Assembly: GCA_030431875.1 (NCBI GenBank)
Contig: JAUIIG010000002.1
Coordinates: 1-64,000 of the forward strand
Source of the DNA: Alphaproteobacteria bacterium
GTDB lineage: Bacteria > Pseudomonadota > Alphaproteobacteria > Sphingomonadales > Sphingomonadaceae
Direction of reading: 5' to 3'
Length of the DNA: 64,000 nucleotides
Numbering within the stretch: the first letter of the stretch is position 1; every line of letters begins with the position of its first letter. The notes under the pieces are model-generated. The model was not told the origin of the DNA. It did not search any database and saw only the letters and a program-made list of their open reading frames with translations. Below, in pieces: positions 1 to 64,000 of this stretch. Made by a program: the position numbers and the translations under genes.

Positions 1-1
1 C

Positions 2-1222
2 CCATTCTCTCTTCACCCGTTACTCGCAGATGGTGGCCGCCTCGGAATTGTAATTACGAATGCTTGGCTGGGAACTGATTGGGGTGACGCATTCTATAAT
101 CTTCTCGGGCGCTATTATGACCTGAAATGTGTTGTGACATCTGGCGCTGGCCGGTGGTTCGGAAACAGTGAGGTGGTGACTAACATCTTAGTGATGGAGA
201 AGAAGGCGGACCCAGAGCAGCCTAGTGGAGAAATCAAATTCGTAGTTCTGACTCGGCCTTTAGAAGAGCTGGCGGACGAAGAAACTGCTCAGATTGCAGC
301 CGCCCAAATCGAATTAGGGCAGACTCAAAATGAAACAATGACCATCCGAGCGGTTAGCCCTGCTGAAATGCAGCTATTTCGTCGCTTCGGGCTGGGCGGC
401 AATGCTCAATTTGTTGATTGCGATTGGGCACTTTCGTTACCTTTGGTCCCGCTCAAGTCCCTGTTCACTATCCGTCGGGGCGAGCGCAGAGGCATGAACG
501 CTTTGTTTTATCCAAGCAAAGGTCATGGAATCGAAACGGAATACATTAGACCATTAGCAAAGAGCCCTATGGATTTTTCTCGGCTTCGTTGTCCCGCTGC
601 AAAAGAGGCATTCTCATGCTCGCGCACCGAAGATGAGTTGGCAGCGCTTGGCCACGTCGGTGCACTGAATTGGATTAAGCGCTTTAAAACTCCAGAAAAC
701 ATTGCCAAGCTCGGTCGGAATGACCTCATGTGGTATGAAATGAGGGCCGACACACTCACCGACCTCGTAATGTTCATCAACTATGGCGACCGCCTCTTTG
801 TCGGCCGTGTGGATCCTCCCGCATTTGCGGACCAACGGTTGGTTCCCCTTGAGCCTCGTGGTCAGATCGATATCGATTTGATGCACGCATTGCTGAATTG
901 CACCATTTCAATGTTCATCATCGAAGGCATGGGCTTTGGCCGAGGCCTTGGCGCACTCGACCTGAACAAAGATAGGATCGAGGACTACATGCATGTCCTC
1001 GACCCCAGTCGGTTAGACCAAGTCGGTATTGATGCGATCAAGTCAGCATTTGCTCCACTGCTGGAGCGAGATCTTCTTGAGGTCGCGGACGAGCTGGAAT
1101 GCCCCGACCGGCAGGCTTTTGATGACGCCGTCATCCATGCTTTCGGTTTGGAAATAACACGCCAACGCATCTACGATGCGATGCTTTCACTTGTCGAAAT
1201 TAGAAGGACAGTAAAGCAATAG
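2..1222 (+). CDS. N6-adenine DNA methyltransferase, C-terminal part (5' end outside window)
   Basis: The reading frame is open to the left edge, so this is a partial gene; about 406 residues are visible. The first residues read GGRLGIVITNAWLGTDWG and soon after SGAGRWFGNSEVVTNILV, a pattern typical of the end of the catalytic domain in N6-adenine methylases of type I/IIG systems. Around residues 155-175 a GERRGMNALFY stretch resembles the G-x-x-x-G-x-N motif that opens target-recognition domains, so the rest is probably the specificity region. The NPPY and AdoMet motifs must lie outside the window. A GTG at 134 could be mistaken for the start but lies inside the methylase fold. G+C is clearly lower than in the genes right of 3013, as expected for cargo of the integrated element. 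The exact R-M type cannot be decided. Confidence 0.72.
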   Translation, partial: PFSLHPLLADGGRLGIVITNAWLGTDWGDAFYNLLGRYYDLKCVVTSGAGRWFGNSEVVTNILVMEKKADPEQPSGEIKFVVLTRPLEELADEETAQIAAAQIELGQTQNETMTIRAVSPAEMQLFRRFGLGGNAQFVDCDWALSLPLVPLKSLFTIRRGERRGMNALFYPSKGHGIETEYIRPLAKSPMDFSRLRCPAAKEAFSCSRTEDELAALGHVGALNWIKRFKTPENIAKLGRNDLMWYEMRADTLTDLVMFINYGDRLFVGRVDPPAFADQRLVPLEPRGQIDIDLMHALLNCTISMFIIEGMGFGRGLGALDLNKDRIEDYMHVLDPSRLDQVGIDAIKSAFAPLLERDLLEVADELECPDRQAFDDAVIHAFGLEITRQRIYDAMLSLVEIRRTVKQ

Positions 1223-1261
1223 GGGACGAAACTTCCAGCTCTTGCTGAAGACTTAGAAAAA

Positions 1262-1287
1262 AGAACCCCGCCATCTCTGGCGGGGCT
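1262..1287 (-). terminator. Rho-independent terminator of the excisionase-like gene
   Basis: A perfect 7-bp stem (CCCCGCC / GGCGGGG) encloses the loop ATCTCT. Read on the minus strand the stem is followed by TTCTTTTTTC, a proper U-tract. The hairpin sits about 27 nt past the stop of the minus-strand gene at 1314-1529. On the plus strand there is no U-tract after the hairpin, so it may only partly stop the methylase transcript. Confidence 0.75.
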
Positions 1288-1313
1288 CCCGTCCAATAAA
1301 ATTGGACTGTTCG

Positions 1314-1529
1314 TTAGGCAGCTTCGCTGTCCGGGGCAGCCAAGCGTTGGCCTTCGAGCCATTTGTTGAACGCGCGCTTATCGATGTAAACGCGGCCTCC
1401 GATTTTGATCAGGACGGTATCAAAACCATTGCTGTTCGCATGATAAATCCACCACCTAAGCGTACTCTCGGTCACAAACGGCGCCTCTTGGGCGAGCTGC
1501 TTCACTGTCCGAAGGTCGGTATAGTCCAC
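1314..1529 (-). CDS. AlpA/excisionase-type helix-turn-helix protein
   Basis: This 71-residue protein has the layout of MerR-like AlpA or excisionase proteins. An N-terminal helix-turn-helix (TVKQLAQEAPFVTESTLRWW, residues 8-27) is followed by a short wing (LIKIGGRVYIDKRAFNKWLE, residues 40-59). Such proteins set recombination direction or activate integrase genes in prophages and genomic islands. It lies about 105 bp downstream of the integrase on the same strand and is followed by a clear terminator, so the two probably form one transcript. Whether it acts as excisionase or regulator cannot be told from sequence alone. Confidence 0.7.
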   Translation of the reverse strand: MDYTDLRTVKQLAQEAPFVTESTLRWWIYHANSNGFDTVLIKIGGRVYIDKRAFNKWLEGQRLAAPDSEAA

Positions 1530-1635
1530 CGGCCATCCTCCATGGGCAAAGAAAAAGCCAAGAAAAGAAAAATCGGACTGACCGCAGCATAGCCGAGGAG
1601 GGCTAAACAGACAATGAAGCGCGGGTCTGAGCCGT

Positions 1636-2757
1636 TCAGTCGGCCATATTGAAGATTTTGTCGTTCATCTTCTCGACCACGTCGCGGGTATGGTCTTCTG
1701 ACAGGTGCGAGTAGCGCTTCACCATCTGAAGCGTCTTGTGACCCAGAACTTCGGCAATCTCCAACTGGCTTGCGCCATTCATGGCAAGGTAGCTTGCCGC
1801 ACTGTGGCGTAGATCGTGGAAGCGGAAGTCGATGATGCCCGCCTTTTCTCGTGCATTCTCCCACGCCTTACGGATGTCGATAGCGCCTTTGCCGTCGCTT
1901 CGCGGGAAAAGGTAATCCGACTTGATGTCACGCTTTGTGAGATACTTCTCTCGCCAGTTGAGGTGCTCTTCGAGAACCGCCTTGAGATAGCTCACTATCG
2001 GTGCCTTGCGGGTTTCTCGGTTCTTGGTCTCCCGCAAAACCGCCACTTGGCGTTCAAGATCGAGATCACGAAGCGTCAGCTTCAAAATCTCATTCTTTCG
2101 TGCACCCGTCGAAAGGGCGAACACCACAACCGGATATAGCTGCTTGTTCGGGCTCGCCTTGCACGCTGCAAGGATGGCTTTGCGTTCGTCGTCATCGAGG
2201 AAGCGCACACGCTCTTTGGTCGCCTTCGTAATCCGGTTCACACCTTCCATCGGGTTGGCAGAACCGATCCATCCCCACTTCTGAGCGAACTTGAGCAGTA
2301 TCTCCAGATTATCGCGGTAGTGCTTCACTGTTTTGCGCGACTTCGGCTTGGCCGGCTTCTCGCCATCCTCAAGCTGCGCTCGTTGATCACCCGCGTTTGT
2401 CAGCTGGGCAATCTTTCGGCTGATAATCTCATGCGTCAGGAAGGAGAGGGCATACTCGCCTAGCTCTCGCTCCCAATGGTTCAGGTAAGTGGTTTCAACA
2501 CGCTGGCTCGATGGAGCCTTGTGAGGGAGAATGTCCTCTTTGTACTTTTCAATCACATCACCGAGGGTGCGCTTCTTCGCCTCACTCGCAGTCGAGCGGA
2601 TATCGCCCCGGCGCATCCCGAGCTCAGTTTCCTGTGCCCAGGCCTTTGCGTCGGTAAGTCGCTTGAAACTGCGCTGAACTGGCGGATATCCGTGCATTCG
2701 GATCATTACACGATAGGTTTGCCCGTTCTTGCCCTCTCTTTTCTGAATGGTCGCCAT
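1636..2757 (-). CDS. Tyrosine-type site-specific integrase
   Basis: A 373-residue phage/island integrase. The N-terminal arm-binding region (residues 1-65) and SAM-like core-binding domain (about 66-165) precede the catalytic domain. The full active-site set can be read: R220 in ALSTGARKNEIL, K245, H314 and R317 in FHDLRHSAA, H340 in EVLGHKTLQ, and nucleophile Y349 in VKRYSHLS. Length and motif order are normal, so the enzyme should be active. It lies next to the tRNA-fMet fragment at 2968-3012, which identifies its target site. The 210 bp between gene and att site hold short direct repeats that could be arm-type binding sites. Start ATG at 2757. Confidence 0.93.
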   Translation of the reverse strand: MATIQKREGKNGQTYRVMIRMHGYPPVQRSFKRLTDAKAWAQETELGMRRGDIRSTASEAKKRTLGDVIEKYKEDILPHKAPSSQRVETTYLNHWERELGEYALSFLTHEIISRKIAQLTNAGDQRAQLEDGEKPAKPKSRKTVKHYRDNLEILLKFAQKWGWIGSANPMEGVNRITKATKERVRFLDDDERKAILAACKASPNKQLYPVVVFALSTGARKNEILKLTLRDLDLERQVAVLRETKNRETRKAPIVSYLKAVLEEHLNWREKYLTKRDIKSDYLFPRSDGKGAIDIRKAWENAREKAGIIDFRFHDLRHSAASYLAMNGASQLEIAEVLGHKTLQMVKRYSHLSEDHTRDVVEKMNDKIFNMAD

Positions 2758-2824
2758 TTACGATTATTTTCCAGCTAGTTAAAATTTATGATACATTCTA
2801 ACTGCTTATGGGGTAGGGCGCAAA

Positions 2825-2958
2825 GCAAATTTGGCACAATTTTGGCACAGTAAGCCCCAAAAAATGCCCATAACTGACAACAAGCCACAACAACCGAAAT
2901 GCGGTAAACTATTGAAATATATATTGTCACTTGTTGAGGATTGTTGAGAATTTTGTTG
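2825..2958. repeat. Short direct repeats between integrase and att site, possible arm-type sites
   Basis: Two copies of TTTTGGCACA-like sequence (ATTTGGCACA and TTTTGGCACA) lie in tandem near 2828-2849. A second group of TTGTTGA/TTGTTG units (TTGTTGAGGA, TTGTTGAGAA, TTTTGTTGTT) fills about 2932-2960 beside the attachment site. The stretch is AT-rich. Integrases of this family bind short direct repeats flanking the core, so these are candidates, seen only by eye. Confidence 0.4.
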
Positions 2959-2967
2959 TTCTTAAAT

Positions 2968-3012
2968 CTCATAACCTGAAGGTCGTTGGTTCAAATCCAA
3001 CTCCCGCAACCA
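2968..3012 (+). other. Attachment site: 3' half of tRNA-fMet(CAT) duplicated at the element border
   Basis: The sequence from the anticodon loop (CTCATAACC) through the variable loop, T-arm (GGTTCAAATCC) and acceptor end (CCCGCAACCA) matches the 3' 45 nt of an initiator tRNA-Met with encoded CCA. What precedes it (TTGTTGTTCTTAAAT) cannot form the 5' half. Integration into the 3' part of a tRNA leaves such a fragment at one element end while the intact gene is restored at the other, which would lie left of the window. The adjacent integrase supports this. Confidence 0.88.
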
Positions 3013-3042
3013 CCGTAACCCTATCAAAAACAACTTGTAATC

Positions 3043-3066
3043 GGCCCGCAGCCTAGCTGTCGGGCC
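3043..3066 (+). terminator. Hairpin downstream of the tRNA-fMet 3' end
   Basis: GGCCCGCAG and CTGTCGGGCC can pair (6 bp perfect outer stem, 3 bp inner stem, one mismatch). It lies about 30 nt after the tRNA end and could be the original terminator or processing signal of the tRNA gene. No U-tract follows, so the call is weak. Confidence 0.3.
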
Positions 3067-3104
3067 TGCTCGGCGTTGGGCGCCGGGGCTGCTAGGAGGA
3101 CGCC

Positions 3105-3725
3105 ATCCAAACCGACAATCCGATCCTGACGAAGCGCTTCGACAAGGCGCTGGCCTACGCCAGCGCGGCCCACCGCAACCAGTTGCGCAAGGGCAGCGGC
3201 GTGCCCTATGTCTCGCACCTGCTCGGTGTGGCGGCGATCGCGCTCGAGAACGGGGCGGACGAGGACCAGGCGATAGCCGCCCTGCTGCACGATGCGGTGG
3301 AAGACCAGGGTGGCGCGGCGCGGCTCGCCGATATTCGCGAACAGTTTGGTGAGCGGGTGGCGCAGATGGTGGCCGACTGCACCGATGACCTGGAGGAGAC
3401 CAAGGGCAAGGCACAGACGCCCGAGGCGAAGCTCGCTGACTGGCAACAACGCAAGCGCGCCTACCTCGACAGCCTGGGCCACAAACCTCGCGCCTCGCTG
3501 GAGGTGAGCCTTGCCGACAAGACCCACAACGCCGCGGCGATCGTCTGCGATCTGCGCGCGCATGGAGAGGTGGTCTGGGAGCGCTTCCGCGCGAAGAGGG
3601 ATGGCACCCTGTGGTACTATCGCGCGCTGGCCGATGCCTTTGCGCGGCATGCGCCGGGCAGGGCCTGTGACCGCTTCGAGCGGACCGTGCGCGAATTGGA
3701 GGATCTCGGCGCCGAGCCGGGTTAG
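3105..3725 (+). CDS. HD-domain phosphohydrolase, probable non-AUG (ATC) start
   Basis: The protein carries the HD signature of RelA/SpoT-like guanosine polyphosphate hydrolases: YVSHLLGVAAIAL, then ALLHDAVEDQGG (catalytic HD), then VSLADKTHNAAAI. It has no synthetase domain and is short (about 200 aa), like stand-alone HD proteins of this type. Similarity-like sequence (NPILTKRFDKALAYASAAHR) extends in frame upstream of the only usual start candidate, TTG 3183. The frame is closed by TAG at 3093. A strong AGGAGG overlaps that stop and sits 5 nt before ATC at 3105. The start is therefore ATC, or an ATG changed by mutation or sequencing error; 206 residues result. Substrate unknown; (p)ppGpp or another nucleotide is possible. 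Confidence 0.75.
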   Translation: MQTDNPILTKRFDKALAYASAAHRNQLRKGSGVPYVSHLLGVAAIALENGADEDQAIAALLHDAVEDQGGAARLADIREQFGERVAQMVADCTDDLEETKGKAQTPEAKLADWQQRKRAYLDSLGHKPRASLEVSLADKTHNAAAIVCDLRAHGEVVWERFRAKRDGTLWYYRALADAFARHAPGRACDRFERTVRELEDLGAEPG

Positions 3726-3741
3726 CGCCGTGTCCCCGGCG

Positions 3742-3757
3742 ATTGTCGACAATTTCG
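3742..3757. promoter_or_regulatory. GntR-family operator, site 1 (before sulfatase)
   Basis: ATTGTCGACAAT is a perfect 12-bp palindrome followed by TTCG. It lies 85 bp upstream of the sulfatase ATG. The same 16-bp pattern (ATTGT-Y/R-ACAAT-TTCG) recurs beside the gntR gene (7471-7486) and before the CocE-type hydrolase (19633-19648), so it is the likely binding site of the regulator at 6768-7448. Confidence 0.65.
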
Positions 3758-3826
3758 GCAGTCAGTTTCTGCTTGTTTCGTTCCGGCCTGTGGGGTCACA
3801 ATCCCGGCAAGCACAGGAGAGACTGG

Positions 3827-5245
3827 ATGGATCGAGAGGGTATTTCGCGTCGCGGAGCCATGGGGGCAATGGCGGCGATGGCAGCGGCCGGGGCAATCCC
3901 AGCTAAGGCACAGCGGCAGCTGTCGCGGCCCAACTTCCTCGTCATCCTGGCCGATGACATGGGTTATGCTGACCTCGGCTGCTACGATTCCCGCCACATC
4001 GAAACGCCGGAACTGGACTTGCTCGCAGCGCAGGGCGTGCGGTTTACCGATGCCTATGCCAATTCGCCCGTCTGTTCACCGACACGCCTGTCCATGGCGA
4101 CCGGGCGATACAACCGCGCCTTTCCGAGCGGCCTGTCGGAGCCGTTCCGGCCCGGTCCTTGGGGTGATACCGCCATTCCGCCGGGTTACGATACCTGGAT
4201 GAAGCTGCTGCAGCAGGCCGGTTACCGCACTTCGCTCGTGGGCAAGTGGCATCTTGGCCCGACCGACGAAGGCAGTCCGCTCAACTTTGGCTATTCCGAC
4301 TTCTTCGGCTTCCTTGGTGGCGGCATCGATTATTTCACCCACGAATATGCTGGCGAACACGCGCTGATGGAGGGCACGGACCCGGTCGAGCGTGATGGCT
4401 ACATGACCACCCTGCTCGCGGACGAGGCGATCAGCCGCATCCGCGAGAATGGCGAGAGCGACACCCCTTTCGCCATCAGCCTGCATTTCAATGCGCCACA
4501 CTGGCCGTGGGAAGGGCCCGAGGATTTCGCGCTCGGCACACAGTCGTTCCACAACGACGGCGGGTCACTGGAAATCTACGCCGAGATGATGGAATCGATG
4601 GACCGCAACATCGGCCGTGTCCTGCGCGAACTGGATAACCAGGGGCTGGCGGACGATACCATGGTGATCTTCACCAGTGACAACGGCGGCGAACGGTATT
4701 CGGACGTATGGCCGTTTCGCGGCACCAAGGGTTACCTGCTCGAAGGCGGGATACGGGTGCCGACGATCATCCGGTACCCACGGCAAGTGAGGGGCGGGCA
4801 GGTGTCGGACCAGATCGCCCTGACGATGGACAACTATCCCACCATGCTCGATGCCGCCGGGGTCGACTTCAGCCATATGACGCTCGACGGGATTTCGCTG
4901 TTGCCGCACCTCGTCAACGGCACCACCGAAGACCGTACTGTCTTCTGGCGCTTCCAGGGCCACAACCAGGCGGCCGTTCGCTGGCGCAACTGGAAATACT
5001 ACCAGCTCGAAGGCAACGAGTGGCTCTACGACCTGTCCTACGACGGGCACGAGCGAAACGACCGCAAGCAGGCCAATCCCGAAATGCTGGCCGAACTCAA
5101 GGCGGCACTGGCCGAATGGGACGGGCGCATGGCTCCGATCGACGATGTGCCCGGTTACTGTGGCAGCCCGGTCGGCCAGGCTGGCGAGCTGCAGATCACC
5201 GAGGATTCCAATTGTCGCGGGCCAAGTACCACCGTCAGCAGTTGA
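3827..5245 (+). CDS. Tat-exported arylsulfatase (formylglycine type)
   Basis: A 472-residue sulfatase that should hydrolyse sulfate esters in the periplasm. The N terminus (SRRGAMGAMAAMAAAGAIPA, residues 7-26) is a twin-arginine signal ending near AKAQ. Metal ligands are seen in LADDMGYADLGC (D43/D44) and TSDNGGE. The residue converted to formylglycine is C83 in the C-S-P-T-R signature, so this is the Cys-type that needs a formylglycine-generating enzyme, not present in this window. The start at ATG 3827 is fixed by AGGAGA 7 nt upstream and by the Tat signal; longer in-frame versions lack both. A GntR-type palindrome lies upstream and an aldehyde dehydrogenase follows 97 bp downstream. Context suggests a sulfated aromatic or phenolic substrate; the true substrate is unknown. 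Confidence 0.92.
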   Translation: MDREGISRRGAMGAMAAMAAAGAIPAKAQRQLSRPNFLVILADDMGYADLGCYDSRHIETPELDLLAAQGVRFTDAYANSPVCSPTRLSMATGRYNRAFPSGLSEPFRPGPWGDTAIPPGYDTWMKLLQQAGYRTSLVGKWHLGPTDEGSPLNFGYSDFFGFLGGGIDYFTHEYAGEHALMEGTDPVERDGYMTTLLADEAISRIRENGESDTPFAISLHFNAPHWPWEGPEDFALGTQSFHNDGGSLEIYAEMMESMDRNIGRVLRELDNQGLADDTMVIFTSDNGGERYSDVWPFRGTKGYLLEGGIRVPTIIRYPRQVRGGQVSDQIALTMDNYPTMLDAAGVDFSHMTLDGISLLPHLVNGTTEDRTVFWRFQGHNQAAVRWRNWKYYQLEGNEWLYDLSYDGHERNDRKQANPEMLAELKAALAEWDGRMAPIDDVPGYCGSPVGQAGELQITEDSNCRGPSTTVSS

Positions 5246-5342
5246 CGACAGGCGCAGGTTCCACAATGAGCATCTGCGAACGCGGCGCCCGCAACAAGTG
5301 CGGTCTGCGCCGCCGGTTCTATGCAATTATTGGAGAGGCAGG

Positions 5343-6746
5343 ATGGCAAGTTTCGACAGATTGAACCCGATGACCGGCGAGGTCGCATCGTCGGCGGAGG
5401 CGATGCAGCCTGGCGATATCCCGGCGATTGCGGCGAAGGCGCAGGAAGGTTTTGCCGCCTGGTCGAAGATGGGACCCAACGCCCGCCGCGCCGTGCTGAA
5501 CAAGGCCGCTGACGCGCTGATGGGCAAGAAGGATGACTTCGTTGCCGCGATGATGGGCGAGATCGGCGCGACTGCTGGCTGGGCCATGTTCAACCTCGGC
5601 CTTGCTGCCGGCATGGTGCGCGAGGCCGCTGCCATCACCACGCAGATCTCCGGCGAGGTCATTCCCTCGGACCACGAAGGCACCGTGGCCATGGGCCTGC
5701 GCGAGCCGGTTGGCGTGCTGCTGGGCATCGCTCCGTGGAACGCGCCGATCATCCTCGGTGTGCGCGCCATCGCCGTGCCGCTGGCTTGCGGCAACTCCGT
5801 GATCCTGAAGGCCAGCGAACAGTGCCCGCGCACCCACGCCCTGATCATCGAGGCCTTTGCCGAAGCCGGCTTCCCCGAAGGCGTGGTCAACGTCGTCACC
5901 AATGCGCCCGAAGATGCTGCCGAAGTGGTCGGCGCGCTGATCGATGCGCCGGAAGTCAAGCGGATCAACTTCACCGGCTCCACCGGCGTCGGCAAGATCA
6001 TCGCCAAGCGTGCAGCCGAACACCTCAAGCCCGTGCTGCTGGAGCTGGGCGGCAAGGCGCCGATGCTGGTGCTCGAAGATGCCGACATTGACGAGGCAGT
6101 GAAGGCTGCCGGGTTCGGCGCCTACATGAACCAGGGCCAGATCTGCATGTCGACCGAACGGATCATCGTGGTCGATGCCGTGGCCGACGAGTTCGCGGCC
6201 AAGTTCGCCGAGAAGGTCCGCAACCTTCCGGCCGGCGATCCTACCGAAGGCAAGACCCCGCTGGGCGCGGTGGTCGACCGCAAGACGGTGGACCACTGCT
6301 ACTCGCTGATCGAGGAAGCGACCTCGAAGGGGGCAGAGCTGCTGGTGGGCGGCGAGACGACCATGAACGTGGTTATGCCTGCCCACCTCGTCGACAAGGT
6401 GACGCCCGACATGAAGCTGTTCCGCGACGAGAGCTTCGGCCCCGTGGTCGGCATCATCCGCGCGCGCGACGAAGCTCACGCGATCGAGTTGGCCAACGAT
6501 ACCGAATACGGCCTGTCGAGCGCGGTGTTCACCAGGGACACGGCCCGCGGCCTGAAGGTGGCGCGCCAGATCCAGGCGGGCATCTGCCACGTCAACGCCA
6601 GCACGGTGTCCGACGAGCCGCAAATGCCGTTCGGCGGGATGAAGGCATCGGGCTATGGCCGCTTTGGCGGCAAGGCCGGTATCGATGCCTTCACCGAACT
6701 GCGCTGGATCACCTTCGAAACCGAGCCCGGGCATTACCCGATCTGA
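5343..6746 (+). CDS. NAD(P)-dependent aldehyde dehydrogenase, vanillin/salicylaldehyde dehydrogenase-like
   Basis: This 467-residue protein is a complete aldehyde dehydrogenase that oxidises an aldehyde to the acid. Seen are the PWN motif (N133), the cofactor loop FTGSTGVGK (residues 210-218), the general base E234 in LELGGK, and the catalytic cysteine C268 in MNQGQICMST. Overall wording (GVLLGIAPWNAPIILGVRAI, QMPFGGMKASGYGRFGG) is close to vanillin and salicylaldehyde dehydrogenases of proteobacteria; that is recognition from memory, not a search. Start ATG 5343 follows GGAGAGGCAGG. Placed behind the sulfatase and under the same putative operator, it may oxidise an aromatic aldehyde released downstream of desulfation. 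It ends 21 bp from the convergent regulator gene. Confidence 0.88.
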   Translation: MASFDRLNPMTGEVASSAEAMQPGDIPAIAAKAQEGFAAWSKMGPNARRAVLNKAADALMGKKDDFVAAMMGEIGATAGWAMFNLGLAAGMVREAAAITTQISGEVIPSDHEGTVAMGLREPVGVLLGIAPWNAPIILGVRAIAVPLACGNSVILKASEQCPRTHALIIEAFAEAGFPEGVVNVVTNAPEDAAEVVGALIDAPEVKRINFTGSTGVGKIIAKRAAEHLKPVLLELGGKAPMLVLEDADIDEAVKAAGFGAYMNQGQICMSTERIIVVDAVADEFAAKFAEKVRNLPAGDPTEGKTPLGAVVDRKTVDHCYSLIEEATSKGAELLVGGETTMNVVMPAHLVDKVTPDMKLFRDESFGPVVGIIRARDEAHAIELANDTEYGLSSAVFTRDTARGLKVARQIQAGICHVNASTVSDEPQMPFGGMKASGYGRFGGKAGIDAFTELRWITFETEPGHYPI

Positions 6747-6767
6747 CCCGATTGGCAGGCCCGCCGG

Positions 6768-7448
6768 TCAGCTGTGGAAATGGACGGCCTCGTCGAGTTC
6801 CCTGAGGAACTTGAGGCCGTTCTCCACGTGTCCACGCATGGCCTTTTCGGCTCCGGCGGCATCGTTGGCCATGATGGCGGCGAGGATCTCGCGGTGGTCA
6901 TGGGCGGCCTCGCGCAGCCGTTCGCCGCGATAGAAGGTGCCGAATAGCAGGTGGTGGACCGGCGAGTTGAGCCGTTTTACCACCTGCTCGATCACCATGT
7001 TGCCGGCGCCACGCATCAGTAGCTGGTGCCACTCTGCATTGAGCCTCCCGAACTCTTCCGGGCGCTCGTTCTCGACGCATTCCTCCATTGCCGCAGCGAT
7101 TTCCTGCAGGCGTTCGCGGTCGGCCTTGCTGGCACGCTCGGTGAAGTCCGCCGCGCACAGGCCTTCCAGCGCCGCGCGCGCGCGATAGAGCTGGCGAACC
7201 TCGTCCATCGATGCCCCGCGCACCTTGGCGCCGCGAAATTCCTCGATCTCCACCAGGCCGTCTGCTGCCAACCGTTGGTAGGCTTCGCGTACCTTGAAGC
7301 GGCTGCCGCCGGTCTGGCGGATGATGTCCACTTCCACCAGCCGCTGGCCGGGGACGAACCTGTTCGAACGGATCTGGGTGCGAATCCAGTCGGCGATTTC
7401 CGCGCTGGACGGACCCTTGCGGGCGAGGGCTTCAACTGCGTCTTCCAT
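6768..7448 (-). CDS. GntR-family transcriptional regulator, FCD subgroup
   Basis: 226 residues: winged helix-turn-helix at about 15-80 (SSAEIADWIRTQIRSNRF, FKVREAYQRLAADGLVE), then an all-helical FCD ligand domain (about 85-215) containing the family elements LYRARAALEGLCA, NAEWHQLL and HDHREILAAI. FCD regulators bind organic acids, often with a metal held by Asp/His residues, and repress nearby catabolic genes. The gene is divergent from the TonB receptor operon; the palindrome at 7471-7486 lies between them, which fits autoregulation. Matching sites at 3742 and 19633 suggest it controls three transcription units of the island. Confidence 0.88.
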   Translation of the reverse strand: MEDAVEALARKGPSSAEIADWIRTQIRSNRFVPGQRLVEVDIIRQTGGSRFKVREAYQRLAADGLVEIEEFRGAKVRGASMDEVRQLYRARAALEGLCAADFTERASKADRERLQEIAAAMEECVENERPEEFGRLNAEWHQLLMRGAGNMVIEQVVKRLNSPVHHLLFGTFYRGERLREAAHDHREILAAIMANDAAGAEKAMRGHVENGLKFLRELDEAVHFHS

Positions 7449-7470
7449 AATGCACTCCTATTATCGCGAA

Positions 7471-7486
7471 CGAAATTGTCAACAAT
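7471..7486. promoter_or_regulatory. GntR-family operator, site 2 (divergent gntR / TonB receptor)
   Basis: ATTGTCAACAAT has inverted arms ATTGT/ACAAT. Read on the minus strand it continues as ATTGTTGACAATTTCG, the same 16-bp word as site 1 apart from one or two central bases. It sits 23-38 bp upstream of the gntR start codon and 103 bp before the TonB-receptor start, ideal for control in both directions. Confidence 0.68.
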
Positions 7487-7588
7487 GTCGTCATCCAAAA
7501 TTCGATTGCTGCAGATTTGCGCTTGGGCAATCACGCCCTGTGCCAGGACCCGGAAGAGGCTGGCGAGGATGCTTTTTGGGAGGAAATA

Positions 7589-10300
7589 ATGCGCACTTTT
7601 GGTAGCCGGGCCGGCTCCGGCCTGCTTGCAAGCGTTGCCCTGTCGGCAATGATGTTCCCGGTATCGGCCATGGCCCAGGACGCTGACGAGGAAGCGGCGA
7701 CTGCGCAATCCGGCCAGCGAGAAACCATCGTGGTGACCGGTAGCCGCATTGCGGTGGAAACGCCGGTGGGCGCTACGGTGACCACCCTTGGGCGCAGCGA
7801 AATCGAAACCGCTGGCGAAGTTACGCTGGACCGCATGATCCAGGAACTGCCGCAGGTGTTCGATCTCGGCTTCTCGGAAAATTCCCGCGCGCAGTCGGGC
7901 GGCAACGGCAACGCTACCTGGTCCAACTCGATCAACCTGCGCGGCCTCGGCCCGTTCTCCACGCTGATCATCTCCGACGGTCACCGCATGACCACCAACG
8001 GCCGCGCCATCAGCCCATCGGTCCTGCCGACGCTGGGGGTTGAGCGGGTCGAGGTGATCGCTGACGGTGCATCGGCCATCTACGGTTCGGATGCCGTCGC
8101 CGGCGTGGTCAACCTGATCCCGCGCCGCAACCTTGATGGTGTCGAAGTCTTCGGCCGTATCGGTTCGACCGGTAACGGCGATTTCTGGGAATGGACTGCG
8201 GGTGCAGCAATCGGCAAGCAGTTCGACGCTGGCCAGATCATGGTGGCCTACGAACACTCTTTCCGCTCCAACCTGTTCGGCGAGGATCGTGATTTCAACA
8301 CGTCGGACCTGACGCCGTTCGGCGGCCCCGACTACCGGGTGAACCAGTGTTCGCCGGGTACGTTGATCTACCAGGGACAGACCTATGCCCTGCCTGGTCA
8401 GTACACCGGTGGCGCCTTGACGGCGGGCACGCAGAACATCTGCGACCCGCTGGCTTCGCAGGACTTGTTCCCCGAGCAGGAATACGATTCGGTCAACGCC
8501 ACGGGCACCTTTGAAGTGGCACCGGGCTTCGAGTTGTTCTTCGACGGGTACTACAACCGCCGCGACTTTGCGCGCATTCCCAACATCATCAGCCGAACCT
8601 TCACGGTGCCGGAGACCAATGCCTTCTTCGAGGCACCGGCCTTCTACATGCCCGGATCGGGTGGCTACAACATTGCCTACAATTTCTCGCGCGACATCCC
8701 GCAGGAGCCCTATGATGGCTTCCAGACCAACTGGCAGATCACGCCGGGCCTGCGGGTTTCGCTGTTCTCCGACTGGGAATTTGAAGGTCGCGTCGGCTAC
8801 GGCAAGGCGCGGGATCGCGCCGGCACCACCGAAGGCCTGAATATTACGGAGCTCAACAACGCGCTGGCGTCGAGCGATCCGGCAACGGCATTCGACCCAT
8901 ACGGCCTGGGCCGCACAAGCGATGCCACCTTTGCCCGCATCTTCGATGCCGATACGCTGTTCCCGCTCGACGCCTCGCTGCTTACCTGGCAGGCCGGTGT
9001 CAGTGGCTCGCTGTTCGAGCTTCCTGGCGGCACAGTGCAGATGGCGCTGGGCTATGAGGGGCAGGACTTCGAACAGGCGCTGGCCTCCGGGCTGCCGGAA
9101 GAACGCAACTTCGATCGCACGGTGAATTCGGGCTATGTCGAAGTCTTCGTGCCCATCTTCGGCGGTGCCAATGCTACCCCCGGTTTCGAGGAGCTGGAGA
9201 TCACGGCAGCCCTGCGCGTCGATGACTACAGCGACGTCGGCAGCACCACCAATCCGAAGTTCGGTATCAACTGGGAGCCGTTCTACGGCCTGCGCTTCCG
9301 CGGCAGCTACGGCACCTCGTTCCGCGCGCCGACCTTCCCGGAAATCTTTGGCAACAGCTCGTTCCTGTACGTGCAGAACCACCAGAACCCGACGGGCGGC
9401 GCCGCCTTGCCGGTGTTCAAGATCGGTTCGGGCCCGAACCCGGACCTGGAACCGGAGACGGCCACCACCTGGACCGTGGGTGCAGATATCGAGCCGACTG
9501 ACGGGCTGACCATCGGGCTCACCTATTTCGACATCGCCTACGAGAATACCATCACCGGCCTGCTGTCGAACCTGTCGATCCTGACCTATGCCGACGAATT
9601 CGCCGGAACGGATGTCATCCTGTTCGGGCAGGATGCCTATAACCGCATCGTCGACATCCGCGACAACGGCATTGCCGGCACCGGTCCGATCACGGTCCGC
9701 CCGATTGCCGGGGCCAGCACGGCCTGCCTCGACAACCCGGCAGCCGATTTCAGCAACTGCATTTACGCCGACGGTCGCAGCCGCAACCTCGGCCGTTCGC
9801 AGATGCGCGGGATCGACTTCAACATCCGTTACCGCACCGACGTCGGACCCGAAGACACACTGACCTTGATGCTGAACGGCACCTACCTGACGGATTACAA
9901 TGTGGCCTTCACGCCGGGCGGGAACTTTTCCGACTTGCTGAACACCATCTACAATCCGCTCACCTTCAAGGCGCGCGGTTCGGCCCGCTGGGATCACGGC
10001 CCGATCTACGCCGGTTTCCAGTTCCAGCACATCGGTGGCTACACCAACGATATCGTCACGCCGGAAGAGCAGGTCGATTCCTACACCCTGTTCGATATCA
10101 CGGCAGGTGTGGACCTGGCCGAATATTTCAATGTCGGTGCCGAACGCCTGCTGCTGGGTGTCGAAGTCCGCAACGTCTTCGATACCGATCCGCCCTACGT
10201 GAATTCGCGCCAGGGCCAGAACAGCGGCGGCGGCTACGACCCCACGGTCACCAGCCCCATCGGACGGTTCTTCGCAGTAAGCTTGCGGACTTCCTTCTGA
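7589..10300 (+). CDS. TonB-dependent outer-membrane receptor (first gene of TRAP/dehydratase operon)
   Basis: A 903-residue TonB-dependent receptor. The signal peptide ends near VSAMAQ (residue 30). A TonB-box-like ETIVVTGSRI follows at about 44-53. The plug contains the family words INLRGLGPFSTLIISDGHR and IEVIADGASAIYGSDAVAGVVNLI-like segments, and the barrel ends with RFFAVSLRTSF, a typical terminal phenylalanine. Sphingomonads use such receptors to import oligomeric, aromatic or sulfated nutrients. Start ATG 7589 is set by GGGAGGA 5 nt upstream. It heads a + strand operon with a TRAP transporter and CoA-linked enzymes and lies divergent to gntR, so its substrate is probably that of the downstream pathway. 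Confidence 0.93.
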   Translation: MRTFGSRAGSGLLASVALSAMMFPVSAMAQDADEEAATAQSGQRETIVVTGSRIAVETPVGATVTTLGRSEIETAGEVTLDRMIQELPQVFDLGFSENSRAQSGGNGNATWSNSINLRGLGPFSTLIISDGHRMTTNGRAISPSVLPTLGVERVEVIADGASAIYGSDAVAGVVNLIPRRNLDGVEVFGRIGSTGNGDFWEWTAGAAIGKQFDAGQIMVAYEHSFRSNLFGEDRDFNTSDLTPFGGPDYRVNQCSPGTLIYQGQTYALPGQYTGGALTAGTQNICDPLASQDLFPEQEYDSVNATGTFEVAPGFELFFDGYYNRRDFARIPNIISRTFTVPETNAFFEAPAFYMPGSGGYNIAYNFSRDIPQEPYDGFQTNWQITPGLRVSLFSDWEFEGRVGYGKARDRAGTTEGLNITELNNALASSDPATAFDPYGLGRTSDATFARIFDADTLFPLDASLLTWQAGVSGSLFELPGGTVQMALGYEGQDFEQALASGLPEERNFDRTVNSGYVEVFVPIFGGANATPGFEELEITAALRVDDYSDVGSTTNPKFGINWEPFYGLRFRGSYGTSFRAPTFPEIFGNSSFLYVQNHQNPTGGAALPVFKIGSGPNPDLEPETATTWTVGADIEPTDGLTIGLTYFDIAYENTITGLLSNLSILTYADEFAGTDVILFGQDAYNRIVDIRDNGIAGTGPITVRPIAGASTACLDNPAADFSNCIYADGRSRNLGRSQMRGIDFNIRYRTDVGPEDTLTLMLNGTYLTDYNVAFTPGGNFSDLLNTIYNPLTFKARGSARWDHGPIYAGFQFQHIGGYTNDIVTPEEQVDSYTLFDITAGVDLAEYFNVGAERLLLGVEVRNVFDTDPPYVNSRQGQNSGGGYDPTVTSPIGRFFAVSLRTSF

Positions 10301-10336
10301 TAGGCTTGTCTGCCGTTTAGCGGTGCAGGGGAAGTT

Positions 10337-11437
10337 ATGCTTGATATTGCCTTGGTCGGCGACTTGGTTCTGGATGAGCCCGACGCCGACTACTGGCTTG
10401 CGGGCATCGCCCCGGCACTCGCTGCGGCAGACCTCGCCATCGCCCATCTCGAAGTTCCCCACACCAGCCGGGGGCAGGAGAAAGCGGGTGATGTGCCGGC
10501 CCCGGCGGCTCCGCCGGAGAATGTCGCGGCGATTGCCCGGGCCGGCATCGACATGGTCAGCCTTGCCGGCAACCACATTGCCGACTGCGGTGCGGACGGC
10601 ATTGAAGACACCATTGCCCTGCTCGACGAACACGGCGTGCTGCATGCCGGAGCCGGGCTGGAACTTGCCGCGGCGCGCAAGCCCGCCGTCACCGAAGCCG
10701 GCGGCCATCGCGTCGCCCTGTTGAGCTACAACTGCGTGGGTCCGGAATTTTCCTGGGCCGGTCCGGCAAGGGCTGGCTGTGCCTACCTCCCGATGGGGAC
10801 TGCCGATGGGTCGCCAGTATCCCCACAAGGGTATCTCGAGAGCGTCCTCCCAGTCGCTCTCGAGATACTTGCCGAGGACATCGGCCTGGCCCGGCAGACC
10901 GCCGACGTCGTGATCGTCGCCCTGCACAAGGGGATCGTCCACACACCGGCGCAATTGGCGCCCTACGAACGTCCGATCGCGCAGGCGGCGATTGACGCCG
11001 GGGCCGATGCCGTGGTGGCACATCACGCGCACATCGTTCGCGGGGTAGAGTTCCACCGCGGCAAGCCGATTTTTCACGGCCTGGGCAATGGCTGCGTTGT
11101 CACTTCGGCCCTTTCGCCAGCACAGGACCATCCGGCGCGGCGCGAATGGGCGCGCAAGCGCGAAGCCATGTTCGGCTTCCGCCCTGATCCCGCCTTCCAC
11201 CTCGCCCCGTTCCATCCCGAGGCCGTCAACGCCTTCATCGCCAAGTTGCGCCTGCGCGACGATGGCAGGCTGGAACCGGCTATCGTGCCGGTGGACGTGG
11301 TACCGCCGGGCAGGCCGATATTGGCTGACGAGAAGCGTGCCAGGGAAATTGCCAGCTACCTGCAAGACATAACCCTGGCAGCAGGCTTGCCCGCTATCGC
11401 CGTCGACGCCGAGTATCGCCTGGCGGAGGCGGCCTGA
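10337..11437 (+). CDS. CapA/PgsA-like metallophosphatase-family protein
   Basis: 366 residues of the CapA (poly-gamma-glutamate biosynthesis) fold, a calcineurin-like phosphoesterase relative. Family motifs can be read: ALVGDLVLDEPD near the N terminus, AHLEVP, SLAGNHIADCG (the GNH metal motif) and AHHAHIVRGVEFHRGKPIFHG-like text containing the HxH pair. There is no signal peptide, so it is likely cytoplasmic. Start ATG 10337 follows CAGGGGAAG. It lies 36 bp after the receptor and is followed after 1 bp by the TRAP small subunit. No capsule or polyglutamate genes are near; in this setting it may act as a hydrolase on the imported compound, which is inference. Confidence 0.8.
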   Translation: MLDIALVGDLVLDEPDADYWLAGIAPALAAADLAIAHLEVPHTSRGQEKAGDVPAPAAPPENVAAIARAGIDMVSLAGNHIADCGADGIEDTIALLDEHGVLHAGAGLELAAARKPAVTEAGGHRVALLSYNCVGPEFSWAGPARAGCAYLPMGTADGSPVSPQGYLESVLPVALEILAEDIGLARQTADVVIVALHKGIVHTPAQLAPYERPIAQAAIDAGADAVVAHHAHIVRGVEFHRGKPIFHGLGNGCVVTSALSPAQDHPARREWARKREAMFGFRPDPAFHLAPFHPEAVNAFIAKLRLRDDGRLEPAIVPVDVVPPGRPILADEKRAREIASYLQDITLAAGLPAIAVDAEYRLAEAA

Positions 11438-11438
11438 C

Positions 11439-11882
11439 ATGTTCAAGCAAGCAGCGATCTGGACAGGCGGGGTGGCGCTGCTGGCTGCCACCCTGGTGGA
11501 TACCGTCGCGGTGCTGGGACGGCACCTCGGCATGCCCGTGCCCGGCTCGATCGAATTGATGCAGGCCATCGTGCTCGTCTCCGGCGCCATCGGCCTGGTT
11601 ATCGCGACATGGGACAATGCCCATGCCCGCGTCCGCCTGCTGGTCGAGCGGTTGGGGCCGGGGAGCCGCAACCTGGCCAACCGTGCATCCGATCTCGTGA
11701 CCCTTGCCTTCGTGCTGTGCTTGCTGGCCGGTTCGCTGTGGTTGTCGCTCGACCTCTGGAATGGTTACGAACAGAGCGAAATACTCGGCATTCCCTGGGC
11801 CATTCTGCGCATGATCGCCAACCTGTGCCTCGCTGCCTGTGCGATACTCCTGGCGGTGCGCATAGTTCGGGGGCGCAAGTGA
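11439..11882 (+). CDS. TRAP transporter small membrane subunit (DctQ family)
   Basis: 147 residues with four predicted membrane helices (about 9-28, 43-62, 85-106 and 120-142), the usual architecture of DctQ proteins. The motif GSIELMQAIVLVSGAIGL fits the conserved E-L/M region after helix 1. With DctM and the solute receptor at 17432 it would form a sodium-driven high-affinity importer for an organic acid across the inner membrane. Its stop overlaps the GTG start of the large subunit (GTGA), indicating translational coupling. Confidence 0.85.
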   Translation: MFKQAAIWTGGVALLAATLVDTVAVLGRHLGMPVPGSIELMQAIVLVSGAIGLVIATWDNAHARVRLLVERLGPGSRNLANRASDLVTLAFVLCLLAGSLWLSLDLWNGYEQSEILGIPWAILRMIANLCLAACAILLAVRIVRGRK

Positions 11883-13189
11883 TCTACGCCACCGCCGCCA
11901 CCGGTCTTGTCGGGATCCTGCTGCTGCTGGGCCTGCTGCTGGGCGGTGCCCGGATCGGGGCCGCGCTTGGTATCGTCGGGCTGGTCGGCCTGGCCATCCT
12001 GCTTGGCCCAGAGGCGGCACTGATCAAGAGCGGCGTCGTACTGGTCGATACGCTGACCCGTTACGAGCTGGGCACGCTGCCGCTGTTCCTGTTCATGGCG
12101 CACATCTTCTTCTCTATCGACGCCAGCCGCGACCTGTTCGACGCGGCGGCGAAGTTCCTCGGTCACCGCAAGGGCGGACTGGCCTATGCCTCCATCGCCG
12201 GTTGCGGCGGGTTCGGCGCGATCAACGGGTCGAGCCTCGCCACGACAGCCACCGTGGGCCTCGTCGCCTATCCCGAGATGAAGCGGCGCGGTTATGACGA
12301 CAGGCTGGCAACCGGCACGATCGCTGCCGGGGGCACGCTGGGCCAGATGATCCCGCCTTCGGGCGCGCTGATCGTCTTCGGCATCATCGCCGAGACCTCG
12401 ATCGGCACGCTGTTCACCGCGGCCATCATCCCTGGCATCACCCAGGCGCTGTTCTATGCCTTGGTGGTGTTCATCATGGTGCGGTGGAAGCCCCACCTTG
12501 CCACCACGGGCGAGCGTGCCTCGTGGGGCGAGCGGTGGCGTGCGCTGGCCCGCATCTGGGAAATCATCGCCATCGTGGTGCTGGTCATCAGCGGCATCTC
12601 GATGGGCTGGATCAGTCCGGCAGAAGCCGCCGCGATTGGCTCCGCCGGTGCGCTGCTGACCGCTGCGGTCCGCCGCAAGCTGACCAGGCAGGCGCTCTAC
12701 AACGCTTTTCACGAGACCCTGCGCACCACGGGCCTGATCTACCTGATCCTGCTCGGTGCGCTGCTGTTCTCGGTCTTCATCGGGGTGACAGGCCTGGCCG
12801 TAGCGGCGGGCGACTTCGTGGATAGCCTTTCGCTCGGCACGGTCGGCACGCTGATCCTCGTTGCCCTCATCCTGCTATTGCTGGGCTCGGTGCTCGATGG
12901 CCTGGCGCTGATGCTGCTGACCACGCCGATCCTGTTGCCGATCGTCGAGGCGACCGGCCTGACGGCGATCTGGTTCGGCATCTTCATCACCCGCGCGATG
13001 GAAATCGGTTTCGTCCACCCACCGCTGGGCATGAACCTCTACATCATCCAGGGCGTGGCCAAGGACGTGTCGATCACGCGTATCTTCAAGGGAGTGGTGC
13101 CCTTCCTGATGAGCGATTTCGTCCACCTGCTGCTGATTATCCTGTTCCCCGCCATAGTCCTGTGGCTACCCGAATACCTTGGAAGCTGA
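11879..13189 (+). CDS. TRAP transporter large permease subunit (DctM family)
   Basis: Taking GTG 11879, which overlaps the DctQ stop, gives a 436-residue protein, the normal DctM length; the open frame extends farther upstream only inside dctQ. About 12 hydrophobic segments run through it. Family elements include FMAHIFFS, GGFGAINGSSLATTATVG (residues about 104-121), GGTLGQMIPPSGALIVFG and FVHPPLGMNLYIIQGV near the C terminus. It is the sodium-coupled channel subunit. The solute receptor is not adjacent but lies three genes downstream at 17432. Confidence 0.93.
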   Translation: MIYATAATGLVGILLLLGLLLGGARIGAALGIVGLVGLAILLGPEAALIKSGVVLVDTLTRYELGTLPLFLFMAHIFFSIDASRDLFDAAAKFLGHRKGGLAYASIAGCGGFGAINGSSLATTATVGLVAYPEMKRRGYDDRLATGTIAAGGTLGQMIPPSGALIVFGIIAETSIGTLFTAAIIPGITQALFYALVVFIMVRWKPHLATTGERASWGERWRALARIWEIIAIVVLVISGISMGWISPAEAAAIGSAGALLTAAVRRKLTRQALYNAFHETLRTTGLIYLILLGALLFSVFIGVTGLAVAAGDFVDSLSLGTVGTLILVALILLLLGSVLDGLALMLLTTPILLPIVEATGLTAIWFGIFITRAMEIGFVHPPLGMNLYIIQGVAKDVSITRIFKGVVPFLMSDFVHLLLIILFPAIVLWLPEYLGS

Positions 13190-13192
13190 CCC

Positions 13193-14068
13193 GTGATAGC
13201 GATTGCCGGACCCAACTTGCCCCACCAGCTGCTGCATGCCGCAGGCCGTCACGGCGGCGCACTGCCGCTGACGCCGGATCGCGACTGCCCGCGCGCCGGA
13301 CAATGGCTGGAAAGCAAGTTCCAGCCCTGGGCGCCGCGCGTGCTGGAGCACTGGCTGGACGGCGACTACGACCATTTCGACGCGGTCATGTTCAGCCGCG
13401 CCGACGACAGCTCGCAGCGCCTTTACTACTACCTGTGCGAGATGCAGCGCGCGGGGCAGGTCGGCGGACCCGAGCCGCTTGTCTTCGACGTGGCCAAGAT
13501 CCCGCGGCAAAGCAGCCTCGTGCATGTGGCGGAAAAGCTCCGGGCGCTGGCCGACCAGCTATCGGTCGATGAATCCGCGCTGGAAGCTGCCATCCGACAG
13601 GGTAATGCCGCTAGCGATACCAGCGCGCCCGTTGGCACCGGCCCGACCTGCCTGGTGACCGGTTCTCCGATGCCCGATGCGCGCCTTCTCGAGGCTGTTG
13701 AACAAGGCGGTTTCGTGCCGGTGGGCCAGACGCTGGAACAGTCATGGCTCGCCACCGCCCCCGTCGAGGAAGGGACTGGCGATCCTGTTGCTGCGCTTGC
13801 CCGGGCCCTGCACGAACAGGACAGCGGCCCGCGCAGCTTTGCCGAACCGTCCGGACGCCTGCGCCGGCAAATCGCCGAAAGTGCCGCCCGCGCCGTGATC
13901 GTCTGGCATATTGAGGAAGACGAGGTGCGGACCTGGCAGCTGCCGTCCCTGCGGGCGGTCCTGCAGCAGTCCGGTCTGCCTCACCTCGTCTTGAGCCGCC
14001 GCGACTGGCTGGCCGGTGACGGTGCGGCAATCGAGATTGCCGCGTTCCTGGAAGGGGTCTCCGCATGA
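13193..14068 (+). CDS. Short, divergent 2-hydroxyacyl-CoA dehydratase (HgdB/BcrB-like) family protein
   Basis: 291 residues starting at GTG 13193, 4 bp after dctM. The layout (MIAIAGPNLPHQLLHAAGRHGG..., DGDYDHFDAVMFSRADDSSQRLYYYLCEMQRAG) resembles the C-terminal Rossmann-like half of 2-hydroxyacyl-CoA dehydratase D subunits, where a conserved Cys sits in the sequence after the SRADD region. Three cysteines are present (C32, C82 and about C154). It is about 90-130 residues shorter than the usual 380-430. Together with the full-length relative at 16149 it could make the heterodimer typical of this family. The family assignment is moderately sure; function is unproven. Confidence 0.6.
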   Translation: MIAIAGPNLPHQLLHAAGRHGGALPLTPDRDCPRAGQWLESKFQPWAPRVLEHWLDGDYDHFDAVMFSRADDSSQRLYYYLCEMQRAGQVGGPEPLVFDVAKIPRQSSLVHVAEKLRALADQLSVDESALEAAIRQGNAASDTSAPVGTGPTCLVTGSPMPDARLLEAVEQGGFVPVGQTLEQSWLATAPVEEGTGDPVAALARALHEQDSGPRSFAEPSGRLRRQIAESAARAVIVWHIEEDEVRTWQLPSLRAVLQQSGLPHLVLSRRDWLAGDGAAIEIAAFLEGVSA

Positions 14069-16152
14069 AACCGCTGGCAGGACACAAGGTCGCCGTGCTT
14101 GGCGGCATGGCAGACCGGCCGCTGGCGCGATACCTCGCTTCGCTGGGGGCGACGCTGGGCTGCGACCTCGCCGAAGCCAGCTTCGTGATCGACGACCTCG
14201 GTCTGGCGGCCACCCGCGATCTCGCCATTCCCGAAAGTGCTGTGCACGTATCGGTCACGGGTTTCGGCTCCGGCGGGCCGCGCGAAGACTGGAAGTCCAG
14301 CGAGCTGGTTTGCTCGGCCGTGGGCGGCGCCTTGCGGCTGACCGGGGAACCGGGCCAGAAGCCGGTCAAGGAAGCGGGCGATGCCTGCACCTTCCACGCC
14401 GACATGGCGGCGGCGGCAGGGGCCATGGCGGCACACTATGCCCGCGGGACCCACGGTCAGGGTCAGCACGTCGATGTTTCGATCCAGCAGGTCGCCATGA
14501 GCCGCAACACCAACGGCGTGCTCGTCTGGCAGTTCGACCAACGCAAGCTGGACCGCGCCGGGGGCTGCATCGCCTATGGCAAGGCCAAGGTGCGGGTGAT
14601 CTGGAAACTGGCTGACGGCTGGTGTTTCCACGCCCTGATGACCGGACGGCTGGGCGCGCCTGCCAACAAGGCCCTGTCCGACTGGATGGACGAAAGCGGG
14701 ATCGACAACCCCATGCGCGGTGTCGACTGGCTGGCCTACAACCGATCGACCCTGCCGGCGGAAACCCGCGCCGAATGGGAAGCAGCCATGGCGCAATTCT
14801 TCGCGACGAAGCGCAAGCGGGACATTGCCACCGAAGGCCGGCGGCGCGGCATCAATGCCTGCGTGGTGAACGAGCCGGCTGACGTGCTGAAGGACGAACA
14901 CCTCAAGGCGCGCGGCTTCCTCGATACGCCGGACGGCTTGCCCGAACGCTTTGCCGCGATCCGCGCAGGCGAGGGCAAGGCGGCGGCTCCGGCAATCCAC
15001 GCTGGCGAGCGTCCCGGACCGCTGAGCGGGGTGAAAGTGCTGGACTTCGCCTGGGCACTGGTCGGTTCGATCACCACCAAGACGCTGGGCGACATGGGCG
15101 CCGAAATCGTCAAGATCGAAAGCCGTGGCCGCCCCGACCTGTCGCGCCTCGATGTGCAGGTATCGGCGTCGTCGGCAGGCAGCCTCGATGACAAGCCGTG
15201 GTTCGCGCACCTCAATTCCTCGAAGAAGTCGCTGACGATCAACCTCAAGGCGCCCGATGCGCGCGAGGTACTCGATCCGTTGATCGACTGGGCCGACGTG
15301 GTGGTGGAGAATTTCTCGCCCGGAACCATGGCCAAGCTCGGCCTCGACTATGACAGCCTGGCGCAGCGCAACCCGGGGATCGTGATGGTCTCCGGCAGCG
15401 TGTTCGGCCAGACCGGACCGCTGGCGCAAGAATGGGGCGTCGATGGTACCGGCGGTGCCTTGTCGGGGCGCACTTACCTCACGGGTTACCGTGATGGTGA
15501 CCCGGTGATCCCGGGGGCAGTTCCCTATGGCGACGTGATCGTGCCTTTCGTCATGGCGGGCCACGTAGCGGCAGCGCTGCAGCACCGGAGGCAAACCGGG
15601 CAGGGTTGCCACATCGATGCCAGTATGTACGAGATCTGCGTCCAGCAGATGCGCGAGTTCCTCGCCATGGCGAAGGCGGGGGGCATGCCGCAGCGGATGG
15701 GCAATGCCGATCCGGCGGTATATTTCCAGGACGTGTTTCCTGCCGCCGGGGATGACCGCTGGGTGGCCATCACCGCTTTCTCGGCTGACGACAAACGGCG
15801 GCTGGAAGCAATCACCGGGCCGGACATTGCGGCCTGGACGCGTAGCCGGCAGGATCAGGCTATCATGGCAGAACTGCAGGCCGCCGGCATTGCTGCCGGT
15901 GCCTTGCAGGACTGCGAGGACCTGCTCGACAAGGACCCGCAGATTGCCGCGCGCGAGGCGCTGGTGACGCTCGACCACCCGGTGCTCGGCCCCTTCGGTC
16001 ACATTGCCACGCCGATAGCCTTTTCGCGCGATGCCATGGCGCCGTTCAGGGCCCCGCGCATGGGCGAGCATTCGCACGAAATTGCCACCTGCATTGCCGG
16101 CCTGTCGCCCGAGCGGGTTGCCGAACTCGAAGCCGGAGGGTTGTTCACATGA
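14065..16152 (+). CDS. Double-domain class III (CaiB/BaiF family) CoA-transferase
   Basis: 695 residues, about twice the normal CaiB size. The N-terminal half (1-325) is a somewhat degraded copy without the usual opening motif but with GQHVDVSIQQ, containing the catalytic-type Asp. The C-terminal half (about 335-695) is a full domain: LSGVKVLDFAWALVGSITTK, LGDMGAEIVKIES, ENFSPGTMAKLGLDY and GQGCHIDASMYE with the Asp that forms the acyl-anhydride. Tandem CaiB fusions are known and such enzymes move CoA between carboxylic acids. It starts with ATGA overlap and ends with ATGA overlap, between two dehydratase-like genes, so it likely supplies their CoA-ester substrate. Confidence 0.9.
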   Translation: MKPLAGHKVAVLGGMADRPLARYLASLGATLGCDLAEASFVIDDLGLAATRDLAIPESAVHVSVTGFGSGGPREDWKSSELVCSAVGGALRLTGEPGQKPVKEAGDACTFHADMAAAAGAMAAHYARGTHGQGQHVDVSIQQVAMSRNTNGVLVWQFDQRKLDRAGGCIAYGKAKVRVIWKLADGWCFHALMTGRLGAPANKALSDWMDESGIDNPMRGVDWLAYNRSTLPAETRAEWEAAMAQFFATKRKRDIATEGRRRGINACVVNEPADVLKDEHLKARGFLDTPDGLPERFAAIRAGEGKAAAPAIHAGERPGPLSGVKVLDFAWALVGSITTKTLGDMGAEIVKIESRGRPDLSRLDVQVSASSAGSLDDKPWFAHLNSSKKSLTINLKAPDAREVLDPLIDWADVVVENFSPGTMAKLGLDYDSLAQRNPGIVMVSGSVFGQTGPLAQEWGVDGTGGALSGRTYLTGYRDGDPVIPGAVPYGDVIVPFVMAGHVAAALQHRRQTGQGCHIDASMYEICVQQMREFLAMAKAGGMPQRMGNADPAVYFQDVFPAAGDDRWVAITAFSADDKRRLEAITGPDIAAWTRSRQDQAIMAELQAAGIAAGALQDCEDLLDKDPQIAAREALVTLDHPVLGPFGHIATPIAFSRDAMAPFRAPRMGEHSHEIATCIAGLSPERVAELEAGGLFT

Positions 16153-17435
16153 GCGCCTCAGCCAACCAGCGCAGCCGCAAGGCGCTTGCCTGCACCCAGC
16201 GGGCCACCGCCTTCCAGCGCGAGTTCGGCAAGGAACTGCGCCGCCGGGTGGTGGAGGACCGCGAGCCCTATGCGATCGTGCAGGCGGACACCCCGCACGA
16301 GCTGTTCCACGCCATGGATATCCCGATCATCACCAACCAGTGGTGGTCGGCCTATATCTCCGCCAAGCAGCTCTCCACGCGCTATTTCGATGCCATGGTG
16401 GCCAAGGGCTATCCCGCCAACAGCTGCAAGTATTGCTCGCTGGGGCTGGCCTGCACCCTGGCGGACGAGCCCGAAACCGCGCCCTGGGGCGGGCTGCCCA
16501 AGCCGACTGTCATGGTCGCGCGCCTGACCTGTGACTGCATCCAGCAGGTGTTCGGACAGTGGTCACAGGCGTTGGGCAGCGAGTTCTTCCCGATGGAGGC
16601 CCCTGCCTGGACCGACAAGGACCCGCAATGGTTCGCCAATTCGCGCAGCGAGTGGGAACGGGTCTACCAGCCCGACCGCATCCAGCACATGGTGCGCGAG
16701 ATGGCTGACCTGATTGCCCTGCTGGAGAACCGCACCGGCAGGACATTCGACGAGGCCAAATTCCATCACCTGATGGAACAGATCAACGTGCAGGAAGGCT
16801 ATATCTGGGAGGCCGCCCAGGCCATCGGCGATGCCCGTCCGTGCCCGGTTTCGATCGCCGAACAGATGCCCAATACGATGATCCCGCAGTGGCATCGCGG
16901 GTCGGACTGGGCCGTGGCCCACGCCAAGGAATTCCGCGACGAGGTGATGGGCCTGATCGCCAGCGGCCACGGCGCGTCGAGCAACGAGAAGCTGCGGCTG
17001 ATGTGGATCGGTGCCGGGGTCTGGCACGATCCGGGCTTCTACCAGGCGCTGGAAGAAACGCTGGGCGCGGTCTTCGTTTGGTCGATGTACATGCCCTTTG
17101 CCGGCCCGGCCTATATCCGCGACCTCAAGGATAAACCGATGGAAGCGCTGGCGAGCCGAATCGCCTCGATGAACGAGACGCTGCACCTGCCACCGTGGAT
17201 GAATTCATGGATGGTATCCGAGGCTCAGCGTTGCGGCATCGACGCTGCCGTGGTGCTGCTACCGCCGGACAACCGCCTGTCGCAGTCGGGCACGAAGGCC
17301 ACCACGGCCAGCCTGCGCGCTGCCGGAGTGCCGGTGCTGATGATCGACGCCGACATGGTCGACGCCAAGGTCTGGGACCATGACCGGATGGTTGGTATGG
17401 TCGACAGCTTCCTGCGCGAGGAGGGGCTGGCGTGA
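16149..17435 (+). CDS. 2-hydroxyacyl-CoA dehydratase / benzoyl-CoA reductase (HgdB/BcrC-like) subunit
   Basis: 428 residues of the HgdB/BcrC family, which holds [4Fe-4S] clusters and removes water from (R)-2-hydroxyacyl-CoA or reduces aromatic CoA esters. Residues 55-103 (MDIPIITNQWWSAYISAK ... NSCKYCSLGLACT) contain the family's substrate segment and cysteines C93, C96 and C102; C128 and C130 follow in LTCDCIQQ. The C-terminal half has FVWSMYMPFAGPAYI and the usual AVVLLPPDNR region. Known members are oxygen-sensitive and need an ATP-dependent activator (HgdC/BadG type); none is encoded in this window. Coupled by ATGA to the CoA-transferase and by GTGA to the TRAP receptor. Confidence 0.85.
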   Translation: MSASANQRSRKALACTQRATAFQREFGKELRRRVVEDREPYAIVQADTPHELFHAMDIPIITNQWWSAYISAKQLSTRYFDAMVAKGYPANSCKYCSLGLACTLADEPETAPWGGLPKPTVMVARLTCDCIQQVFGQWSQALGSEFFPMEAPAWTDKDPQWFANSRSEWERVYQPDRIQHMVREMADLIALLENRTGRTFDEAKFHHLMEQINVQEGYIWEAAQAIGDARPCPVSIAEQMPNTMIPQWHRGSDWAVAHAKEFRDEVMGLIASGHGASSNEKLRLMWIGAGVWHDPGFYQALEETLGAVFVWSMYMPFAGPAYIRDLKDKPMEALASRIASMNETLHLPPWMNSWMVSEAQRCGIDAAVVLLPPDNRLSQSGTKATTASLRAAGVPVLMIDADMVDAKVWDHDRMVGMVDSFLREEGLA

Positions 17436-18463
17436 GGCGCCTGCTGGCCCTGCTTGCCCTGCTGGCACTGTCAGCCTGCGCCCGTGAGGTGCCCGACGGC
17501 GTGACCGAGCTGACCTATGCGACGCCCTATCCGCCGTCGCATCCATTCAGTCAGGCAGACCAGCGCTGGATGGACTTCGTGGAAGCGGAATCACAGGGAC
17601 GTCTGGTGATCCGCCCGATCTGGTCCGGCGCCTTGCTGTCGGCGGATATGTCGATGGAAGAACTGCGTCACGGCGTCGCCGACATCGGCCTTATCACGCC
17701 GATCTACGTGCGCGGCGGCACGCACCTGCTGCGCATCCAGACCGGCTTCTACAGCGGCGCGGATTCGGTGGAATCGCAGGTCGCGCTCTACCGCTGCATG
17801 GAAGCCAGCGTACCGCAATTCGCGACTGAACTGGAAGGTCTCGAGGTGTTGGCAGTGCAGGGCGGCCTGCTGCCCGGAATCCTGACGCGCGACCGGCCGC
17901 TCAATAGCATCGAGGATCTTCGTGGCATGCGAATCCGTGCGCCGACCGAACTGCTGCCGGTGCTGCGCGAGCTGGGGGCGGACCCGGTGAACATGCCGAT
18001 GGGCGAAGTCTATTCTGCGCTGGCCAAGGGCGTTATCGACGGGGTGATCGCCCCGCCCGACACTTTCCGCGCGCTGCATTTCACCGAGGTCGCCCGCTAT
18101 TATTACGAACTGCGGGTGCCGCGCGGCGCCTATCCGGCCCGGGCCATGGGCACGGCGCGCTGGAACAGTCTCGAGGATTGGCAGCGTGATGTGCTGGAGC
18201 GTAGCTCTGCCGTGTGGGAAGCCGCGCTGGCTGAGGAAATCCTTGCATCGGAACAGGTCGGTCGTGATGCTGGCGAGGGGATTGTCCAGTACACCTATCC
18301 GACCGACGCCGACCAGCAGGCGTTCGACGAACTGTACCTGAGCGAAGGCCGGGCCAACGCCGCGGGGCTGTCGCGCTTCGGCATCGACGGGTTGCAGGCC
18401 TATCGCGTGGCGCGTGCGAGCATCACGGCGCGGGACCAGATAAGTTGTGGAGATCAATCGTGA
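17432..18463 (+). CDS. TRAP transporter solute-binding protein (DctP family), predicted lipoprotein
   Basis: 343 residues. The N terminus MRRLLALLALLALSAC is a lipoprotein signal with lipobox LSAC (Cys16), unlike the soluble receptors usual for TRAP systems. The DctP fold follows, with the family segment LRGMRIRAPTELLPVLRELGADPVNMP-like (about residues 165-190) whose Arg binds the substrate carboxylate, and GEVYSALAKGVIDGV just after. Starts at GTG 17432 overlapping the previous stop. It completes the transporter whose membrane subunits are at 11439-13189; placement inside the CoA-enzyme block ties uptake of an organic acid to this pathway. Confidence 0.9.
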   Translation: MRRLLALLALLALSACAREVPDGVTELTYATPYPPSHPFSQADQRWMDFVEAESQGRLVIRPIWSGALLSADMSMEELRHGVADIGLITPIYVRGGTHLLRIQTGFYSGADSVESQVALYRCMEASVPQFATELEGLEVLAVQGGLLPGILTRDRPLNSIEDLRGMRIRAPTELLPVLRELGADPVNMPMGEVYSALAKGVIDGVIAPPDTFRALHFTEVARYYYELRVPRGAYPARAMGTARWNSLEDWQRDVLERSSAVWEAALAEEILASEQVGRDAGEGIVQYTYPTDADQQAFDELYLSEGRANAAGLSRFGIDGLQAYRVARASITARDQISCGDQS

Positions 18464-19620
18464 ATCAGCCGTTGGCCGGATTTCGGGTAGCAGACTTCAG
18501 CCATGTGATGGCCGGCCCCTTTGCCAGCCACCTGCTGGGCCTGATGGGCGCCGAGGTCATCAAGATCGAACCCAAGAATGGTGACCAGTTCCGCAACTAC
18601 GGCAGCAACCGCGACTTCCGCGGAATGAGCCCGGCTTTCATCGCCGCCAATGTCGGCAAGAAGTCCATCGCGCTGGACCTGAAGGACCCCGCCGACCGCG
18701 AGATCGCGCGCCAGATCGTAGATCGCTGCGACGTGTTGCTGGAGAACTTCCGGCCCGGCGTGATCGGGCGGCTTGGCTTCGGCTACGACGACGTCTGCAA
18801 GACCAATCCGGAGATCGTCTTCTGTTCGGTGTCCGGCTACGGGCAGGACAGCCCGCAGCGCGACTGGCCGGCGATCGACAACATCGTCCAGGCTACCAGC
18901 GGCATGATGATGCTGAGCGGGGCGGAGGGCGACCCACCGATCCGCATAGGCTTTCCCATCGTCGACACCCTGACCGGGCAGACTGCTGCCACGGCCATCC
19001 TCGGCGCGCTGATCCAGCGACTGCGGACGGGCAAGGGCGCCTACATCGACGTGTCGATGCTCGATGCGACCATGTCCTTCATGACGTCGGCGCTGACGCC
19101 CTTCCTGACCACTGGCAACGCGCTGAAACGACTGGGCAATACCGGCTACAGCGAGCTGCCCACGGCTGGAGTGTTTGAAGCGCGCGATGGCCGGTTCCTG
19201 TCGCTGGGCGTTGTGCAGGACAACCAGTTTGACGCCTTTGCCCGGCTCGTCGGCCATGCCGAATGGTTGACCGATCCGCGCTTCGCCGATGCCGACGCCC
19301 GGCGCGAGAACTTCGATGCCCTGTTCATGCAGCTGGACGAGATGATGCGCGAGCGCAACGCTGCCGACTGGGAGCGGCTGCTGAGCGAGGCAGGCATCCC
19401 TTGCGGCATGGTGCGGCGGGTGGACGAGGCTGCCCAGCTGTGTCGTGCGGAGAGCCTGCTGCGGGTCAATATCGACGGCTTGCCGGTTAGCGGCGATGTC
19501 GCCGTGCCCAACGCCGGTTTCACCATGCAGCCGGGCAATCCCGGCACCGACCAGCCGCCTCCGCGGCTGGACGCGAACCGCGAGGAGATCCTCCGCTGGC
19601 TCGCCGAAGAGAGCGACTGA
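18460..19620 (+). CDS. Class III CoA-transferase (CaiB/BaiF family), single domain
   Basis: 386 residues from GTG 18460, which overlaps the stop of the TRAP receptor gene (GTGA); a slightly longer TTG start at 18445 is less likely. Motifs: LAGFRVADFSHVMAGPFA, LGLMGAEVIKIEP, ENFRPGVIGRLGFGYDD, and GKGAYIDVSMLDAT with the catalytic Asp. This is a full-length, normal formyl-CoA-transferase-type enzyme. It would activate the imported acid or a pathway product by CoA exchange. It is the last gene of the operon; a GntR operator starts 12 bp after its stop. Confidence 0.93.
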   Translation: MNQPLAGFRVADFSHVMAGPFASHLLGLMGAEVIKIEPKNGDQFRNYGSNRDFRGMSPAFIAANVGKKSIALDLKDPADREIARQIVDRCDVLLENFRPGVIGRLGFGYDDVCKTNPEIVFCSVSGYGQDSPQRDWPAIDNIVQATSGMMMLSGAEGDPPIRIGFPIVDTLTGQTAATAILGALIQRLRTGKGAYIDVSMLDATMSFMTSALTPFLTTGNALKRLGNTGYSELPTAGVFEARDGRFLSLGVVQDNQFDAFARLVGHAEWLTDPRFADADARRENFDALFMQLDEMMRERNAADWERLLSEAGIPCGMVRRVDEAAQLCRAESLLRVNIDGLPVSGDVAVPNAGFTMQPGNPGTDQPPPRLDANREEILRWLAEESD

Positions 19621-19632
19621 CATTGACCGCAT

Positions 19633-19648
19633 ATTGTCAACGATTTCG
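19633..19648. promoter_or_regulatory. GntR-family operator, site 3 (before CocE-type hydrolase)
   Basis: ATTGTCAACGATTTCG differs from sites 1 and 2 by one base in the right arm (ACGAT for ACAAT) and keeps the trailing TTCG. It lies 64 bp upstream of the hydrolase ATG at 19712 and directly after the upstream CoA-transferase gene, so it marks a new promoter under the same control. Confidence 0.6.
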
Positions 19649-19711
19649 TCGGGCGCATTGGGCTTGCGGTTTTTCGGCGATAAATGTGCACATGCCACGC
19701 AGGAGAGGACA

Positions 19712-21436
19712 ATGACCGGACCTTTGCGCAACCTGCTGCTTGCCATCATGGCCCTGGCGCTCGCTGCCGCCCCGGCTGCAGCGCACGACTATCCCGATTA
19801 TGCGCGGGAATCGCTCTACGTTCCGGTGCGTGACGGGACCCGGCTGGCAGTCAATGTCTACCGGCCCGCCGATGCCGACGGGGTGGAGACCGATCCACTG
19901 CCGGTGATCTTCGTTTTCACGCCCTACCGCGCCCGCCATGTCGGGCGGGACGGCGAAGTGGTGGAAACCGCCTTGCAGGACGGGCTGGCGCTGCGTTCGC
20001 TGATCCGCGCGGGCTATGTCGTGGCCGTGGCCGACATTCGCGGCAAGGGTGCTTCGTTCGGCGCACGCCGTGGTTTCCAGGACCGGACCGAGGCAATGGA
20101 CGGCCACGACCTGGTCGAATGGCTGGCGGTGCAGGACTATTCCAGCGGCGATGTCGGCATGGTCGGCTGTTCCTACCTTGGCGGAACGACCATGCATGTC
20201 GCCAGCACCGCCCCGCCTTCGCTGCGGGCAATCTTCACCGGCGCGACCGACTGGGACAAGTACGCTTTCGTCCGCCGCGGCGGGATCACCGCGCAGTTCA
20301 ACACCCGCCCGGACGAGCCGCTGTCGGACGACCTCGCCAGCGTGCCGGTCGACGCCGACACCGATGGTTCCCTGCTGCGCGCGGCGGTCGCCCAGCACGC
20401 AGGCAATACGCCGATGGCGGGTCTGTGGTACGGTATGCCCTACCGCGACAGCATTTCGGACCTGACCGGCAATGCCTTCTGGGACGAGGTTGCCATCTGG
20501 CAGTATGCCGAGACGATCCGCGACGCGGGCATCGCGACCTATTTCTGGGGCAACTGGAACGACGAGCCGACCAGCGACGTGATCGTGGCTGCCGAGAACC
20601 TCGGTAGCCGCCTGCTGGTGGGGCCGGGCAGTCACTGCCAGACCCCGCGCGACTTCGATTTCACCGGCGAGATCGTGCGCTATTTCGATTTCCACCTGAA
20701 AGGCTTGGACAACGGCTTCAGCGACCAGCCGCGCGTCACCTACTGGGCGGACGAGGACGGCGAAGCCGGGCGCTATGTGCGCGGCGACAGCTATCCCGGC
20801 GCGGAAGTGGCGAACCTGTCCTACTACCTTGGCGGAAACGGCGAGCAGGGCACGCTCGCGGCCAGTGCCGGGTCAGCGAGCACGGCCCGCTTCGCGGTCG
20901 ACTACGACGTGGCCAACGACGCCTATTTCGCCTTCTGGCCCAGCCCGCTCGACGAACACGGCATGGTCTACGACAGCGAACCGCTGGGCAGCGATATCGA
21001 CCTGCTCGGTTTCCCCACGGCGCATGTGACCTTGTCGGCAGACCGCGATGACGTGGACGTCTTCGTCTATCTCGAGGTGGTCGATGCCGATGGTGCGGCG
21101 GAGGTGATTTCGTTCGGGCGGCTCAAGGCCTCGCAGCGCGCGATCAGCCAGGCACCTTGGGACAACCTCGGCATGCCTTGGCACTCGGGCCGCTCCACCG
21201 ACGCCGAACCGCTGGTGCCGGGCGAGGCCGCGCAGCTGGTGGTGCCCATGCTGGCAACCACGCGCCACGTGCCCGCCGGATCGCGGTTGCGCTTCGTCGT
21301 GACCGGGGCAGACCCGCGCCAGCGCAACCTTGAAGACCTGCGGCAGGACCCCGCGCCCGTCATCACCATCAGTCACGGCTGGGAGGCCGGATCGCGGATC
21401 GACCTGCCACTGGTGCTGGACGCCAACGAGGACTGA
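19712..21436 (+). CDS. Exported CocE/NonD-family (X-Pro dipeptidyl-peptidase-like) hydrolase
   Basis: 574 residues; signal peptide LLLAIMALALAAAPAAAHDY (residues 8-27). Domain order is that of cocaine-esterase/X-Pro peptidase proteins: alpha/beta hydrolase with cap (about 30-350), then a C-terminal jelly roll (about 390-574). The nucleophile is S154 in GCSYLGG; WGNWNDEPTSD may hold the acid and GPGSHCQTPRDF the catalytic His. Members hydrolyse esters or amides. Start ATG 19712 follows AGGAGAGGAC. It heads a block of exported hydrolases under operator site 3, so it may cleave an ester or amide of the nutrient in the periplasm. Confidence 0.9.
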   Translation: MTGPLRNLLLAIMALALAAAPAAAHDYPDYARESLYVPVRDGTRLAVNVYRPADADGVETDPLPVIFVFTPYRARHVGRDGEVVETALQDGLALRSLIRAGYVVAVADIRGKGASFGARRGFQDRTEAMDGHDLVEWLAVQDYSSGDVGMVGCSYLGGTTMHVASTAPPSLRAIFTGATDWDKYAFVRRGGITAQFNTRPDEPLSDDLASVPVDADTDGSLLRAAVAQHAGNTPMAGLWYGMPYRDSISDLTGNAFWDEVAIWQYAETIRDAGIATYFWGNWNDEPTSDVIVAAENLGSRLLVGPGSHCQTPRDFDFTGEIVRYFDFHLKGLDNGFSDQPRVTYWADEDGEAGRYVRGDSYPGAEVANLSYYLGGNGEQGTLAASAGSASTARFAVDYDVANDAYFAFWPSPLDEHGMVYDSEPLGSDIDLLGFPTAHVTLSADRDDVDVFVYLEVVDADGAAEVISFGRLKASQRAISQAPWDNLGMPWHSGRSTDAEPLVPGEAAQLVVPMLATTRHVPAGSRLRFVVTGADPRQRNLEDLRQDPAPVITISHGWEAGSRIDLPLVLDANED

Positions 21437-21455
21437 CCTGAGCGAAGGGGAGAGG

Positions 21456-22433
21456 ATGATGCAGGCGAAGCGGATAGTCACAGCGGTAATGGCCATGCTG
21501 GGTGCGCTGAACCTTCCTGCCGCCGTGCTGGCGCAGGATGGCCCGCCCGATCCCGAAGCCATGCAGCGGATGATGGAAGAGCGCAACCGCTTGCCCGATA
21601 CGGCTGGCGATGGCCCCTATCCCGCCGTGATCGAGGAATACGACAGCCTGCCCGGCCACGTCGTCTATCGCCCGGCAGACATGTCGTCCTTCTTCGGCGG
21701 CCACTTGCCGGTGCTGGCCTGGGGCAACGGTGCCTGCGCTGACGATGGCACGGCGCACCGCTTCCACCTCGCGCAGATCGCTTCCTACGGCTACCTCGTC
21801 GTGGCAGCAGGCCACTGGCGCAGCGGACCCAATGCCCCGCATCCCCGTTTCGAGCAGTCCATGCCCGAAGGTGGCGGATTGCCACCACCCGCCACCACCG
21901 CAGCAGACGTGATTGCCGGTATCGACTGGGCGCTGGAACAGGATGGCGATCCTGATAGCCCCTTCTATGGCCGTGTCGACACCGATGCCCTGGCCGTGGC
22001 CGGCCACAGCTGCGGCGGCTTGCAGGCGATCGAACTGGCGGCAGACCCGCGTATCGACACCGTGCTGATCCACAACAGCGGCATCTACAACAACGAGACC
22101 AGCCCGATCCGCGGCGTCACCGTGTCGAAGGACATGCTGGCGAACTTCCACCAGCCGGTGCTCTACATTCTCGGCGGTCCGACCGACATTGCCCATGCCA
22201 ACGGGACGGACGACTTTGCCCGAGTCGACCACGTGCCGATCATGCTGGCAGACCTTCCGGTGGGCCACGGCGGCACCTTCGGTCAGCCGATGGGCGGCGC
22301 GGTGGCACATGTGGCGGTCGACTGGCTTGAATGGCAGCTGCGCGGTGACGAAGTGGCCGCGCGTACTTTTACCGGAGAGAACTGCCGCCTGTGTTCGGGC
22401 ACGGAATGGACGCTGGAGAGCAAGGGATGGTGA
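21456..22433 (+). CDS. Exported alpha/beta hydrolase
   Basis: 325 residues; a signal peptide runs to about AVLAQDG (residue 27). The nucleophile elbow is GHSCGG, with a later HGG in LPVGHGGTFGQP as likely His. The segment FFGGHLPVLAWGNGACADDG looks like the oxyanion region of dienelactone/PET-hydrolase-like esterases. ATG 21456 or the neighbouring 21459 follows GGGGAGAGG. It is 19 bp behind the CocE-type gene and overlaps the next hydrolase by 7 nt, so all three are one operon. Substrate unknown. Confidence 0.78.
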   Translation: MMQAKRIVTAVMAMLGALNLPAAVLAQDGPPDPEAMQRMMEERNRLPDTAGDGPYPAVIEEYDSLPGHVVYRPADMSSFFGGHLPVLAWGNGACADDGTAHRFHLAQIASYGYLVVAAGHWRSGPNAPHPRFEQSMPEGGGLPPPATTAADVIAGIDWALEQDGDPDSPFYGRVDTDALAVAGHSCGGLQAIELAADPRIDTVLIHNSGIYNNETSPIRGVTVSKDMLANFHQPVLYILGGPTDIAHANGTDDFARVDHVPIMLADLPVGHGGTFGQPMGGAVAHVAVDWLEWQLRGDEVAARTFTGENCRLCSGTEWTLESKGW

Positions 22434-23362
22434 GGGCGAACGTCCGTTGGCTGGGTCTGGCGCTGGGCCTTGCAGGCCTTGGTGCCTTGCCCGCTGCGGC
22501 GCACGAAGTACCGGCGGAAAGCGGCATGCTTTACGACGGACCGGCCCCCGGTTCGGAAGACTGGGCCGAGCCGCGTGTCGAGACCACCTGCCGGGGTTCG
22601 GTCTCGGTCTACAACACCAGCCAGCCGCGCTACGATCTCTACCTGCCCGATGCTGACACTGCGACCGGCGCTGCGGTGTTGATGCTGCCCGGGGGCGGGC
22701 TACGCGTGCTGGGTGTGGGCGAAACCGCCGATGACGAAATCGCGGCTTTTCTCGATCACGGCGTGGCCGTCATGCTGCTGGAATATCGCACGCGGCAATT
22801 GCCCGCAGGCCAGATCAACACCGAGTGCCGCCCGCCCGACCCCGACGCGCCACCGATCCGCTTTCCGTCGATGGAGATCGTCAACGGCAATGCCAACCCG
22901 GCGCGCGGCGATTCAGAGGTCGCGCGCGTGCTCGAACTCGCAACGCAGGATGCGCAGGCCGCCTTTGCCATGCTCCATGGCCGTAGCGCGGAGCTGGGCC
23001 TCGACCCGGACCGGATCGGCGTGATCGGCACCTCGGCGGGTGGCGGCGTGGCCTTTGGTGCCATGCTGGCCGATGCTCCGGCGGAACAGCAGCCGGACTT
23101 CTTCATCTCGATCTTCGGGCCGAGCCTGCAGGACGTCCACGTGCCCGACCCGGCCCCGCCGCTGTTTCTCGTTACGGAGGCCGACCATGGCCCGGTAACC
23201 GATGGCCTGCTCGCGGTCTTCTCGATCTGGAAGGCGGCTGACGCAAAGGTGGAACTGCACGTCTACGAGGTGCCGAATTTCTCCATGACGGTTGACCTGT
23301 GGGGACCGCGACTGTTTGACTGGATGGCCGAACGCGGCCTCCTGCAAGAGGGATCAGAGTGA
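22427..23362 (+). CDS. Exported alpha/beta hydrolase, possibly lacking the catalytic histidine
   Basis: 311 residues with signal peptide (LALGLAGLGALPAAAHE). Oxyanion segment LMLPGGGLRVLGVGE and nucleophile GTSAGGG are like those of BD-FAE/xylan-esterase-type hydrolases, and TEADHG may hold the acid. Where relatives usually show a His in an E-x-G-x-H-G-F region, this protein reads VYEVPNFSMTVDLWGP, so the catalytic His is not obvious; it could be H in EADHG or the enzyme could be altered. Starts at ATG 22427 inside the end of the previous gene. Confidence 0.72.
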   Translation: MVRANVRWLGLALGLAGLGALPAAAHEVPAESGMLYDGPAPGSEDWAEPRVETTCRGSVSVYNTSQPRYDLYLPDADTATGAAVLMLPGGGLRVLGVGETADDEIAAFLDHGVAVMLLEYRTRQLPAGQINTECRPPDPDAPPIRFPSMEIVNGNANPARGDSEVARVLELATQDAQAAFAMLHGRSAELGLDPDRIGVIGTSAGGGVAFGAMLADAPAEQQPDFFISIFGPSLQDVHVPDPAPPLFLVTEADHGPVTDGLLAVFSIWKAADAKVELHVYEVPNFSMTVDLWGPRLFDWMAERGLLQEGSE

Positions 23363-24957
23363 CCGTGAAACCGAGACTTTCGCACCTGCTGCTGGGCGTA
23401 GCCGTAACCAGCTTCGGCTGGCAGGCGGTGACAGCGCAATCCACGGACGAGGCCGCGGCTGCCATTGCTGCCGATGCCGGCGACTTGCCCAACGGCGGCA
23501 CAGCCTGGTGGGAGCCGGGCGAGGGGCGTCCGATCCCTGAGGCGATCGAGTACGACAACGATCACGGTCGCTTGCGGCTGTACAATGTGGATGGCGAAGT
23601 CGTCACCGAGGGGCACCCATTCTTCGAACCGCTCGGCCCCAACGGACGCGCCTGTGTCAGCTGCCACCAGCCCGCTGACGGCATGAGCCTGTCGCTCCGC
23701 TCGATCCGCGAGCGGTGGGAAGAGACGGGCGGCAGCGATCCGATCTTTGCCCCCATCGACGGCGCCAATTGTCCCAACCTGCCGCAGGGCGAGGAAGCCT
23801 CGCATACGCTGCTGCTCGAACGCGGGCTGTTCCGCATCGGCTTGCCCTGGCCGCCGCGTGATCCGTGGGGCGAGGGCACCATCGAACCCGAGTTCACGCT
23901 GGAAGTCGTGCGCGATCCCGGCGGCTGCAACACCGATCCCGAGTATGGCCTCGACAGCGCCAACCCCACGGTCTCGGTCTACCGCCGCCCGCGCATGGTG
24001 GCGAACCTGCCCTATGTCGTGCACCGCAATTTCGGCATCGGCCCCTTCGTCGGCAAGACCGGCGAACCGGCGCTGCGCGATCCCGAGAATGGCGAGCCGG
24101 TGAACATGAACCTGATGGCCGATGCGCGCGTGCCGACCCTCGGAACGCAGGCGTCCGACGCCGCCGCCAACCACCTGCAACTGCTCCGCGGCCTGTCGCG
24201 CGCGGAACGGGCGCAGATCACCGACATGCAGGGCCAGCTGTTTGCGGCGCAGGTCTACGACAACGTGGCAGGCGACCTGCTGGCTGGTCCCGGCGGCAAC
24301 GCCTTTGGGCCGGAAAACCTCGCCCACGGCGATATCGGCTTCCTCGGCAACAACACCACCCGCTGGGTCTTCCCCGTGGCCGATGAATGGGCCGAGCCGC
24401 AGCCCGGACTGACCGAGGAGCAGAACGAGCGGCGGGCCTCGATCTGGCGCGGCCAGCAGATCTTCCATTTCCGCACCTTCTGGATCTCGGATTCGATGCA
24501 TCTCAACACGGTCGGCCTCGGCAATCCGGTGAAGCGCACCTGCGCCACCTGCCACGGCATGCACATGACCGGGCTCGACACCGCCAACGGCTGGATGGAT
24601 ATCGGCACCACCAACCTGCCCTGGGCGCGCGAGGTCCCGCTCAACCCGTGGACCGACGAAGAAGAACTGATGCCGCTGTTCCGCGTCACTTGCCGCGATG
24701 ACGTGCCGCCGCACCCGTTCCTGGGCCGAGTCATCTATACGCAGGACCCGGGCCGCGCGCTGATTTCGGGCCGCTGCAACGACGTGGGCACCATCGTCAT
24801 GCAGCAGTTCCGCGCCTTTGCCGCGCGCGCCCCCTATTTCTCGAACGGCTCTGCCGCCAATATCCGCGAGGTCATCGATTTCTACGATCGCCGGTACAAC
24901 ATCCAGTACAGCGAACAGGAAAAGACCGATCTCGAAAACTTCCTGGCGACCCTGTGA
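23359..24957 (+). CDS. Di-heme c-type cytochrome, cytochrome-c-peroxidase-like
   Basis: 532 residues starting at GTG 23359 (GTGA overlap). A signal peptide ends near VTAQS. Two heme c sites are seen: C99-V-S-C-H103 and C395-A-T-C-H399. The second is followed by MHMTGLDTANG, and the last 60 residues (APYFSNGSAANIREVIDFYDRRY) match the closing region of MauG/CcpA-type di-heme proteins. It should act in the periplasm as a peroxidase or as an oxidase acting on a small organic substrate. The gene is translationally tied to the hydrolases before it and to the OmpA-like gene after it, which suggests an oxidative step in the same pathway. Confidence 0.82.
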   Translation: MTVKPRLSHLLLGVAVTSFGWQAVTAQSTDEAAAAIAADAGDLPNGGTAWWEPGEGRPIPEAIEYDNDHGRLRLYNVDGEVVTEGHPFFEPLGPNGRACVSCHQPADGMSLSLRSIRERWEETGGSDPIFAPIDGANCPNLPQGEEASHTLLLERGLFRIGLPWPPRDPWGEGTIEPEFTLEVVRDPGGCNTDPEYGLDSANPTVSVYRRPRMVANLPYVVHRNFGIGPFVGKTGEPALRDPENGEPVNMNLMADARVPTLGTQASDAAANHLQLLRGLSRAERAQITDMQGQLFAAQVYDNVAGDLLAGPGGNAFGPENLAHGDIGFLGNNTTRWVFPVADEWAEPQPGLTEEQNERRASIWRGQQIFHFRTFWISDSMHLNTVGLGNPVKRTCATCHGMHMTGLDTANGWMDIGTTNLPWAREVPLNPWTDEEELMPLFRVTCRDDVPPHPFLGRVIYTQDPGRALISGRCNDVGTIVMQQFRAFAARAPYFSNGSAANIREVIDFYDRRYNIQYSEQEKTDLENFLATL

Positions 24958-25727
24958 TGAAGAACCTCTACCCGCTTTCGCTCCTCGCCCTGGCGCTTGC
25001 CGCCAATGGCACTACCGCCCGGGCGCAGGACCTGGCTTTTGTCGCCTGTCCCATTGTGCAGGATACGCCCAGCGTTCCGTGCTGGCTGACCGAGTACGAA
25101 GGCGAGCTTTACTACATGGGCGTGCAGAGCGACGTCTCCGCGCCGTTCAATCCGCCGTGGCTGGGGCACATGGCCCTTGTCGAAGGCACGCCGAGCGCCA
25201 CCGGCGAGAGGATTTGCGGCGGCCTGGTGCTGGATCCGGTGCGCGTCGCCGTCATGCCCGAGATGTCGCCTGAGTGTGACGAGCGGCTGGTGGCAGAACC
25301 CGGCTATGTCCTGCCGTTCGAACCGCGCCGCCCCCCGGGGCCAAGCTCGGGCCGGCTGGCCTTCTCGCCGCCACAGCCTCCGCCGCCGCCCGAACCCCCG
25401 TTCGAGCCGCGCACCTTCCCGGTTTACTTCCCGTTTGAAGGTGCGGTGAACTTCCAGACGCCCGGCGCACTGGGTGAAATCCTCGACTATGCCCGCGCCG
25501 TGGGGGCGGAGCGCATCGAGGTGACCGGCTATCGCGCCGCGGTGCTGCTCACCGATGGCACTGTGCTGGAGGAACGCAGCGGCCTTGCCGAACTGCGCGC
25601 CGGACAGGTCGCCCGCATGTTCGAAGGGCTGGTCGACAGCGTCGAGGAGATCGACGTCGTTTTCGACGAAGCTGCTGAGCCCGGCGACTGGCAGGATCGC
25701 CGCGTCGACGTGCGCGTGATCCCCTGA
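24957..25727 (+). CDS. Periplasmic proline-rich protein with OmpA-like C-terminal domain
   Basis: 256 residues. Signal peptide ends near TTARAQD. An N-terminal Cys-containing region (CPIVQDTPSVPCW ... ERICGG) is followed by a proline-rich linker (about 124-150, with a PQPPPPPEPPFEP run), then an OmpA-like peptidoglycan-binding fold (YFPFEGAVNFQTPGALGEIL onward; EVTGYRA in place of the usual G-H-T-D). The ATG overlaps the cytochrome stop (TGATG). Probably anchors or supports the exported enzymes of this operon; the N-terminal part is not recognised. Confidence 0.62.
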   Translation: MKNLYPLSLLALALAANGTTARAQDLAFVACPIVQDTPSVPCWLTEYEGELYYMGVQSDVSAPFNPPWLGHMALVEGTPSATGERICGGLVLDPVRVAVMPEMSPECDERLVAEPGYVLPFEPRRPPGPSSGRLAFSPPQPPPPPEPPFEPRTFPVYFPFEGAVNFQTPGALGEILDYARAVGAERIEVTGYRAAVLLTDGTVLEERSGLAELRAGQVARMFEGLVDSVEEIDVVFDEAAEPGDWQDRRVDVRVIP

Positions 25728-25794
25728 GCCAATAAGCCCCTCACGCCTGCGGGCCTCTGGCAGGACACGTTGCGGTCACGCGACCGTCGCCGTC

Positions 25795-25820
25795 CTGTCA
25801 TGCGATTCTTTTTCCTGTCA
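25795..25820 (+). promoter_or_regulatory. PHO-box-like CTGTCA direct repeats
   Basis: CTGTCAT at 25795 and CTGTCAC at 25815 are direct repeats 20 bp apart, 66-91 bp before the receptor start. PhoB binds CTGTCAT half-sites at 11-bp spacing, so 20 is close to but not exactly two periods. The downstream gene pair includes a phytase, which makes phosphate control sensible. Confidence 0.45.
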
Positions 25821-25885
25821 CCACAACGACATGCGGTGGTCATTCCGCGTCCTTAGGCGCGCCTCCATAACATTCGGAGGAATAA

Positions 25886-28798
25886 ATGAGCCACACCCGC
25901 CTGCTCGCTTCTGCCAGCCCACTTCCCGTTGCGTTGGCTGCCATCGCCTTTGTCGCCACACCCGCCATCGCCGGAGACGTCACCGGCGTGGTGATCGACG
26001 AAACCGACACCATCGCGCTGCAATCGGCCGTGGTGCGCATTCCCGAACTGGGCCGCCAGGTCGTGACCGAGCGTGACGGCTCCTACCGCATCACTGACGT
26101 GCCCGCCGGCACCTATACCATCGAAGCGCGCTTCGTCGGCGTGCCGAGCGAAAGCCAGACCATCGAAGTCACCGAAGACGGCAGCGTCACCGCCAACTTC
26201 ATGCTCGGCGGCGAGGGCGCGGCCTCCATCCTCGTTTACGGCCAGCGTGCCAACCAGTCGAACGCGCTTGCTCGCGAATATGCAAGCGATACCGTCACCG
26301 ACGTGCTGACCCGCGACGCCATCGGCCAGTTCCCGGACCAGAACGTGGCAGAAAGCCTGCGCCGCCTGCCGGGCATCAATGTACTCAACGACCAGGGTGA
26401 GGGCCGTTTCGTTGCCGTGCGCGGCCTCGATCCGAACCTCAACGCCACCTCGATTAACGGCGTGCGCGTCCCGGCTCCGGAGAGCGACATCCGTGCCGTG
26501 GCGCTAGACGTTATCTCCAGCGACATCATCGAATCCATCGAGGTCCACAAGTCGCTGACGCCGGACATGGATGCCGACACCATCGGTGCCTCCATCCAGA
26601 TCAACACCGTTTCGGCCTTCGATCGCCGCGGCAACTTCGTGACCCTGTCGGCCGAAGGCAGCTACAACGAATATGCCGAGGAACTGAACCCCAAGGGCAG
26701 CATCAACTTCGCCTATGCCCTGACCCCGGATTTCGGCATTTCCGGCGGCGTCTCGTTCTACAACCGCTTTTTCGAGACCGACAACATCGAGGCGGACGAC
26801 TGGGAAGAGGATAACGGCTTCGTATACGCTGAAGAGGTCCAGTACCGCGACTACGATGTCGAGCGTGAACGTATCAGCGCCTCGCTTGGCCTCGACCTGC
26901 GCGTCGGCGACACCACCGAACTCTACGCCCGCGGCCTCTACAGCCGTTTCGACGACCAGGAATTCCGCCGCCGCCTGACCTTCGACTTCGGCGATGCCTT
27001 CGTCACCGGCAGCGGAACCAGCGCCACCTATGCCGACTTCGACGCCTCCGACCCGGGCGAGGAGTACGAAATCACCGTCGAACGCGACATCAAGGACCGT
27101 TTCGAGCGGCAGGAAACCTATTCGCTGGCCGTTGGCGGCGAGACGCAGACCGACAACGGCTGGACCATCGAATACATGGCCAGCTACGCCGAAAGCTCCG
27201 AACGCGAGAACGGCAGCCTCGACCCGACCGAATTCCGCCGCAAGTTCGAAGGCGACGGCCTGGTCACCATGATCGACTATTCCAACCCGCGCGTGCCGCT
27301 CTACTCGGTCAGCGGAGTGAACGACTTCTTCGATGCCTCGACCTACGAGCTGAACGATGTCGAGGTCACCGACCTTTCGGACGCGCAGGATACCGAGATC
27401 TCCGCGCGCGTCGACGTGGCCCGCGAGCTGGCCATGAGCGGCGGTGCACTGACCCTGCAGACCGGCCTGCGCGGCCGCTGGCGCGAAAAGACCTACGACG
27501 CCAACATCTCGTTCTACGAGCTGGATGGCTACACCCTTGCGGACGTCGTAGGTTCACCAACCTACCGCATTGCCGACCTGTCCCCGCTGCCGAGTTATAC
27601 CGGTGCCACGGAATACTTCCGCGCCAACTTCGGCAGCTTCGAATTCCAGCCGGTCGACAGCGCCTTCGATAGCGCGGTGTCCGACTACGAGATCGAGGAA
27701 GACATCCTTGCCGCCTATGCCCTGGCGCGCTGGGACAGCGACAGCCTGACCGTGATCGGCGGCGTGCGCTTCGAGTACACGCAGACCGACATCATGGGCA
27801 ATTACACCCTGCTGGTGGAGGAAGACGGCACCCTGCCCGACGGCAGCACCGCCACTGACGACACCGTGATCGTCTCGCCCACCTTCACCCCGCGCAACTA
27901 CGGTTACTGGCTACCCAGCCTCAACATCCGTTACGAGCCGGTGGATGACCTCGTGTTCCGCGCCGCAGGCTACCGCTCGATCGTGCGCCCCGGCTTCTCG
28001 CAGGTGGCCCCGCGCTTTGCCGCCGAGGTCAACGACGACGACGAGCTCGAAGGCGAATTTGGCAACCCATCGCTCGATCCCTACGAGGCGTGGAATGTCG
28101 ACCTCGGCGTCGAATACTACTTCAGCGGCAGCGGCGCGATCAGTGCCGGGTTCTTCTACAAGGACGTGTCGAACTACATCGTCGACGTCGAGTTCGAAGC
28201 CGAGGACCTCAACGGCAATGACGAAATCGATCCGAGCGAACTGCTGGTCTATAACGGCATCGCCTTCAACGAGGCGGTGATCCCGCTCAACGGCACCAGC
28301 GCCGAAGTCTGGGGCGTGGAGCTTGGCTTCGCCATGCAATGGGACATGCTGCCCGCACCGTTCGACGGTATCCTTACCCAGGCCAACTATACCTACACCG
28401 ACGCCAGCGGCTCAGTGCCTGATGGCGGGGTGGACACTATCGGCACGATCGGCGCTACCCGCACGATCCCGCTGCCCGCCACCAGCGAGCATACCTTCAA
28501 CGCCGTGCTGGGATACGAGAAGGGGCCGATCAGCCTGCGTCTCGCCGGCACCTATCGCGATGATTACCTTGACGAACTTGGTGGATCGCCCGAGGAAGAC
28601 CGCTATGTCGACAGCCACTTCCAGCTGGATGCCAGCGCGCGTTACCGGATCACCGAGAACGTGCAGGTCTTTGTCGAAGCCGTGAACCTGACCGACGCCG
28701 AATACTTCGCCTACAACACGGTCGGCAGCCGCCAGAACAACTACCAGTACGAAGTCTACGGGCGTACCTTCAAGGGCGGCGTCAGGGTCAGCTTCTGA
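25886..28798 (+). CDS. TonB-dependent receptor with carboxypeptidase-regulatory-like N-domain, linked to phytase
   Basis: 970 residues. Signal peptide to about TPAIAGD (30), then a CarboxypepD-reg-like domain (about 31-110: DVTGVVIDETDTIALQSAVV), a TonB-box-like ILVYGQRA, a plug (about 125-240, with DQNVAESLRRLPGINVLND and FVAVRGLDPNLNATSINGV) and a beta-barrel ending GGVRVSF. This TonB subtype often sits next to beta-propeller phytases. ATG 25886 follows CGGAGGAATAA. The phytase ATG overlaps its stop (TGATG), so the two are co-translated. Likely role: uptake of inositol phosphate or its products, possibly under PhoB control. Confidence 0.92.
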   Translation: MSHTRLLASASPLPVALAAIAFVATPAIAGDVTGVVIDETDTIALQSAVVRIPELGRQVVTERDGSYRITDVPAGTYTIEARFVGVPSESQTIEVTEDGSVTANFMLGGEGAASILVYGQRANQSNALAREYASDTVTDVLTRDAIGQFPDQNVAESLRRLPGINVLNDQGEGRFVAVRGLDPNLNATSINGVRVPAPESDIRAVALDVISSDIIESIEVHKSLTPDMDADTIGASIQINTVSAFDRRGNFVTLSAEGSYNEYAEELNPKGSINFAYALTPDFGISGGVSFYNRFFETDNIEADDWEEDNGFVYAEEVQYRDYDVERERISASLGLDLRVGDTTELYARGLYSRFDDQEFRRRLTFDFGDAFVTGSGTSATYADFDASDPGEEYEITVERDIKDRFERQETYSLAVGGETQTDNGWTIEYMASYAESSERENGSLDPTEFRRKFEGDGLVTMIDYSNPRVPLYSVSGVNDFFDASTYELNDVEVTDLSDAQDTEISARVDVARELAMSGGALTLQTGLRGRWREKTYDANISFYELDGYTLADVVGSPTYRIADLSPLPSYTGATEYFRANFGSFEFQPVDSAFDSAVSDYEIEEDILAAYALARWDSDSLTVIGGVRFEYTQTDIMGNYTLLVEEDGTLPDGSTATDDTVIVSPTFTPRNYGYWLPSLNIRYEPVDDLVFRAAGYRSIVRPGFSQVAPRFAAEVNDDDELEGEFGNPSLDPYEAWNVDLGVEYYFSGSGAISAGFFYKDVSNYIVDVEFEAEDLNGNDEIDPSELLVYNGIAFNEAVIPLNGTSAEVWGVELGFAMQWDMLPAPFDGILTQANYTYTDASGSVPDGGVDTIGTIGATRTIPLPATSEHTFNAVLGYEKGPISLRLAGTYRDDYLDELGGSPEEDRYVDSHFQLDASARYRITENVQVFVEAVNLTDAEYFAYNTVGSRQNNYQYEVYGRTFKGGVRVSF

Positions 28799-29817
28799 TG
28801 CGTAACTCGATGATCGTGGCGGTGGCGGCGGGCCTGCTTGCAGGCTGCGCCACCACGCCCGCAGGCCTGCCCCCGGTATCGGTCCTTGCCAGCGGCGAGA
28901 CCGCTCCGGTGGGCACGGCCAACGAAGATGCGGCGGACGATCCGGCGATCTGGCGCAACGCGGCGGACCCTTGGCAAAGCCTGATCGTCGCGACCGACAA
29001 GAAGGCCGGTCTTTACGTCTACGGCATGGACGGTGCGGTGCGCAGTTTCGCCGATGCCGGTGCGGTGAACAATGTCGACTTGCTGGAGCTGGAGGACGGC
29101 ACCGTCTTCGTCGCCGCCAGCGACCGGAACGACCTTGCCAATTCGCACATTGCGACCTTCCTGCTCGACACGGCGAGCGCAGAACTGCGCACGCTTGGCC
29201 GCCTGCCGAGCGGGCCGGGGGAGGGCTATGGCTTCTGCATGTCCGCCCACGGCGGCGTCACCGCATTGGCCGTGATCAAGGATGGCCGCCTGCGCGAATA
29301 TTCGTTCACCGGTGTGTTCGATGGCGAGGTCGCGGAACCCACGCTGGTACGCGAGATGTCGGTCCCGACCCAGCCCGAAGGCTGCGTCTTCGACGACCGC
29401 GACGGCACGCTCTATGTTGGCGAGGAAGTGGCCGGTATCTGGCGCTTCCGTGACGGTGAGACGACCGGCGAACTCGTCGCTCCGATCGACAACCTGTACC
29501 TCGTGGCTGACGTAGAGGGGCTGGCCATCGCTCCTGCGGGCGAAAACGGCGGCCACCTGGTGGCGTCGAGCCAGGGTGACAACGCCTATGCCGTCTATGC
29601 CTTGCCCGATATGACCCCCGTCGGCCGCTTCGCCATCGGCGGAGCCATGTACGGGTCAACGGAGGAAACCGACGGTATCGCCCTCGCGCTCGGAAACTTC
29701 GGTGGCGAGTTTACCGAAGGCCTGTTCGTCGCCCAGGACGGCCAGAACGCCCCGCAGGCGCAGAACTTCAAGCTGGTCAGCTGGGCTGCAGTCCGCGCGG
29801 CGCTAGGACTGGACTGA
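28798..29817 (+). CDS. Beta-propeller 3-phytase, lipoprotein
   Basis: 339 residues. N terminus MRNSMIVAVAAGLLAGC gives a lipobox (LAGC, Cys17). Phytase motifs include EDAADDPAIW (residues 42-51), VATDKKAGLYVYG, AASDRNDLANSHI, EGYGFCM, QPEGCVFDDRDGTLYVGEE and DVEGLAI, matching the calcium-binding face of six-bladed BPPs. It would release phosphate from phytate at the cell envelope. Length and motifs look complete. Confidence 0.93.
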   Translation: MRNSMIVAVAAGLLAGCATTPAGLPPVSVLASGETAPVGTANEDAADDPAIWRNAADPWQSLIVATDKKAGLYVYGMDGAVRSFADAGAVNNVDLLELEDGTVFVAASDRNDLANSHIATFLLDTASAELRTLGRLPSGPGEGYGFCMSAHGGVTALAVIKDGRLREYSFTGVFDGEVAEPTLVREMSVPTQPEGCVFDDRDGTLYVGEEVAGIWRFRDGETTGELVAPIDNLYLVADVEGLAIAPAGENGGHLVASSQGDNAYAVYALPDMTPVGRFAIGGAMYGSTEETDGIALALGNFGGEFTEGLFVAQDGQNAPQAQNFKLVSWAAVRAALGLD

Positions 29818-29828
29818 CGTTCACGTCA
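29815..29828. promoter_or_regulatory. Palindrome TGACGT-TC-ACGTCA upstream of tetR
   Basis: A perfect inverted repeat with 6-bp arms and 2-bp spacer starts in the phytase stop codon and lies 57 bp before the tetR start. It may be an operator for the tetR promoter. It does not resemble the ATACG repeats on the other side of tetR, so which protein binds is open. Confidence 0.35.
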
Positions 29829-29884
29829 CCCTTGCCAATTCCGTCTTGATTGGGGCATGTCCTTGCCGGGACCAGCGAAGGGGC

Positions 29885-30484
29885 ATGGCACTGGGGGAAA
29901 TGTCCACCAGCGAACGGCTGCTGGCAGCAGCAGAGGAGATCCTCGTCGAGCACGGGGTGACCGGCCTTTCCGTGCGCAAGGTGGGGGACCGGGCCAAGGT
30001 GAACCCGACCCTGGTCACCTATCACTTCAAGTCCATCGAAAACCTGCTGGTCGAACTGGCGCGTCGCAATCTCGAGCCGATCTTTGCCGAATGGGATCAG
30101 ATCCAGCCCGGCATGGCGCTCGACGACGTTATGTCGAAGTGGTTGCTGCCCATGGTGGCCCCGACCCACTTCACGCCGGGTGGACGCGCGCTGGTGGTGC
30201 TCGACGAGCTGACCGCCCATGCCGAGGGCGCACCGCGCAAGCTGTTGCTGGAGAGGTTGGCCGACTTCATCGTCCGCCTGCGGGAGGCCCTGCAGCCGCA
30301 TTATCCGCACCTTGATGAAGGCGAACTTCGCGCGCGTATCCGGTTTATTTCGGCTGGCGCGCTGGGGCCTTCGCCGCGCACCCATGGCGCTCCGGTCCTG
30401 CCGGACGGCCGCGTACTCGACGATCCGAAATTCCTGTTCGCCTTTGCCCGTGCAGCATTGGCTGGACAGGCAGCTGAATGGTGA
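29885..30484 (+). CDS. TetR-family transcriptional regulator
   Basis: 199 residues from ATG 29885 (ATG 29900 is also possible; a TTG farther upstream lacks an RBS). The N-terminal helix-turn-helix is clear: SERLLAAAEEILVEHGVTGLS then VRKVGDRAKVNPTLVTYHFKS (residues about 7-55). The remainder is the all-helical ligand domain. Only 39 bp separate it from the flavoprotein gene, and that gap holds overlapping ATACG inverted repeats (30488-30511), so it probably regulates the flavocytochrome genes downstream. Confidence 0.88.
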   Translation: MALGEMSTSERLLAAAEEILVEHGVTGLSVRKVGDRAKVNPTLVTYHFKSIENLLVELARRNLEPIFAEWDQIQPGMALDDVMSKWLLPMVAPTHFTPGGRALVVLDELTAHAEGAPRKLLLERLADFIVRLREALQPHYPHLDEGELRARIRFISAGALGPSPRTHGAPVLPDGRVLDDPKFLFAFARAALAGQAAEW

Positions 30485-30487
30485 TTT

Positions 30488-30511
30488 ATACGACCGTATG
30501 AATCGATACGG
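30488..30511. promoter_or_regulatory. Overlapping inverted repeats, candidate TetR operator for flavocytochrome operon
   Basis: ATACG-AC-CGTAT (30488-30499) and CCGTAT-GAATCG-ATACGG (30494-30511) are both perfect inverted repeats and share a middle arm, giving three ATACG/CGTAT units in 24 bp. They lie 13-36 bp before the flavoprotein start. This is the type of site TetR dimers bind. Confidence 0.55.
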
Positions 30512-30523
30512 ACGGGCAGCAGA

Positions 30524-32122
30524 GTGACAACACCACCGGGAATGGATGCGGCGACTTTCGCTGACGGCCTCGCGGCCATGCGCAGCGCCGTCGGCGACGA
30601 ATGGGTGTTCGACCTGCCCGCCGACCTCAACACCTATCGCGATTTCTACTCGGTCCTCTGGGGCGAACCGGAAGAGAAAGTTGCCAGCGCCGCCGTCGCG
30701 CCCGCCAATGTGGAAGAGGTGCAGGCAGTCGTGCGCGTGGCCAACGAGCGGCGCATCCCGATTTACCCCATCTCCACCGGTCGCAATCTCGGTTACGGCG
30801 GCTCGGCTCCCGTGCTCAGCGGCTCGGTCGTGGTGGACCTCAAGCGCATGAACCGCGTGCTGGAGGTAAACGAGGACAACTGTTCGGCCCTCGTCGAACC
30901 GGGCGTCTCCTTCTTCGACATGTACCGCCACCTGCGCGAGAGCGGCTCCAAGCTGATGATGAGCGTGCCCGATCCGGGCTGGGGCTCGCTGGTCGGCAAT
31001 GCGCTCGACAGCGGCGGCGGCTACACCGTCTCCGGCTATCGCGGCCACTTCGAGGCGGTCTGCGGCATCGAGGCGGTGATGGCCGACGGCGAATTGCTGC
31101 GCACCGGCATGGGCGCCTTGCCCGGGAGCGAGACCTGGCAGCAATACCGCATGGGGATCGGCCCCTGCCTCGATGGCATGTTCCGCCAGTCGACGCTGGG
31201 CGTGGTCACCAAGATGGGCTTCTGGATGTTCCCGACGCCCGAGGCATGGCTGTCCGGCAGCGTCAGCGTGTTGCGCTACGAAGACCTCGAGGAGCTGGTG
31301 CGCATCGCCAACGAGCTGGAATATGGCAACCTGTTCAACGGGATGCCCGGATTCGGTTCGCCGGTGCTGACCCGCGAGAATCCCATCGCCATGACCATGA
31401 TCCCGGAACCGGAGGTCATGAACGCCATGGTGCAGGAAAGCGGTGTTCCGGCCTGGTCCTTCTCGCCCAATTTCTACGGCCCCGAACGGGTGATCCGCGA
31501 ACAGTGGGCCTATGTGAAATCGCGCTTCGAGCACATTCCCGGCGTGCAATTTGCCGAGACCGGCTTTGTCGACCTGCCGCTGTCGCCCGAGGACATGGAG
31601 CGCATTCACAAGCCGCGCTTCGGCATTCCCTCGCTGGAAATCTTCAGTGTCGGCAGTCGGGGCTATGGCAATTTCAACCCCAGCGACGGACACATCTGGT
31701 TCAGCGCCGTTATCCCGCGTTCGGGGCAGGGCATCATCGACGCCAACCGCGTCATGCGCAGCGAGTGCGAACGGTTGGGGCTGGACCTGTTCATGTTTGC
31801 GCCCGCCGTCACCTGCTGGACGCGCAGCTTCGTGCTGTTCGCCGCCGTGCCGGTCTACAAGGATGGCCGCAACGCCCACCTGCGCGATGCCGTGCGCGAG
31901 ATCATCCGCACCTGCGCCGAACATGGCTGGGGCGAATACCGCTGCCCGCCCGCCTTCATGGATGACGTGATGGATGCCTACAGTTTCGGCGATCACAAGC
32001 TGCGCCGCGTGAACGAGGCGATCAAGGACGCGCTCGATCCCAACGGTATCATCTCCGCCGGTCGCTACGGCGTCTGGCCCGAGCGCTATCGCCATATGCG
32101 GCGCACGGGAGGTGAGGCATGA
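30524..32122 (+). CDS. VAO/PCMH-family FAD oxidoreductase, flavoprotein unit 1
   Basis: 532 residues from GTG 30524. FAD-binding PCMH fold: VAPANVEEVQAVVRVA, PIYPISTGRNLGYGGSAP (about 85-102) and VDLKRMNRVLEVNEDN are the family's flavin segments; the C-terminal part GWGEYRCPPAFMDDVMDAYS ... DPNGIISAGRYGVWP closely resembles vanillyl-alcohol oxidase. It has GNALDSGGGYTV where relatives have a conserved D/E-R-G-V-G-Y-T catalytic segment. Where VAO carries the flavin-bonding His in a MHH motif it reads CWTRSF, and the PCMH Tyr position looks like Leu. FAD may thus be non-covalent. The next gene, overlapped by ATGA, is its cytochrome partner. Probable substrate: a 4-alkylphenol such as eugenol or 4-ethylphenol type. 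Confidence 0.87.
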   Translation: MTTPPGMDAATFADGLAAMRSAVGDEWVFDLPADLNTYRDFYSVLWGEPEEKVASAAVAPANVEEVQAVVRVANERRIPIYPISTGRNLGYGGSAPVLSGSVVVDLKRMNRVLEVNEDNCSALVEPGVSFFDMYRHLRESGSKLMMSVPDPGWGSLVGNALDSGGGYTVSGYRGHFEAVCGIEAVMADGELLRTGMGALPGSETWQQYRMGIGPCLDGMFRQSTLGVVTKMGFWMFPTPEAWLSGSVSVLRYEDLEELVRIANELEYGNLFNGMPGFGSPVLTRENPIAMTMIPEPEVMNAMVQESGVPAWSFSPNFYGPERVIREQWAYVKSRFEHIPGVQFAETGFVDLPLSPEDMERIHKPRFGIPSLEIFSVGSRGYGNFNPSDGHIWFSAVIPRSGQGIIDANRVMRSECERLGLDLFMFAPAVTCWTRSFVLFAAVPVYKDGRNAHLRDAVREIIRTCAEHGWGEYRCPPAFMDDVMDAYSFGDHKLRRVNEAIKDALDPNGIISAGRYGVWPERYRHMRRTGGEA

Positions 32123-32541
32123 GGTTGCTCCTTTCCGCCGCCGCCGTGTTGGCCTTGGGGGTTGGCGTTGCCACCGCCCAGCAGGAGGTCCGTACTGGCC
32201 CCGCCGCGCCCGAACTGGAACACGGCAAGGCCGTCTACGCGCACTGGTGTGCGCCGTGTCATGCGGACTCGATGGGACTGGCGGGCACCAACAGCCTCGC
32301 GACCAAGTACGAAGGCACGGACATTCCTGCCGCGCTGGAAGACCGCACGGATCTGTCCGCCCCGCTGATCCAGTACTTCGTGCGCAACGGCGTGGCATGG
32401 ATGCCGCCCTTCCGCCGCACCGAGGTTTCCGATGCGGACCTTGCCGCGCTGTCCGCATACCTGACGGCTCCGTTGGAAGATCGCGGGGCACACGTGCCGC
32501 TGCTGGCGGACGAGATGGCCGAAATGGAGGCTGCACGATGA
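32119..32541 (+). CDS. c-type cytochrome subunit partnering flavoprotein unit 1 or 2
   Basis: 140 residues. Signal peptide ends near TAQQ (residue 21). Heme site C44-A-P-C-H48; likely axial Met in NGVAWMPPFRR near residue 95. Size and motifs match the small cytochrome of p-cresol methylhydroxylase and eugenol hydroxylase, which receives electrons from the FAD subunit in the periplasm. Overlaps the flavoprotein stop by ATGA and the next gene by ATGA. Confidence 0.87.
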   Translation: MRLLLSAAAVLALGVGVATAQQEVRTGPAAPELEHGKAVYAHWCAPCHADSMGLAGTNSLATKYEGTDIPAALEDRTDLSAPLIQYFVRNGVAWMPPFRRTEVSDADLAALSAYLTAPLEDRGAHVPLLADEMAEMEAAR

Positions 32542-32951
32542 CCACCCGCCGGGAAGTCCTCAAATGGGGCGCGGTCCTGCCAGCGCTGGGCACCGGATGG
32601 CACGGGGCCTTCGCCGCCGCTCCGCCCAATAACGCTTTGGGGCTGGATGCCATGCTGGTCGACACCCGCTTTCCCGGCGCGCTGGCTGTGGCCGATGCGC
32701 CCGTTCCGGTGATGCAATTTGCTGGCGACGTAACGCGCGTCTGGTTCGACGAACTCGACGCGCGATGGCGCCAGCCGGGCTTCGTGCTGGGCGGCATTAC
32801 CGGCAGCGACGCGCTGTTCGTGCTGGAAGTGCTGGCGCAGCACCAGGGCCGCAAGGTGATCTCGCGCGTGGCCCTGGACCTGCCGCCGGTGAACGGTGTG
32901 CAAGCCGTGCGCTGGATCATCGCGCCGCATCACCCGAGCGTGACCGCGTGA
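32538..32951 (+). CDS. Small Tat-exported protein of unknown function inside the flavocytochrome operon
   Basis: 137 residues, not recognised. The N terminus TTRREVLKWGAVLPALGTG (residues 2-20) is a twin-arginine signal ending near GAFAAAPP. The mature part, about 105 residues, has a compact mixed pattern (ALAVADAPVPVMQFAGDVTRVWFDEL ... GSDALFVLEVLAQHQGRKVIS) and no cysteines. It is coupled by ATGA to the cytochrome and by GTGA to flavoprotein unit 2, so it is made with both. Tat export suggests it may help fold or assemble the Tat-dependent flavocytochrome, or carry it as a hitchhiker partner, since flavoproteins 1 and 2 have no signal of their own; that is inference. Confidence 0.7.
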   Translation: MTTRREVLKWGAVLPALGTGWHGAFAAAPPNNALGLDAMLVDTRFPGALAVADAPVPVMQFAGDVTRVWFDELDARWRQPGFVLGGITGSDALFVLEVLAQHQGRKVISRVALDLPPVNGVQAVRWIIAPHHPSVTA

Positions 32952-34558
32952 GTATTCTCCCGCCCGATCTCGACGAGGCCGGTTTTGCCGCTTTCCTGTC
33001 TGACCTGCGCGTTGCCGTGGGCGAGGACTGGGTCTGGTCGTCCGACACCGACATGTTCCCTTACCGCGACAGCTTCTCGCCGGTGTGGAACACGCCGGAG
33101 GAAATCCATGCCTCCAGCGCCGTTGCTCCGGCAGACGTGGCGCAGGTACAGGAAGTGGTGCGGATCGCGGGCCGTCACGGCGTGCCGCTGCACCCGATCT
33201 CCACCGGCAAGAACTTCGGCTACGGCGGGCCGTCGCCCAATGTGCAGGGCAGCGCGGTGCTGGACCTCAAGCGCCTCGACGAGGTGATCGAGGTGAACGA
33301 AGACCGCAATTATTGCCTCGTCGAACCCGGCGTCTCCTACTTCGATCTCTACCGCCACATCACCGATCGCGGCCTGAAAGTGATGATCGACTGCCCCGAT
33401 CCCGGCTGGGGTTCGCCCGTCGGCAACTCGCTCGACCGCGGCGTGGGCTACACCATGCCGCAGTTCCGCGACCACTTCGGCGCGCATTGCGGGATGGAAG
33501 TCGTCCTGCCCAACGGCGAACTGATGCGCACCGGCATGGGCGCCATGCCGGGGGCGAACTCATGGCAGGAATATCCCTATGGCTTCGGGCCGGACCCGTC
33601 GGGCCTGTTCGCGCAGGGCAATTTCGGTGTGGTGACCAAGATGGGCTTCCGGCTGATGCCGCAGCCCGAATATTACCGCACCGGCCTGATCCGCGTGCCG
33701 CGCCGCCGCGACCTGGTGAAGCTGGTGCAGCATGTGAACTACCTGTCCGACAGCGGTATGGTGAGCGAAGTGCGCTTCGCCAGCCCCTTGTCCGCGCTGC
33801 TTGGCAATCCCGAATTCGCGGCCACGGCCACCAAGTTGGGCGGACCGACCGATGCCGAGATGGATGCCTTCGCCAGCGCGGCGGGCCTGCATTCCTGGGC
33901 AATCGACCTGCAGTTCCTCGGCCCCGAAGCCGCCACGCTGGCGCAGTGGGAATATGCCAAGGACCGCGTGCTGTCGGACATTCCGGGAGCTGAAGCGCTG
34001 GATGGCGATCACTTCGCGCTGCCCGCGACGGAAGAGCAGCTCGACAATGTTACCCAACCCTATCCCAGCGCGATCCGCCGCCGCGGAGCGCTTGGCGTGC
34101 CTTCGCTCGGCATCTGGGAAATCGTCCGCGACGATGGCCATGTCGGCTTCTTCCCCGTGCTGCCGCGCGATGGCGAAGCGATTTTCGAGTTGCAACGCGT
34201 GCTAGGCGATGCACAGCGCCAGTACCCGCTGCCGCCCTATTTCAGCGCCGTCACCGCGCCGCTGTTCTGGCACAGCCATACCTTCCAGATGGTCTTCGCC
34301 CCTTCGATCAAGCGCGACGATCCCGAGCATAATGCCATGGTCCACCGCTCGATGAAGCACATGGTCGCCGTCGCTGCCGAACACGGCTGGGGTGATTACC
34401 GCGCGGCACCGATCTACCAGGACGATGTCGCCGCCACCTACAGCTTCAACAACGGCTCGATGCGGACCTTCCTCGAAGCGATGAAGGACGCGGTCGATCC
34501 CAACGGGATCATTGCACCGGGCAGGGGCGGGATCTGGCCGCGCAGGTTCCGGTCATGA
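32948..34558 (+). CDS. VAO/PCMH-family FAD oxidoreductase, flavoprotein unit 2
   Basis: 536 residues from GTG 32948 (GTGA overlap). Flavin segments: SAVAPADVAQVQEVVRIA, PLHPISTGKNFGYGGPSP and VLDLKRLDEVIEVNED. It keeps the catalytic-type segment GNSLDRGVGYT with Asp, as in vanillyl-alcohol oxidase. The covalent-flavin region reads PLFWHSHTFQMVF in place of the MHH motif, so a His could still serve. The end, DPNGIIAPGRGGIWP, is VAO-like. No export signal is visible. It is followed by its own cytochrome with ATGA overlap. Confidence 0.88.
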   Translation: MSILPPDLDEAGFAAFLSDLRVAVGEDWVWSSDTDMFPYRDSFSPVWNTPEEIHASSAVAPADVAQVQEVVRIAGRHGVPLHPISTGKNFGYGGPSPNVQGSAVLDLKRLDEVIEVNEDRNYCLVEPGVSYFDLYRHITDRGLKVMIDCPDPGWGSPVGNSLDRGVGYTMPQFRDHFGAHCGMEVVLPNGELMRTGMGAMPGANSWQEYPYGFGPDPSGLFAQGNFGVVTKMGFRLMPQPEYYRTGLIRVPRRRDLVKLVQHVNYLSDSGMVSEVRFASPLSALLGNPEFAATATKLGGPTDAEMDAFASAAGLHSWAIDLQFLGPEAATLAQWEYAKDRVLSDIPGAEALDGDHFALPATEEQLDNVTQPYPSAIRRRGALGVPSLGIWEIVRDDGHVGFFPVLPRDGEAIFELQRVLGDAQRQYPLPPYFSAVTAPLFWHSHTFQMVFAPSIKRDDPEHNAMVHRSMKHMVAVAAEHGWGDYRAAPIYQDDVAATYSFNNGSMRTFLEAMKDAVDPNGIIAPGRGGIWPRRFRS

Positions 34559-34914
34559 AGTACCTCGCAATCGCTCTGCCCCTGTCAGCCCTTGCTCTGA
34601 CCGCGTCGGTCTCGGCGCAGGATGAAGACCCGCAGGTCGCCCACGGTCGGCAGGTCTTCGAGCACATGTGCGCGCCGTGTCACGGGCAGGGGCCCGGGGA
34701 TGACGGCTCCGAGATGCTGCCCGGCACCGCCGCCCTCACCGAGAAATACGCGGGTTCGCGGCCCGGTGCCCTGGAGCTGCGGAACGACCTTCCGGCACCA
34801 GTCCTTTCGCTGTTTGTCCGGCGCGGCGTCGGTGCCATGTCGCCCTTCCGTGCATCCGAACTGTCAGACGAGGACATCGCTGCCATCGCCGCATACCTGG
34901 CCGAGCCCGACTAA
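34555..34914 (+). CDS. c-type cytochrome subunit partnering flavoprotein unit 2
   Basis: 119 residues. Signal peptide ends near VSAQDE (residue 22). Heme site C39-A-P-C-H43, likely axial Met in RRGVGAMSPF. Same size class and layout as the cytochromes at 32119 and 45644, showing three related flavocytochrome pairs in the window. ATG overlaps the flavoprotein stop. Confidence 0.88.
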   Translation: MKYLAIALPLSALALTASVSAQDEDPQVAHGRQVFEHMCAPCHGQGPGDDGSEMLPGTAALTEKYAGSRPGALELRNDLPAPVLSLFVRRGVGAMSPFRASELSDEDIAAIAAYLAEPD

Positions 34915-34984
34915 GCGCAACACCAGCGCCACATTTCGCGCTAGGGTGCGGCCATTGATTCGTTTTTCGAAGGTTCCGCATTCC

Positions 34985-36301
34985 ATGCTCCAGCAAGATC
35001 GCCGTCGCTTCCTCGCCGTTACCGGCACCGCTTTTGCGGGCCTTTGCCTCACCGGCTGCACCACACGCGGCGCGGCGCTGGCCAGCGCGTCCGGCAATCC
35101 GGTCGGCCCGCTGGTGCCTGATCCGGAAGGCATTCTCGACCTGCCCGAAGGCTTTTCCTACCGCGTGCTCTCGCGGCTGGGTGACGAGATGAGCGACGGC
35201 TTCACCGTCCCTTCGGCGGCAGACGGCATGGGCTGTTTCGACCTTGGCAACGGCCAGCTGGCGCTGGTGCGCAACCACGAATTGCAGCCGCAGCACGAAG
35301 GCGGCGGGGTTATGGGCCCGGCCTATGACACCGTACAGCGCAGCCTGATCCCGCTGCCCGGCGGCACCACCACCATTGTGCTCGATGCCGCGACGCTGGA
35401 AGTGCAGCAACAGTATCGCAGCCTTGCCGGTACGATCCGCAATTGCGCTGGCGGGATCACCCCCTGGGGTTCCTGGCTCTCCTGCGAGGAAAACACCGAT
35501 CGCGCCAATGGCCGCATCAACCGCGATCACGGCTACGTCTTCGAAGTGCCTGCCGATGCCGGCGGGCTGTTCGATCCGGTCCCGCTGACGGCCATGGGCC
35601 GCTTCAACCACGAGGCTGCCTGCGTCGATCCGGCGACGGGCATCATCTACATGACCGAGGACCGCGGGGATTCGCTGCTCTACCGTTTCCTGCCCACCCA
35701 TCCTGGCGAACTGGCACGCGGCGGCACGCTGCAGGCGCTGGTGCTCGAAGGCGTCACCGACACCTCCAACCGCGAGAGCGTGGCCATGCAGGTGGGACAG
35801 CCGGTGCGCGGCCATTGGGTCACGCTCGACAATCCCGAAGCACCCGAAGACGACCTGCGCACGCGCGGTGCGGCCATGGGCGCAGCCACCTTCTCGCGCG
35901 GTGAGGGCATCTGGATGGGCGACGGCGAAATGTACTTCACCGCCACCAGCGGCGGCGCAGCGGGCGAAGGGCAGATCTTCCGCCTCAAGCCCGACGTGCA
36001 CGGCGCGGACATGCTCGACTTGTTCTACGAAAGCCCCGCGCAGTCGGAATATTCCTTCGGCGACAATATCTGCGTCGCGCCTTACGGCGACCTGATCGTC
36101 TGCGAGGACCAGTACAGCGAAACGGTCGACAACCACCTGCGCGGCATTACCCCGGCGGGCGAGGCCTATGCCTTTGCGCGGGTGCGGGTGCAGACCGAGC
36201 CTGCCGGTGCCTGCTTCAGCCCCGACGGGCGGACGATGTTCGTCAACCTCTACCACCCGACCATGACGCTGGCGATCACGGGGCCCTGGCCCAACGCGTG
36301 A
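34985..36301 (+). CDS. PhoX-like (DUF839) phosphatase-family protein with Tat/lipoprotein signal
   Basis: 438 residues from ATG 34985; a longer frame upstream runs through the cytochrome gene and is not real. N terminus QDRRRFLAVTGTAFAGLCLTGC joins a twin-arginine motif to a lipobox (LTGC). PhoX-type words follow: NHELQP, SCEENTDRANG, NHEAACVDPATGIIYMTEDRGDSLLYRF and CEDQY, residues that in PhoX bind calcium and iron. It is shorter than classical PhoX (about 600 aa) and belongs to the DUF839 branch. It may release phosphate from organic esters, which would fit the nearby phytase, but no PHO box is seen in the 70 bp before it. Confidence 0.8.
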   Translation: MLQQDRRRFLAVTGTAFAGLCLTGCTTRGAALASASGNPVGPLVPDPEGILDLPEGFSYRVLSRLGDEMSDGFTVPSAADGMGCFDLGNGQLALVRNHELQPQHEGGGVMGPAYDTVQRSLIPLPGGTTTIVLDAATLEVQQQYRSLAGTIRNCAGGITPWGSWLSCEENTDRANGRINRDHGYVFEVPADAGGLFDPVPLTAMGRFNHEAACVDPATGIIYMTEDRGDSLLYRFLPTHPGELARGGTLQALVLEGVTDTSNRESVAMQVGQPVRGHWVTLDNPEAPEDDLRTRGAAMGAATFSRGEGIWMGDGEMYFTATSGGAAGEGQIFRLKPDVHGADMLDLFYESPAQSEYSFGDNICVAPYGDLIVCEDQYSETVDNHLRGITPAGEAYAFARVRVQTEPAGACFSPDGRTMFVNLYHPTMTLAITGPWPNA

Positions 36302-36762
36302 GCGATCATCTTGCCGTCCTGTTCGTCTGTCTCGGCAATATCTGCCGTTCGCCCATGGCCGAAGGCGCCTTGCGCGTGGCGGCGGATGCGGCGGGGCTGG
36401 CGATCCATATCGATAGCGCGGGCACCGGCGGCTGGCATGTCGGCAACCCGCCAGACCGCCGCGCGCAAGCGACGGCGCTGGCGAACGGCGTCGACATTTC
36501 CGGCCTGCGCGCGCGGCAGGTGGAGGCGGAGGATTTCCTGCGCTTCACCCATGTCTTCGCGCTCGATGCGGAGAACCTGCGCAACCTCGAGCGACTGATG
36601 CCGCCTGATGCGACGGCGGAGCTTGCCTTGCTGCTCGACATGGTGCCGGGACGCGAAGGACAGGCCGTGGCCGATCCCTATTACGGCGGTGACGAAGGCT
36701 TTGCCGAGACTTGGCGCGACGTGACCGCCGCTGCGGAAGCGCTGGTCGTGCGGCTCGCCTAA
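36298..36762 (+). CDS. Low-molecular-weight protein tyrosine phosphatase
   Basis: 154 residues from GTG 36298 (GTGA overlap). The P-loop C11-L-G-N-I-C-R17-S-P and the general acid segment VADPYYGG (Asp-Pro) are intact, so a cysteine phosphatase active site is present. Length is standard. Cytoplasmic; substrates unknown. It converges on cysQ, whose stop overlaps its own by 4 bp. Confidence 0.92.
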   Translation: MSDHLAVLFVCLGNICRSPMAEGALRVAADAAGLAIHIDSAGTGGWHVGNPPDRRAQATALANGVDISGLRARQVEAEDFLRFTHVFALDAENLRNLERLMPPDATAELALLLDMVPGREGQAVADPYYGGDEGFAETWRDVTAAAEALVVRLA

Positions 36763-37493
36763 CCCTGCAGTGCGGCGACTTCGGCCAGCACCCGTTCGGC
36801 CCATTCGGGGCGGCAGATCAGCAGGTCCGGCAAGTAGGTGTCGCGCTGGTTGTAGGCCATCGCGCTGCCGTCGATACGGCTGCAATGGAGGCCAAAGGCC
36901 TGCGCCACTGCGACGGGCGCGCAGTTGTCCCATTCGTACTGGCCGCCGGAGTGCAGGTAGATCTCCGCCTCGCCGCGCACCACGGCCATGGCCTTGGCCC
37001 CGGCGCTGCCCATGGCGACCAGTTCGCCGCCGATGCGCTCGGCCACGGCGACGGATTCGGCGGCAGGCCGCGTGCGGCTGACCACGAGGCGCGGCTTGTC
37101 GGCAGCAGCGGGCAGCGGCGCAGGCTGGTCGCTGCGCAGGACCATGCCTAGGCCGGGCAGGGCCACCGCGCCGGTCGTGGCGACACCATCCACCGCAAGG
37201 CCGACATGCACGGCCCAGTCGGTGCGTTCCTCGCCATATTCGCGGGTGCCGTCGACCGGATCGACGATCCACACGCGCGACTTGTCGAGCCGCTCAAGCG
37301 TGTCCTTGCTCTCTTCTGACAGCAGGCCATCGTCGGGGCGCTGCTCTGCAAGGGCCGCGACGAGGAATTCGTTGGCGGTCTTGTCACCCGCATTGCCCAG
37401 TGCCTTGCCTGCGAACATGCCGCTGGCGCGCACTTCCAGCAGGATTCGTCCCGCCTGTTCGGCCAGCGAAGCAGCAAGTTCGGCGTCAGTCAT
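36759..37493 (-). CDS. cysQ: 3'(2'),5'-bisphosphate nucleotidase
   Basis: 244 residues of the inositol-monophosphatase superfamily. Metal motif WIVDPVDGTREY (residues about 75-86) and WDNCAPVAVAQAFG near residue 188 are those of CysQ, which hydrolyses PAP/PAPS to AMP and prevents PAP build-up. It lies in the sulfate-activation operon cysD-cysNC-DUF2061-cysQ with a 4-bp overlap to the gene before it, which supports the assignment over a plain inositol phosphatase. Confidence 0.9.
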   Translation of the reverse strand: MTDAELAASLAEQAGRILLEVRASGMFAGKALGNAGDKTANEFLVAALAEQRPDDGLLSEESKDTLERLDKSRVWIVDPVDGTREYGEERTDWAVHVGLAVDGVATTGAVALPGLGMVLRSDQPAPLPAAADKPRLVVSRTRPAAESVAVAERIGGELVAMGSAGAKAMAVVRGEAEIYLHSGGQYEWDNCAPVAVAQAFGLHCSRIDGSAMAYNQRDTYLPDLLICRPEWAERVLAEVAALQG

Positions 37494-37765
37494 CGCGGGT
37501 CTCCGGGGTCAGGAACGGCAAGGTCGACCGTAGTCGCGGCAGGCTCTTCCGCGAACCCCCAGCGCACGTTCGCCCACACCCGTTCATGACCGTAGTAGAG
37601 CACCATCTTGGTCAGCACCTCGGTAATGGCGATCGCTCCCGCTGCCTTGGCATTCGACGTGAATAGCCAGGACAGCAGGAAGGTGTCGATGGAGCCGAGA
37701 ATCCGCCAGGATACGGCCTTGGCGAAGGATCGACTGTGCGCCTCGCGCCCTCTGAAGAGGAACAT
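37490..37765 (-). CDS. DUF2061 membrane protein of the sulfate-activation operon
   Basis: 91 residues with two predicted membrane helices (about 19-36 and 42-58: ILGSIDTFLLSWLF and AIAITEVLTKMVLYYGHERVW). This DUF2061 pattern, including the E-x-x-T-K-x-x-L-Y-Y-x-H-E-R-x-W motif, is commonly found beside cysteine/sulfate genes. Function unknown. It starts 6 bp after cysNC ends and overlaps cysQ. Confidence 0.85.
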   Translation of the reverse strand: MFLFRGREAHSRSFAKAVSWRILGSIDTFLLSWLFTSNAKAAGAIAITEVLTKMVLYYGHERVWANVRWGFAEEPAATTVDLAVPDPGDPR

Positions 37766-37771
37766 GTCCCG

Positions 37772-39688
37772 TCAGCCGTCGCGCAGCAGCCAGTCGATCA
37801 CCAGGTCAGCCGCCTCTTCGGGCGTCATGGCCGTGGTGTCGATCCTGATCTCGGGGGTTTCGGGCTCTTCGTACGGACTGTCGATGCCGGTGAAGTTCTT
37901 CAGCTGCCCCGATCGCGCCTTGGCATAGAGGCCCTTCACGTCGCGTGCCTCGGCCACTTCCAGCGGGGTGTCGACGTGCACTTCGATGAATTCGCCGTCG
38001 GGCAACATGTCGCGCACCATCTGCCGTTCGGCGCGGAAGGGGCTGATGAAGGCGGTGATGACGATCAGGCCCGCGTCAGCCATCAGCTTGGACACTTCGC
38101 CCACGCGGCGGATATTCTCGATGCGGTCCTGCTCGGTAAAGCCGAGGTCCTTGTTGAGCCCGTGACGCACGTTGTCGCCGTCGAGCAGGAAGGTGTGCCG
38201 GTTCATCCGGAACAGCTTCTTCTCCACCAAGTTGGCGATGGTCGACTTGCCGCTGCCCGAAAGGCCGGTGAACCACAGCACGGCAGGCTTCTGGTTTTTC
38301 ATCCCGGCGTGTTGCTCGCGCGTGATGTCGACCGATTGCCAGTGCACGTTCTGCGCGCGGCGCAGGCTGAAGTTGATCATCCCGGCACCGACCGTGGCAT
38401 TGGTCAGCTTGTCGATCAGGATGAACCCGCCCAGCTGGCGGCTGTCGGCATAGGGCGCGAAGGTCAGCGGCTTGTCGGTGGTGACTTCGGTCACGCCGAT
38501 GGCGTTGAGATCCAGCGTCTTGGCCGCGAGGTGTTCGAGGCTGTTGACGTCGATCTCGTACTTCGGCTGCGCCAGCGTGGCGGTGACGGTCTGCGTGGCC
38601 AGCTTCAGCCAGTACCCGCGTCCCGGGATCAGCGGCTGGTCGCTGAGCCAGACGACATTGGCTTCGAACTGGTCGGCGCTTTCGGGCGGATCGTCGGCCG
38701 CGGCGATCACGCTGCCGCGCGACACGTCGACCTCGTCCGCCAGCGTCAGCGTGACAGACTGGCCCGCGACGGCCTCGTCGAGATCGCCCGACATGGTGAC
38801 GATGCGGTCCACCGTGCTGGTCTTGCCCGAAGGCACGATGCGCACCGCGTCTCCCGGCTTCACCGAACCGCTGGCGATCAGGCCGGAAAAGCCGCGGAAA
38901 TCGAGGTTGGGACGGTTCACCCATTGCACCGGCATGCGGAAGCTGCCCGCCTGCGCCGCCGTATTGGCGATCTCCACCGTTTCAAGGTGCTCGATCAGCG
39001 AAGGGCCTGTGTACCACGGCGTATTGGCCGACGGGGCCGAGGCGATGTTGTCGCCCTTGAAGCCGGAGATCGGGATCGGGGTGAACTCGGTAACGCCGAT
39101 TTCAGCTGCGAAGCTGCGGTAGTCGGCGACGATGTGTTCGAAGGTCGACTGGTCGTAGTCTACCAGGTCCATCTTGTTCACCGCCAGCACCAGGTGCCTG
39201 ATGCCCAGGAGGTGGGCGATGAAGCTGTGGCGCTTCGTCTGGGTGAGCACGCCTTTGCGCGCGTCGACCAGGATGACTGCGAGGTCGGCCGTCGAAGCAC
39301 CGGTGACCATGTTGCGGGTGTATTGCTCGTGCCCCGGCGTATCGGCGACGATGAACTTGCGCTTCTCGGTCGCGAAAAAGCGGTAGGCGACATCGATGGT
39401 GATGCCCTGTTCGCGCTCGGCGGCAAGGCCGTCCACCAGCAGGGCGAAGTCGATCTCCTGCCCCTGGGTGCCCACTTTCTTGCTGTCGGCTTCGAGCGCG
39501 GCCAGCTGGTCCTCGAATATCATCTTGCTGTCGTAGAGCAGCCGCCCGATCAGGGTGGACTTGCCATCATCCACGCTGCCGCAGGTGATGAAGCGCAGCA
39601 GGCCCTTGTTCTGGTGCAGCTGCAGGTAAGCCTCGATGTCCTCGGCAATGAGGGCGTCGGTCTGGTAAGCGGAAGGCTGGTCAGCCAT
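37772..39688 (-). CDS. cysNC: Bifunctional sulfate adenylyltransferase subunit 1 / adenylylsulfate kinase
   Basis: 638 residues. The N-terminal GTPase (CysN, about 1-440) has G1 [10 protein letters not shown]3 [11 protein letters not shown] and G4 NKMDLVD; the C-terminal APS kinase (about 460-638) has the P-loop [10 protein letters not shown] and [11 protein letters not shown]. CysN with CysD makes APS from sulfate and ATP, driven by GTP; the kinase half makes PAPS. The fusion is common in alphaproteobacteria. Its ATG overlaps the cysD stop by one base (TGATG). Confidence 0.96.
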
Positions 39689-40599
39689 CAGAAATAGCCC
39701 TCCTGCTTCTTCTTCTCCATGCCGGCGCCGCCTTCGTCCTTGTCGATGACGCGGCCCTGGCGTTCGCTGGTGGTGGTCAGCAGCATTTCCTGCACCACCT
39801 CGGCCAGCGTTTCCGCCTCGCTCTCCACGGCGCCGGTCAGCGGGAAACAGCCCAGCGTGCGGAAGCGCACCTTGCGCATGGTGATATCGGGCTTCGCGCC
39901 CATGACGCGTTCAAGCCGTTCGATATCGTCAGCCATGAACAGCCCGCCTTCGTATTCGAAGGTGGGGCGTTCGGCAGCGTAGTAGAGCGGCACGATCTCG
40001 ATGTTCTCGGCCATTATGTATTGCCACACGTCGAGCTCGGTCCAGTTGGACAGCGGGAAGACGCGGATGCTTTCGCCCTTGGCCTTGCGGGTATTGTAGA
40101 CGTTCCAGAGTTCGGGGCGTTGGTTCTTCGGGTCCCACCCGTGGCTGGCGGTGCGGAAGGAGAAGATGCGCTCCTTCGCGCGGCTTTTTTCCTCGTCGCG
40201 CCGCGCGCCGCCGAAGGCCGCGTCGAAACCGTGCATGGTCAGCGCCTGCTTCAGCCCCTCGGTCTTCCACATGTCGGTATGCAGGGCACCGTGGTCGAAC
40301 GGGTTGATCCCTTGTTCGGCAGCTTCGGGGTTCTGGTGAACCAGCAGCTCCATGCCCGCGTCGGCCGCGCTCTTTTCGCGAAGGGCATACATGTCCTTGA
40401 ACTTCCACGTCGTGTCGACGTGCAGCAGCGGGAAGGGCGGGGGCGCCGGGAAGAACGCCTTTTTTGCGAGGTGCAGCATGACGGCGCTGTCCTTGCCGAT
40501 CGAATAGAGCATCACCGGCTTGGTCGCCTCGGCGGCAACCTCGCGGATGATATGGATGCTCTCGGCTTCGAGCCGCTCGAGATGCGTGAGGCGTTTCAT
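39688..40599 (-). CDS. cysD: Sulfate adenylyltransferase subunit 2
   Basis: 303 residues, the usual CysD length. PP-loop-type motif [19 protein letters not shown] (residues about 31-49), [17 protein letters not shown], and the C-terminal [26 protein letters not shown]-like end are hallmarks. It performs sulfate adenylation with CysN. First gene of the minus-strand sulfate-activation operon; 70 bp separate it from the acyl-CoA hydrolase gene upstream. Confidence 0.96.
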
Positions 40600-40669
40600 A
40601 CCTCCGCGACTAGCGCCCCGCGCGCCATGCGGGCAAGAGCGCGGCGCACAAGGATTTCTTTGCGGCCTG

Positions 40670-41728
40670 TCAGCTTACGTCGGGGAATGGCGTCCATTCC
40701 TCGCCTGCCGGCAGAGGGGCAAAGACCGCATCGACCATGTCCTGTGTCACGCCCTCGGCCGTTGCGGGAGACCACTGCGGGGCATTGTCCTTGTCCACCA
40801 GCACCGCTCGCACGCCCTCGGCGAAGTCGGGCCGCATGATCATGCGCGCGGCGATGCGGTATTCCATGGCCATGTTGTCGGCGAAGGTGGCGCAATGCGC
40901 ATTCTCCGCAAACTGGCGCAGCGCGACCTTGGCCGTGGTGGGGCACTTGGTGGTAACGGCGTTCAGTTCCTTGGCGGCCCACTCGCTGTCGTCGTCGGCG
41001 AGTGCGGCTTCGATTTCTTCGAGTGTTTCGCCTGCGAAAAGCCGGTCAATCTTCGCTGCGTTACTTGCGATGCGTGCCTGCGGCACGTCACCGACGTCCT
41101 TTCCGAGCACTTCGAAGATCGACTCTCCTGCCACAAGGCGCGCTTTCACATCGGCCAAAGCCTCTGCGGCCAAGTAATGCGTGGCAAGCCCAGTCCACAG
41201 GCATTCTGCTCCGTCCAGCCGGGCGCCGGTGAGCGCAAGGAACTTGCCGATCTGCCCGGACAGGCGCGGCAAATACCAGCCCGCACCGACATCGGGGAAC
41301 AGGCCGATCGCGCCTTCGGGCATGGCGAACCTGGTGTTTTCGGTCGCCACGCGGAACTTGCAGGGCTGCGAAATGCCCACGCCGCCGCCCATGGTGACGC
41401 CATCCATGAAGGCGACGTTGGGCTTGGGATAGGTGAACAGCAGGTGGTTGAGCCGGTACTCGGCATGGAAGAACTCGCGGCCGCGCTGGCCGCCGTCTTC
41501 GATTGCCGAATTGCGGAGCAAGGCCACGTCGCCGCCCGCACAGAAGCCGCGCGTGTCCGGCTGGTGTTCGATGATCACCGCCGCGACCGCGTCATCGCCG
41601 CGCCATTCGAGCAGCGCGGCAGACATGGCTTCGCACATGTCCAGCGTCAGCGAATGCAGCGCCTTGGGCCGCGTGAGCGTGATGCGGCCGACCTTGCCGT
41701 CGATCTTGGTAGTGACGTTCTCGCTCAT
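40670..41728 (-). CDS. Enoyl-CoA hydratase/isomerase family, 3-hydroxyisobutyryl-CoA hydrolase-like
   Basis: 352 residues from ATG 41728. Crotonase-fold motifs [12 protein letters not shown] and [23 protein letters not shown], then [23 protein letters not shown], are characteristic of 3-hydroxyisobutyryl-CoA hydrolases, which also have this longer length (about 350 rather than 260). That step belongs to valine breakdown. No other valine genes are adjacent; a related acyl-CoA substrate is possible. Confidence 0.85.
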
Positions 41729-41732
41729 GCGC

Positions 41733-42203
41733 TTAGCCCTCGCACCGCTTGCGCAGCAGGGGGCCGTCGCCCACCGGCGCGCGCGTGTCGCTTTCCAGGA
41801 TCGTGCCATTTTCGGCGAGGCGGTAGGTAAGGCTTTCCTCCCATGTCTCGCCTTCGCCTTCCATGGTGAGGGCAAAGGTCACGTCATCGCCATCGCGGGT
41901 TACGGACTGCACCGTACCGTAGCTTTCGTAGAAGGTGAGGTGGTCAGACGCGATTTCCAGTCGCAGGTCCGAGGCGGGATCGCAGGTGCCGTCGATATAG
42001 TCCCACACGCCGATCATGCCCGCGGGGATGCCGTCCGCCTCGGCAGCCTCGGTAACGGGTTGGGCGGCAGGTTCGGCGGCTGCTACGCTGGTCTCCTCGG
42101 CGGCGGGAGTGTCCGGTGCGGCTTCGTCGGTCTCGGACGAGCAGGCGGAAAGCGACAGCGCCGCAGCGGCTGCCAGCAAGGCGATCTTGGAAAGCTTGGT
42201 CAT
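41733..42203 (-). CDS. Lipoprotein of unknown function
   Basis: 156 residues from ATG 42203 (a longer start is possible but adds no signal features). MTKLSKIALLAAAAALSLSAC gives a lipobox LSAC. An Ala/Glu/Pro-rich linker (about 22-60) leads to a small domain (AGMIGVWDYIDGTCDPASDLRLEIASD ... GPLLRKRC) with two cysteines, resembling small lipocalin/C-lysozyme-like envelope domains only in a general way. Function not recognised. Confidence 0.75.
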   Translation of the reverse strand: MTKLSKIALLAAAAALSLSACSSETDEAAPDTPAAEETSVAAAEPAAQPVTEAAEADGIPAGMIGVWDYIDGTCDPASDLRLEIASDHLTFYESYGTVQSVTRDGDDVTFALTMEGEGETWEESLTYRLAENGTILESDTRAPVGDGPLLRKRCEG

Positions 42204-42257
42204 GTCCGCTCCCATGTCAGGAAGGCGGCCACGGTGCAAGGAAGTGGAGGTCGGGGG

Positions 42258-42659
42258 CTAGCCCTCTCCGCCCATGTCCATCGGCGAGGGATCGAAGCCC
42301 ACGGTATCGTCCATCGGCGTGGGGTCGAAGCCTTGCGCGGAATCGATGAAAGTCTCCGGTCCGGCGTCGACTTCGATCGTCTCGCTCTCGCTGCCTTCTT
42401 CCTCGAAGCCCTGCGCAGTCGGCTGGGCGTTGGGTGGACGGGTGGTGGCAGGCTGGCTGGAGCGCGAGGGCGTGGAGTTCTGCGACACGATGCGCATCTC
42501 GCCGCCGCCTCCGCGCGGGTCCAGCCCGGCGGCCTCGTTGCGACTTTCGAGGCTGTCTCCGCAGGCGGCGACAAGCGCAAGCAGGGGCAGCGCAAGCGCC
42601 ACCCGTGCAACTACTGCAGGCTTCCGATCACTGCTTCGGCTTCGATCTCGCATTTCCAC
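42258..42659 (-). CDS. Small low-complexity lipoprotein, unknown function
   Basis: Up to 133 residues. The hydrophobic run ALALPLLALVAAC ends in a lipobox. The rest is low-complexity, rich in Ser, Pro, Glu and Asp, with a near-repeat QGFDPTPMDDTVGFDPSPMD at the end. The first ATG (42659) makes it overlap the RidA gene by 49 bp; a GTG at 42602 just before the signal would avoid overlap, so the start is uncertain. No function can be given. Confidence 0.55.
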   Translation of the reverse strand: MEMRDRSRSSDRKPAVVARVALALPLLALVAACGDSLESRNEAAGLDPRGGGGEMRIVSQNSTPSRSSQPATTRPPNAQPTAQGFEEEGSESETIEVDAGPETFIDSAQGFDPTPMDDTVGFDPSPMDMGGEG

Positions 42660-43015
42660 TCCGGACTATACAAGGCGGCGATTGCCACCAGCGTGCCGGT
42701 AGGCCGGGCATGGCCGACGGCGCGCGTAAAGGCGGCGGTTACGGCATCAGCATAGGCGATATCGGTTACGAACATCCTTACACGGACGACGTCGCCCGAA
42801 TGGCCGCCCAATTGGCCGATGTAATCGAGGATCTGCTCGAAGCAGCGGTCTGCCTGCCGCCCGGCGTCAGGGCTGACACTGCCGTCTTCCTCCACCCCGA
42901 CATTGCCGGAGACGATGATGCGGTCGCCCACGCGAATCGCGCGGGTGAAGCCGGCCTGTTCTTCAAAGGGGCCCAGCGGCGGGATGCGCTGGCGGCCGTC
43001 ATTCGGGTCAGCCAC
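42611..43015 (-). CDS. RidA/YjgF/YER057c-family protein
   Basis: 134 residues. The RidA fold is shown by IIVSGNVGVEEDGSV, CFEQILDYIGQLGGHSGDVVRVRMFVTD (with the conserved Arg of the imine-binding site) and YSPEWKCEIEAEAVIG (conserved Glu). RidA proteins hydrolyse reactive enamines/imines; divergent subgroups act in aromatic or pyrimidine catabolism. It overlaps the I78-inhibitor gene end by 8 bp. Confidence 0.85.
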   Translation of the reverse strand: MADPNDGRQRIPPLGPFEEQAGFTRAIRVGDRIIVSGNVGVEEDGSVSPDAGRQADRCFEQILDYIGQLGGHSGDVVRVRMFVTDIAYADAVTAAFTRAVGHARPTGTLVAIAALYSPEWKCEIEAEAVIGSLQ

Positions 43016-43307
43016 AGGTGATCCTTTCGATAATCATGTCGTCATCATAGGAAACGGTCAGCCGGTCAGGCCGGAAATCCATGGTCACGGCGGTGCGCGG
43101 CGGCACCCAGCGCAGGGTGGTCGCCCCGGTCAGGCGCAGCAGGGTGGCACCTGCCTCTGCCGATGCCGTGTGGCCGACATGGTCCTGCACGCCGCTGGCG
43201 TCACATTCGCCCGCAAGCTCGCGCACGGGCAGCGGATCGTCGCCGTCCGTCGTGGTCGCGCAGGCTGCCAGCGGCAGCAGCAGACAGGGCAGGGCGAGCA
43301 ATTTCAT
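43008..43307 (-). CDS. I78-family peptidase-inhibitor lipoprotein
   Basis: 99 residues. MKLLALPCLLLPLAAC ends in a lipobox (LAAC). The C-terminal half, with GATTLRWVPPRTAVTMDFRPDRLTVSYDDDMIIERITCG in shortened view, matches the small I78 elastase-inhibitor fold ending in R-x-x-C-G. Likely guards periplasmic or surface proteins against proteases. Divergent from the MaoC gene at 43389. Confidence 0.75.
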   Translation of the reverse strand: MKLLALPCLLLPLAACATTTDGDDPLPVRELAGECDASGVQDHVGHTASAEAGATLLRLTGATTLRWVPPRTAVTMDFRPDRLTVSYDDDMIIERITCG

Positions 43308-43388
43308 GGCTGTTGTCCTCCTCTTGGCGGTGATCCTAGCGCCAAGGCGGGCAAGCCGCTAGGAGCCTTGGCAAGAGGAGAAACGCAC

Positions 43389-43844
43389 ATGGCAGGCCTT
43401 TGGTTCGAGGAATTTTCGGTTGGGCAGGTGTTCGACCACCCGCTGCGGCGGACGATTACAGAGACGGACAACCTGCTGATCAGCACGCTGACCCACAATC
43501 CCACCCCGCTGCATCTTGACGCGGAGTTCATGAAGGACAGCGAGTTCGGCCAGATCCTGGTCAATTCCTGCTTCACGCTCAGCCTGATGGTGGGGATCAG
43601 CGTCAACGACACCACGCAGGGCACGGCAGTGGCCAACCTCGGTTGGGACGAGGTGCGTTTCCCTGCGCCGGTGTTCATCGGCGATACCCTGCGGATCGAG
43701 ACCGAGGTGGTCGGCATGCGTGAGAGCCAGTCGCGGCCAAATCAGGGCATAGTCAATTTCGTCCATCGCGCCTATAATCAGGCCGAGGTGCTGGTAGCGA
43801 GCTGCAAGCGCGCCAGCCTGCAGAAAAAGCGGCCCGCCGGATAG
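43389..43844 (+). CDS. MaoC-family (hot-dog fold) dehydratase
   Basis: 151 residues from ATG 43389, preceded by AAGAGGAGAAA. Hot-dog fold with WFEEFSVGQVFDHPLRRTITETDN at the N terminus and the catalytic-type NPTPLHLDAEFMKDSEFG (D, H) around residues 38-55. Closest in style to mesaconyl-CoA hydratase/MaoC-like proteins that hydrate enoyl-CoA. It starts a + strand group with a TauD-type dioxygenase, TetR and the third flavocytochrome. Confidence 0.85.
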   Translation: MAGLWFEEFSVGQVFDHPLRRTITETDNLLISTLTHNPTPLHLDAEFMKDSEFGQILVNSCFTLSLMVGISVNDTTQGTAVANLGWDEVRFPAPVFIGDTLRIETEVVGMRESQSRPNQGIVNFVHRAYNQAEVLVASCKRASLQKKRPAG

Positions 43845-43865
43845 GGCCGATACGGAGAGAATGTG

Positions 43866-44825
43866 ATGTCGCTGAAAGTCGAACCCATCCTGCCCAACTT
43901 CGGTGCCGTGTGCTCCGGGTTGGACCTGACGCAGCCGCTGTCGGCGGACGAAGTCAAGCAGATCACCGATGCGATGGACAAGTACGGCGTCACCGTATGG
44001 CGCAACACCGGGCTGACAGACGAGCAGCACGTCGAATTCAGCCGCAATTTCGGATACCTGGAGCGCGTGCCCAAGCGCCCAGATGGCGCGAAGATGCGCC
44101 TCCCCTATCGCGAGCTGTTCGACGCCTCCAACCTCAATCTTGAAGGCGAGATCACCACTGATCCGGCGGCCGTGGAATACCGCAAGGGTGACCGGTTGTG
44201 GCATACCGACAGCGCCTTCCTGGAAAAGCGCACGAGCTATTCTATCCTGCTCGCCCACATCACCCCGCCTGCCGAAGCGGGCGGCGAGACGTGGTTCGCC
44301 GACGCGCGCACCGCCTATGAAGACCTGCCGCAGGAAACCAAGGACCTGATCGAGGACAAGATCGGCATCAACTCGCTGTGGTGGAGCCGCAAGAAGGCGG
44401 GGGCCGACGTGGCCGAGGAAGAAATCCTCGAACGCCCGCTGGCGCGCCACCCGATCGTGCACACCCATGCAGGGTCGGGCCGCAAGAGCCTATTCATCGC
44501 CGCCCACACCATGGATATCGAAGGCATGGAAGGCCCCGAAGGCCGCCAGCTGATCGAGGACCTGATCGCCCACACCACGCAGCCGCAGTATACCTTCAAG
44601 TGGTCGTGGCAGCCGGGCGACATGGTGATCTGGGACAACCTCGCCACCATGCACCGCGGCGGCGACTACGATTACACCGCCTACAAGCGCGACATGCGCC
44701 GCACGACAGTGCGCGAGGGTACCGAACCGCACCTGATGGAAACGGGGGACGATCCCTATACCGCGCTGTTCGCCAAGAGCCCCAAGGCGGTGGACATCAA
44801 CGCGGCGCGCGACGCGGGCCGCTAG
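43866..44825 (+). CDS. TauD/TfdA-family Fe(II)/2-oxoglutarate dioxygenase
   Basis: 319 residues from ATG 43866, behind GGAGAGAATGTG. Iron ligands: H-x-D in LWHTDSAFLEKR (about residues 117-128) and distal His in WDNLATMHRGGDYD; the 2-oxoglutarate Arg lies in RDMRRTTVREG. The family includes taurine dioxygenase, 2,4-D dioxygenase (ether cleavage) and alkylsulfatases. In a neighbourhood of aromatic oxidation, O-dealkylation or sulfate-ester cleavage are plausible; the sequence alone does not decide. Confidence 0.9.
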   Translation: MSLKVEPILPNFGAVCSGLDLTQPLSADEVKQITDAMDKYGVTVWRNTGLTDEQHVEFSRNFGYLERVPKRPDGAKMRLPYRELFDASNLNLEGEITTDPAAVEYRKGDRLWHTDSAFLEKRTSYSILLAHITPPAEAGGETWFADARTAYEDLPQETKDLIEDKIGINSLWWSRKKAGADVAEEEILERPLARHPIVHTHAGSGRKSLFIAAHTMDIEGMEGPEGRQLIEDLIAHTTQPQYTFKWSWQPGDMVIWDNLATMHRGGDYDYTAYKRDMRRTTVREGTEPHLMETGDDPYTALFAKSPKAVDINAARDAGR

Positions 44826-44840
44826 GCAACGATCTCCGTT

Positions 44841-44894
44841 TGACTGCTGGCGGCAATTGCGGGACCTTGGCGGCTTCGCACCAGCCGCCAGTCA
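44841..44894 (+). other. Long imperfect hairpin between dioxygenase and tetR genes
   Basis: TGACTG-CT-GGCGGC pairs with GCCGCCAGTCA about 30 nt later (11 bp with a 2-nt bulge). No U-tract follows. It could weaken read-through or stabilise the upstream mRNA; it also lies directly before the tetR Shine-Dalgarno sequence (AAGGA). Confidence 0.35.
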
Positions 44895-44906
44895 CAAGGA
44901 ACCGCA

Positions 44907-45557
44907 TTGACCGAAACGCCGACCCCGACCGATGGTCGCGCCGAAGTCGGGCGCAAGCGGCGCGCGGCCACGCGGGCGCGCATCATCGCGGCGGCCTTTG
45001 CCATCTTCGGTGAAGAGAACGGCCTGTTCGCGCGGATTGAGGATATCGTGGAGCAGGCCGGGGTCACCCGCGCCACCTTCTACAACCACTTCTCCGGCAT
45101 GGTGGACCTGCGCGAAGCGGTGACGCGCGAGGTGACGCACGATTTCCTCGTCGCGGTGACCGACACGGTTTCGCAGATCCCGGATTCGCGTGAACAGTGC
45201 ACCGTCGCCGTGCGCTATTACCTGCGCCGCGCGCAGAAGGACCGGCGCTGGGCGTGGTCGATGCTGAACATGAGCGCCTCGGGCGAGATTTTCGGCGCGG
45301 AGACCTTCCGCCAGGCCCTGCGCACCATCACTGACGGCGTGGAAAACGGATCGCTGCCGATCCCCTCGGCGGACCTCGGGCGCGACATCCTGCTGGGCGC
45401 GACGCTTGCGGCCATGGGCTCCATCGCCAAGCGCGACATGCCCGACAACTACCCGGAGGTGGTGGCCGGATATATCCTCTGCGGGATGGGCGTGGATCGC
45501 GACACGGCAAAGTCCATCGCCCACCTGCCCTTGCCGCCGCTGGCCACTGACGGGTGA
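44907..45557 (+). CDS. TetR-family transcriptional regulator
   Basis: 216 residues starting at TTG 44907; AAGGA lies 7 nt upstream and no ATG is available. Helix-turn-helix: TRARIIAAAFAIFGEENGLFARIEDIVEQAGVTRATFYNHF (in part; residues about 22-62). The C-terminal region is a typical TetR ligand domain. The next gene begins 86 bp downstream behind an inverted GACA-TTT-TGTC repeat, so it probably controls the cytochrome/flavoprotein unit 3. Confidence 0.88.
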   Translation: MTETPTPTDGRAEVGRKRRAATRARIIAAAFAIFGEENGLFARIEDIVEQAGVTRATFYNHFSGMVDLREAVTREVTHDFLVAVTDTVSQIPDSREQCTVAVRYYLRRAQKDRRWAWSMLNMSASGEIFGAETFRQALRTITDGVENGSLPIPSADLGRDILLGATLAAMGSIAKRDMPDNYPEVVAGYILCGMGVDRDTAKSIAHLPLPPLATDG

Positions 45558-45573
45558 GCCTCGCATTGTGTAA

Positions 45574-45590
45574 TTGACATTTTGTCCATT
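45574..45590. promoter_or_regulatory. Candidate operator/promoter GACA-TTT-TGTC before flavocytochrome unit 3
   Basis: TTGACATTTTGTCCATT contains the inverted repeat GACA/TGTC with 3-bp spacer, and its TTGACA matches a sigma-70 -35 box; TTATCA lies 15 bp further. The site is in the 86-bp gap after tetR, 54 bp before the cytochrome ATG, and is locally AT-rich compared with surroundings. Confidence 0.45.
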
Positions 45591-45643
45591 GCAATTATCA
45601 CCTGAACCCGGACGGCGAAAACGCCGATTGGGGAGAGGACGAT

Positions 45644-46009
45644 ATGCGAACCAGGCGAAGCCTTGGGTTCGGGCGCTCGGCGGCGCTTGCTGTGGGATTG
45701 ACGCTGCTGGCCGGAGCCGGGCTGGCTGCCGGGCTTTCCGGCAAGGCCAATGCACAGGCGACCTACGAGATCGAGCCGCGCGAACCGGAATACCTCTACG
45801 CGCGCACCTGCGGATATTGCCACGGGCACAACATTGCGCCGATCATTCGCGGGCGGAACCTGCCCCCGGCGGTGATCGAAAGCATCGTGCGTTCCGGCAT
45901 GGGTGCAATGCCGGCTTTTAAGCCGACCGAAATCACCAACACCGAACTGGAAGCGCTGGCCGAATGGTTGTCGCAGTCCGAGGTCGATCCCGAGGAGCAT
46001 GGCGGATGA
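45644..46009 (+). CDS. c-type cytochrome subunit partnering flavoprotein unit 3
   Basis: 121 residues. Signal peptide with long hydrophobic core (SAALAVGLTLLAGAGLAAGL) ending near KANAQA. Heme site C56-G-Y-C-H60, axial Met in RSGMGAMPAF. The mature part is short (about 80 residues), like PchC of p-cresol methylhydroxylase. ATG 45644 follows GGGGAGAGGACGAT. Overlaps the flavoprotein start by ATGA. Confidence 0.87.
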   Translation: MRTRRSLGFGRSAALAVGLTLLAGAGLAAGLSGKANAQATYEIEPREPEYLYARTCGYCHGHNIAPIIRGRNLPPAVIESIVRSGMGAMPAFKPTEITNTELEALAEWLSQSEVDPEEHGG

Positions 46010-47622
46010 CCAGCGGATTTTCCCGACGCGAAGTCATGGCCATCGGCGGTGCCGTGGCCAGCAGTGCCGCGCTAACCCCGCTCGCCCATGCGCGCATGAT
46101 GCCGCAGGACATGGACCGTGATGTTTTCGCCGCCGCCTGCCGCGAACTGCGCGCCATCGTGGGTGACGACTGGGTCTTCGCCGACGAGGCCAGCACCATT
46201 TCCTATCGCAAGAGCGGCATTCCCGACCTGCGCGGCGAGCACATTCCCTCCGGAGCCGTGGCCCCTGCCAGTGTCGAACAGGTGCAGGCGATCCTCGCTG
46301 TGGCCAACCGTTACCGCTTGCCGCTGTGGCCGATCTCCACCGGCAAGAACATGGGCTACGGCATGGCCACGCCCGCCAGCAGCGGGCAGATGATCCTCGA
46401 CCTCAAGCGGATGAACCGCATCCTCGATTTCGATGCCGAGCTGGGCACGATCCTGGTCGAGCCGGGCGTCACCTACCAGCAGATCCACGACTATATCGAG
46501 GACAACAACCTGCCTTACTGGATCGACGTGCCCACCGTCGGCCCCATCGTGTCGATGATGGGCAATACGCTGGAACGCGGCGTGGGTTACACGCCCTACG
46601 GTGATCACTTCTTCATGCAGTGCGGAATGGAAGTGGTCCTGGCCGATGGCACGGTGCTCAAAACGGGCATGGGCTCGATCGAGAACGGCAACACCTGGCA
46701 AGCGTTCAAATGGGGCTATGGCCCCTACCTCGACGGCATCTTTACCCAGTCCAACTTCGGCGTGGTCACCAAGCTGGGCATGTGGCTGATGCCGCGCCCG
46801 CCGGTCTACAAGCCCTTCATGGTGCGTTCGCCCAATGTGGAGGACGTGGCGGCCATCACCGATACGATCCGCCCGTTCCGCATGAACAACCTCATCCCCA
46901 ACGGCGTGCTGATCATGGGCGCGCTGTACCAGATGTCCATGTTCAACCGCCGGGCCGACCTGTGGGACGGCGAGGGCGTGATTCCGCTCGACGTGATCCA
47001 GCGCCATGCCCGCGCCAATGATATCGGCATGTGGAACACCTTCTACGCGCTTTACGGCACGGAGGAGATGATCGCCGCCATGGAGCCAATCCTGACGGGG
47101 GCCTTCGAGGCAACCGGGGCCGACGTGCTCACCGCAGCCGAGATGCGCGGCAACCCCTACTTCGAACACAACGAGACGCTGATGCGCGGCGGCATGACGC
47201 TGGAGGAAAAGGGCCTGGTCCGTTGGTGGGGCCGCAGCGGCGGCGCAGTCGCCTTTGCCCCGGTCGCGCCTGCCAAGGGCGCGGAGACGATCGGGCAAAC
47301 CGAACTCGCCACCGAGATCATGAACAAGTGGGGCTTCGACTATGCCCCGGCCTATGCCGTCGGCGGGCGCGAGCTGCACCACATCATCTTCCTGATGTTC
47401 GACAAGGGCGACGACGAACACTCCGCCAAGGCCGAACAGTGCATGGAAGAAATGATCACCCGCTTCGGCGAGCGCGGCTGGGCAGCCTACCGTTCCAGCG
47501 TTTCCACGATGGACCTGGTGGCGCAGCAATACGGCGACGCCAACCGCGAAGTGAACGCCCGCATCAAGCAGGCGCTCGATCCCAACCACATCATCGCGCC
47601 GGGCAAGCAGGGCATTGCCTGA
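46006..47622 (+). CDS. PCMH-type 4-alkylphenol dehydrogenase flavoprotein (unit 3), Tat-exported
   Basis: 538 residues from ATG 46006. Unlike units 1 and 2 it has a twin-arginine signal (FSRREVMAIGGAVASSAALT, residues 5-24). Flavin segments: VAPASVEQVQAILAVANRY and PLWPISTGKNMGYGMATPAS. The catalytic segment is GNTLERGVGYTPYGDHFFMQ, with Glu in place of Asp. WGFDYAPAYAVGGRELHHIIF keeps both the Tyr that holds FAD in p-cresol methylhydroxylase and the HH motif. It should oxidise 4-alkylphenols at the benzylic carbon in the periplasm, passing electrons to the cytochrome. Nearest functions by memory: p-cresol, 4-ethylphenol or eugenol hydroxylase. Confidence 0.9.
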   Translation: MTSGFSRREVMAIGGAVASSAALTPLAHARMMPQDMDRDVFAAACRELRAIVGDDWVFADEASTISYRKSGIPDLRGEHIPSGAVAPASVEQVQAILAVANRYRLPLWPISTGKNMGYGMATPASSGQMILDLKRMNRILDFDAELGTILVEPGVTYQQIHDYIEDNNLPYWIDVPTVGPIVSMMGNTLERGVGYTPYGDHFFMQCGMEVVLADGTVLKTGMGSIENGNTWQAFKWGYGPYLDGIFTQSNFGVVTKLGMWLMPRPPVYKPFMVRSPNVEDVAAITDTIRPFRMNNLIPNGVLIMGALYQMSMFNRRADLWDGEGVIPLDVIQRHARANDIGMWNTFYALYGTEEMIAAMEPILTGAFEATGADVLTAAEMRGNPYFEHNETLMRGGMTLEEKGLVRWWGRSGGAVAFAPVAPAKGAETIGQTELATEIMNKWGFDYAPAYAVGGRELHHIIFLMFDKGDDEHSAKAEQCMEEMITRFGERGWAAYRSSVSTMDLVAQQYGDANREVNARIKQALDPNHIIAPGKQGIA

Positions 47623-47633
47623 CCGGTGCGACG

Positions 47634-47669
47634 CCGGCCCCGCCCTCCCATCCCATCTGGCGGGGCCGG
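47634..47669 (+). terminator. Strong hairpin between flavoprotein unit 3 and SDR gene
   Basis: An 11-bp perfect stem (CCGGCCCCGCC / GGCGGGGCCGG) with a 14-nt loop lies 12 nt after the flavoprotein stop and 29 nt before the SDR start. No U-run follows, so it may be an mRNA-stabilising or partial termination hairpin. Confidence 0.5.
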
Positions 47670-47698
47670 TCCCTCATTCTGACTGACGAGGTACGACC

Positions 47699-48463
47699 AT
47701 GAGTGACGTGCAGTACTACTTCCCCGGCAAGGTGGCCCTGGTAACTGGGGGTGCGACGGGTATCGGCCGCGCGGTGTCCACCGCCTTTGCCGAGCGGGGC
47801 GCCAAGGTGATGATCGGCGACATCGACGAGCGCGCCGAGGAAACCGTGGCCATTATCGAACAGGCGGGCGGCGAAGCTGACTTCATCCGCACCGACGTGC
47901 GCGACAAGGCGGCGGTGGATGCCCTGGTGGCAGGCACTCTCAGCCGCTTTGGCGGCATGCACATGGCCTTCAACAATGCCGGTATTCTGCCAGAACAACG
48001 CCCGATCCACGAAGTGACCGAGGACGAGCTGGACCTTGCCATCGACGTGGACTTCAAGGGCGTGTTCTATTCGATGCAGTCAGAGATCCGTCACTTCCTG
48101 CAAGCGGGCGGCGGGGCCATCGTCAACACGGCATCGGTCGGTGCGCTGATCGCGGACCCGAACATGAGCGTCTACTGCGCCATGAAGCACGCCGTGTCCG
48201 GCCTGACCAAGGCAGCGGCGGTGGAATATGCGCAGAAAGGCATCCGCGTGAACTGCGTCGCTCCCGGCTTCGTGCGCACGCCGATGACCCAGCACTGGGC
48301 CGACAGCAGCGACTTCACCGACATGTTCTTCCAGCACAATATCTCGGGCCGCTATGCCGAGCCGGAAGAGATTGCCGGAACCGTGCTGCACCTGTGTTCC
48401 GACGCCGCCAGCTTCGTCAACGGTGCAACCTGGACCATCGACGGCGGCCAGACCGCGCACTGA
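47699..48463 (+). CDS. Short-chain dehydrogenase/reductase
   Basis: 254 residues, complete classical SDR: cofactor motif TGGATGIG (residues 16-23), NNAG, catalytic YCAMK (Tyr/Lys) with the upstream Ser in NTASVGAL, and DGG near the end. Likely NAD(H)-dependent since D follows the second strand (MIGDID). It would oxidise an alcohol to a ketone; behind flavocytochrome 3 it may take the benzylic alcohol made by that enzyme. ATG 47699 follows ACGAGG. Confidence 0.9.
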   Translation: MSDVQYYFPGKVALVTGGATGIGRAVSTAFAERGAKVMIGDIDERAEETVAIIEQAGGEADFIRTDVRDKAAVDALVAGTLSRFGGMHMAFNNAGILPEQRPIHEVTEDELDLAIDVDFKGVFYSMQSEIRHFLQAGGGAIVNTASVGALIADPNMSVYCAMKHAVSGLTKAAAVEYAQKGIRVNCVAPGFVRTPMTQHWADSSDFTDMFFQHNISGRYAEPEEIAGTVLHLCSDAASFVNGATWTIDGGQTAH

Positions 48464-48485
48464 TTGCGGTTCGATGAAGAAAATC

Positions 48486-48515
48486 GGCCCGACCCTCTGC
48501 AAAGAGGGCCGGGCC
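48486..48515 (-). terminator. Rho-independent terminator shared by SDR (+) and small peptide gene (-)
   Basis: GGCCCG-A-CCCTCT pairs with AGAGGG-C-CGGGCC around a GCAA loop (12 pairs, one mismatch). On the minus strand it is followed by GATTTTCTTC, on the plus strand by AGATTGTTC. It lies 22 nt after the SDR stop and about 50 nt after the stop of the minus-strand 27-aa gene. Confidence 0.7.
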
Positions 48516-48525
48516 AGATTGTTCG

Positions 48526-48551
48526 CGGCAACCGACGAGCGCCGGTTGCCG
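48526..48551. repeat. Inverted repeat CGGCAACCG / CGGTTGCCG
   Basis: A 9-bp perfect inverted repeat with 8-nt spacer directly 3' of the 27-aa gene, before the main terminator. It may be a second part of the termination region. Confidence 0.4.
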
Positions 48552-48565
48552 TGGCTGTCATGCTG

Positions 48566-48649
48566 TTAGGGCAGGATGGCAGTCAGCAGCGAGGTGCTGA
48601 CCGAAATCGCCGCCAGCGTCGACAGCAGACGGTTGGCAATCGTGGACAT
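48566..48649 (-). CDS. 27-residue hydrophobic peptide gene (small ORF)
   Basis: The minus strand encodes MSTIANRLLSTLAAISVSTS plus LLTAILP, then TAA. The ATG is preceded by GGAGACCAAGA, a good Shine-Dalgarno sequence at 6-nt spacing, and the gene is followed by a clear terminator at 48486-48515. A basic residue near the N terminus and about 18 apolar residues suggest a membrane-associated micropeptide. Peptides of this style are often left unannotated. Evidence is positional; no homologue search was possible. Confidence 0.55.
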   Translation of the reverse strand: MSTIANRLLSTLAAISVSTSLLTAILP

Positions 48650-48898
48650 TCTTGGTCTCCGGTTTCCCCGCCAATCGGGGAGCGGAGGCGCATATGGTGC
48701 GACGCAACATCGAAGACAAATGTCCAATTTGCGACATGTGTTGCGTATTTTTCAACAAACTCTCGTGGAGCGTGATTGGTCTGCAACCTGTCCAGCGCTC
48801 CGGCCTTCGGTCAGCGGCGGGCGCGGCCTCGGCCTGGAGGAGTTCACGCGCTGAAACGTCCCATGGACAGCGCAGCGCGCGAATGACAGGATGCCCGC
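48650..48898. other. Intergenic region between small peptide and DUF302 genes
   Basis: About 250 bp without a convincing gene. It contains an AT-richer core and an inverted pair ACGCAACAT (48702-48710) and ATGTGTTGCGT (48736-48746, one extra G), which brackets CAAATGTCCAATTTGCGACATG. This is probably where the divergent promoters lie; no regulator is recognised. Confidence 0.35.
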
Positions 48899-49285
48899 AT
48901 GACCTACTATATCTCTACCCGTGTGACGGGCAGCATGGACGACGTCATTGCGCGCACCGAAGAGGCACTGAAGGCCGAAGGTTTCGGCGTTTTGACGCGC
49001 ATCGACATTGCCGATACGCTGAAGAAGAAGATCGATGCCGATTTCCGCCCTTACGTCATCCTTGGTGCCTGCAACCCCGGCATGGCGCACAAGGCGCTGC
49101 AACTGGAAGGCAAGGTCGGCCTCATGCTGCCTTGCAATGTCATCGTGCAGCAGCTGGAAGATGGTGTCGAAGTGGCCGCGATCGACCCGGTCGCCTCGAT
49201 GCAGGCGATCGACAATCCGCAGCTGCACCAGGCCGCGCAGGAAGTGCGCACCATGCTGGCTGCCGCGATAAACCGGCTCGGCTAA
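48899..49285 (+). CDS. DUF302 family protein
   Basis: 128 residues of the DUF302 fold: YYISTRVTGSMDDVIARTEEALKAEGFGVLTRIDI at the N terminus, then YVILGACNPGMAHKALQLE (conserved G-A-C-N-P) and LMLPCNVIVQQLEDG (conserved P-C-N). The two cysteines (about C58 and C80) are family-typical and may bind a metal or heme. No signal peptide. Function unknown. Confidence 0.88.
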   Translation: MTYYISTRVTGSMDDVIARTEEALKAEGFGVLTRIDIADTLKKKIDADFRPYVILGACNPGMAHKALQLEGKVGLMLPCNVIVQQLEDGVEVAAIDPVASMQAIDNPQLHQAAQEVRTMLAAAINRLG

Positions 49286-49300
49286 GAGGCCTGCGCGGCG

Positions 49301-50002
49301 CTAGACGACAGTTCCGAACAGCGACCCGATCCCTGCCGTAGCGGCCATGGCCAGGGCACCCCAGAAGGTTACCCTGATTGTCGCGCGCAGGACATTGGCG
49401 CCGCCGGCACGGGCACCGATGGCGCCAAGTAGGGCGAGGAACAGCAACGAGGCCAGCGAAACGCCAACTATCAGCGATGCATTTGCCAGCAGCAAGACCA
49501 TGAGTAGTGGCAAGGCGGCACCGATAGAAAACGTAGCTGCGGAAGCGAGCGCAGCCTGGATCGGGCGGGCCGTCGTGATTTCGGAAATTCCCAGTTCCTC
49601 GCGCGCATGCACCGCCAGGGCATCCCTTGCCGTCAACTGGTCCGCCACCTTCCCGGCGGTTTCGGGATCGACCCCGCGATCGACGTAGATCTGCCGCAGC
49701 TCCTCCCGCTCGAAATCCGGCTGGCTCTCCAACTCGGCAGCCTCGCGTGCAAGGTCTGCCTTCTCCGTGTCGGACTGTGAGCTGACCGAAACATATTCGC
49801 CGGCCGCCATGGACATGGCTCCGGCCACCAGTCCGGCAGTGCCGGCGATAAGGATTTCCGAACGATCGGCGGCTGCGGCCGCGACGCCGACGATGAGGCT
49901 GGCGGTGGAAACGATACCGTCGTTTGCGCCAAGGATTGCGGCGCGCAACCAGCCGATGCGCGAAACCATGTGTCGTTCGGGATGAAGATAACTGTGGCTC
50001 AT
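49301..50002 (-). CDS. VIT1/CCC1-family transporter
   Basis: 233 residues from ATG 50002; the upstream in-frame extension lacks features. Signature RIGWLRAAILGANDGIVSTASLIVGVAAA (in part) and GAMSMAAGEYVSVSSQSDTEKADL define the vacuolar iron/manganese transporter family. A hydrophilic middle (about 85-145) containing E-rich REAAELESQPDFEREELRQ matches the cytosolic metal-binding helices, followed by three C-terminal helices. Likely exports iron or manganese. It converges on the DUF302 gene. Confidence 0.9.
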   Translation of the reverse strand: MSHSYLHPERHMVSRIGWLRAAILGANDGIVSTASLIVGVAAAAADRSEILIAGTAGLVAGAMSMAAGEYVSVSSQSDTEKADLAREAAELESQPDFEREELRQIYVDRGVDPETAGKVADQLTARDALAVHAREELGISEITTARPIQAALASAATFSIGAALPLLMVLLLANASLIVGVSLASLLFLALLGAIGARAGGANVLRATIRVTFWGALAMAATAGIGSLFGTVV

Positions 50003-50072
50003 ACCATGCTCCGTGCGATGCCGCGCATTTCGTTCGGGTGCATGCGACGCGCCATGCACCACCCGAAAAAGC

Positions 50073-50108
50073 AAAACGCCCGGCCCTCTGCGAGAGAGCC
50101 GGGCGTTT
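50073..50108 (-). terminator. Rho-independent terminator of the dhaK operon
   Basis: AAACGCCCGGC pairs with GCCGGGCGTTT around a pyrimidine/purine inner stem (CCTCT/AGAG). On the minus strand it is followed by TGCTTTTTC. It lies 25 nt after the dhaK stop. Confidence 0.8.
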
Positions 50109-50132
50109 CGCGTTTCCGTCTGACCTACCGGA

Positions 50133-51125
50133 TCAGAAGATGCGGCAGGCCGTTTCGGCCGGAGCCGCCAGCTGGGCTTCCAGCTCGTCGTCCAGCTTCA
50201 GCAGGGTCAGCGAGCAACCGGCCATTTCGATGGCGGTGCAATATTCGCCGACATAGTTGCGCGCGATGGTCAGGCCGCGATCGGCGCAAAGCTGGGCTGC
50301 CTTGTTGTAGAGAACGTAGAGTTCTGCCGGCGGGGTGCCGCCGAGGCCGTTGATCATCAGCGCCACGCGGTCGCCCGAATTGTAGGGCAAGTCATTGGCA
50401 ACAGCATCGAACAGCAGCTCGACGATTTCGTCGGCAGGCTTGATCTTGGTGCGTTCGCGGCCCGGTTCGCCGTGGATGCCGACGCCGACTTCCATTTCGT
50501 CGTCGCCGATTTCGAAGATCGGGTCACCCTTGGCCGGCGGGATGCAGCTGGTGAGCGCGAGGCCCATGGTGCGCACGTTGTTGTTGACCTTCTCGGCCAC
50601 GGCATAGACCGCGTCGAGATCGGCACCGGCTTCGGAAGCCGCGCCGCAGGCCTTCATCACGAAGAAGTTACCAGCCACGCCGCGACGGCCGACGGTGTAG
50701 AGACTGTCCTGCACGGCGACGTCATCGTTGATGATGAACTGCTTCAGCTTGATGCCTTCGGCTTCGGCCATTTCGCAGGCCATGTCCCAGGCCATGCGGT
50801 CACCCTGGTAGTTGTTAACCAGCACCAGCACGCCAGCGTCGGTGGCGACAGACTTGATCGTTTCGTAGCAGGCATCGACCGGCGGGGCGGCGAAGACCGG
50901 GCCCTGGCAGGCGGCGGTCAGCATGCCGGGACCGACAGCCATGACGTGCGCCGGTTCGTGGCCCGAGCCCGAACCCTGGACGATGGCGACCTTCGAGGCG
51001 TCAACGTTCTTGCGCTTGATCAGCTGGTGCTCGGGCATCGCTTCGAGCAGGTCGGGGTTGGCGGCGATCACACCGGCCATGAATTCGGGAACGAAGTTCT
51101 CCGGGTTGTTGACGAATTTCTTCAT
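50133..51125 (-). CDS. dhaK: Dihydroxyacetone kinase substrate-binding subunit
   Basis: 330 residues, full DhaK length. [12 protein letters not shown] (residues 49-60) and the covalent substrate histidine H218 in [10 protein letters not shown] are present, as is [15 protein letters not shown]. DhaK binds dihydroxyacetone-like ketoses as a hemiaminal. It is paired with dhaL upstream; whether phosphate comes from ATP or a PTS DhaM is open, and no dhaM is in the window. It is last in the aldolase/HAD/dhaL/dhaK operon, so the true substrate could be another short ketose. Confidence 0.94.
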
Positions 51126-51161
51126 GTTCCATTCCTCTCCGTGTAATTGAATAGCTTGAAA

Positions 51162-51842
51162 TTAAAGGTCTTTGACGCTGGAAACCTGCAGCTCGCGGGC
51201 GTTCGGCGCGTAGTCGACGCCGTAGGCCTTGCACCAGTCGCGCAGGATGGTGGCCACGCCGACGATGCCGGGATCGGGAGTGTTGGCGCTGCGTTCACCC
51301 ACCTGGCTGGCGCGGCCGCGGTGGGCGACCGAGCTGCGCGTCTCGTCGATGGCCTTGTCGGCCTCTGCAGTGATGGCAGCGAGCACGGCACCCATGTCCG
51401 AACCGTCCATTTCCTGCATCTTGTCGTGGATCGGCCAGAGCGCGTCGAGCAGCGTCTTGTCGCCGCGCTTGGCACCGCCGCGGGCAACGATGCCTTCGAT
51501 GGCCGAGCCGAGCATGTCAGTCAGCTGCTGGTAGCTGGCTTCCTCCAGCCCCTTGCCAACCATGCCGGCGCGCATGAAGCCGGTGCCCCAGATCGGGCCC
51601 GAGGAGCCGCCGACGTGCTTGGAACAGATCATCGAGATCTTCAGCATCATGGCGCCGATGGCGCTCTTGTCGATCTCCGGCAGGTCCTTCTTGATGACCT
51701 TGAAGCCGGTGGCGAGCGAGGTACCGAAGTCACCATCGCCGGCCAGGCCGTCGAGGTCGGAAAAGTACTTTTCGTTGGCGATCACCGTGTCGCAGGTGAT
51801 GTCGATGGCCTTCTCGAAATCAGCAATCGTAAACGTCGACAT
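51162..51842 (-). CDS. dhaL: Dihydroxyacetone kinase nucleotide-binding subunit
   Basis: 226 residues. LDGLAGDGDFGTSLATGF (residues 29-46) holds the Asp residues that bind the Mg-nucleotide, and HVGGSSGPIWGTGFMRAG and RGGAKRGDKTLLDALWP are the other DhaL landmarks. Lies between the HAD phosphatase and dhaK genes on the same strand. Confidence 0.94.
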   Translation of the reverse strand: MSTFTIADFEKAIDITCDTVIANEKYFSDLDGLAGDGDFGTSLATGFKVIKKDLPEIDKSAIGAMMLKISMICSKHVGGSSGPIWGTGFMRAGMVGKGLEEASYQQLTDMLGSAIEGIVARGGAKRGDKTLLDALWPIHDKMQEMDGSDMGAVLAAITAEADKAIDETRSSVAHRGRASQVGERSANTPDPGIVGVATILRDWCKAYGVDYAPNARELQVSSVKDL

Positions 51843-51865
51843 TTATCTCTCCCTGTGGCTGCCGG

Positions 51866-52582
51866 TTATGCGGTCAGCGCGGACAAGTCTGCAAGGGTAA
51901 CTTCCGGGTTTGGCGCGTCGCCCAGTTCGGGAACGACACGCGCGGCCTCGGTGAAGTCTTCATCCACCGTATAGGTGCTGGTGGTGATGAGCGTGGGGTA
52001 GCCCGCACCGGTCGAGGCAAGCAGGCCATTGCGGCTGTCCTCGATCACCACGCAGTGCTTCGGGTCGAGGCCCAGCGACTTGGTGGCGAGGTGGTAGATT
52101 TCCGGATCGGGTTTCTTCTTCGACACCACGTCGCCCGCATGGACGAATTCGAAGGCGGCTTTCCGCTCCGGCCCGAACAGGTCGAGCACGGCATCGATGA
52201 ACTTGGGGTTGGAGGTGGTGCAGACGCCGAGGCGAACACCGTTTGCCATGGCCTCGTCGACGATACGCATGACGCCTGCACGAACCGGCAGGTCCTTGAC
52301 GATGTCGGAGACCTGCGCGGTCTTGTACTTGTGCAGGGCGGCAATCAGCTCCGCCTTGCCGCCATGTTCGGCCACCTTGTCTTCGGGCCAGCCTGCTTCG
52401 TCGAAGTAGGCCGTCATGCGTTCCTTGCCGCCGGCAACCAGCAGCATCCTGGCATAGAAATCGACGCTCCATTCGGCGTCGATCCCCAAGTGGGCAAAAG
52501 CCTGGTTGAAGCCGACCCGGTGCGCGTCGCGCTCGGTATCGACCAGCACCCCGTCGCAATCGAAAATGATCGCCTTGACCAT
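51866..52582 (-). CDS. HAD-superfamily sugar-phosphate phosphatase/mutase (CbbY-like)
   Basis: 238 residues. Motif I IFDCDGVLVDTE (D8, D10), motif II TTSN, motif III with KKKPDPEIY, motif IV VIEDSRNGLLAS are all intact. Subgroup with a helical cap (residues about 15-85), as in phosphoglycolate phosphatase, CbbY and beta-phosphoglucomutase. Its stop/start overlap region with the aldolase gene shares base 52582, so it is coupled to it. Likely acts on a phosphosugar of the same pathway. Confidence 0.9.
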   Translation of the reverse strand: MVKAIIFDCDGVLVDTERDAHRVGFNQAFAHLGIDAEWSVDFYARMLLVAGGKERMTAYFDEAGWPEDKVAEHGGKAELIAALHKYKTAQVSDIVKDLPVRAGVMRIVDEAMANGVRLGVCTTSNPKFIDAVLDLFGPERKAAFEFVHAGDVVSKKKPDPEIYHLATKSLGLDPKHCVVIEDSRNGLLASTGAGYPTLITTSTYTVDEDFTEAARVVPELGDAPNPEVTLADLSALTA

Positions 52583-53469
52583 CAGGCGGTCTCTTTCAGC
52601 GAGGCGAGGAACTTGCTGCCCTGGCCCGTGCCGCCGAACTTCTCGATGAAGCCGCCGAACAGCGACTTGCAGGCCTGGTACTGGGCGTCGATCACGCGCA
52701 GCGGCTCGTAGTCGTCGGGGTTGGCCTTGCGGTAGGCTTCGAAGCTCTCGACGAAGACGTGCTTCAGGTTGGTCGAGATGTTCACCTTGGCGCTGCCGCG
52801 GGCGATGGCCTTGGCAAAGGTCTCGTCCGACAGGCCGGTGCCGCCATGCAGCGCCATGGGCGTACCGGTGGCCTTGTTGATGGCCTCGATCCGGTCGAAA
52901 TCGACCTTGGGCTCACCCTTGTAGAAACCGTGGGCGGTGCCGACGGCACAGGCGAAGGCCGACAGGTCCAGTGCGTCGCAGAACTTGCGGGCATCTTCGG
53001 GATCGGTCAGCACCGAATCCTCTTCCGCCACGACCATGTCGTCTTCCACGCCCATGATCTGGCCCAGCTCGGCTTCCATGCCGACGCCGTACTTTTCGGC
53101 GATGTCGCGCACCTTCTTCGACATTTCGAGGTTTTCTTCGAACGGGAATTCGCTGGCGTCGATCATGATCGAGGTCCAGCCGGTCTGCGCGCACTTTTCG
53201 ATCATCTCGAGGTTCTTGCAGTGATCGAGGTGCAGCACCACGGGCACCGGCGAGTTCTCGGCGCAGGTGCGCACCCAGCTGACGATTTCCTCGTGGCTGT
53301 AATAGTCGATGGTCTTCGACGAGGTCTGGCAGATGACCGGTGCGTCGAGTTCCTCGGCCGCTTTCACCATGCCCTTCACGGTGTTGTAGTCGACCAGGTT
53401 GAACGCCGCGACGGCATAGCCGTTGTCCATGGCGTGGCGAAGCAAGGGCTTCATGTTAACGAGTGGCAT
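52582..53469 (-). CDS. Class II fructose/tagatose-bisphosphate-type aldolase
   Basis: 295 residues from ATG 53469, which follows GGGAGCACGAT. Zinc/catalytic residues: LHLDHC (H80, D82, H83), GTAHGFYKGEPKV, LHGGTGLSD with the metal His. FEENLEMSKKVRDIAEKYGVGMEAELG is the usual class II segment. It splits or forms ketose-1,6-bisphosphate using DHAP. With dihydroxyacetone kinase in the same operon the reaction product or substrate is probably DHAP. Exact sugar unknown. Confidence 0.92.
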   Translation of the reverse strand: MPLVNMKPLLRHAMDNGYAVAAFNLVDYNTVKGMVKAAEELDAPVICQTSSKTIDYYSHEEIVSWVRTCAENSPVPVVLHLDHCKNLEMIEKCAQTGWTSIMIDASEFPFEENLEMSKKVRDIAEKYGVGMEAELGQIMGVEDDMVVAEEDSVLTDPEDARKFCDALDLSAFACAVGTAHGFYKGEPKVDFDRIEAINKATGTPMALHGGTGLSDETFAKAIARGSAKVNISTNLKHVFVESFEAYRKANPDDYEPLRVIDAQYQACKSLFGGFIEKFGGTGQGSKFLASLKETA

Positions 53470-53735
53470 ATCGTGCTCCCTACGAGTGCCGTCCAAGAAA
53501 GTGCTGCCGGTGATTGTGTCCGGCTGCATCGAATCGGGTCCATAGCCTCTGGTGCGGCGGCAAACCACCCGTGATTGCGCAGTTGAACCCCCGCGAGATT
53601 GAATATGTCCGGAATTCTGGCCCGCTGCGGCACAATGCTGCGTCCTGCCACACCCATGGCGTTCCGGGCTTCCGTGCAGCTTCATAGTCTTGGCCGTGTT
53701 CCCGGGGGACCTTGCCGGGGGAAACGGAGAAACGA
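53470..53735. other. Divergent intergenic region, aldolase operon / small exported protein
   Basis: 265 bp. It must contain the promoter of the minus-strand aldolase operon and that of the + strand small gene. I see no clear -35/-10 pair, palindrome or riboswitch-like structure. Confidence 0.4.
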
Positions 53736-54011
53736 ATGAAGAAATTGACCGCCTATTTCACGGCCGCCGTGATGGCTGCATCCTTCAACGTGGCGCTGCC
53801 GACGGCTGCCAGTGCCGCCGCCAATGACGAAGTCCAGGTCTGTCGCCTGCTGGTGGACCTGCAGTTCTTCGATAGCCACGGCGCCTGCATGAGCCAGCTG
53901 CGCACCAATGCGCCGCGCACCTGCCGGCTGCTGCGCGATCTCGATGCGCTGGACTTCTTCAACTACCGCAATGTCGGCGATTGCGTCTCGGCCATGCGCG
54001 CCGCGACCTGA
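53736..54011 (+). CDS. Small exported cysteine-containing protein, unknown function
   Basis: 91 residues from ATG 53736 (GGAGAAACG upstream). Signal peptide MKKLTAYFTAAVMAASFNVA ending about PTAASAAA. The mature part, about 55 residues, has four cysteines (VCRLL, HGACMSQ, RTCRLLRD, GDCVSAM), likely two disulfides in the periplasm. Not recognised. Two hairpins, the second with a T-run, follow it, so it is a separate single-gene transcript. Confidence 0.7.
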   Translation: MKKLTAYFTAAVMAASFNVALPTAASAAANDEVQVCRLLVDLQFFDSHGACMSQLRTNAPRTCRLLRDLDALDFFNYRNVGDCVSAMRAAT

Positions 54012-54026
54012 GCCAGCCATCCCCGT

Positions 54027-54050
54027 GCAGCGGCCTGCAACGGCCGCTGC
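54027..54050 (+). repeat. Hairpin GCAGCGGCC / GGCCGCTGC
   Basis: A perfect 9-bp inverted repeat with loop TGCAAC, 15 nt past the stop of the small exported protein gene. It precedes the stronger terminator at 54058 and may add to termination or mRNA stability. Confidence 0.45.
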
Positions 54051-54057
54051 GCAACCC

Positions 54058-54092
54058 GGTCCGGAGTCCGCCCAGGGTTCCGGACCATTTTT
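54058..54092 (+). terminator. Rho-independent terminator after small exported protein gene
   Basis: GGTCCGGA and TCCGGACC form an 8-bp perfect stem followed by ATTTTTG. It ends the + strand transcript just before the convergent response-regulator gene. Confidence 0.78.
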
Positions 54093-54105
54093 GTACCTGA
54101 CAGGT

Positions 54106-54777
54106 TCAGTCGATCGACAGCTGGCCCGTACGCAGTGCGGTGTAGACTGCCTCGCCGCGCGAATGGACGGCCAGCTTGCGGTAGATCGACTTGACGTGGT
54201 TGCCCACGGTCAGCGGCGAAATCTCCAGCGCGCGGGCGGCTTCCTTGTAGCTCATCCCGCGAGCGAACACTTCGAGCAGCTCCACCTCGCGCGCCGTGAG
54301 CGCGGCGGTTTCCTCGTCACCGCTGGCGTCGCCGTTGGCACTGATGGCGGGCTTGCTGCCCTGCAGGCGTTCGAGCAGGTAGGCCGCTGCTGCCGGGCTG
54401 ATCGGCGCGCCGCCGTCCAGCGTGGCGGCAATCCCTTCGAGGATGGTGGTGGGGCTGGAATCCTTGAGCAGGTAGCCATCGGCCCCGGCTTCGAGCGCAG
54501 CGACCACGGTCTCCCGGTCGCCGAAACTGGTGATCATCAACACCTTGCAGTCGCGCTGCTTCTTGGCGAAGGCGATGAAGTCCACCCCGCTGCCATCGGG
54601 CAGGCCGACATCGACCAGGAACAGGTCCGGCTGCTTGCGCACCATCATGTCGCGCGCGCGGGCGATGGTGGGGGCGGTGCCGGCCAGGTCATAGTCCGGG
54701 CAGGTGGTGACGATATCGGTCAGGTGTTCGCGGATCGCGGGATCATCGTCGAGTATCGCAATACGTGCATTAGCCAT
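54106..54777 (-). CDS. NarL/LuxR-family response regulator
   Basis: 223 residues from ATG 54777. Receiver domain (1-120): acidic pocket D10/D11, phosphoacceptor D56 in FLVDVGLPDG, T in MITSFGD, K in YLLKDSS. LuxR-type helix-turn-helix (about 155-215): LTAREVELLEVFARGMSYKEAARALEISPLTVGNHVKSIYRKL in part. Its start overlaps the kinase stop by 8 bp, making a two-component pair. Target genes are unknown; the neighbouring biosynthetic cluster is one candidate. Confidence 0.93.
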   Translation of the reverse strand: MANARIAILDDDPAIREHLTDIVTTCPDYDLAGTAPTIARARDMMVRKQPDLFLVDVGLPDGSGVDFIAFAKKQRDCKVLMITSFGDRETVVAALEAGADGYLLKDSSPTTILEGIAATLDGGAPISPAAAAYLLERLQGSKPAISANGDASGDEETAALTAREVELLEVFARGMSYKEAARALEISPLTVGNHVKSIYRKLAVHSRGEAVYTALRTGQLSID

Positions 54778-56650
54778 CACTTGTTGCCCTGTTGCGGCCA
54801 TGCGGCCCGCCCTGTTGTTCTGGCAGTTCGATCCTGGCCACGGTCTGTTCGCCTTCGCGCTGGAGGGAGAAGTTCCCCCCGATTGCGCTGGCGCGCGCCG
54901 CCATGTTGTCCAGTCCTCTGCCGCCGGGTCGTTCATCGCCCAGCAAGGTACCGTTATCGCAGACCGAAATGGCATGCGATGCCACATTTACGGTCACGGT
55001 GTTGCCGTTGGAATGCTTGAGGGCATTGGTAAGCGCTTCCTGCAGCACGCGGAAGACCTGCAGCACCGCCCGCGGGGGCAGGGCGGGCAGGTTGCCGTCG
55101 GCGCTGTCGTTCCATTCGAAGGCAAGGCCCGCATCGCTCACCCGCTCGTTCGCCCGTTCGCGGAACAGCGCGAGGGCCGAGCCGAGCGATTCCCCCACCG
55201 AATCCATCGAATCGATCATCAGCCGCATTTCGTCGAGCGCACCCTGCAGCCCACGCGTCACCCGTTCGGGGTCGGCCTTGCCGCGTCGGGCGAGCAGCAG
55301 CAGGCTCATCAGCTGCGAGCCGAGCCCGTCGTGCATGTCGGCCATGATGCGCCGACGCTCGTCCTGGTGCGCCTGTTCGCGCAGCAGCGCCTTCTCGCGC
55401 TGGTGTGCCGTGGCCAGTTCCGCGGTGCGTTCATCCAGCTGGCCCTGCAGCTCCTTGTTGAAATCCTCGGCAGAGGAAAACAGGCGGATGTTGCGGGCAA
55501 CGAATGCCGCCACCAGTGCCACCAGCAGGATCGGGATCGCGTAATTGGTCTGCTGCCCCCAGCCGAGGTCGAAGACGATCGAAATGCCGGTTCGCACGGC
55601 AATGGCGAACAGCAGCAGGAAGACCGCCGCCTCCCAGTGGCGTTCGCGGCCGATGACGGGGATGTTCCACAGGATGATGGCGGCAAAGGCGCTGGAGAGG
55701 ATCACAACCAGCGAATAGAGCATCCACAGCTGGCGGCCGTTGCCGGGGTCAAGGAACACCGCATAGGCATGGAAAGCCAGCCCCAGCGCCCAGGCGGCGA
55801 GGGTGACGATCGTGACATGCGGCAGGCGGCGCGGCCCCCAGCTGTTGGCGAGGTTCACCCCGGCCACCGGAATCATCAGCGAGATGGGCACGCCGAGAAA
55901 CAGCCACAGCGCGCCGGTGACCGGCGGATCGGGGATGATCATCATCAGCAGGGCGCCGGCCCAGCTTGATGCCAGCATGCCCAGCCAGAACAGGTAACTG
56001 CCCTGGCGGCTGCGCGCCCAGGCCATCAGTGCGATCAGGCCAATGGCGAAACCGATGGCGACGCTGGCATAGACATAGTCGTTGAGCAGGAAGAGCCGGA
56101 AACGCGTCCCGGCTGCGGTCGTCTCGTACAGGCCCATGGTCGGCGCATCGACGCGGAACCCCTCGGTGCCCGGCGCGCTCGCCATGATGTAGACCAGCTC
56201 GTTGCTGCCCTCGCGCAGCAGGCCCGACGGCAGCCGGTGCAAGCCGCGAAATACGCGGCCATGGAAACTGGTGTCAGGCAGCCGCATCTCGCCGCTGCCG
56301 AAGTAGAGCGAACCGTTGAGGTAGGCGTAGTAATTGGTGGCCGTGACATTGGCCGCCTCGCCCAGTCCGCCTTCGGGAACCGTGTCGAGATCGAAGGTGA
56401 AGCGCGCGGCGTAGTATCCACCTTCGCAACAGGAGGACCACGGCGTCTCGGCGGGGGTGTATTCCGCCGCCTGCGCTGCTTCCCAGTCGGGACTGTCCAG
56501 CTGCGCCACGGCAAAGCTGCTCGGGCGCACCGGATCGATTTCGGGCGGGGCGCCGGTGATCAGCGGGGCGACCAGCAGCCAGTAGGCCGCCTGCACCAGC
56601 AAGACGGCGAGGACCAGGTGCGGCCAGTTGTGCTGCTTTGCTGTCTGCAT
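54770..56650 (-). CDS. Membrane sensor histidine kinase (7TMR-DISM-like, HisKA_3)
   Basis: 626 residues from ATG 56650 (a GTG three codons upstream is possible). TM1 at about 10-32, then a periplasmic jelly-roll-like domain (about 35-195: FRGLHRLPSGLLREGSNELVYI), seven or so TM helices (about 200-395), a coiled coil (400-430) and the HisKA_3 segment ERRRIMADMHDGLGSQLMSLL with the phospho-His, then HATPase_c (GGRGLDNMAARASAIGG). Matches NarL-partner kinases that bind a carbohydrate-like ligand outside. Pair of the regulator at 54106. Confidence 0.9.
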   Translation of the reverse strand: MQTAKQHNWPHLVLAVLLVQAAYWLLVAPLITGAPPEIDPVRPSSFAVAQLDSPDWEAAQAAEYTPAETPWSSCCEGGYYAARFTFDLDTVPEGGLGEAANVTATNYYAYLNGSLYFGSGEMRLPDTSFHGRVFRGLHRLPSGLLREGSNELVYIMASAPGTEGFRVDAPTMGLYETTAAGTRFRLFLLNDYVYASVAIGFAIGLIALMAWARSRQGSYLFWLGMLASSWAGALLMMIIPDPPVTGALWLFLGVPISLMIPVAGVNLANSWGPRRLPHVTIVTLAAWALGLAFHAYAVFLDPGNGRQLWMLYSLVVILSSAFAAIILWNIPVIGRERHWEAAVFLLLFAIAVRTGISIVFDLGWGQQTNYAIPILLVALVAAFVARNIRLFSSAEDFNKELQGQLDERTAELATAHQREKALLREQAHQDERRRIMADMHDGLGSQLMSLLLLARRGKADPERVTRGLQGALDEMRLMIDSMDSVGESLGSALALFRERANERVSDAGLAFEWNDSADGNLPALPPRAVLQVFRVLQEALTNALKHSNGNTVTVNVASHAISVCDNGTLLGDERPGGRGLDNMAARASAIGGNFSLQREGEQTVARIELPEQQGGPHGRNRATSDG

Positions 56651-56765
56651 GGTCCCCACCAGCGAGAGCCCCCGAAGCCGTCTCCGCCTGCTGCCGTGAT
56701 TATGGCAGGCCTTCGGCGAAAGTCATGCCATATGCTTGGCAGGCTTAACCCGAAGGAAAGCCGGA

Positions 56766-57782
56766 CTAGAGTTCCGCCGCAACGGGCGGGTCTTCACCGG
56801 GTTCGAGGCGCTCTCCCTTCCACAGGCGGTAAAGCCGGTCTCCCAACAGGTCTCCGGGGCCGGTGGCGAAGCGTGGGTGGCCGAAGTGTTCCATCACCGC
56901 GTGCTGCTTGGCCAGCGCCCGCCGGTCTTGCGCGACGACGGGGTCAAGGAACAGCCGGATCGCGGCCTGCTTCAGCCAGCCGGGCGCAAGGCCTTTCGGG
57001 GTCGAAAAACGCGCAAAGGGAGTGAAGCTACCTGCGGTGGCGGGGGTGAAGATCGCGGTGACACAGAGCGTCAGCCGCTTCTCTCCCTCCCACCGCGCCT
57101 GCACAGTGCAGGGCGGGTAATAGGTGCTTACCGACCGGGTGCGCTCGCGTTCCAGCACCCGCGACATGATCCCGTGGTCGGGAGCGTCCTGGTGGATGGT
57201 CATGGCCAGGCTGTCGCCGTGGCTGGCGACCACCAACTGGACCTTGCGGCGCTTGTCGCGGCGGCGGATGAAGCCGTGGTGCAGGTGGCCGGTGTGGAAC
57301 GGGTCCATGACGTTCTCGACCGCGTCGAATGCGCGGCCCTGCCAGGTTCCCTGCTGCCACCAGAAGTGGTCGAGCTGCGGATTGCCGAAATCCGGGGGCA
57401 GGGGCGGCTCGGCTGGTGCCTTGTCGGACAGGGCAACGAATATGCCGCCGTGCCTCTCCACCACGCGCAGGGCTTGGGCGGAAAGGCGCTGTCCATCGCC
57501 CGCTGCCAGCGCGCAGCCGGGTACCTCGACACAGGTGCCGTCCGTAGCAAAGCGCCAGCCATGGTAGGGACATTCGAGCGCGCCATCGCGCAGTCGTCCT
57601 TCCGAAAGGGGATAGTTGCGGTGCGGGCAGCGATCGACCAGGGCGCCCACTCCGTCGGCGGTGCGGAACAGCGCCAGCGGGGTGTCGCAGAGCATGACCT
57701 TGCGCACCTGCCCCGGCCCCAGGTCGCGCGACAGGGCAACCAGGTGCCAGGCATTGCGGACAGCGTCGGGGAAAGCGCTCAT
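56766..57782 (-). CDS. Rieske-type non-heme iron oxygenase
   Basis: 338 residues from ATG 57782, which overlaps the ATP-grasp stop (ATGA). Rieske cluster: C52-P-H54 and C71-P-Y-H74; mononuclear iron segment FDAVENVMDPFHTGHLHH (about 148-165). N-terminal Rieske plus C-terminal catalytic domain, as in one-component oxygenase alpha subunits (vanillate demethylase, steroid or natural-product oxygenases). It needs an electron-transfer partner, not found here. Last gene of the KAS III cluster; likely a late oxidative tailoring step. Confidence 0.9.
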   Translation of the reverse strand: MSAFPDAVRNAWHLVALSRDLGPGQVRKVMLCDTPLALFRTADGVGALVDRCPHRNYPLSEGRLRDGALECPYHGWRFATDGTCVEVPGCALAAGDGQRLSAQALRVVERHGGIFVALSDKAPAEPPLPPDFGNPQLDHFWWQQGTWQGRAFDAVENVMDPFHTGHLHHGFIRRRDKRRKVQLVVASHGDSLAMTIHQDAPDHGIMSRVLERERTRSVSTYYPPCTVQARWEGEKRLTLCVTAIFTPATAGSFTPFARFSTPKGLAPGWLKQAAIRLFLDPVVAQDRRALAKQHAVMEHFGHPRFATGPGDLLGDRLYRLWKGERLEPGEDPPVAAEL

Positions 57783-58906
57783 GACAGGTCTTCTCCGTTC
57801 CATTCGATGTCGCGGGTGGTCGCGGCCGTGGCCGACATGCCGTGTCGCCAGCCGAGCACGGTGAAGCGCATTCCGTCGATCAATGCGCCCAGCGCGGGCA
57901 GCCGGTCACCCGGACGGCCAAGGGCATCGTCCCCGGCCCGCAGGGTGGCATGCCATTTCCGCCAGCCCGCCCCGGCCAGCGCCATGGGCAGGCCATAGGC
58001 GAACATGGCCGCGCCGACATAGGCGGGACGCGGCTCTTGCGGCGGCATGGGCTCGCCTTCGGTCATGGCCCGCGCCAGCGCGCCATCCCCGGCCAGCAGG
58101 TGCACCCCGCTGGTCGCGCGCGGGTTGCATTCGATCAGCCACGGCTGGCCCCTATCGTCGACCATCGCATCGCAGGCGAATTGGCCGGACAGGCCGGTGG
58201 CACCGGCAAGGGTCCCGGCGATTTCGCGCAGGCGCTCCGCCAGTGGGCCGGCCAGCGGCTCGAAAGCGAAGGAAGCACCGCCAGCGAGCCGCCAGTCAGA
58301 TCGGTAGGCTGTAAAGGCCAGCAACACGCCCGCGCGGGCGACGGCGTAGAACGAGACCTCGCTGCCAAGCACGCGCCGCTGCGCCAGCCAGTCCTCCCCG
58401 ATGGTGGCAAGCAGGTGCGGCTGCGGGCCGATCAGCGTCTTCCCGCCAAAGCGGCTGAAGCGCGGCTTGAACACCCACCCGGCGGGATCAGGCGGCAGGC
58501 TGGCAGGATCGCAGGCGACGCTTTCGGGCACGGGCAGGCCAAGGTCCGCGGCAAGGCGGGCAAAGGCCAGTTTGTCGTGCAGGCGGCGGAGCATGTCGAC
58601 GGGCGGAGCGAACAGCAGGTCGCGACCCCTTGCCCAGGCGGCCAGGTGGAACACCTCTTCGCAGACCGGCACCACGAACTGCGGCTCGAGCCTGTCGACC
58701 AGGCCATCCATGTCGCGGCGAAAGCCTGCCGCATCGAGCGCGGGCGCGGCGTAGCGATGCACGGCGCTGGGCGCGCGCGACCACGAGGCCATGCGCGACG
58801 GGCCGCAGTCCGCCACGTGCACGTCCCATCCGGCAGCGCGGAAATCGCGCGCCAGGTCCAGCGCCGCGCCCGCCCGCGCGCCGGTGATCAGGACGCGGTC
58901 AGCCAT
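57779..58906 (-). CDS. ATP-grasp ligase of the KAS III cluster
   Basis: 375 residues from ATG 58906. N-terminal Rossmann-like region (DRVLITGARAGAALDLARDF), then ATP-grasp motifs: VFKPRFSRFGGKT (ATP-binding Lys), SFAFEPLAGPLAERL, FACDAMVDDRGQPWLIECNPRATSG (metal Glu/Asn, about 265-290). Such enzymes join a carboxylate, as acyl phosphate, to an amine or thiol. It overlaps both neighbours, so is co-translated with the oxygenase and the adenylating enzyme. Substrates not known. Confidence 0.87.
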   Translation of the reverse strand: MADRVLITGARAGAALDLARDFRAAGWDVHVADCGPSRMASWSRAPSAVHRYAAPALDAAGFRRDMDGLVDRLEPQFVVPVCEEVFHLAAWARGRDLLFAPPVDMLRRLHDKLAFARLAADLGLPVPESVACDPASLPPDPAGWVFKPRFSRFGGKTLIGPQPHLLATIGEDWLAQRRVLGSEVSFYAVARAGVLLAFTAYRSDWRLAGGASFAFEPLAGPLAERLREIAGTLAGATGLSGQFACDAMVDDRGQPWLIECNPRATSGVHLLAGDGALARAMTEGEPMPPQEPRPAYVGAAMFAYGLPMALAGAGWRKWHATLRAGDDALGRPGDRLPALGALIDGMRFTVLGWRHGMSATAATTRDIEWNGEDLS

Positions 58907-60125
58907 GCCACGCCACCTTGCGGCGCTTGGGGCCGGGCCACGGCGGCAGGTCAAAAGCGAGGGTGACGGGCACCTGCGCCAGGGTCTGCAATTTGGCCCG
59001 AGCCTTTTCGGCGAGGTCCGGTTGGCATTCCGGCGCGACTTGCAGGATAGCATGATCGGCTTGGGCTTGGGCCCGCCAGCGTGGTCCTGCACCAAGGGCG
59101 GTCTCCACCGCATAGGCGACCTTGCGCGGGAGGACCGTCCGATCCCCGAAGTGCCAGAGATCGCCGATGCGACCCTGTATCGGCAGGATCGTGCGTCCGG
59201 CAAAGCCGCAAGGGCAGGGGCCTTGGCTGTCGAGTTCGACCAGGTCGTCGCCGCGCAATCGCACCACCGGCTGGCTGCAGCGGCGCAGGTCGGTGATGAT
59301 CGGGCGGAAGGCCTTCGTGCCGGGGATGGGTTCGAGTTCGATTTCCATGACGTGGTCGTTCAGGTGCAGTCGCCCATGCGAACAGTCGGCGGCCAGGAAA
59401 CCTTCGGTCGCCTGCCAGATCCCGCGAGGGTCCATGCCGAAGTGATCGGCAACCGAGCCGCGTTCAATGCCGGACATCGGCTCGCTGCCGTGGAACAGGT
59501 GGCGCAGCTTGGGGAACCGCGCTCCGGCCTTGACGAAGGCCAGCAGGCGGTGGGCGGGCGCGATCAGGACGGTGGGGGCAAAGTCCTCAATGGCATGTTG
59601 CGCTTCCTCGGCCGAGCGTTCCAGCGGCACATGTTCGAACACGATCCTTCCTCGCTGGACGTCGCTGTAGAGGTCGCTGCCCGCGCGCAGGTGCAGGGCG
59701 ATGCGCTGGCGGTGCAGCAGGGCGGCAGGCGGCAGCAGGCGGGCGAGGCTCTGGCCGATATAGTCGGCGCGCTCGGCCTCGCTGGCGACGAACAGGCCGC
59801 GCGTCCCGCCGCCCGATCCGGTGGACCAGCCCGCGCTCACCGCGCCGCTTGCTTCGCCGCGTTCGGCGGCATCGGCCAGCATGCGCAGGGCGGCATCGGA
59901 CAGGCCAAGGCTGTTCCAGCGACCATAGTCCGCCCGCATGTCGGCAACGTCCGTTACGGGGAAGGCTGACAGGGGCTTGCCCGCATGGGACGCCAGCGCC
60001 GGGGTGGCGGCGAGGGCAGGCTGCAGCGCCTGCCACTGCCGCTGCCGCCAGCGAGACAACTGCGCGGGTGACATGCGCATGGCGCGCCGCGTGCGCCACC
60101 AGCTCCACAGGATGTCAGTCCGCAT
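58899..60125 (-). CDS. PaaK/F390-synthetase-like adenylate-forming enzyme
   Basis: 408 residues from ATG 60125; the longer frame upstream lies in the MBL gene. The P-loop-like SAGWSTGSGGGTRGLF (about 98-113) corresponds to the SSGTTG motif of adenylating enzymes, and WQATEGFLAADCSHGRLHLND with LRGDDLVELDSQGPCPCGFAG to the A5/A8 region of the PaaK branch. The CPCG cysteines are typical of the F390-synthetase-related branch. It should activate a carboxylic acid as acyl-AMP. Overlaps MBL and ATP-grasp genes on either side. Confidence 0.85.
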   Translation of the reverse strand: MRTDILWSWWRTRRAMRMSPAQLSRWRQRQWQALQPALAATPALASHAGKPLSAFPVTDVADMRADYGRWNSLGLSDAALRMLADAAERGEASGAVSAGWSTGSGGGTRGLFVASEAERADYIGQSLARLLPPAALLHRQRIALHLRAGSDLYSDVQRGRIVFEHVPLERSAEEAQHAIEDFAPTVLIAPAHRLLAFVKAGARFPKLRHLFHGSEPMSGIERGSVADHFGMDPRGIWQATEGFLAADCSHGRLHLNDHVMEIELEPIPGTKAFRPIITDLRRCSQPVVRLRGDDLVELDSQGPCPCGFAGRTILPIQGRIGDLWHFGDRTVLPRKVAYAVETALGAGPRWRAQAQADHAILQVAPECQPDLAEKARAKLQTLAQVPVTLAFDLPPWPGPKRRKVAWHG

Positions 60126-60963
60126 CGTCGCCTCGGTAGGCAATGGCACTTGCCGGACAATGCGACGGCAGGATCGCCAGCTCGCCATTGTTGCAGCGGG
60201 CTTGGTGCAACTGGTCGAGCGTGCCGCAATAGGTAGCCGTATCGCCCATCAGCGCGGTGGTGAGCCGGGGTGGCGGGCGGTTCTCGTCAATCGCCTTGCC
60301 CGACCAAACGGCATCGGCGCAAAGCAGCACCGCGCGGTCATTCGCGTCGACAAAGGCGAGGCCCCAGTGGCCCGGACAGTGCCCCGGCAGTTCTACCGCC
60401 AGCAGGCTGCCGTCGCCGAGAATGTCACGCCCCGAGGTGAAGGGCGCAAAAGCAGTGGGCAGGGCGACCTCGGGCGCGTGCTCGAAGAAATGCGCCTGCG
60501 CGTCCATTGCTGTCGGTACCAGCGCCGGAAGCATGCCCTTGCGCACCAGCGCGAAGCGCGCGCCCTGCCGCAGGTGCGCGAGGCCCGCCTGCGCGCAATA
60601 CATCGGCAAGTGCGCAAGGTGCCGAGCGCCCGCCACGTGGTCGCCGTGGAAGTGCGACACGATCAGGCCCGCGAGGCTGTCTTCGGCAATGCCGTCCCGT
60701 GCCAGCCAAGCCGGCCAGTGATGCTCCTCGCGAACGGCAACCGGCGTCGCCCAGCGATAGAACCGCTCGGGGAAGGGCTCCGTCGCCTCGATGAAGGCCG
60801 GATCGTAGCCGGTGTCGAACAGGAAATGTCCGCGCGTGGGATGCGCGATCACGCCCACCAGCGCGGGGAAGTCGACCGGGCGCAGGCTGCCGCCTTTCAG
60901 CGTGCTCGTCTCCGGATGGCGGGTCTTGCCGCGCTCCAGCCAGCGGAAACCGACGCGGATCAT
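60115..60963 (-). CDS. MBL-fold metallo-hydrolase (lactonase/thioesterase-like)
   Basis: 282 residues. Zinc motif VSHFHGDHVAGARHL (H-x-H-x-D-H), later H in LPGHCPGHWG and D in LLCADAVWSG, complete the set of a di-zinc enzyme like AHL lactonases. No signal peptide. In this operon it could hydrolyse a thioester or lactone intermediate, or provide self-protection. 11 bp overlap with the adenylating enzyme gene and 4 bp with the reductase gene. Confidence 0.88.
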   Translation of the reverse strand: MIRVGFRWLERGKTRHPETSTLKGGSLRPVDFPALVGVIAHPTRGHFLFDTGYDPAFIEATEPFPERFYRWATPVAVREEHHWPAWLARDGIAEDSLAGLIVSHFHGDHVAGARHLAHLPMYCAQAGLAHLRQGARFALVRKGMLPALVPTAMDAQAHFFEHAPEVALPTAFAPFTSGRDILGDGSLLAVELPGHCPGHWGLAFVDANDRAVLLCADAVWSGKAIDENRPPPRLTTALMGDTATYCGTLDQLHQARCNNGELAILPSHCPASAIAYRGDDAD

Positions 60964-61940
60964 GCCGCGCCTTCCAGCTTGCGCGCCTCGGTCAGCAGGG
61001 TCTCGAGCGCGTCGTGCTGCGGTGTGAAGCCCAACATGCGGCGCGCGGGTTCGGGATCGAAAGTCTGGCTGTGGCCCAGCATGGCGAGCGAATAGCGCGT
61101 CAGCGGCGGCTCGCTCTTCGCGCCGACCAATTGCGCGCCGCGTTCCATCACGGTGGCCAGTACGCGCGCCAGCGGCATGGGCAGGTGCACCATCTGCGGT
61201 TTGTGCCCCAGTGCCTCGGCCAGCAGCCGCGCCAGGTCGCGCACCGCGACGGGCCGCCCGCCGGAGATGTTGATGCCCTTGCCGGTAATGGCGTGCGCGC
61301 GTTCCTCTGCCTCGAGGCAGGCCCAGGCCACGTCGCGCAGGTCGGTCAGTTCGACCAGCGCCTTGCCGCCGCCGGGCAGCGGCAGGCGTTGGCGGCTGGC
61401 CATCTCGACAAGCCGCGGCAGGATCACCCGGTCGCCCTCGCCCACCAGCGCGCGCGGGCGGATGGCGCAGGTCGCCATGCCGTCGCTGCGTGGGGCGAGC
61501 GCCACGCGCTCAGCCGCCAGCTTGGTGCGGGCATAGTGGTTGAGCGGCCAGTCGGCGGGCGGGGTGTGCTCGCCGATCTGCTCCTGGTCGCGAAAGCGCG
61601 CGTAGATCGAGGGCGAGGAGACAAAGACGAACCGCTGGCAGCCCGCTGCGCTGGCGGCATCGAGCATGCGGTGCGTCGCCTCGACATTGGCGGCGGCAAA
61701 GTCCTCGCGCGAGCCCCAGCTGGCGGAAAGGGCAGCGGCGTGGATCACCGACTGGCAGCCTTCGGCGAGGGCATAGAGGTCCGCGTCAGGGGCGGTGAGG
61801 TCGCAAGCGACGAACTCGCCCGGTCCGGCATAGGCCGCGCGGCCCGTGGCGCGCACCTGGTGCCCGCGTGCAAGCGCCTCGCGCACGAGTGCCTTGCCTA
61901 GGCCGCCGGTCGCGCCGGTAATGAGCACGCGGCGGCTCAC
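60960..61940 (-). CDS. NAD(P)-dependent epimerase/3-beta-HSD-like reductase
   Basis: 326 residues of the extended SDR family: VLITGATGGLGKALV (residues 5-19), active-site YARTK (Tyr/Lys), and GKGINISGGRPVAVRDLARLL in the C-terminal part, typical of 3-beta-hydroxysteroid dehydrogenase/OleD-like proteins. In the ole olefin pathway an OleD-type enzyme reduces the beta-keto product of an OleA synthase; here the neighbouring gene is also a KAS III-type synthase, which suggests a comparable ketone reduction. Coupled by 4-bp overlap to both neighbours. Confidence 0.87.
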   Translation of the reverse strand: MSRRVLITGATGGLGKALVREALARGHQVRATGRAAYAGPGEFVACDLTAPDADLYALAEGCQSVIHAAALSASWGSREDFAAANVEATHRMLDAASAAGCQRFVFVSSPSIYARFRDQEQIGEHTPPADWPLNHYARTKLAAERVALAPRSDGMATCAIRPRALVGEGDRVILPRLVEMASRQRLPLPGGGKALVELTDLRDVAWACLEAEERAHAITGKGINISGGRPVAVRDLARLLAEALGHKPQMVHLPMPLARVLATVMERGAQLVGAKSEPPLTRYSLAMLGHSQTFDPEPARRMLGFTPQHDALETLLTEARKLEGAA

Positions 61941-62941
61941 AGCGTCACCACCATGGCGCCCGCGCTGATCCCGGCGGCGGTGCCGAGGAGCAGCACGTGG
62001 TCGCCCGGCTTGGCGGCACCCGTGTCCAGCGCATGGGTTAGGGCGGTGGGGATCGAGGCGGCGATCTGGTTGCCATGGGTGGCGAACAGATCGACCACCC
62101 GCTCCCCGCGCGGGGCGAAGAGGCGCTTGACGTGCTCGACGCCGGGGGCGCTGGCCTGGTGGCAGACCACGCAGGTGAGGTCGTCCCTGCCGATCCCGGC
62201 CTGCACCAGCGCCTCGTCGATCACGGCGGGCAGTACGCGCGCGGCGGCCTTGAAGATGCCGAATGCGTCCATCTCGAACCGCGATCCGGCCACCAGCGCA
62301 TCGTAGCCTTCCTCGACGCGCAGCTTCGTACCGCCAGCGCGCAGTTGCGCCAGTGCATGGTGCGCGCCGTGCGTCACGAACTTTGCGCCAGCGATGCCGC
62401 GCGTGTCATCGCCAGTATCGGGGCAGGCCTCGATCGCCAGTGCTGCCGCACCGTCGCCGAAGATCGACCGGTTCTTGGGGTTCTCGGGATCGAGTCCGCA
62501 GGAAGCAATGTCCGCCGCGAAGACCAGCACGCGCTTCCACCGGCCCGTGGCAATACCCATGCCCGCCACGTCGAGCGCGGCCATGAAGGACAGGCAGGCC
62601 TGGTTGACGTCGAAGGCGACAATCCCCGACTTGCCGAGGCCCAGCCGGTCCTGCACCAGCACGGCGGTGGAGGGGATGGGCTGTTCCATTACTCCGCAGC
62701 CGCCGATCACGGCGTCGAAGTCGCCATCGGCCCACCCGGCGCGATCCAGCGCCACGCGCGCGGCCTCTGTGGCCATCATCGAAGAGGTCTCGTCCGGCGC
62801 GGCGACGTGCCGGCTGGCTATGCCGAATTCGCCCTCGTGCCAGCCCTGCGGCTGGCCGAAACGCGCATCCATCTCGCTGGAAAGCAAGACGTTGCGGGGG
62901 CGGTAGGCACCCCATCCGGCAATTGTGAAGGCACTGATCAT
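61937..62941 (-). CDS. 3-oxoacyl-ACP synthase III-like condensing enzyme
   Basis: 334 residues from ATG 62941; the extended frame upstream enters the operator region. Catalytic triad C116 (DVNQACLSF), H261 (CHQAS) and N291 (ATHGNQIAAS) is complete, so it should condense acyl thioesters or transfer acyl groups. SIFGDGAAALAIE is the usual KAS III loop. It is the first gene of a six-gene minus-strand operon and divergent from a TetR gene. It is likely a specialised enzyme, not housekeeping FabH, since no fatty acid genes are near. Confidence 0.9.
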   Translation of the reverse strand: MISAFTIAGWGAYRPRNVLLSSEMDARFGQPQGWHEGEFGIASRHVAAPDETSSMMATEAARVALDRAGWADGDFDAVIGGCGVMEQPIPSTAVLVQDRLGLGKSGIVAFDVNQACLSFMAALDVAGMGIATGRWKRVLVFAADIASCGLDPENPKNRSIFGDGAAALAIEACPDTGDDTRGIAGAKFVTHGAHHALAQLRAGGTKLRVEEGYDALVAGSRFEMDAFGIFKAAARVLPAVIDEALVQAGIGRDDLTCVVCHQASAPGVEHVKRLFAPRGERVVDLFATHGNQIAASIPTALTHALDTGAAKPGDHVLLLGTAAGISAGAMVVTL

Positions 62942-62990
62942 CGATCTTGCTCCATCTGATTCGCCTGTAGCATTCCACGAAACTAAACAC

Positions 62991-63025
62991 TGTTCAATTA
63001 AAAAATAGACAATGTTCAATTTGTC
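62991..63025. promoter_or_regulatory. Candidate TetR operator in the divergent KAS III / tetR promoter
   Basis: TGTTCAATT occurs twice (62991-62999 and 63013-63021), 22 bp apart, two helical turns. The second copy sits inside the inverted repeat GACAA-N8-TTGTC (63008-63025). The block is AT-rich in a GC-rich surrounding and lies between the two start codons. Confidence 0.6.
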
Positions 63026-63041
63026 GGTTATCCCCCGTCAT

Positions 63042-63644
63042 ATGGGAAGACGGTCCGATCACACCCCGCAAGAGCTGCGCCAGCTGCTGGTGCGCGAGGG
63101 CCATGCCCTGATGGCAGAGCGCGGCTTTGCCCGATTCTCCGCACGTGAGGCGGCGCGGCGGGCGGGCTATTCGGTGGGGACGATCTACAACGTCTTCGGC
63201 TCGCTCGATGCTTACCTGCTGGCGGTCAACAGCCGCACTTTCCGGCTGTGGAGCGCCTGGCTGGAGGCCGCGCTGGACGGTGTGCCACCGGGAGGTACCG
63301 CGCGGCTGGAGGCACTCGTACGCGCCTATTTCAGCTTCGCCGCCGAGAATGCCAATTGCTGGCTGGCCATCTACGACCACCGCATCGACCGCGAGACGCC
63401 CATCGCCAAGGAAGACGTCGCCGCGCGCGAAGCACTGACAGCCATCGTCGACCGCGAGGTGAGCGCATGGATGGGCAAGCCCGCCGATGCCGAGACCCGG
63501 CGGCTGGTCCGCTCGCTGATCTCCATGGTCCACGGCCACTGCGCCATGTGGCTGTCAGGCAGTTTCGCCCTGCTGCAGGAAAGCGACCCTGCCAGCCAGG
63601 CGCTCGCCCGCGTGCTGGAAGTGCTCGCCGCGCAATCCGATTGA
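63042..63644 (+). CDS. TetR-family transcriptional regulator of the KAS III cluster
   Basis: 200 residues from ATG 63042; an ATG at 63012 lies inside the repeats and is less likely. HTH: RQLLVREGHALMAERGFARFS then AREAARRAGYSVGTIYNVFGS (residues about 12-52), followed by an all-helical ligand domain including MVHGHCAMWLSGSFALLQ. The divergent layout and the operator repeats before it suggest it represses both itself and the biosynthetic operon. No Shine-Dalgarno sequence is obvious, so the message may be leaderless. Confidence 0.88.
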   Translation: MGRRSDHTPQELRQLLVREGHALMAERGFARFSAREAARRAGYSVGTIYNVFGSLDAYLLAVNSRTFRLWSAWLEAALDGVPPGGTARLEALVRAYFSFAAENANCWLAIYDHRIDRETPIAKEDVAAREALTAIVDREVSAWMGKPADAETRRLVRSLISMVHGHCAMWLSGSFALLQESDPASQALARVLEVLAAQSD

Positions 63645-63687
63645 CGCCGCGCCGCGCGGGGCGCTAATGGCGCGCTCCTTCGGGAAT

Positions 63688-63761
63688 GCGGGTGTAGCTC
63701 AATGGTAGAGCAGGAGCTTCCCAAGCTTAAGACGAGGGTTCGATTCCCTTCACCCGCTCCA
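63688..63761 (+). tRNA. tRNA-Gly(CCC)
   Basis: 74 nt including CCA. Acceptor stem GCGGGTG/CACCCGC, D-arm GCTC-AATGGTA-GAGC, anticodon loop TTCCCAA with anticodon CCC, T-arm GAGGG-TTCGATT-CCCTT. The anticodon stem GGAGC/GCTTA has one G-A mismatch at its outer end and a G-U pair, otherwise the cloverleaf is complete. No duplicated fragment of it is seen nearby. Confidence 0.95.
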
Positions 63762-63844
63762 TTCCGATTTGGCCCACTTGCGGCTCTGCTCCCGCACCGA
63801 CAGGGCAAGCTTCTTCAGGCAAGCTCCAAGTACACAGGTGGAGA

Positions 63845-64000
63845 TCACGTTGCTGCCAGGATTGCAGCGACCCTCTCGCGCAGCGCGCCAAGCAGGTCGC
63901 TCTCGAACCATGGATTGCGCACCAGCCAGCGCTGGTTGCGCGGGCTGGGGTGGGGCAGCACGACCTGCTGCGGCAAGGTCTCGCGCCAGCGCGACACCGC
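63845..64000 (-). CDS. Uracil-DNA-glycosylase-superfamily protein, C-terminal end (5' end outside window)
   Basis: The minus strand is open from the right edge to a TGA at 63845 and encodes 51 residues, including VVLPHPSPRNQRWLVRNPWF. The HPSPRN motif followed by W-x-x-R-N-P-W-F is typical of the C-terminal end of UDG-superfamily proteins that remove uracil from DNA. Too little is visible to name the subfamily. Confidence 0.6.
   Translation of the reverse strand, partial: AVSRWRETLPQQVVLPHPSPRNQRWLVRNPWFESDLLGALRERVAAILAAT

Follow-up and report, generated by a model that had tools for sequence, protein, structure and literature searches.

Described systems close to the operon analyzed here include the ketosynthase MxnB and the ole pathway enzymes. 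According to PMC5724707, MxnB (PDB 4V2P) condenses two beta-ketoacyl chains in vitro, and the structure of OleA is 3S23. PMC7064751 describes OleA, OleC and OleD as producing beta-lactones, and states that OleA Glu117 is followed by a proline in all but two of the aligned OleAs.

We analyzed a 64,000-nucleotide stretch of DNA (the window) from an Erythrobacter-like bacterium. It carries one class of an unnamed, widespread and probably biosynthetic operon family whose core encodes a KAS III-type condensing enzyme (KAS), an SDR, a metallo-beta-lactamase-fold hydrolase (MBL) and a PaaK-like adenylate-forming enzyme (ADE). Our literature search, which covered few subscription journals and no preprints, found no description of this operon family, and neither it nor the model searches matched the gene set to a named pathway; an earlier sequence-only reading had likewise recognised none.

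Organization of the locus

Six ORFs and a divergent tetR lie at 56766-63644 (Table 1), where the sequence-only reading had placed them, and domain and model searches agreed with the families it had assigned. The KAS/SDR and SDR/MBL genes overlap by 4 bp each, MBL/ADE by 11 bp and ADE/ATP-grasp by 8 bp, as read from coordinates and sequence. The ATP-grasp/Rieske overlap is 4 bp with the Rieske start at ATG 57782 and 25 bp with the start at 57803; the sequence-only reading had given successive overlaps of 4-11 bp. For KAS, ATG 62941 is a likelier start than TTG 63019, since the longer frame crosses conserved operator-like boxes. Several TetR homologues begin with M[GA]RRSDH, and 63042 is the more likely TetR start.

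Table 1. Features of the tetR-linked operon (positions in the window).
Feature	Position	Strand	Basis or remark
Rieske non-haem iron oxygenase (accessory)	56766..57782	-	PF00355 + PF19112; alternative start 57803
ATP-grasp ligase (accessory)	57779..58906	-	PF02655; PRK06849 below cut-off; predicted fold
PaaK-like adenylate-forming enzyme (ADE), TIGR02304-related; core gene 4	58899..60125	-	TIGR02304 below cut-off; predicted fold
Metallo-beta-lactamase-fold hydrolase (MBL), lactonase-like; core gene 3	60115..60963	-	PF00753
SDR, OleD-like reductase; core gene 2	60960..61940	-	best NCBIfam model NF042422 OleD
KAS III-type condensing enzyme; core gene 1	61937..62941	-	PF08545/PF08541; likely start ATG 62941
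TetR regulator, divergent	63042..63644	+	PF00440, PF13305; ORF extends to ATG 63012
Operator-like box AATTGAACAGTGT	62987..62999	-	one of two exact WATTGAACANTGT sites in source genome
Operator-like box AATTGAACATTGT	63009..63021	-	22 bp from AATTGAACAGTGT box; second exact site

The operator-like box occurs in exactly two exact copies in the source genome (96% complete), both between tetR and the KAS gene, and similar boxes are found in ten aligned relatives. Through these two boxes in the shared promoter, TetR would repress both the operon and itself. Since the Erythrobacter version has its own tetR, a single step may suffice to turn it on, and so to reveal the product, in type strains that carry this class, such as Erythrobacter colymbi JCM 18338 and E. 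donghaensis DSM 16220. A wider TetR regulon was discarded, as the 96%-complete genome holds no further exact box, although two one-mismatch sites exist.

A histidine kinase/response regulator pair lies next to the cluster in the window and in the two nearest relatives found (G005 and G799), but in no others. The pair was dropped as a part of the cluster, occurring without it in the 69%-complete genome G004. A defence system was rejected, as PADLOC matched none of the seven proteins, and so was viral carriage, the 41 pattern matches in viral contigs including none related to KAS.

A four-gene core in at least four phyla

In the scan of named genomes, a single-protein query retrieved nothing, while an alignment query retrieved the loci. 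The 79 named loci examined were chosen because they match the window's ADE best, and the counts are therefore no census. All four core genes were present in 72 of them, in at least four phyla, and the order KAS-SDR-MBL-ADE was kept in 70 of these four-gene loci. The median SDR-MBL and MBL-ADE spacing across the 72 is a 4 bp overlap which, together with the conserved order, indicates an arrangement that goes beyond chance. Pairwise distances among the four core proteins were correlated (r 0.89-0.95; 72 loci, no unlinked control gene). The sequence-only reading had treated all six genes as the unit; all six are indeed present, but only four form the recurring core, the ATP-grasp and Rieske genes belonging to one accessory class.

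A close version of the core was found in 672 of 5,426 complete E. coli genomes (about one in eight); the core also occurs in E. coli ABU 83972. Its ADE scores 755.5 bits against TIGR02304, over the cut-off, and sits in a core operon of the same gene order; in Paenibacillus, a KAS from the same core operon scores 424.9 bits against PRK07204, again over the cut-off. Used as a census of the taxonomic class, TIGR02304 matched 55 of 385 evenly sampled genomes at E <= 0.001; most of these matches covered the profile only in part, and none passed its cut-off. NF042422 matched 395 of 398 genomes across the phylum, six of them over the cut-off; such matches are near-universal because the SDR superfamily is everywhere, and the search is useful only to fetch true ole loci.

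Enzymes of the core and a proposed pathway

KAS has an invariant Cys-His-Asn triad (C116, H261 and N291; 40 aligned rows), and its best solved relatives are MxnB (4v2p) and CorB (4yuc). The KAS family profile scored these at 324 and 313 bits, against 270 for the best other KAS III and 119 for OleA (3s23). In the KAS tree, where long branches were flagged, the core KASs group with MxnB and CorB in a single clade (support 84/90), leaving one FabH and three OleAs outside. At the OleA Glu117-Pro position, all 20 core KAS rows have I/L-P, as opposed to E-P in all three OleA rows, which pass PRK09258; MxnB and CorB have V at the glutamate position, and they share Qx[IVL]P with the 20 core rows. By its closest solved relatives, its triad and the lack of the catalytic glutamate, KAS resembles the MxnB/CorB-type ketosynthases.

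The SDR is of the epimerase type. Its best NCBIfam model is NF042422 OleD (187.5 bits, E 4e-55), at a score that places it outside OleD by the curated cut-off of 580 bits, and it shares 34-36% identity with two OleDs scoring above this cut-off. The MBL (PF00753, Lactamase_B) carries the HxHxDH zinc motif of AHL and pyridoxolactone lactonases, and H104, H106, D108, H109, H195, D217 and H268 are invariant in 26 aligned rows. The top PDB match of its family profile is the lactonase GcL (E 2.5e-22). The 4-pyridoxolactonase and AHL-lactonase NCBIfam models match it, all below their curated cut-offs (best 61.6 bits vs 325), and its likeness to lactonases is at superfamily level. For ADE, TIGR02304 ("F390 synthetase-related") gives 165 bits, below the cut-off of 251.9, and no Pfam family matches the window's ADE at E <= 0.001; the E. 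coli ADE has no Pfam match either, so tools built on Pfam-type rules may overlook the enzyme. The AlphaFold2 model of ADE (pLDDT 91.9) has PaaK-type ligases as its top Foldseek matches, and K401 is invariant in 50 aligned rows. An enzyme of the PaaK-like kind may, however, be no more than a CoA ligase.

We propose that the four core enzymes act on acyl thioesters to build a joined-chain acyl product that is then tailored in the window's class, a reading to which we give an even chance; the product is probably fatty-acid-derived. KAS would couple two acyl units, as MxnB and CorB do, to give a beta-keto (or lactone/pyrone-like) intermediate, whose ketone the SDR would reduce to a hydroxyl. The MBL would then release a free acid by hydrolysing the thioester or lactone, and ADE would adenylate this acid and transfer it to an acceptor, either CoA, an alcohol or an amine. 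For the window's class, the ATP-grasp ligase would next form another carboxylate-amine (or similar) bond, and the Rieske oxygenase would oxidise the product. As the operon has no carrier protein gene, the acyl units would come from primary metabolism. The compact, tetR-linked acyl pathway without a carrier protein that was proposed earlier from the sequence is supported in outline.

In favor of this pathway we count the recurrence and order of the core, the distance correlation, the kinship and clade of KAS, the in vitro condensation by MxnB, a better FabH candidate elsewhere in the genome (see below), the best matches of the SDR and MBL, the ADE and ATP-grasp models, the accessory genes and the operator-like boxes. 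Against it stand the KAS clade support of 84/90 with long branches flagged, the fit of a FabH-like reaction, the superfamily level of the MBL likeness, the plain CoA ligases among PaaK-like enzymes, the choice of the 79 loci by their ADE, the mostly partial TIGR02304 matches, the lack of an unlinked control in the distance correlation and the dispensability of the ATP-grasp and Rieske steps.

The operon could instead be a functional twin of the ole pathway, in which KAS condenses two acyl-CoAs, the SDR reduces, ADE closes a beta-lactone that the MBL opens or consumes, and the ATP-grasp and Rieske enzymes tailor the product. The common condense-reduce-adenylate logic, the OleD-like SDR, the lactonase-like MBL profile and the beta-lactones made by OleA/C/D are all consistent with such a route. 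We consider it unlikely, as the OleA Glu117-Pro is missing from the core KASs, the two ORFs confirmed as OleC by the olefin beta-lactone synthetase models (in L154 and L157) were not matched by the ADE profile at E 1e-3, and no alpha/beta-hydrolase (OleB-type) domain occurs among the six genes. From the sequence-only reading, the ole-like scheme, the OleD-like reductase, the PaaK-type ADE and the ATP-grasp ligase all stand; kinship with ole is not supported, KAS being nearer to MxnB/CorB and FabH than to OleA and ADE not matching OleC. The analogy is therefore one of logic and of the reductase, not of membership.

A KAS with the Cys-His-Asn triad and no glutamate would also be compatible with decarboxylative chemistry of the FabH type. 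KAS could then be a FabH variant whose role is to prime an unusual fatty acid using malonyl-ACP, and from this one chain the other enzymes would make an amino-acyl or hydroxy-acyl metabolite. The nearest NCBIfam model to KAS is named KAS III, FabH-type chains score directly after MxnB/CorB with the KAS profile, and the source genome's own FabH candidate reaches 248 bits with it, against 98-121 for OleA. That candidate, a separate gene (G000:C14), is nevertheless the better FabH by PF08541 (127 bits vs 79 for the operon KAS), and the profile scores MxnB and CorB higher. The core rows also read HQ[AG]S where FabH has HQAN, though HQxS is not specific to MxnB/CorB since two OleA rows carry HQVS. 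We regard the FabH variant as quite improbable.

Accessory genes

Accessory genes divide the family into classes. The window's class has the ATP-grasp gene, often with a Rieske or GNAT gene, and another has PAP2 and a fatty-acid hydroxylase; ATP-grasp and PAP2 occurred together in none of the 72 loci. Desaturase, sulfotransferase and glycosyltransferase genes are also found in the other classes, whose accessory genes suit lipids or hydroxyls. In two genus mates, tetR and the core occur with neither the ATP-grasp nor the Rieske gene, so these two steps are dispensable. A long ORF separates tetR from the KAS gene in two Novosphingobium copies, and the one scanned is an MFS-acyltransferase-AMP-binding fusion, which we take to be Aas/LplT-like.

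The ATP-grasp protein is assigned to ATP-grasp_3/PRK06849 (PRK06849 205.5 bits, below the cut-off of 406), and its predicted model (pLDDT 94.5) matches PylC, PurT, PurK and an L-amino-acid ligase in Foldseek. The oxygenase has Rieske and VanA_C domains, with DdmC and SxtT as the nearest solved structures. A catabolic or detoxification operon, whose oxygenase, CoA ligase, hydrolase and reductase would degrade a lipophilic compound serving as the TetR ligand, would suit the demethylase DdmC as Rieske kin, the resemblance of the MBL to 4-pyridoxolactonase and quorum-quenching lactonases and the adjoining tetR, but is very unlikely given the presence of a KAS III alongside the set in 72 of 79 loci, the desaturase, sulfotransferase, glycosyltransferase and GNAT genes of other classes, and six genes that include no transporter or ring-cleavage family.

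Going beyond the proposed joined-chain pathway, the core might belong to an unnamed lipid pathway found across bacteria, in which two acyl chains are fused to give a hydroxy-acid backbone with two tails, roughly like a mycolate or a sphingoid, that is decorated differently per lineage. We consider this reading unlikely. Decoration would be by ATP-grasp ligation and Rieske oxidation in the window's lineage, by sulfation in Rhodobacterales and by glycosylation in Streptococcus; in E. coli and Burkholderiales the backbone would be desaturated, hydroxylated and dephosphorylated. An orphan pathway with this recurring core, spread over at least four phyla and about one-eighth of complete E. coli genomes, would mean a kind of bacterial acyl metabolite or lipid that has so far gone unrecognised.

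Comparison with known systems

Of the orphan models TIGR02304, PRK07204 and PRK06849, whose function is given only as a general enzyme type, the first takes in the E. coli ADE and the second the Paenibacillus KAS over its cut-off; the window members score below. ADE has its predicted fold in common with the PaaK-like ligases NatL2, AjiA1 and ClxA, which we take to be benzoxazole-pathway enzymes; they are 14-20% identical to it, and the ligands in their structure titles are aromatic acids. With OleABCD and oleACD (olefin, beta-lactone), the operon shares the condense-reduce-adenylate logic and a reductase whose best model is OleD. It differs in a KAS without the OleA glutamate, an ADE that does not match OleC, the presence of an MBL and the lack of an OleB-type hydrolase. 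The myxopyronin and corallopyronin ketosynthases MxnB and CorB resemble KAS as its nearest solved relatives, in the triad, in lacking an OleA-type glutamate and in Qx[IVL]P. They end large PKS/NRPS lines and form a pyrone from two beta-keto chains, whereas the window operon has no PKS and its KAS is followed by an SDR, an MBL and an adenylating enzyme.

Results and Discussion

A Recurring Operon

The window carries a compact set of six ORFs with short mutual overlaps and a divergent tetR (see table), as the sequence-only reading had described, and its family calls for all the genes match the Pfam and NCBIfam results. Four core genes encode a KAS III (KAS), an OleD-like SDR, a metallo-beta-lactamase-fold hydrolase (MBL), and a PaaK-like adenylating enzyme (ADE), and two accessory genes encode an ATP-grasp ligase and a Rieske oxygenase. 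That reading also held on gene content in finding no acyl carrier protein gene in the operon, the next gene being ~106 bp away; no reductase partner for the Rieske protein is present among the six genes. The assembly comprises 2.96 Mb in 91 contigs, with the window on contig C25. GC content is 0.67-0.72 over the cluster region (window 56000-62999) versus 0.61-0.64 at 48-54 kb.

Coordinates of the operon, its surroundings, and related features in other genomes
Feature	Location	Strand	Position or context
Six-ORF operon	window 62941 down to 56766	minus	
tetR	window, begins 63042	plus	divergent from operon
Two boxes WATTGAACANTGT, 22 bp apart	window 62942-63041		between likely tetR and KAS starts
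tRNA-Gly(ccc)	window 63688-63761		directly past tetR
1,159-residue ORF, MFS + acyltransferase + AMP-binding domains (fusion)	L039:2588-6067		between tetR and KAS gene, Novosphingobium
E. coli core, then PAP2, fatty-acid hydroxylase (weakly OlsE-like), desaturase	L022:4774-11655		between narI and purU

This operon is a recurring family rather than a one-off, with similar sets in genus mates, on plasmids, and in other phyla. KAS was matched at E <= 1e-60 in 9 of the 40 genomes of the genus sample; seven of these carried the six enzymes consecutively (the ATP-grasp match being partial in one, L030) and two (L027, L029) showed just tetR with the four core genes. The ADE search of 61 genomes (own and 60 relatives) matched 11, eight of which, own genome included, had a full-length ADE at >=55% identity. 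Among the matches listed, the closest named loci were titled Erythrobacter, Aurantiacibacter, Novosphingobium, Pacificimonas, and Sphingopyxis. Of 31 matching plasmid records, all eight examined showed the order KAS, SDR, MBL, ADE, with the ATP-grasp gene inserted between KAS and SDR in two.

A scan of named genomes gave at least 577 confirmed relatives, of which the best 80, representing 79 loci, were used; these were picked by similarity to the window, hence their counts are not a census. The core was complete in 72 of the 79 loci and identically ordered in 70, KAS coming last in the other two (Streptococcus). At least one core match was absent from L063, L067, L069, L070, L086, L099, and L106, some of which are truncated by contig ends. 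The complete loci cover Pseudomonadota, Bacillota, Cyanobacteriota, and Chlamydiota, plus one Melainabacteria contig. Across them, distances of the four core proteins, compared among themselves only, covary (r 0.89-0.95), as would be expected for genes travelling as a unit. All six genes are also present, 52-74% identical to those of the window, on a contig titled Halomonas ventosae (L036), reflecting either transfer or a mislabelled assembly. A MAG with core, ATP-grasp, GNAT, and Rieske matches (L090) is titled Chlamydia trachomatis, a label that looks doubtful.

The cluster occupies several genomic sites, judging from the 12 other cluster loci scanned: two have a different tRNA neighbour and in 10 none was found. 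The tRNA-Gly(ccc) of the window also adjoins the cluster in one other genus member (L170), which shares with L026 the kinase/regulator pair adjoining the cluster in the window.

Accessory Genes

Within the 72 complete loci of this best-match set, ATP-grasp was found in 39, together with Rieske in 28 and with GNAT in 13, while PAP2 and fatty-acid hydroxylase occurred in 21 and ATP-grasp was never found with PAP2 (0/72). The GNAT loci span Bacillota, one cyanobacterium, one chlamydia-titled MAG, and some Alphaproteobacteria; the PAP2-hydroxylase loci are titled Enterobacterales, Burkholderiales, and Neisseriaceae. A sulfotransferase gene adjoins tetR in two Rhodobacterales records (one confirmed by Pfam), and a glycosyltransferase gene lies upstream in a Streptococcus locus. 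With KAS-SDR-MBL DNA as query, the E. coli version was found in 672 of 5,426 complete genomes, and 671 of its 673 places were chromosomal. TIGR02304, the best NCBIfam model for ADE, had no match in the E. coli control genome.

Regulation

We infer that TetR binds the two operator-like boxes. The exact pattern occurs twice in the own assembly, both times between tetR and KAS, with two further sites at one mismatch; the reversed-pattern control gave 0 exact sites and 1 with one mismatch. Aligning the window with ten named relatives shows similar boxes, which vary somewhat and differ most in L044. In the Novosphingobium loci L039 and L040, a long stretch separates tetR from the KAS gene, and the part aligned adjoins tetR; in L039, by-eye reading of the alignment places a similar box, as an inverted repeat, before the KAS gene.

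The Condensing Enzyme

The top matches of the KAS family profile were MxnB (324 bits) and CorB (313 bits); with the wider KAS alignment profile, the next KAS III scored 270 bits and OleA (3s23) 119 bits. PMC5724707 identifies 4V2P as MxnB and 3S23 as OleA, and describes how MxnB, in vitro, joins two beta-ketoacyl chains. A 26-row tree united the 20 core KASs with MxnB and CorB in one clade (84/90, long branches flagged by the program), leaving outside the own genome's FabH candidate and three OleAs. According to PMC7064751, the OleA glutamate (E117, with P after it) is present in all but two aligned OleAs. At this position, the three OleA rows, which pass PRK09258, have E-P, all 20 core KAS rows I-P or L-P, and MxnB and CorB V-P, a replacement also described in PMC4578411. 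The Cys, His, Asn triad is invariant in 40 rows. Chain joining by KAS is therefore the favoured reading. KAS may instead perform a FabH-like reaction, as the KAS profile gives the FabH candidate, placed outside the clade, 248 bits versus 98-121 for the OleA rows.

Remaining Enzymes and Comparison with Known Pathways

The MBL profile found AHL lactonases first, with 4-pyridoxolactonase within its 20 matches, and all zinc ligands are invariant in 26 rows. ADE had no Pfam family at E <= 0.001, matching NCBIfam models only (TIGR02304, 165 bits, below that model's cut-off); its structural model (pLDDT 91.9) matched PaaK, NatL2, AjiA1, and ClxA. The ATP-grasp model (pLDDT 94.5) matched PylC, PurT, PurK, and one L-amino-acid ligase, and the closest solved kin of the Rieske protein are DdmC and SxtT.

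The gene set, the recurring core, and the lipid-type accessory genes fit biosynthesis of an acyl product better than catabolism; we infer every step in the proposed order of the chemistry. A literature search, with most subscription journals outside its reach, found no description of the operon family, in agreement with the earlier reading, which recognised no named pathway.

The analogy with the ole pathway drawn in that reading is right in outline, the best model for SDR being OleD. SDR scores 187.5 bits, under the cut-off of 580; its identity is 34-36% to the two OleDs retrieved that exceed this threshold, while five weaker OleDs share 28-34% with it. As membership, the analogy is wrong for the activating enzyme, since the ADE profile did not match two ORFs passing OleC models, and for the condensing enzyme, as OleA scores far below MxnB and CorB and retains the glutamate that the core KASs lack.
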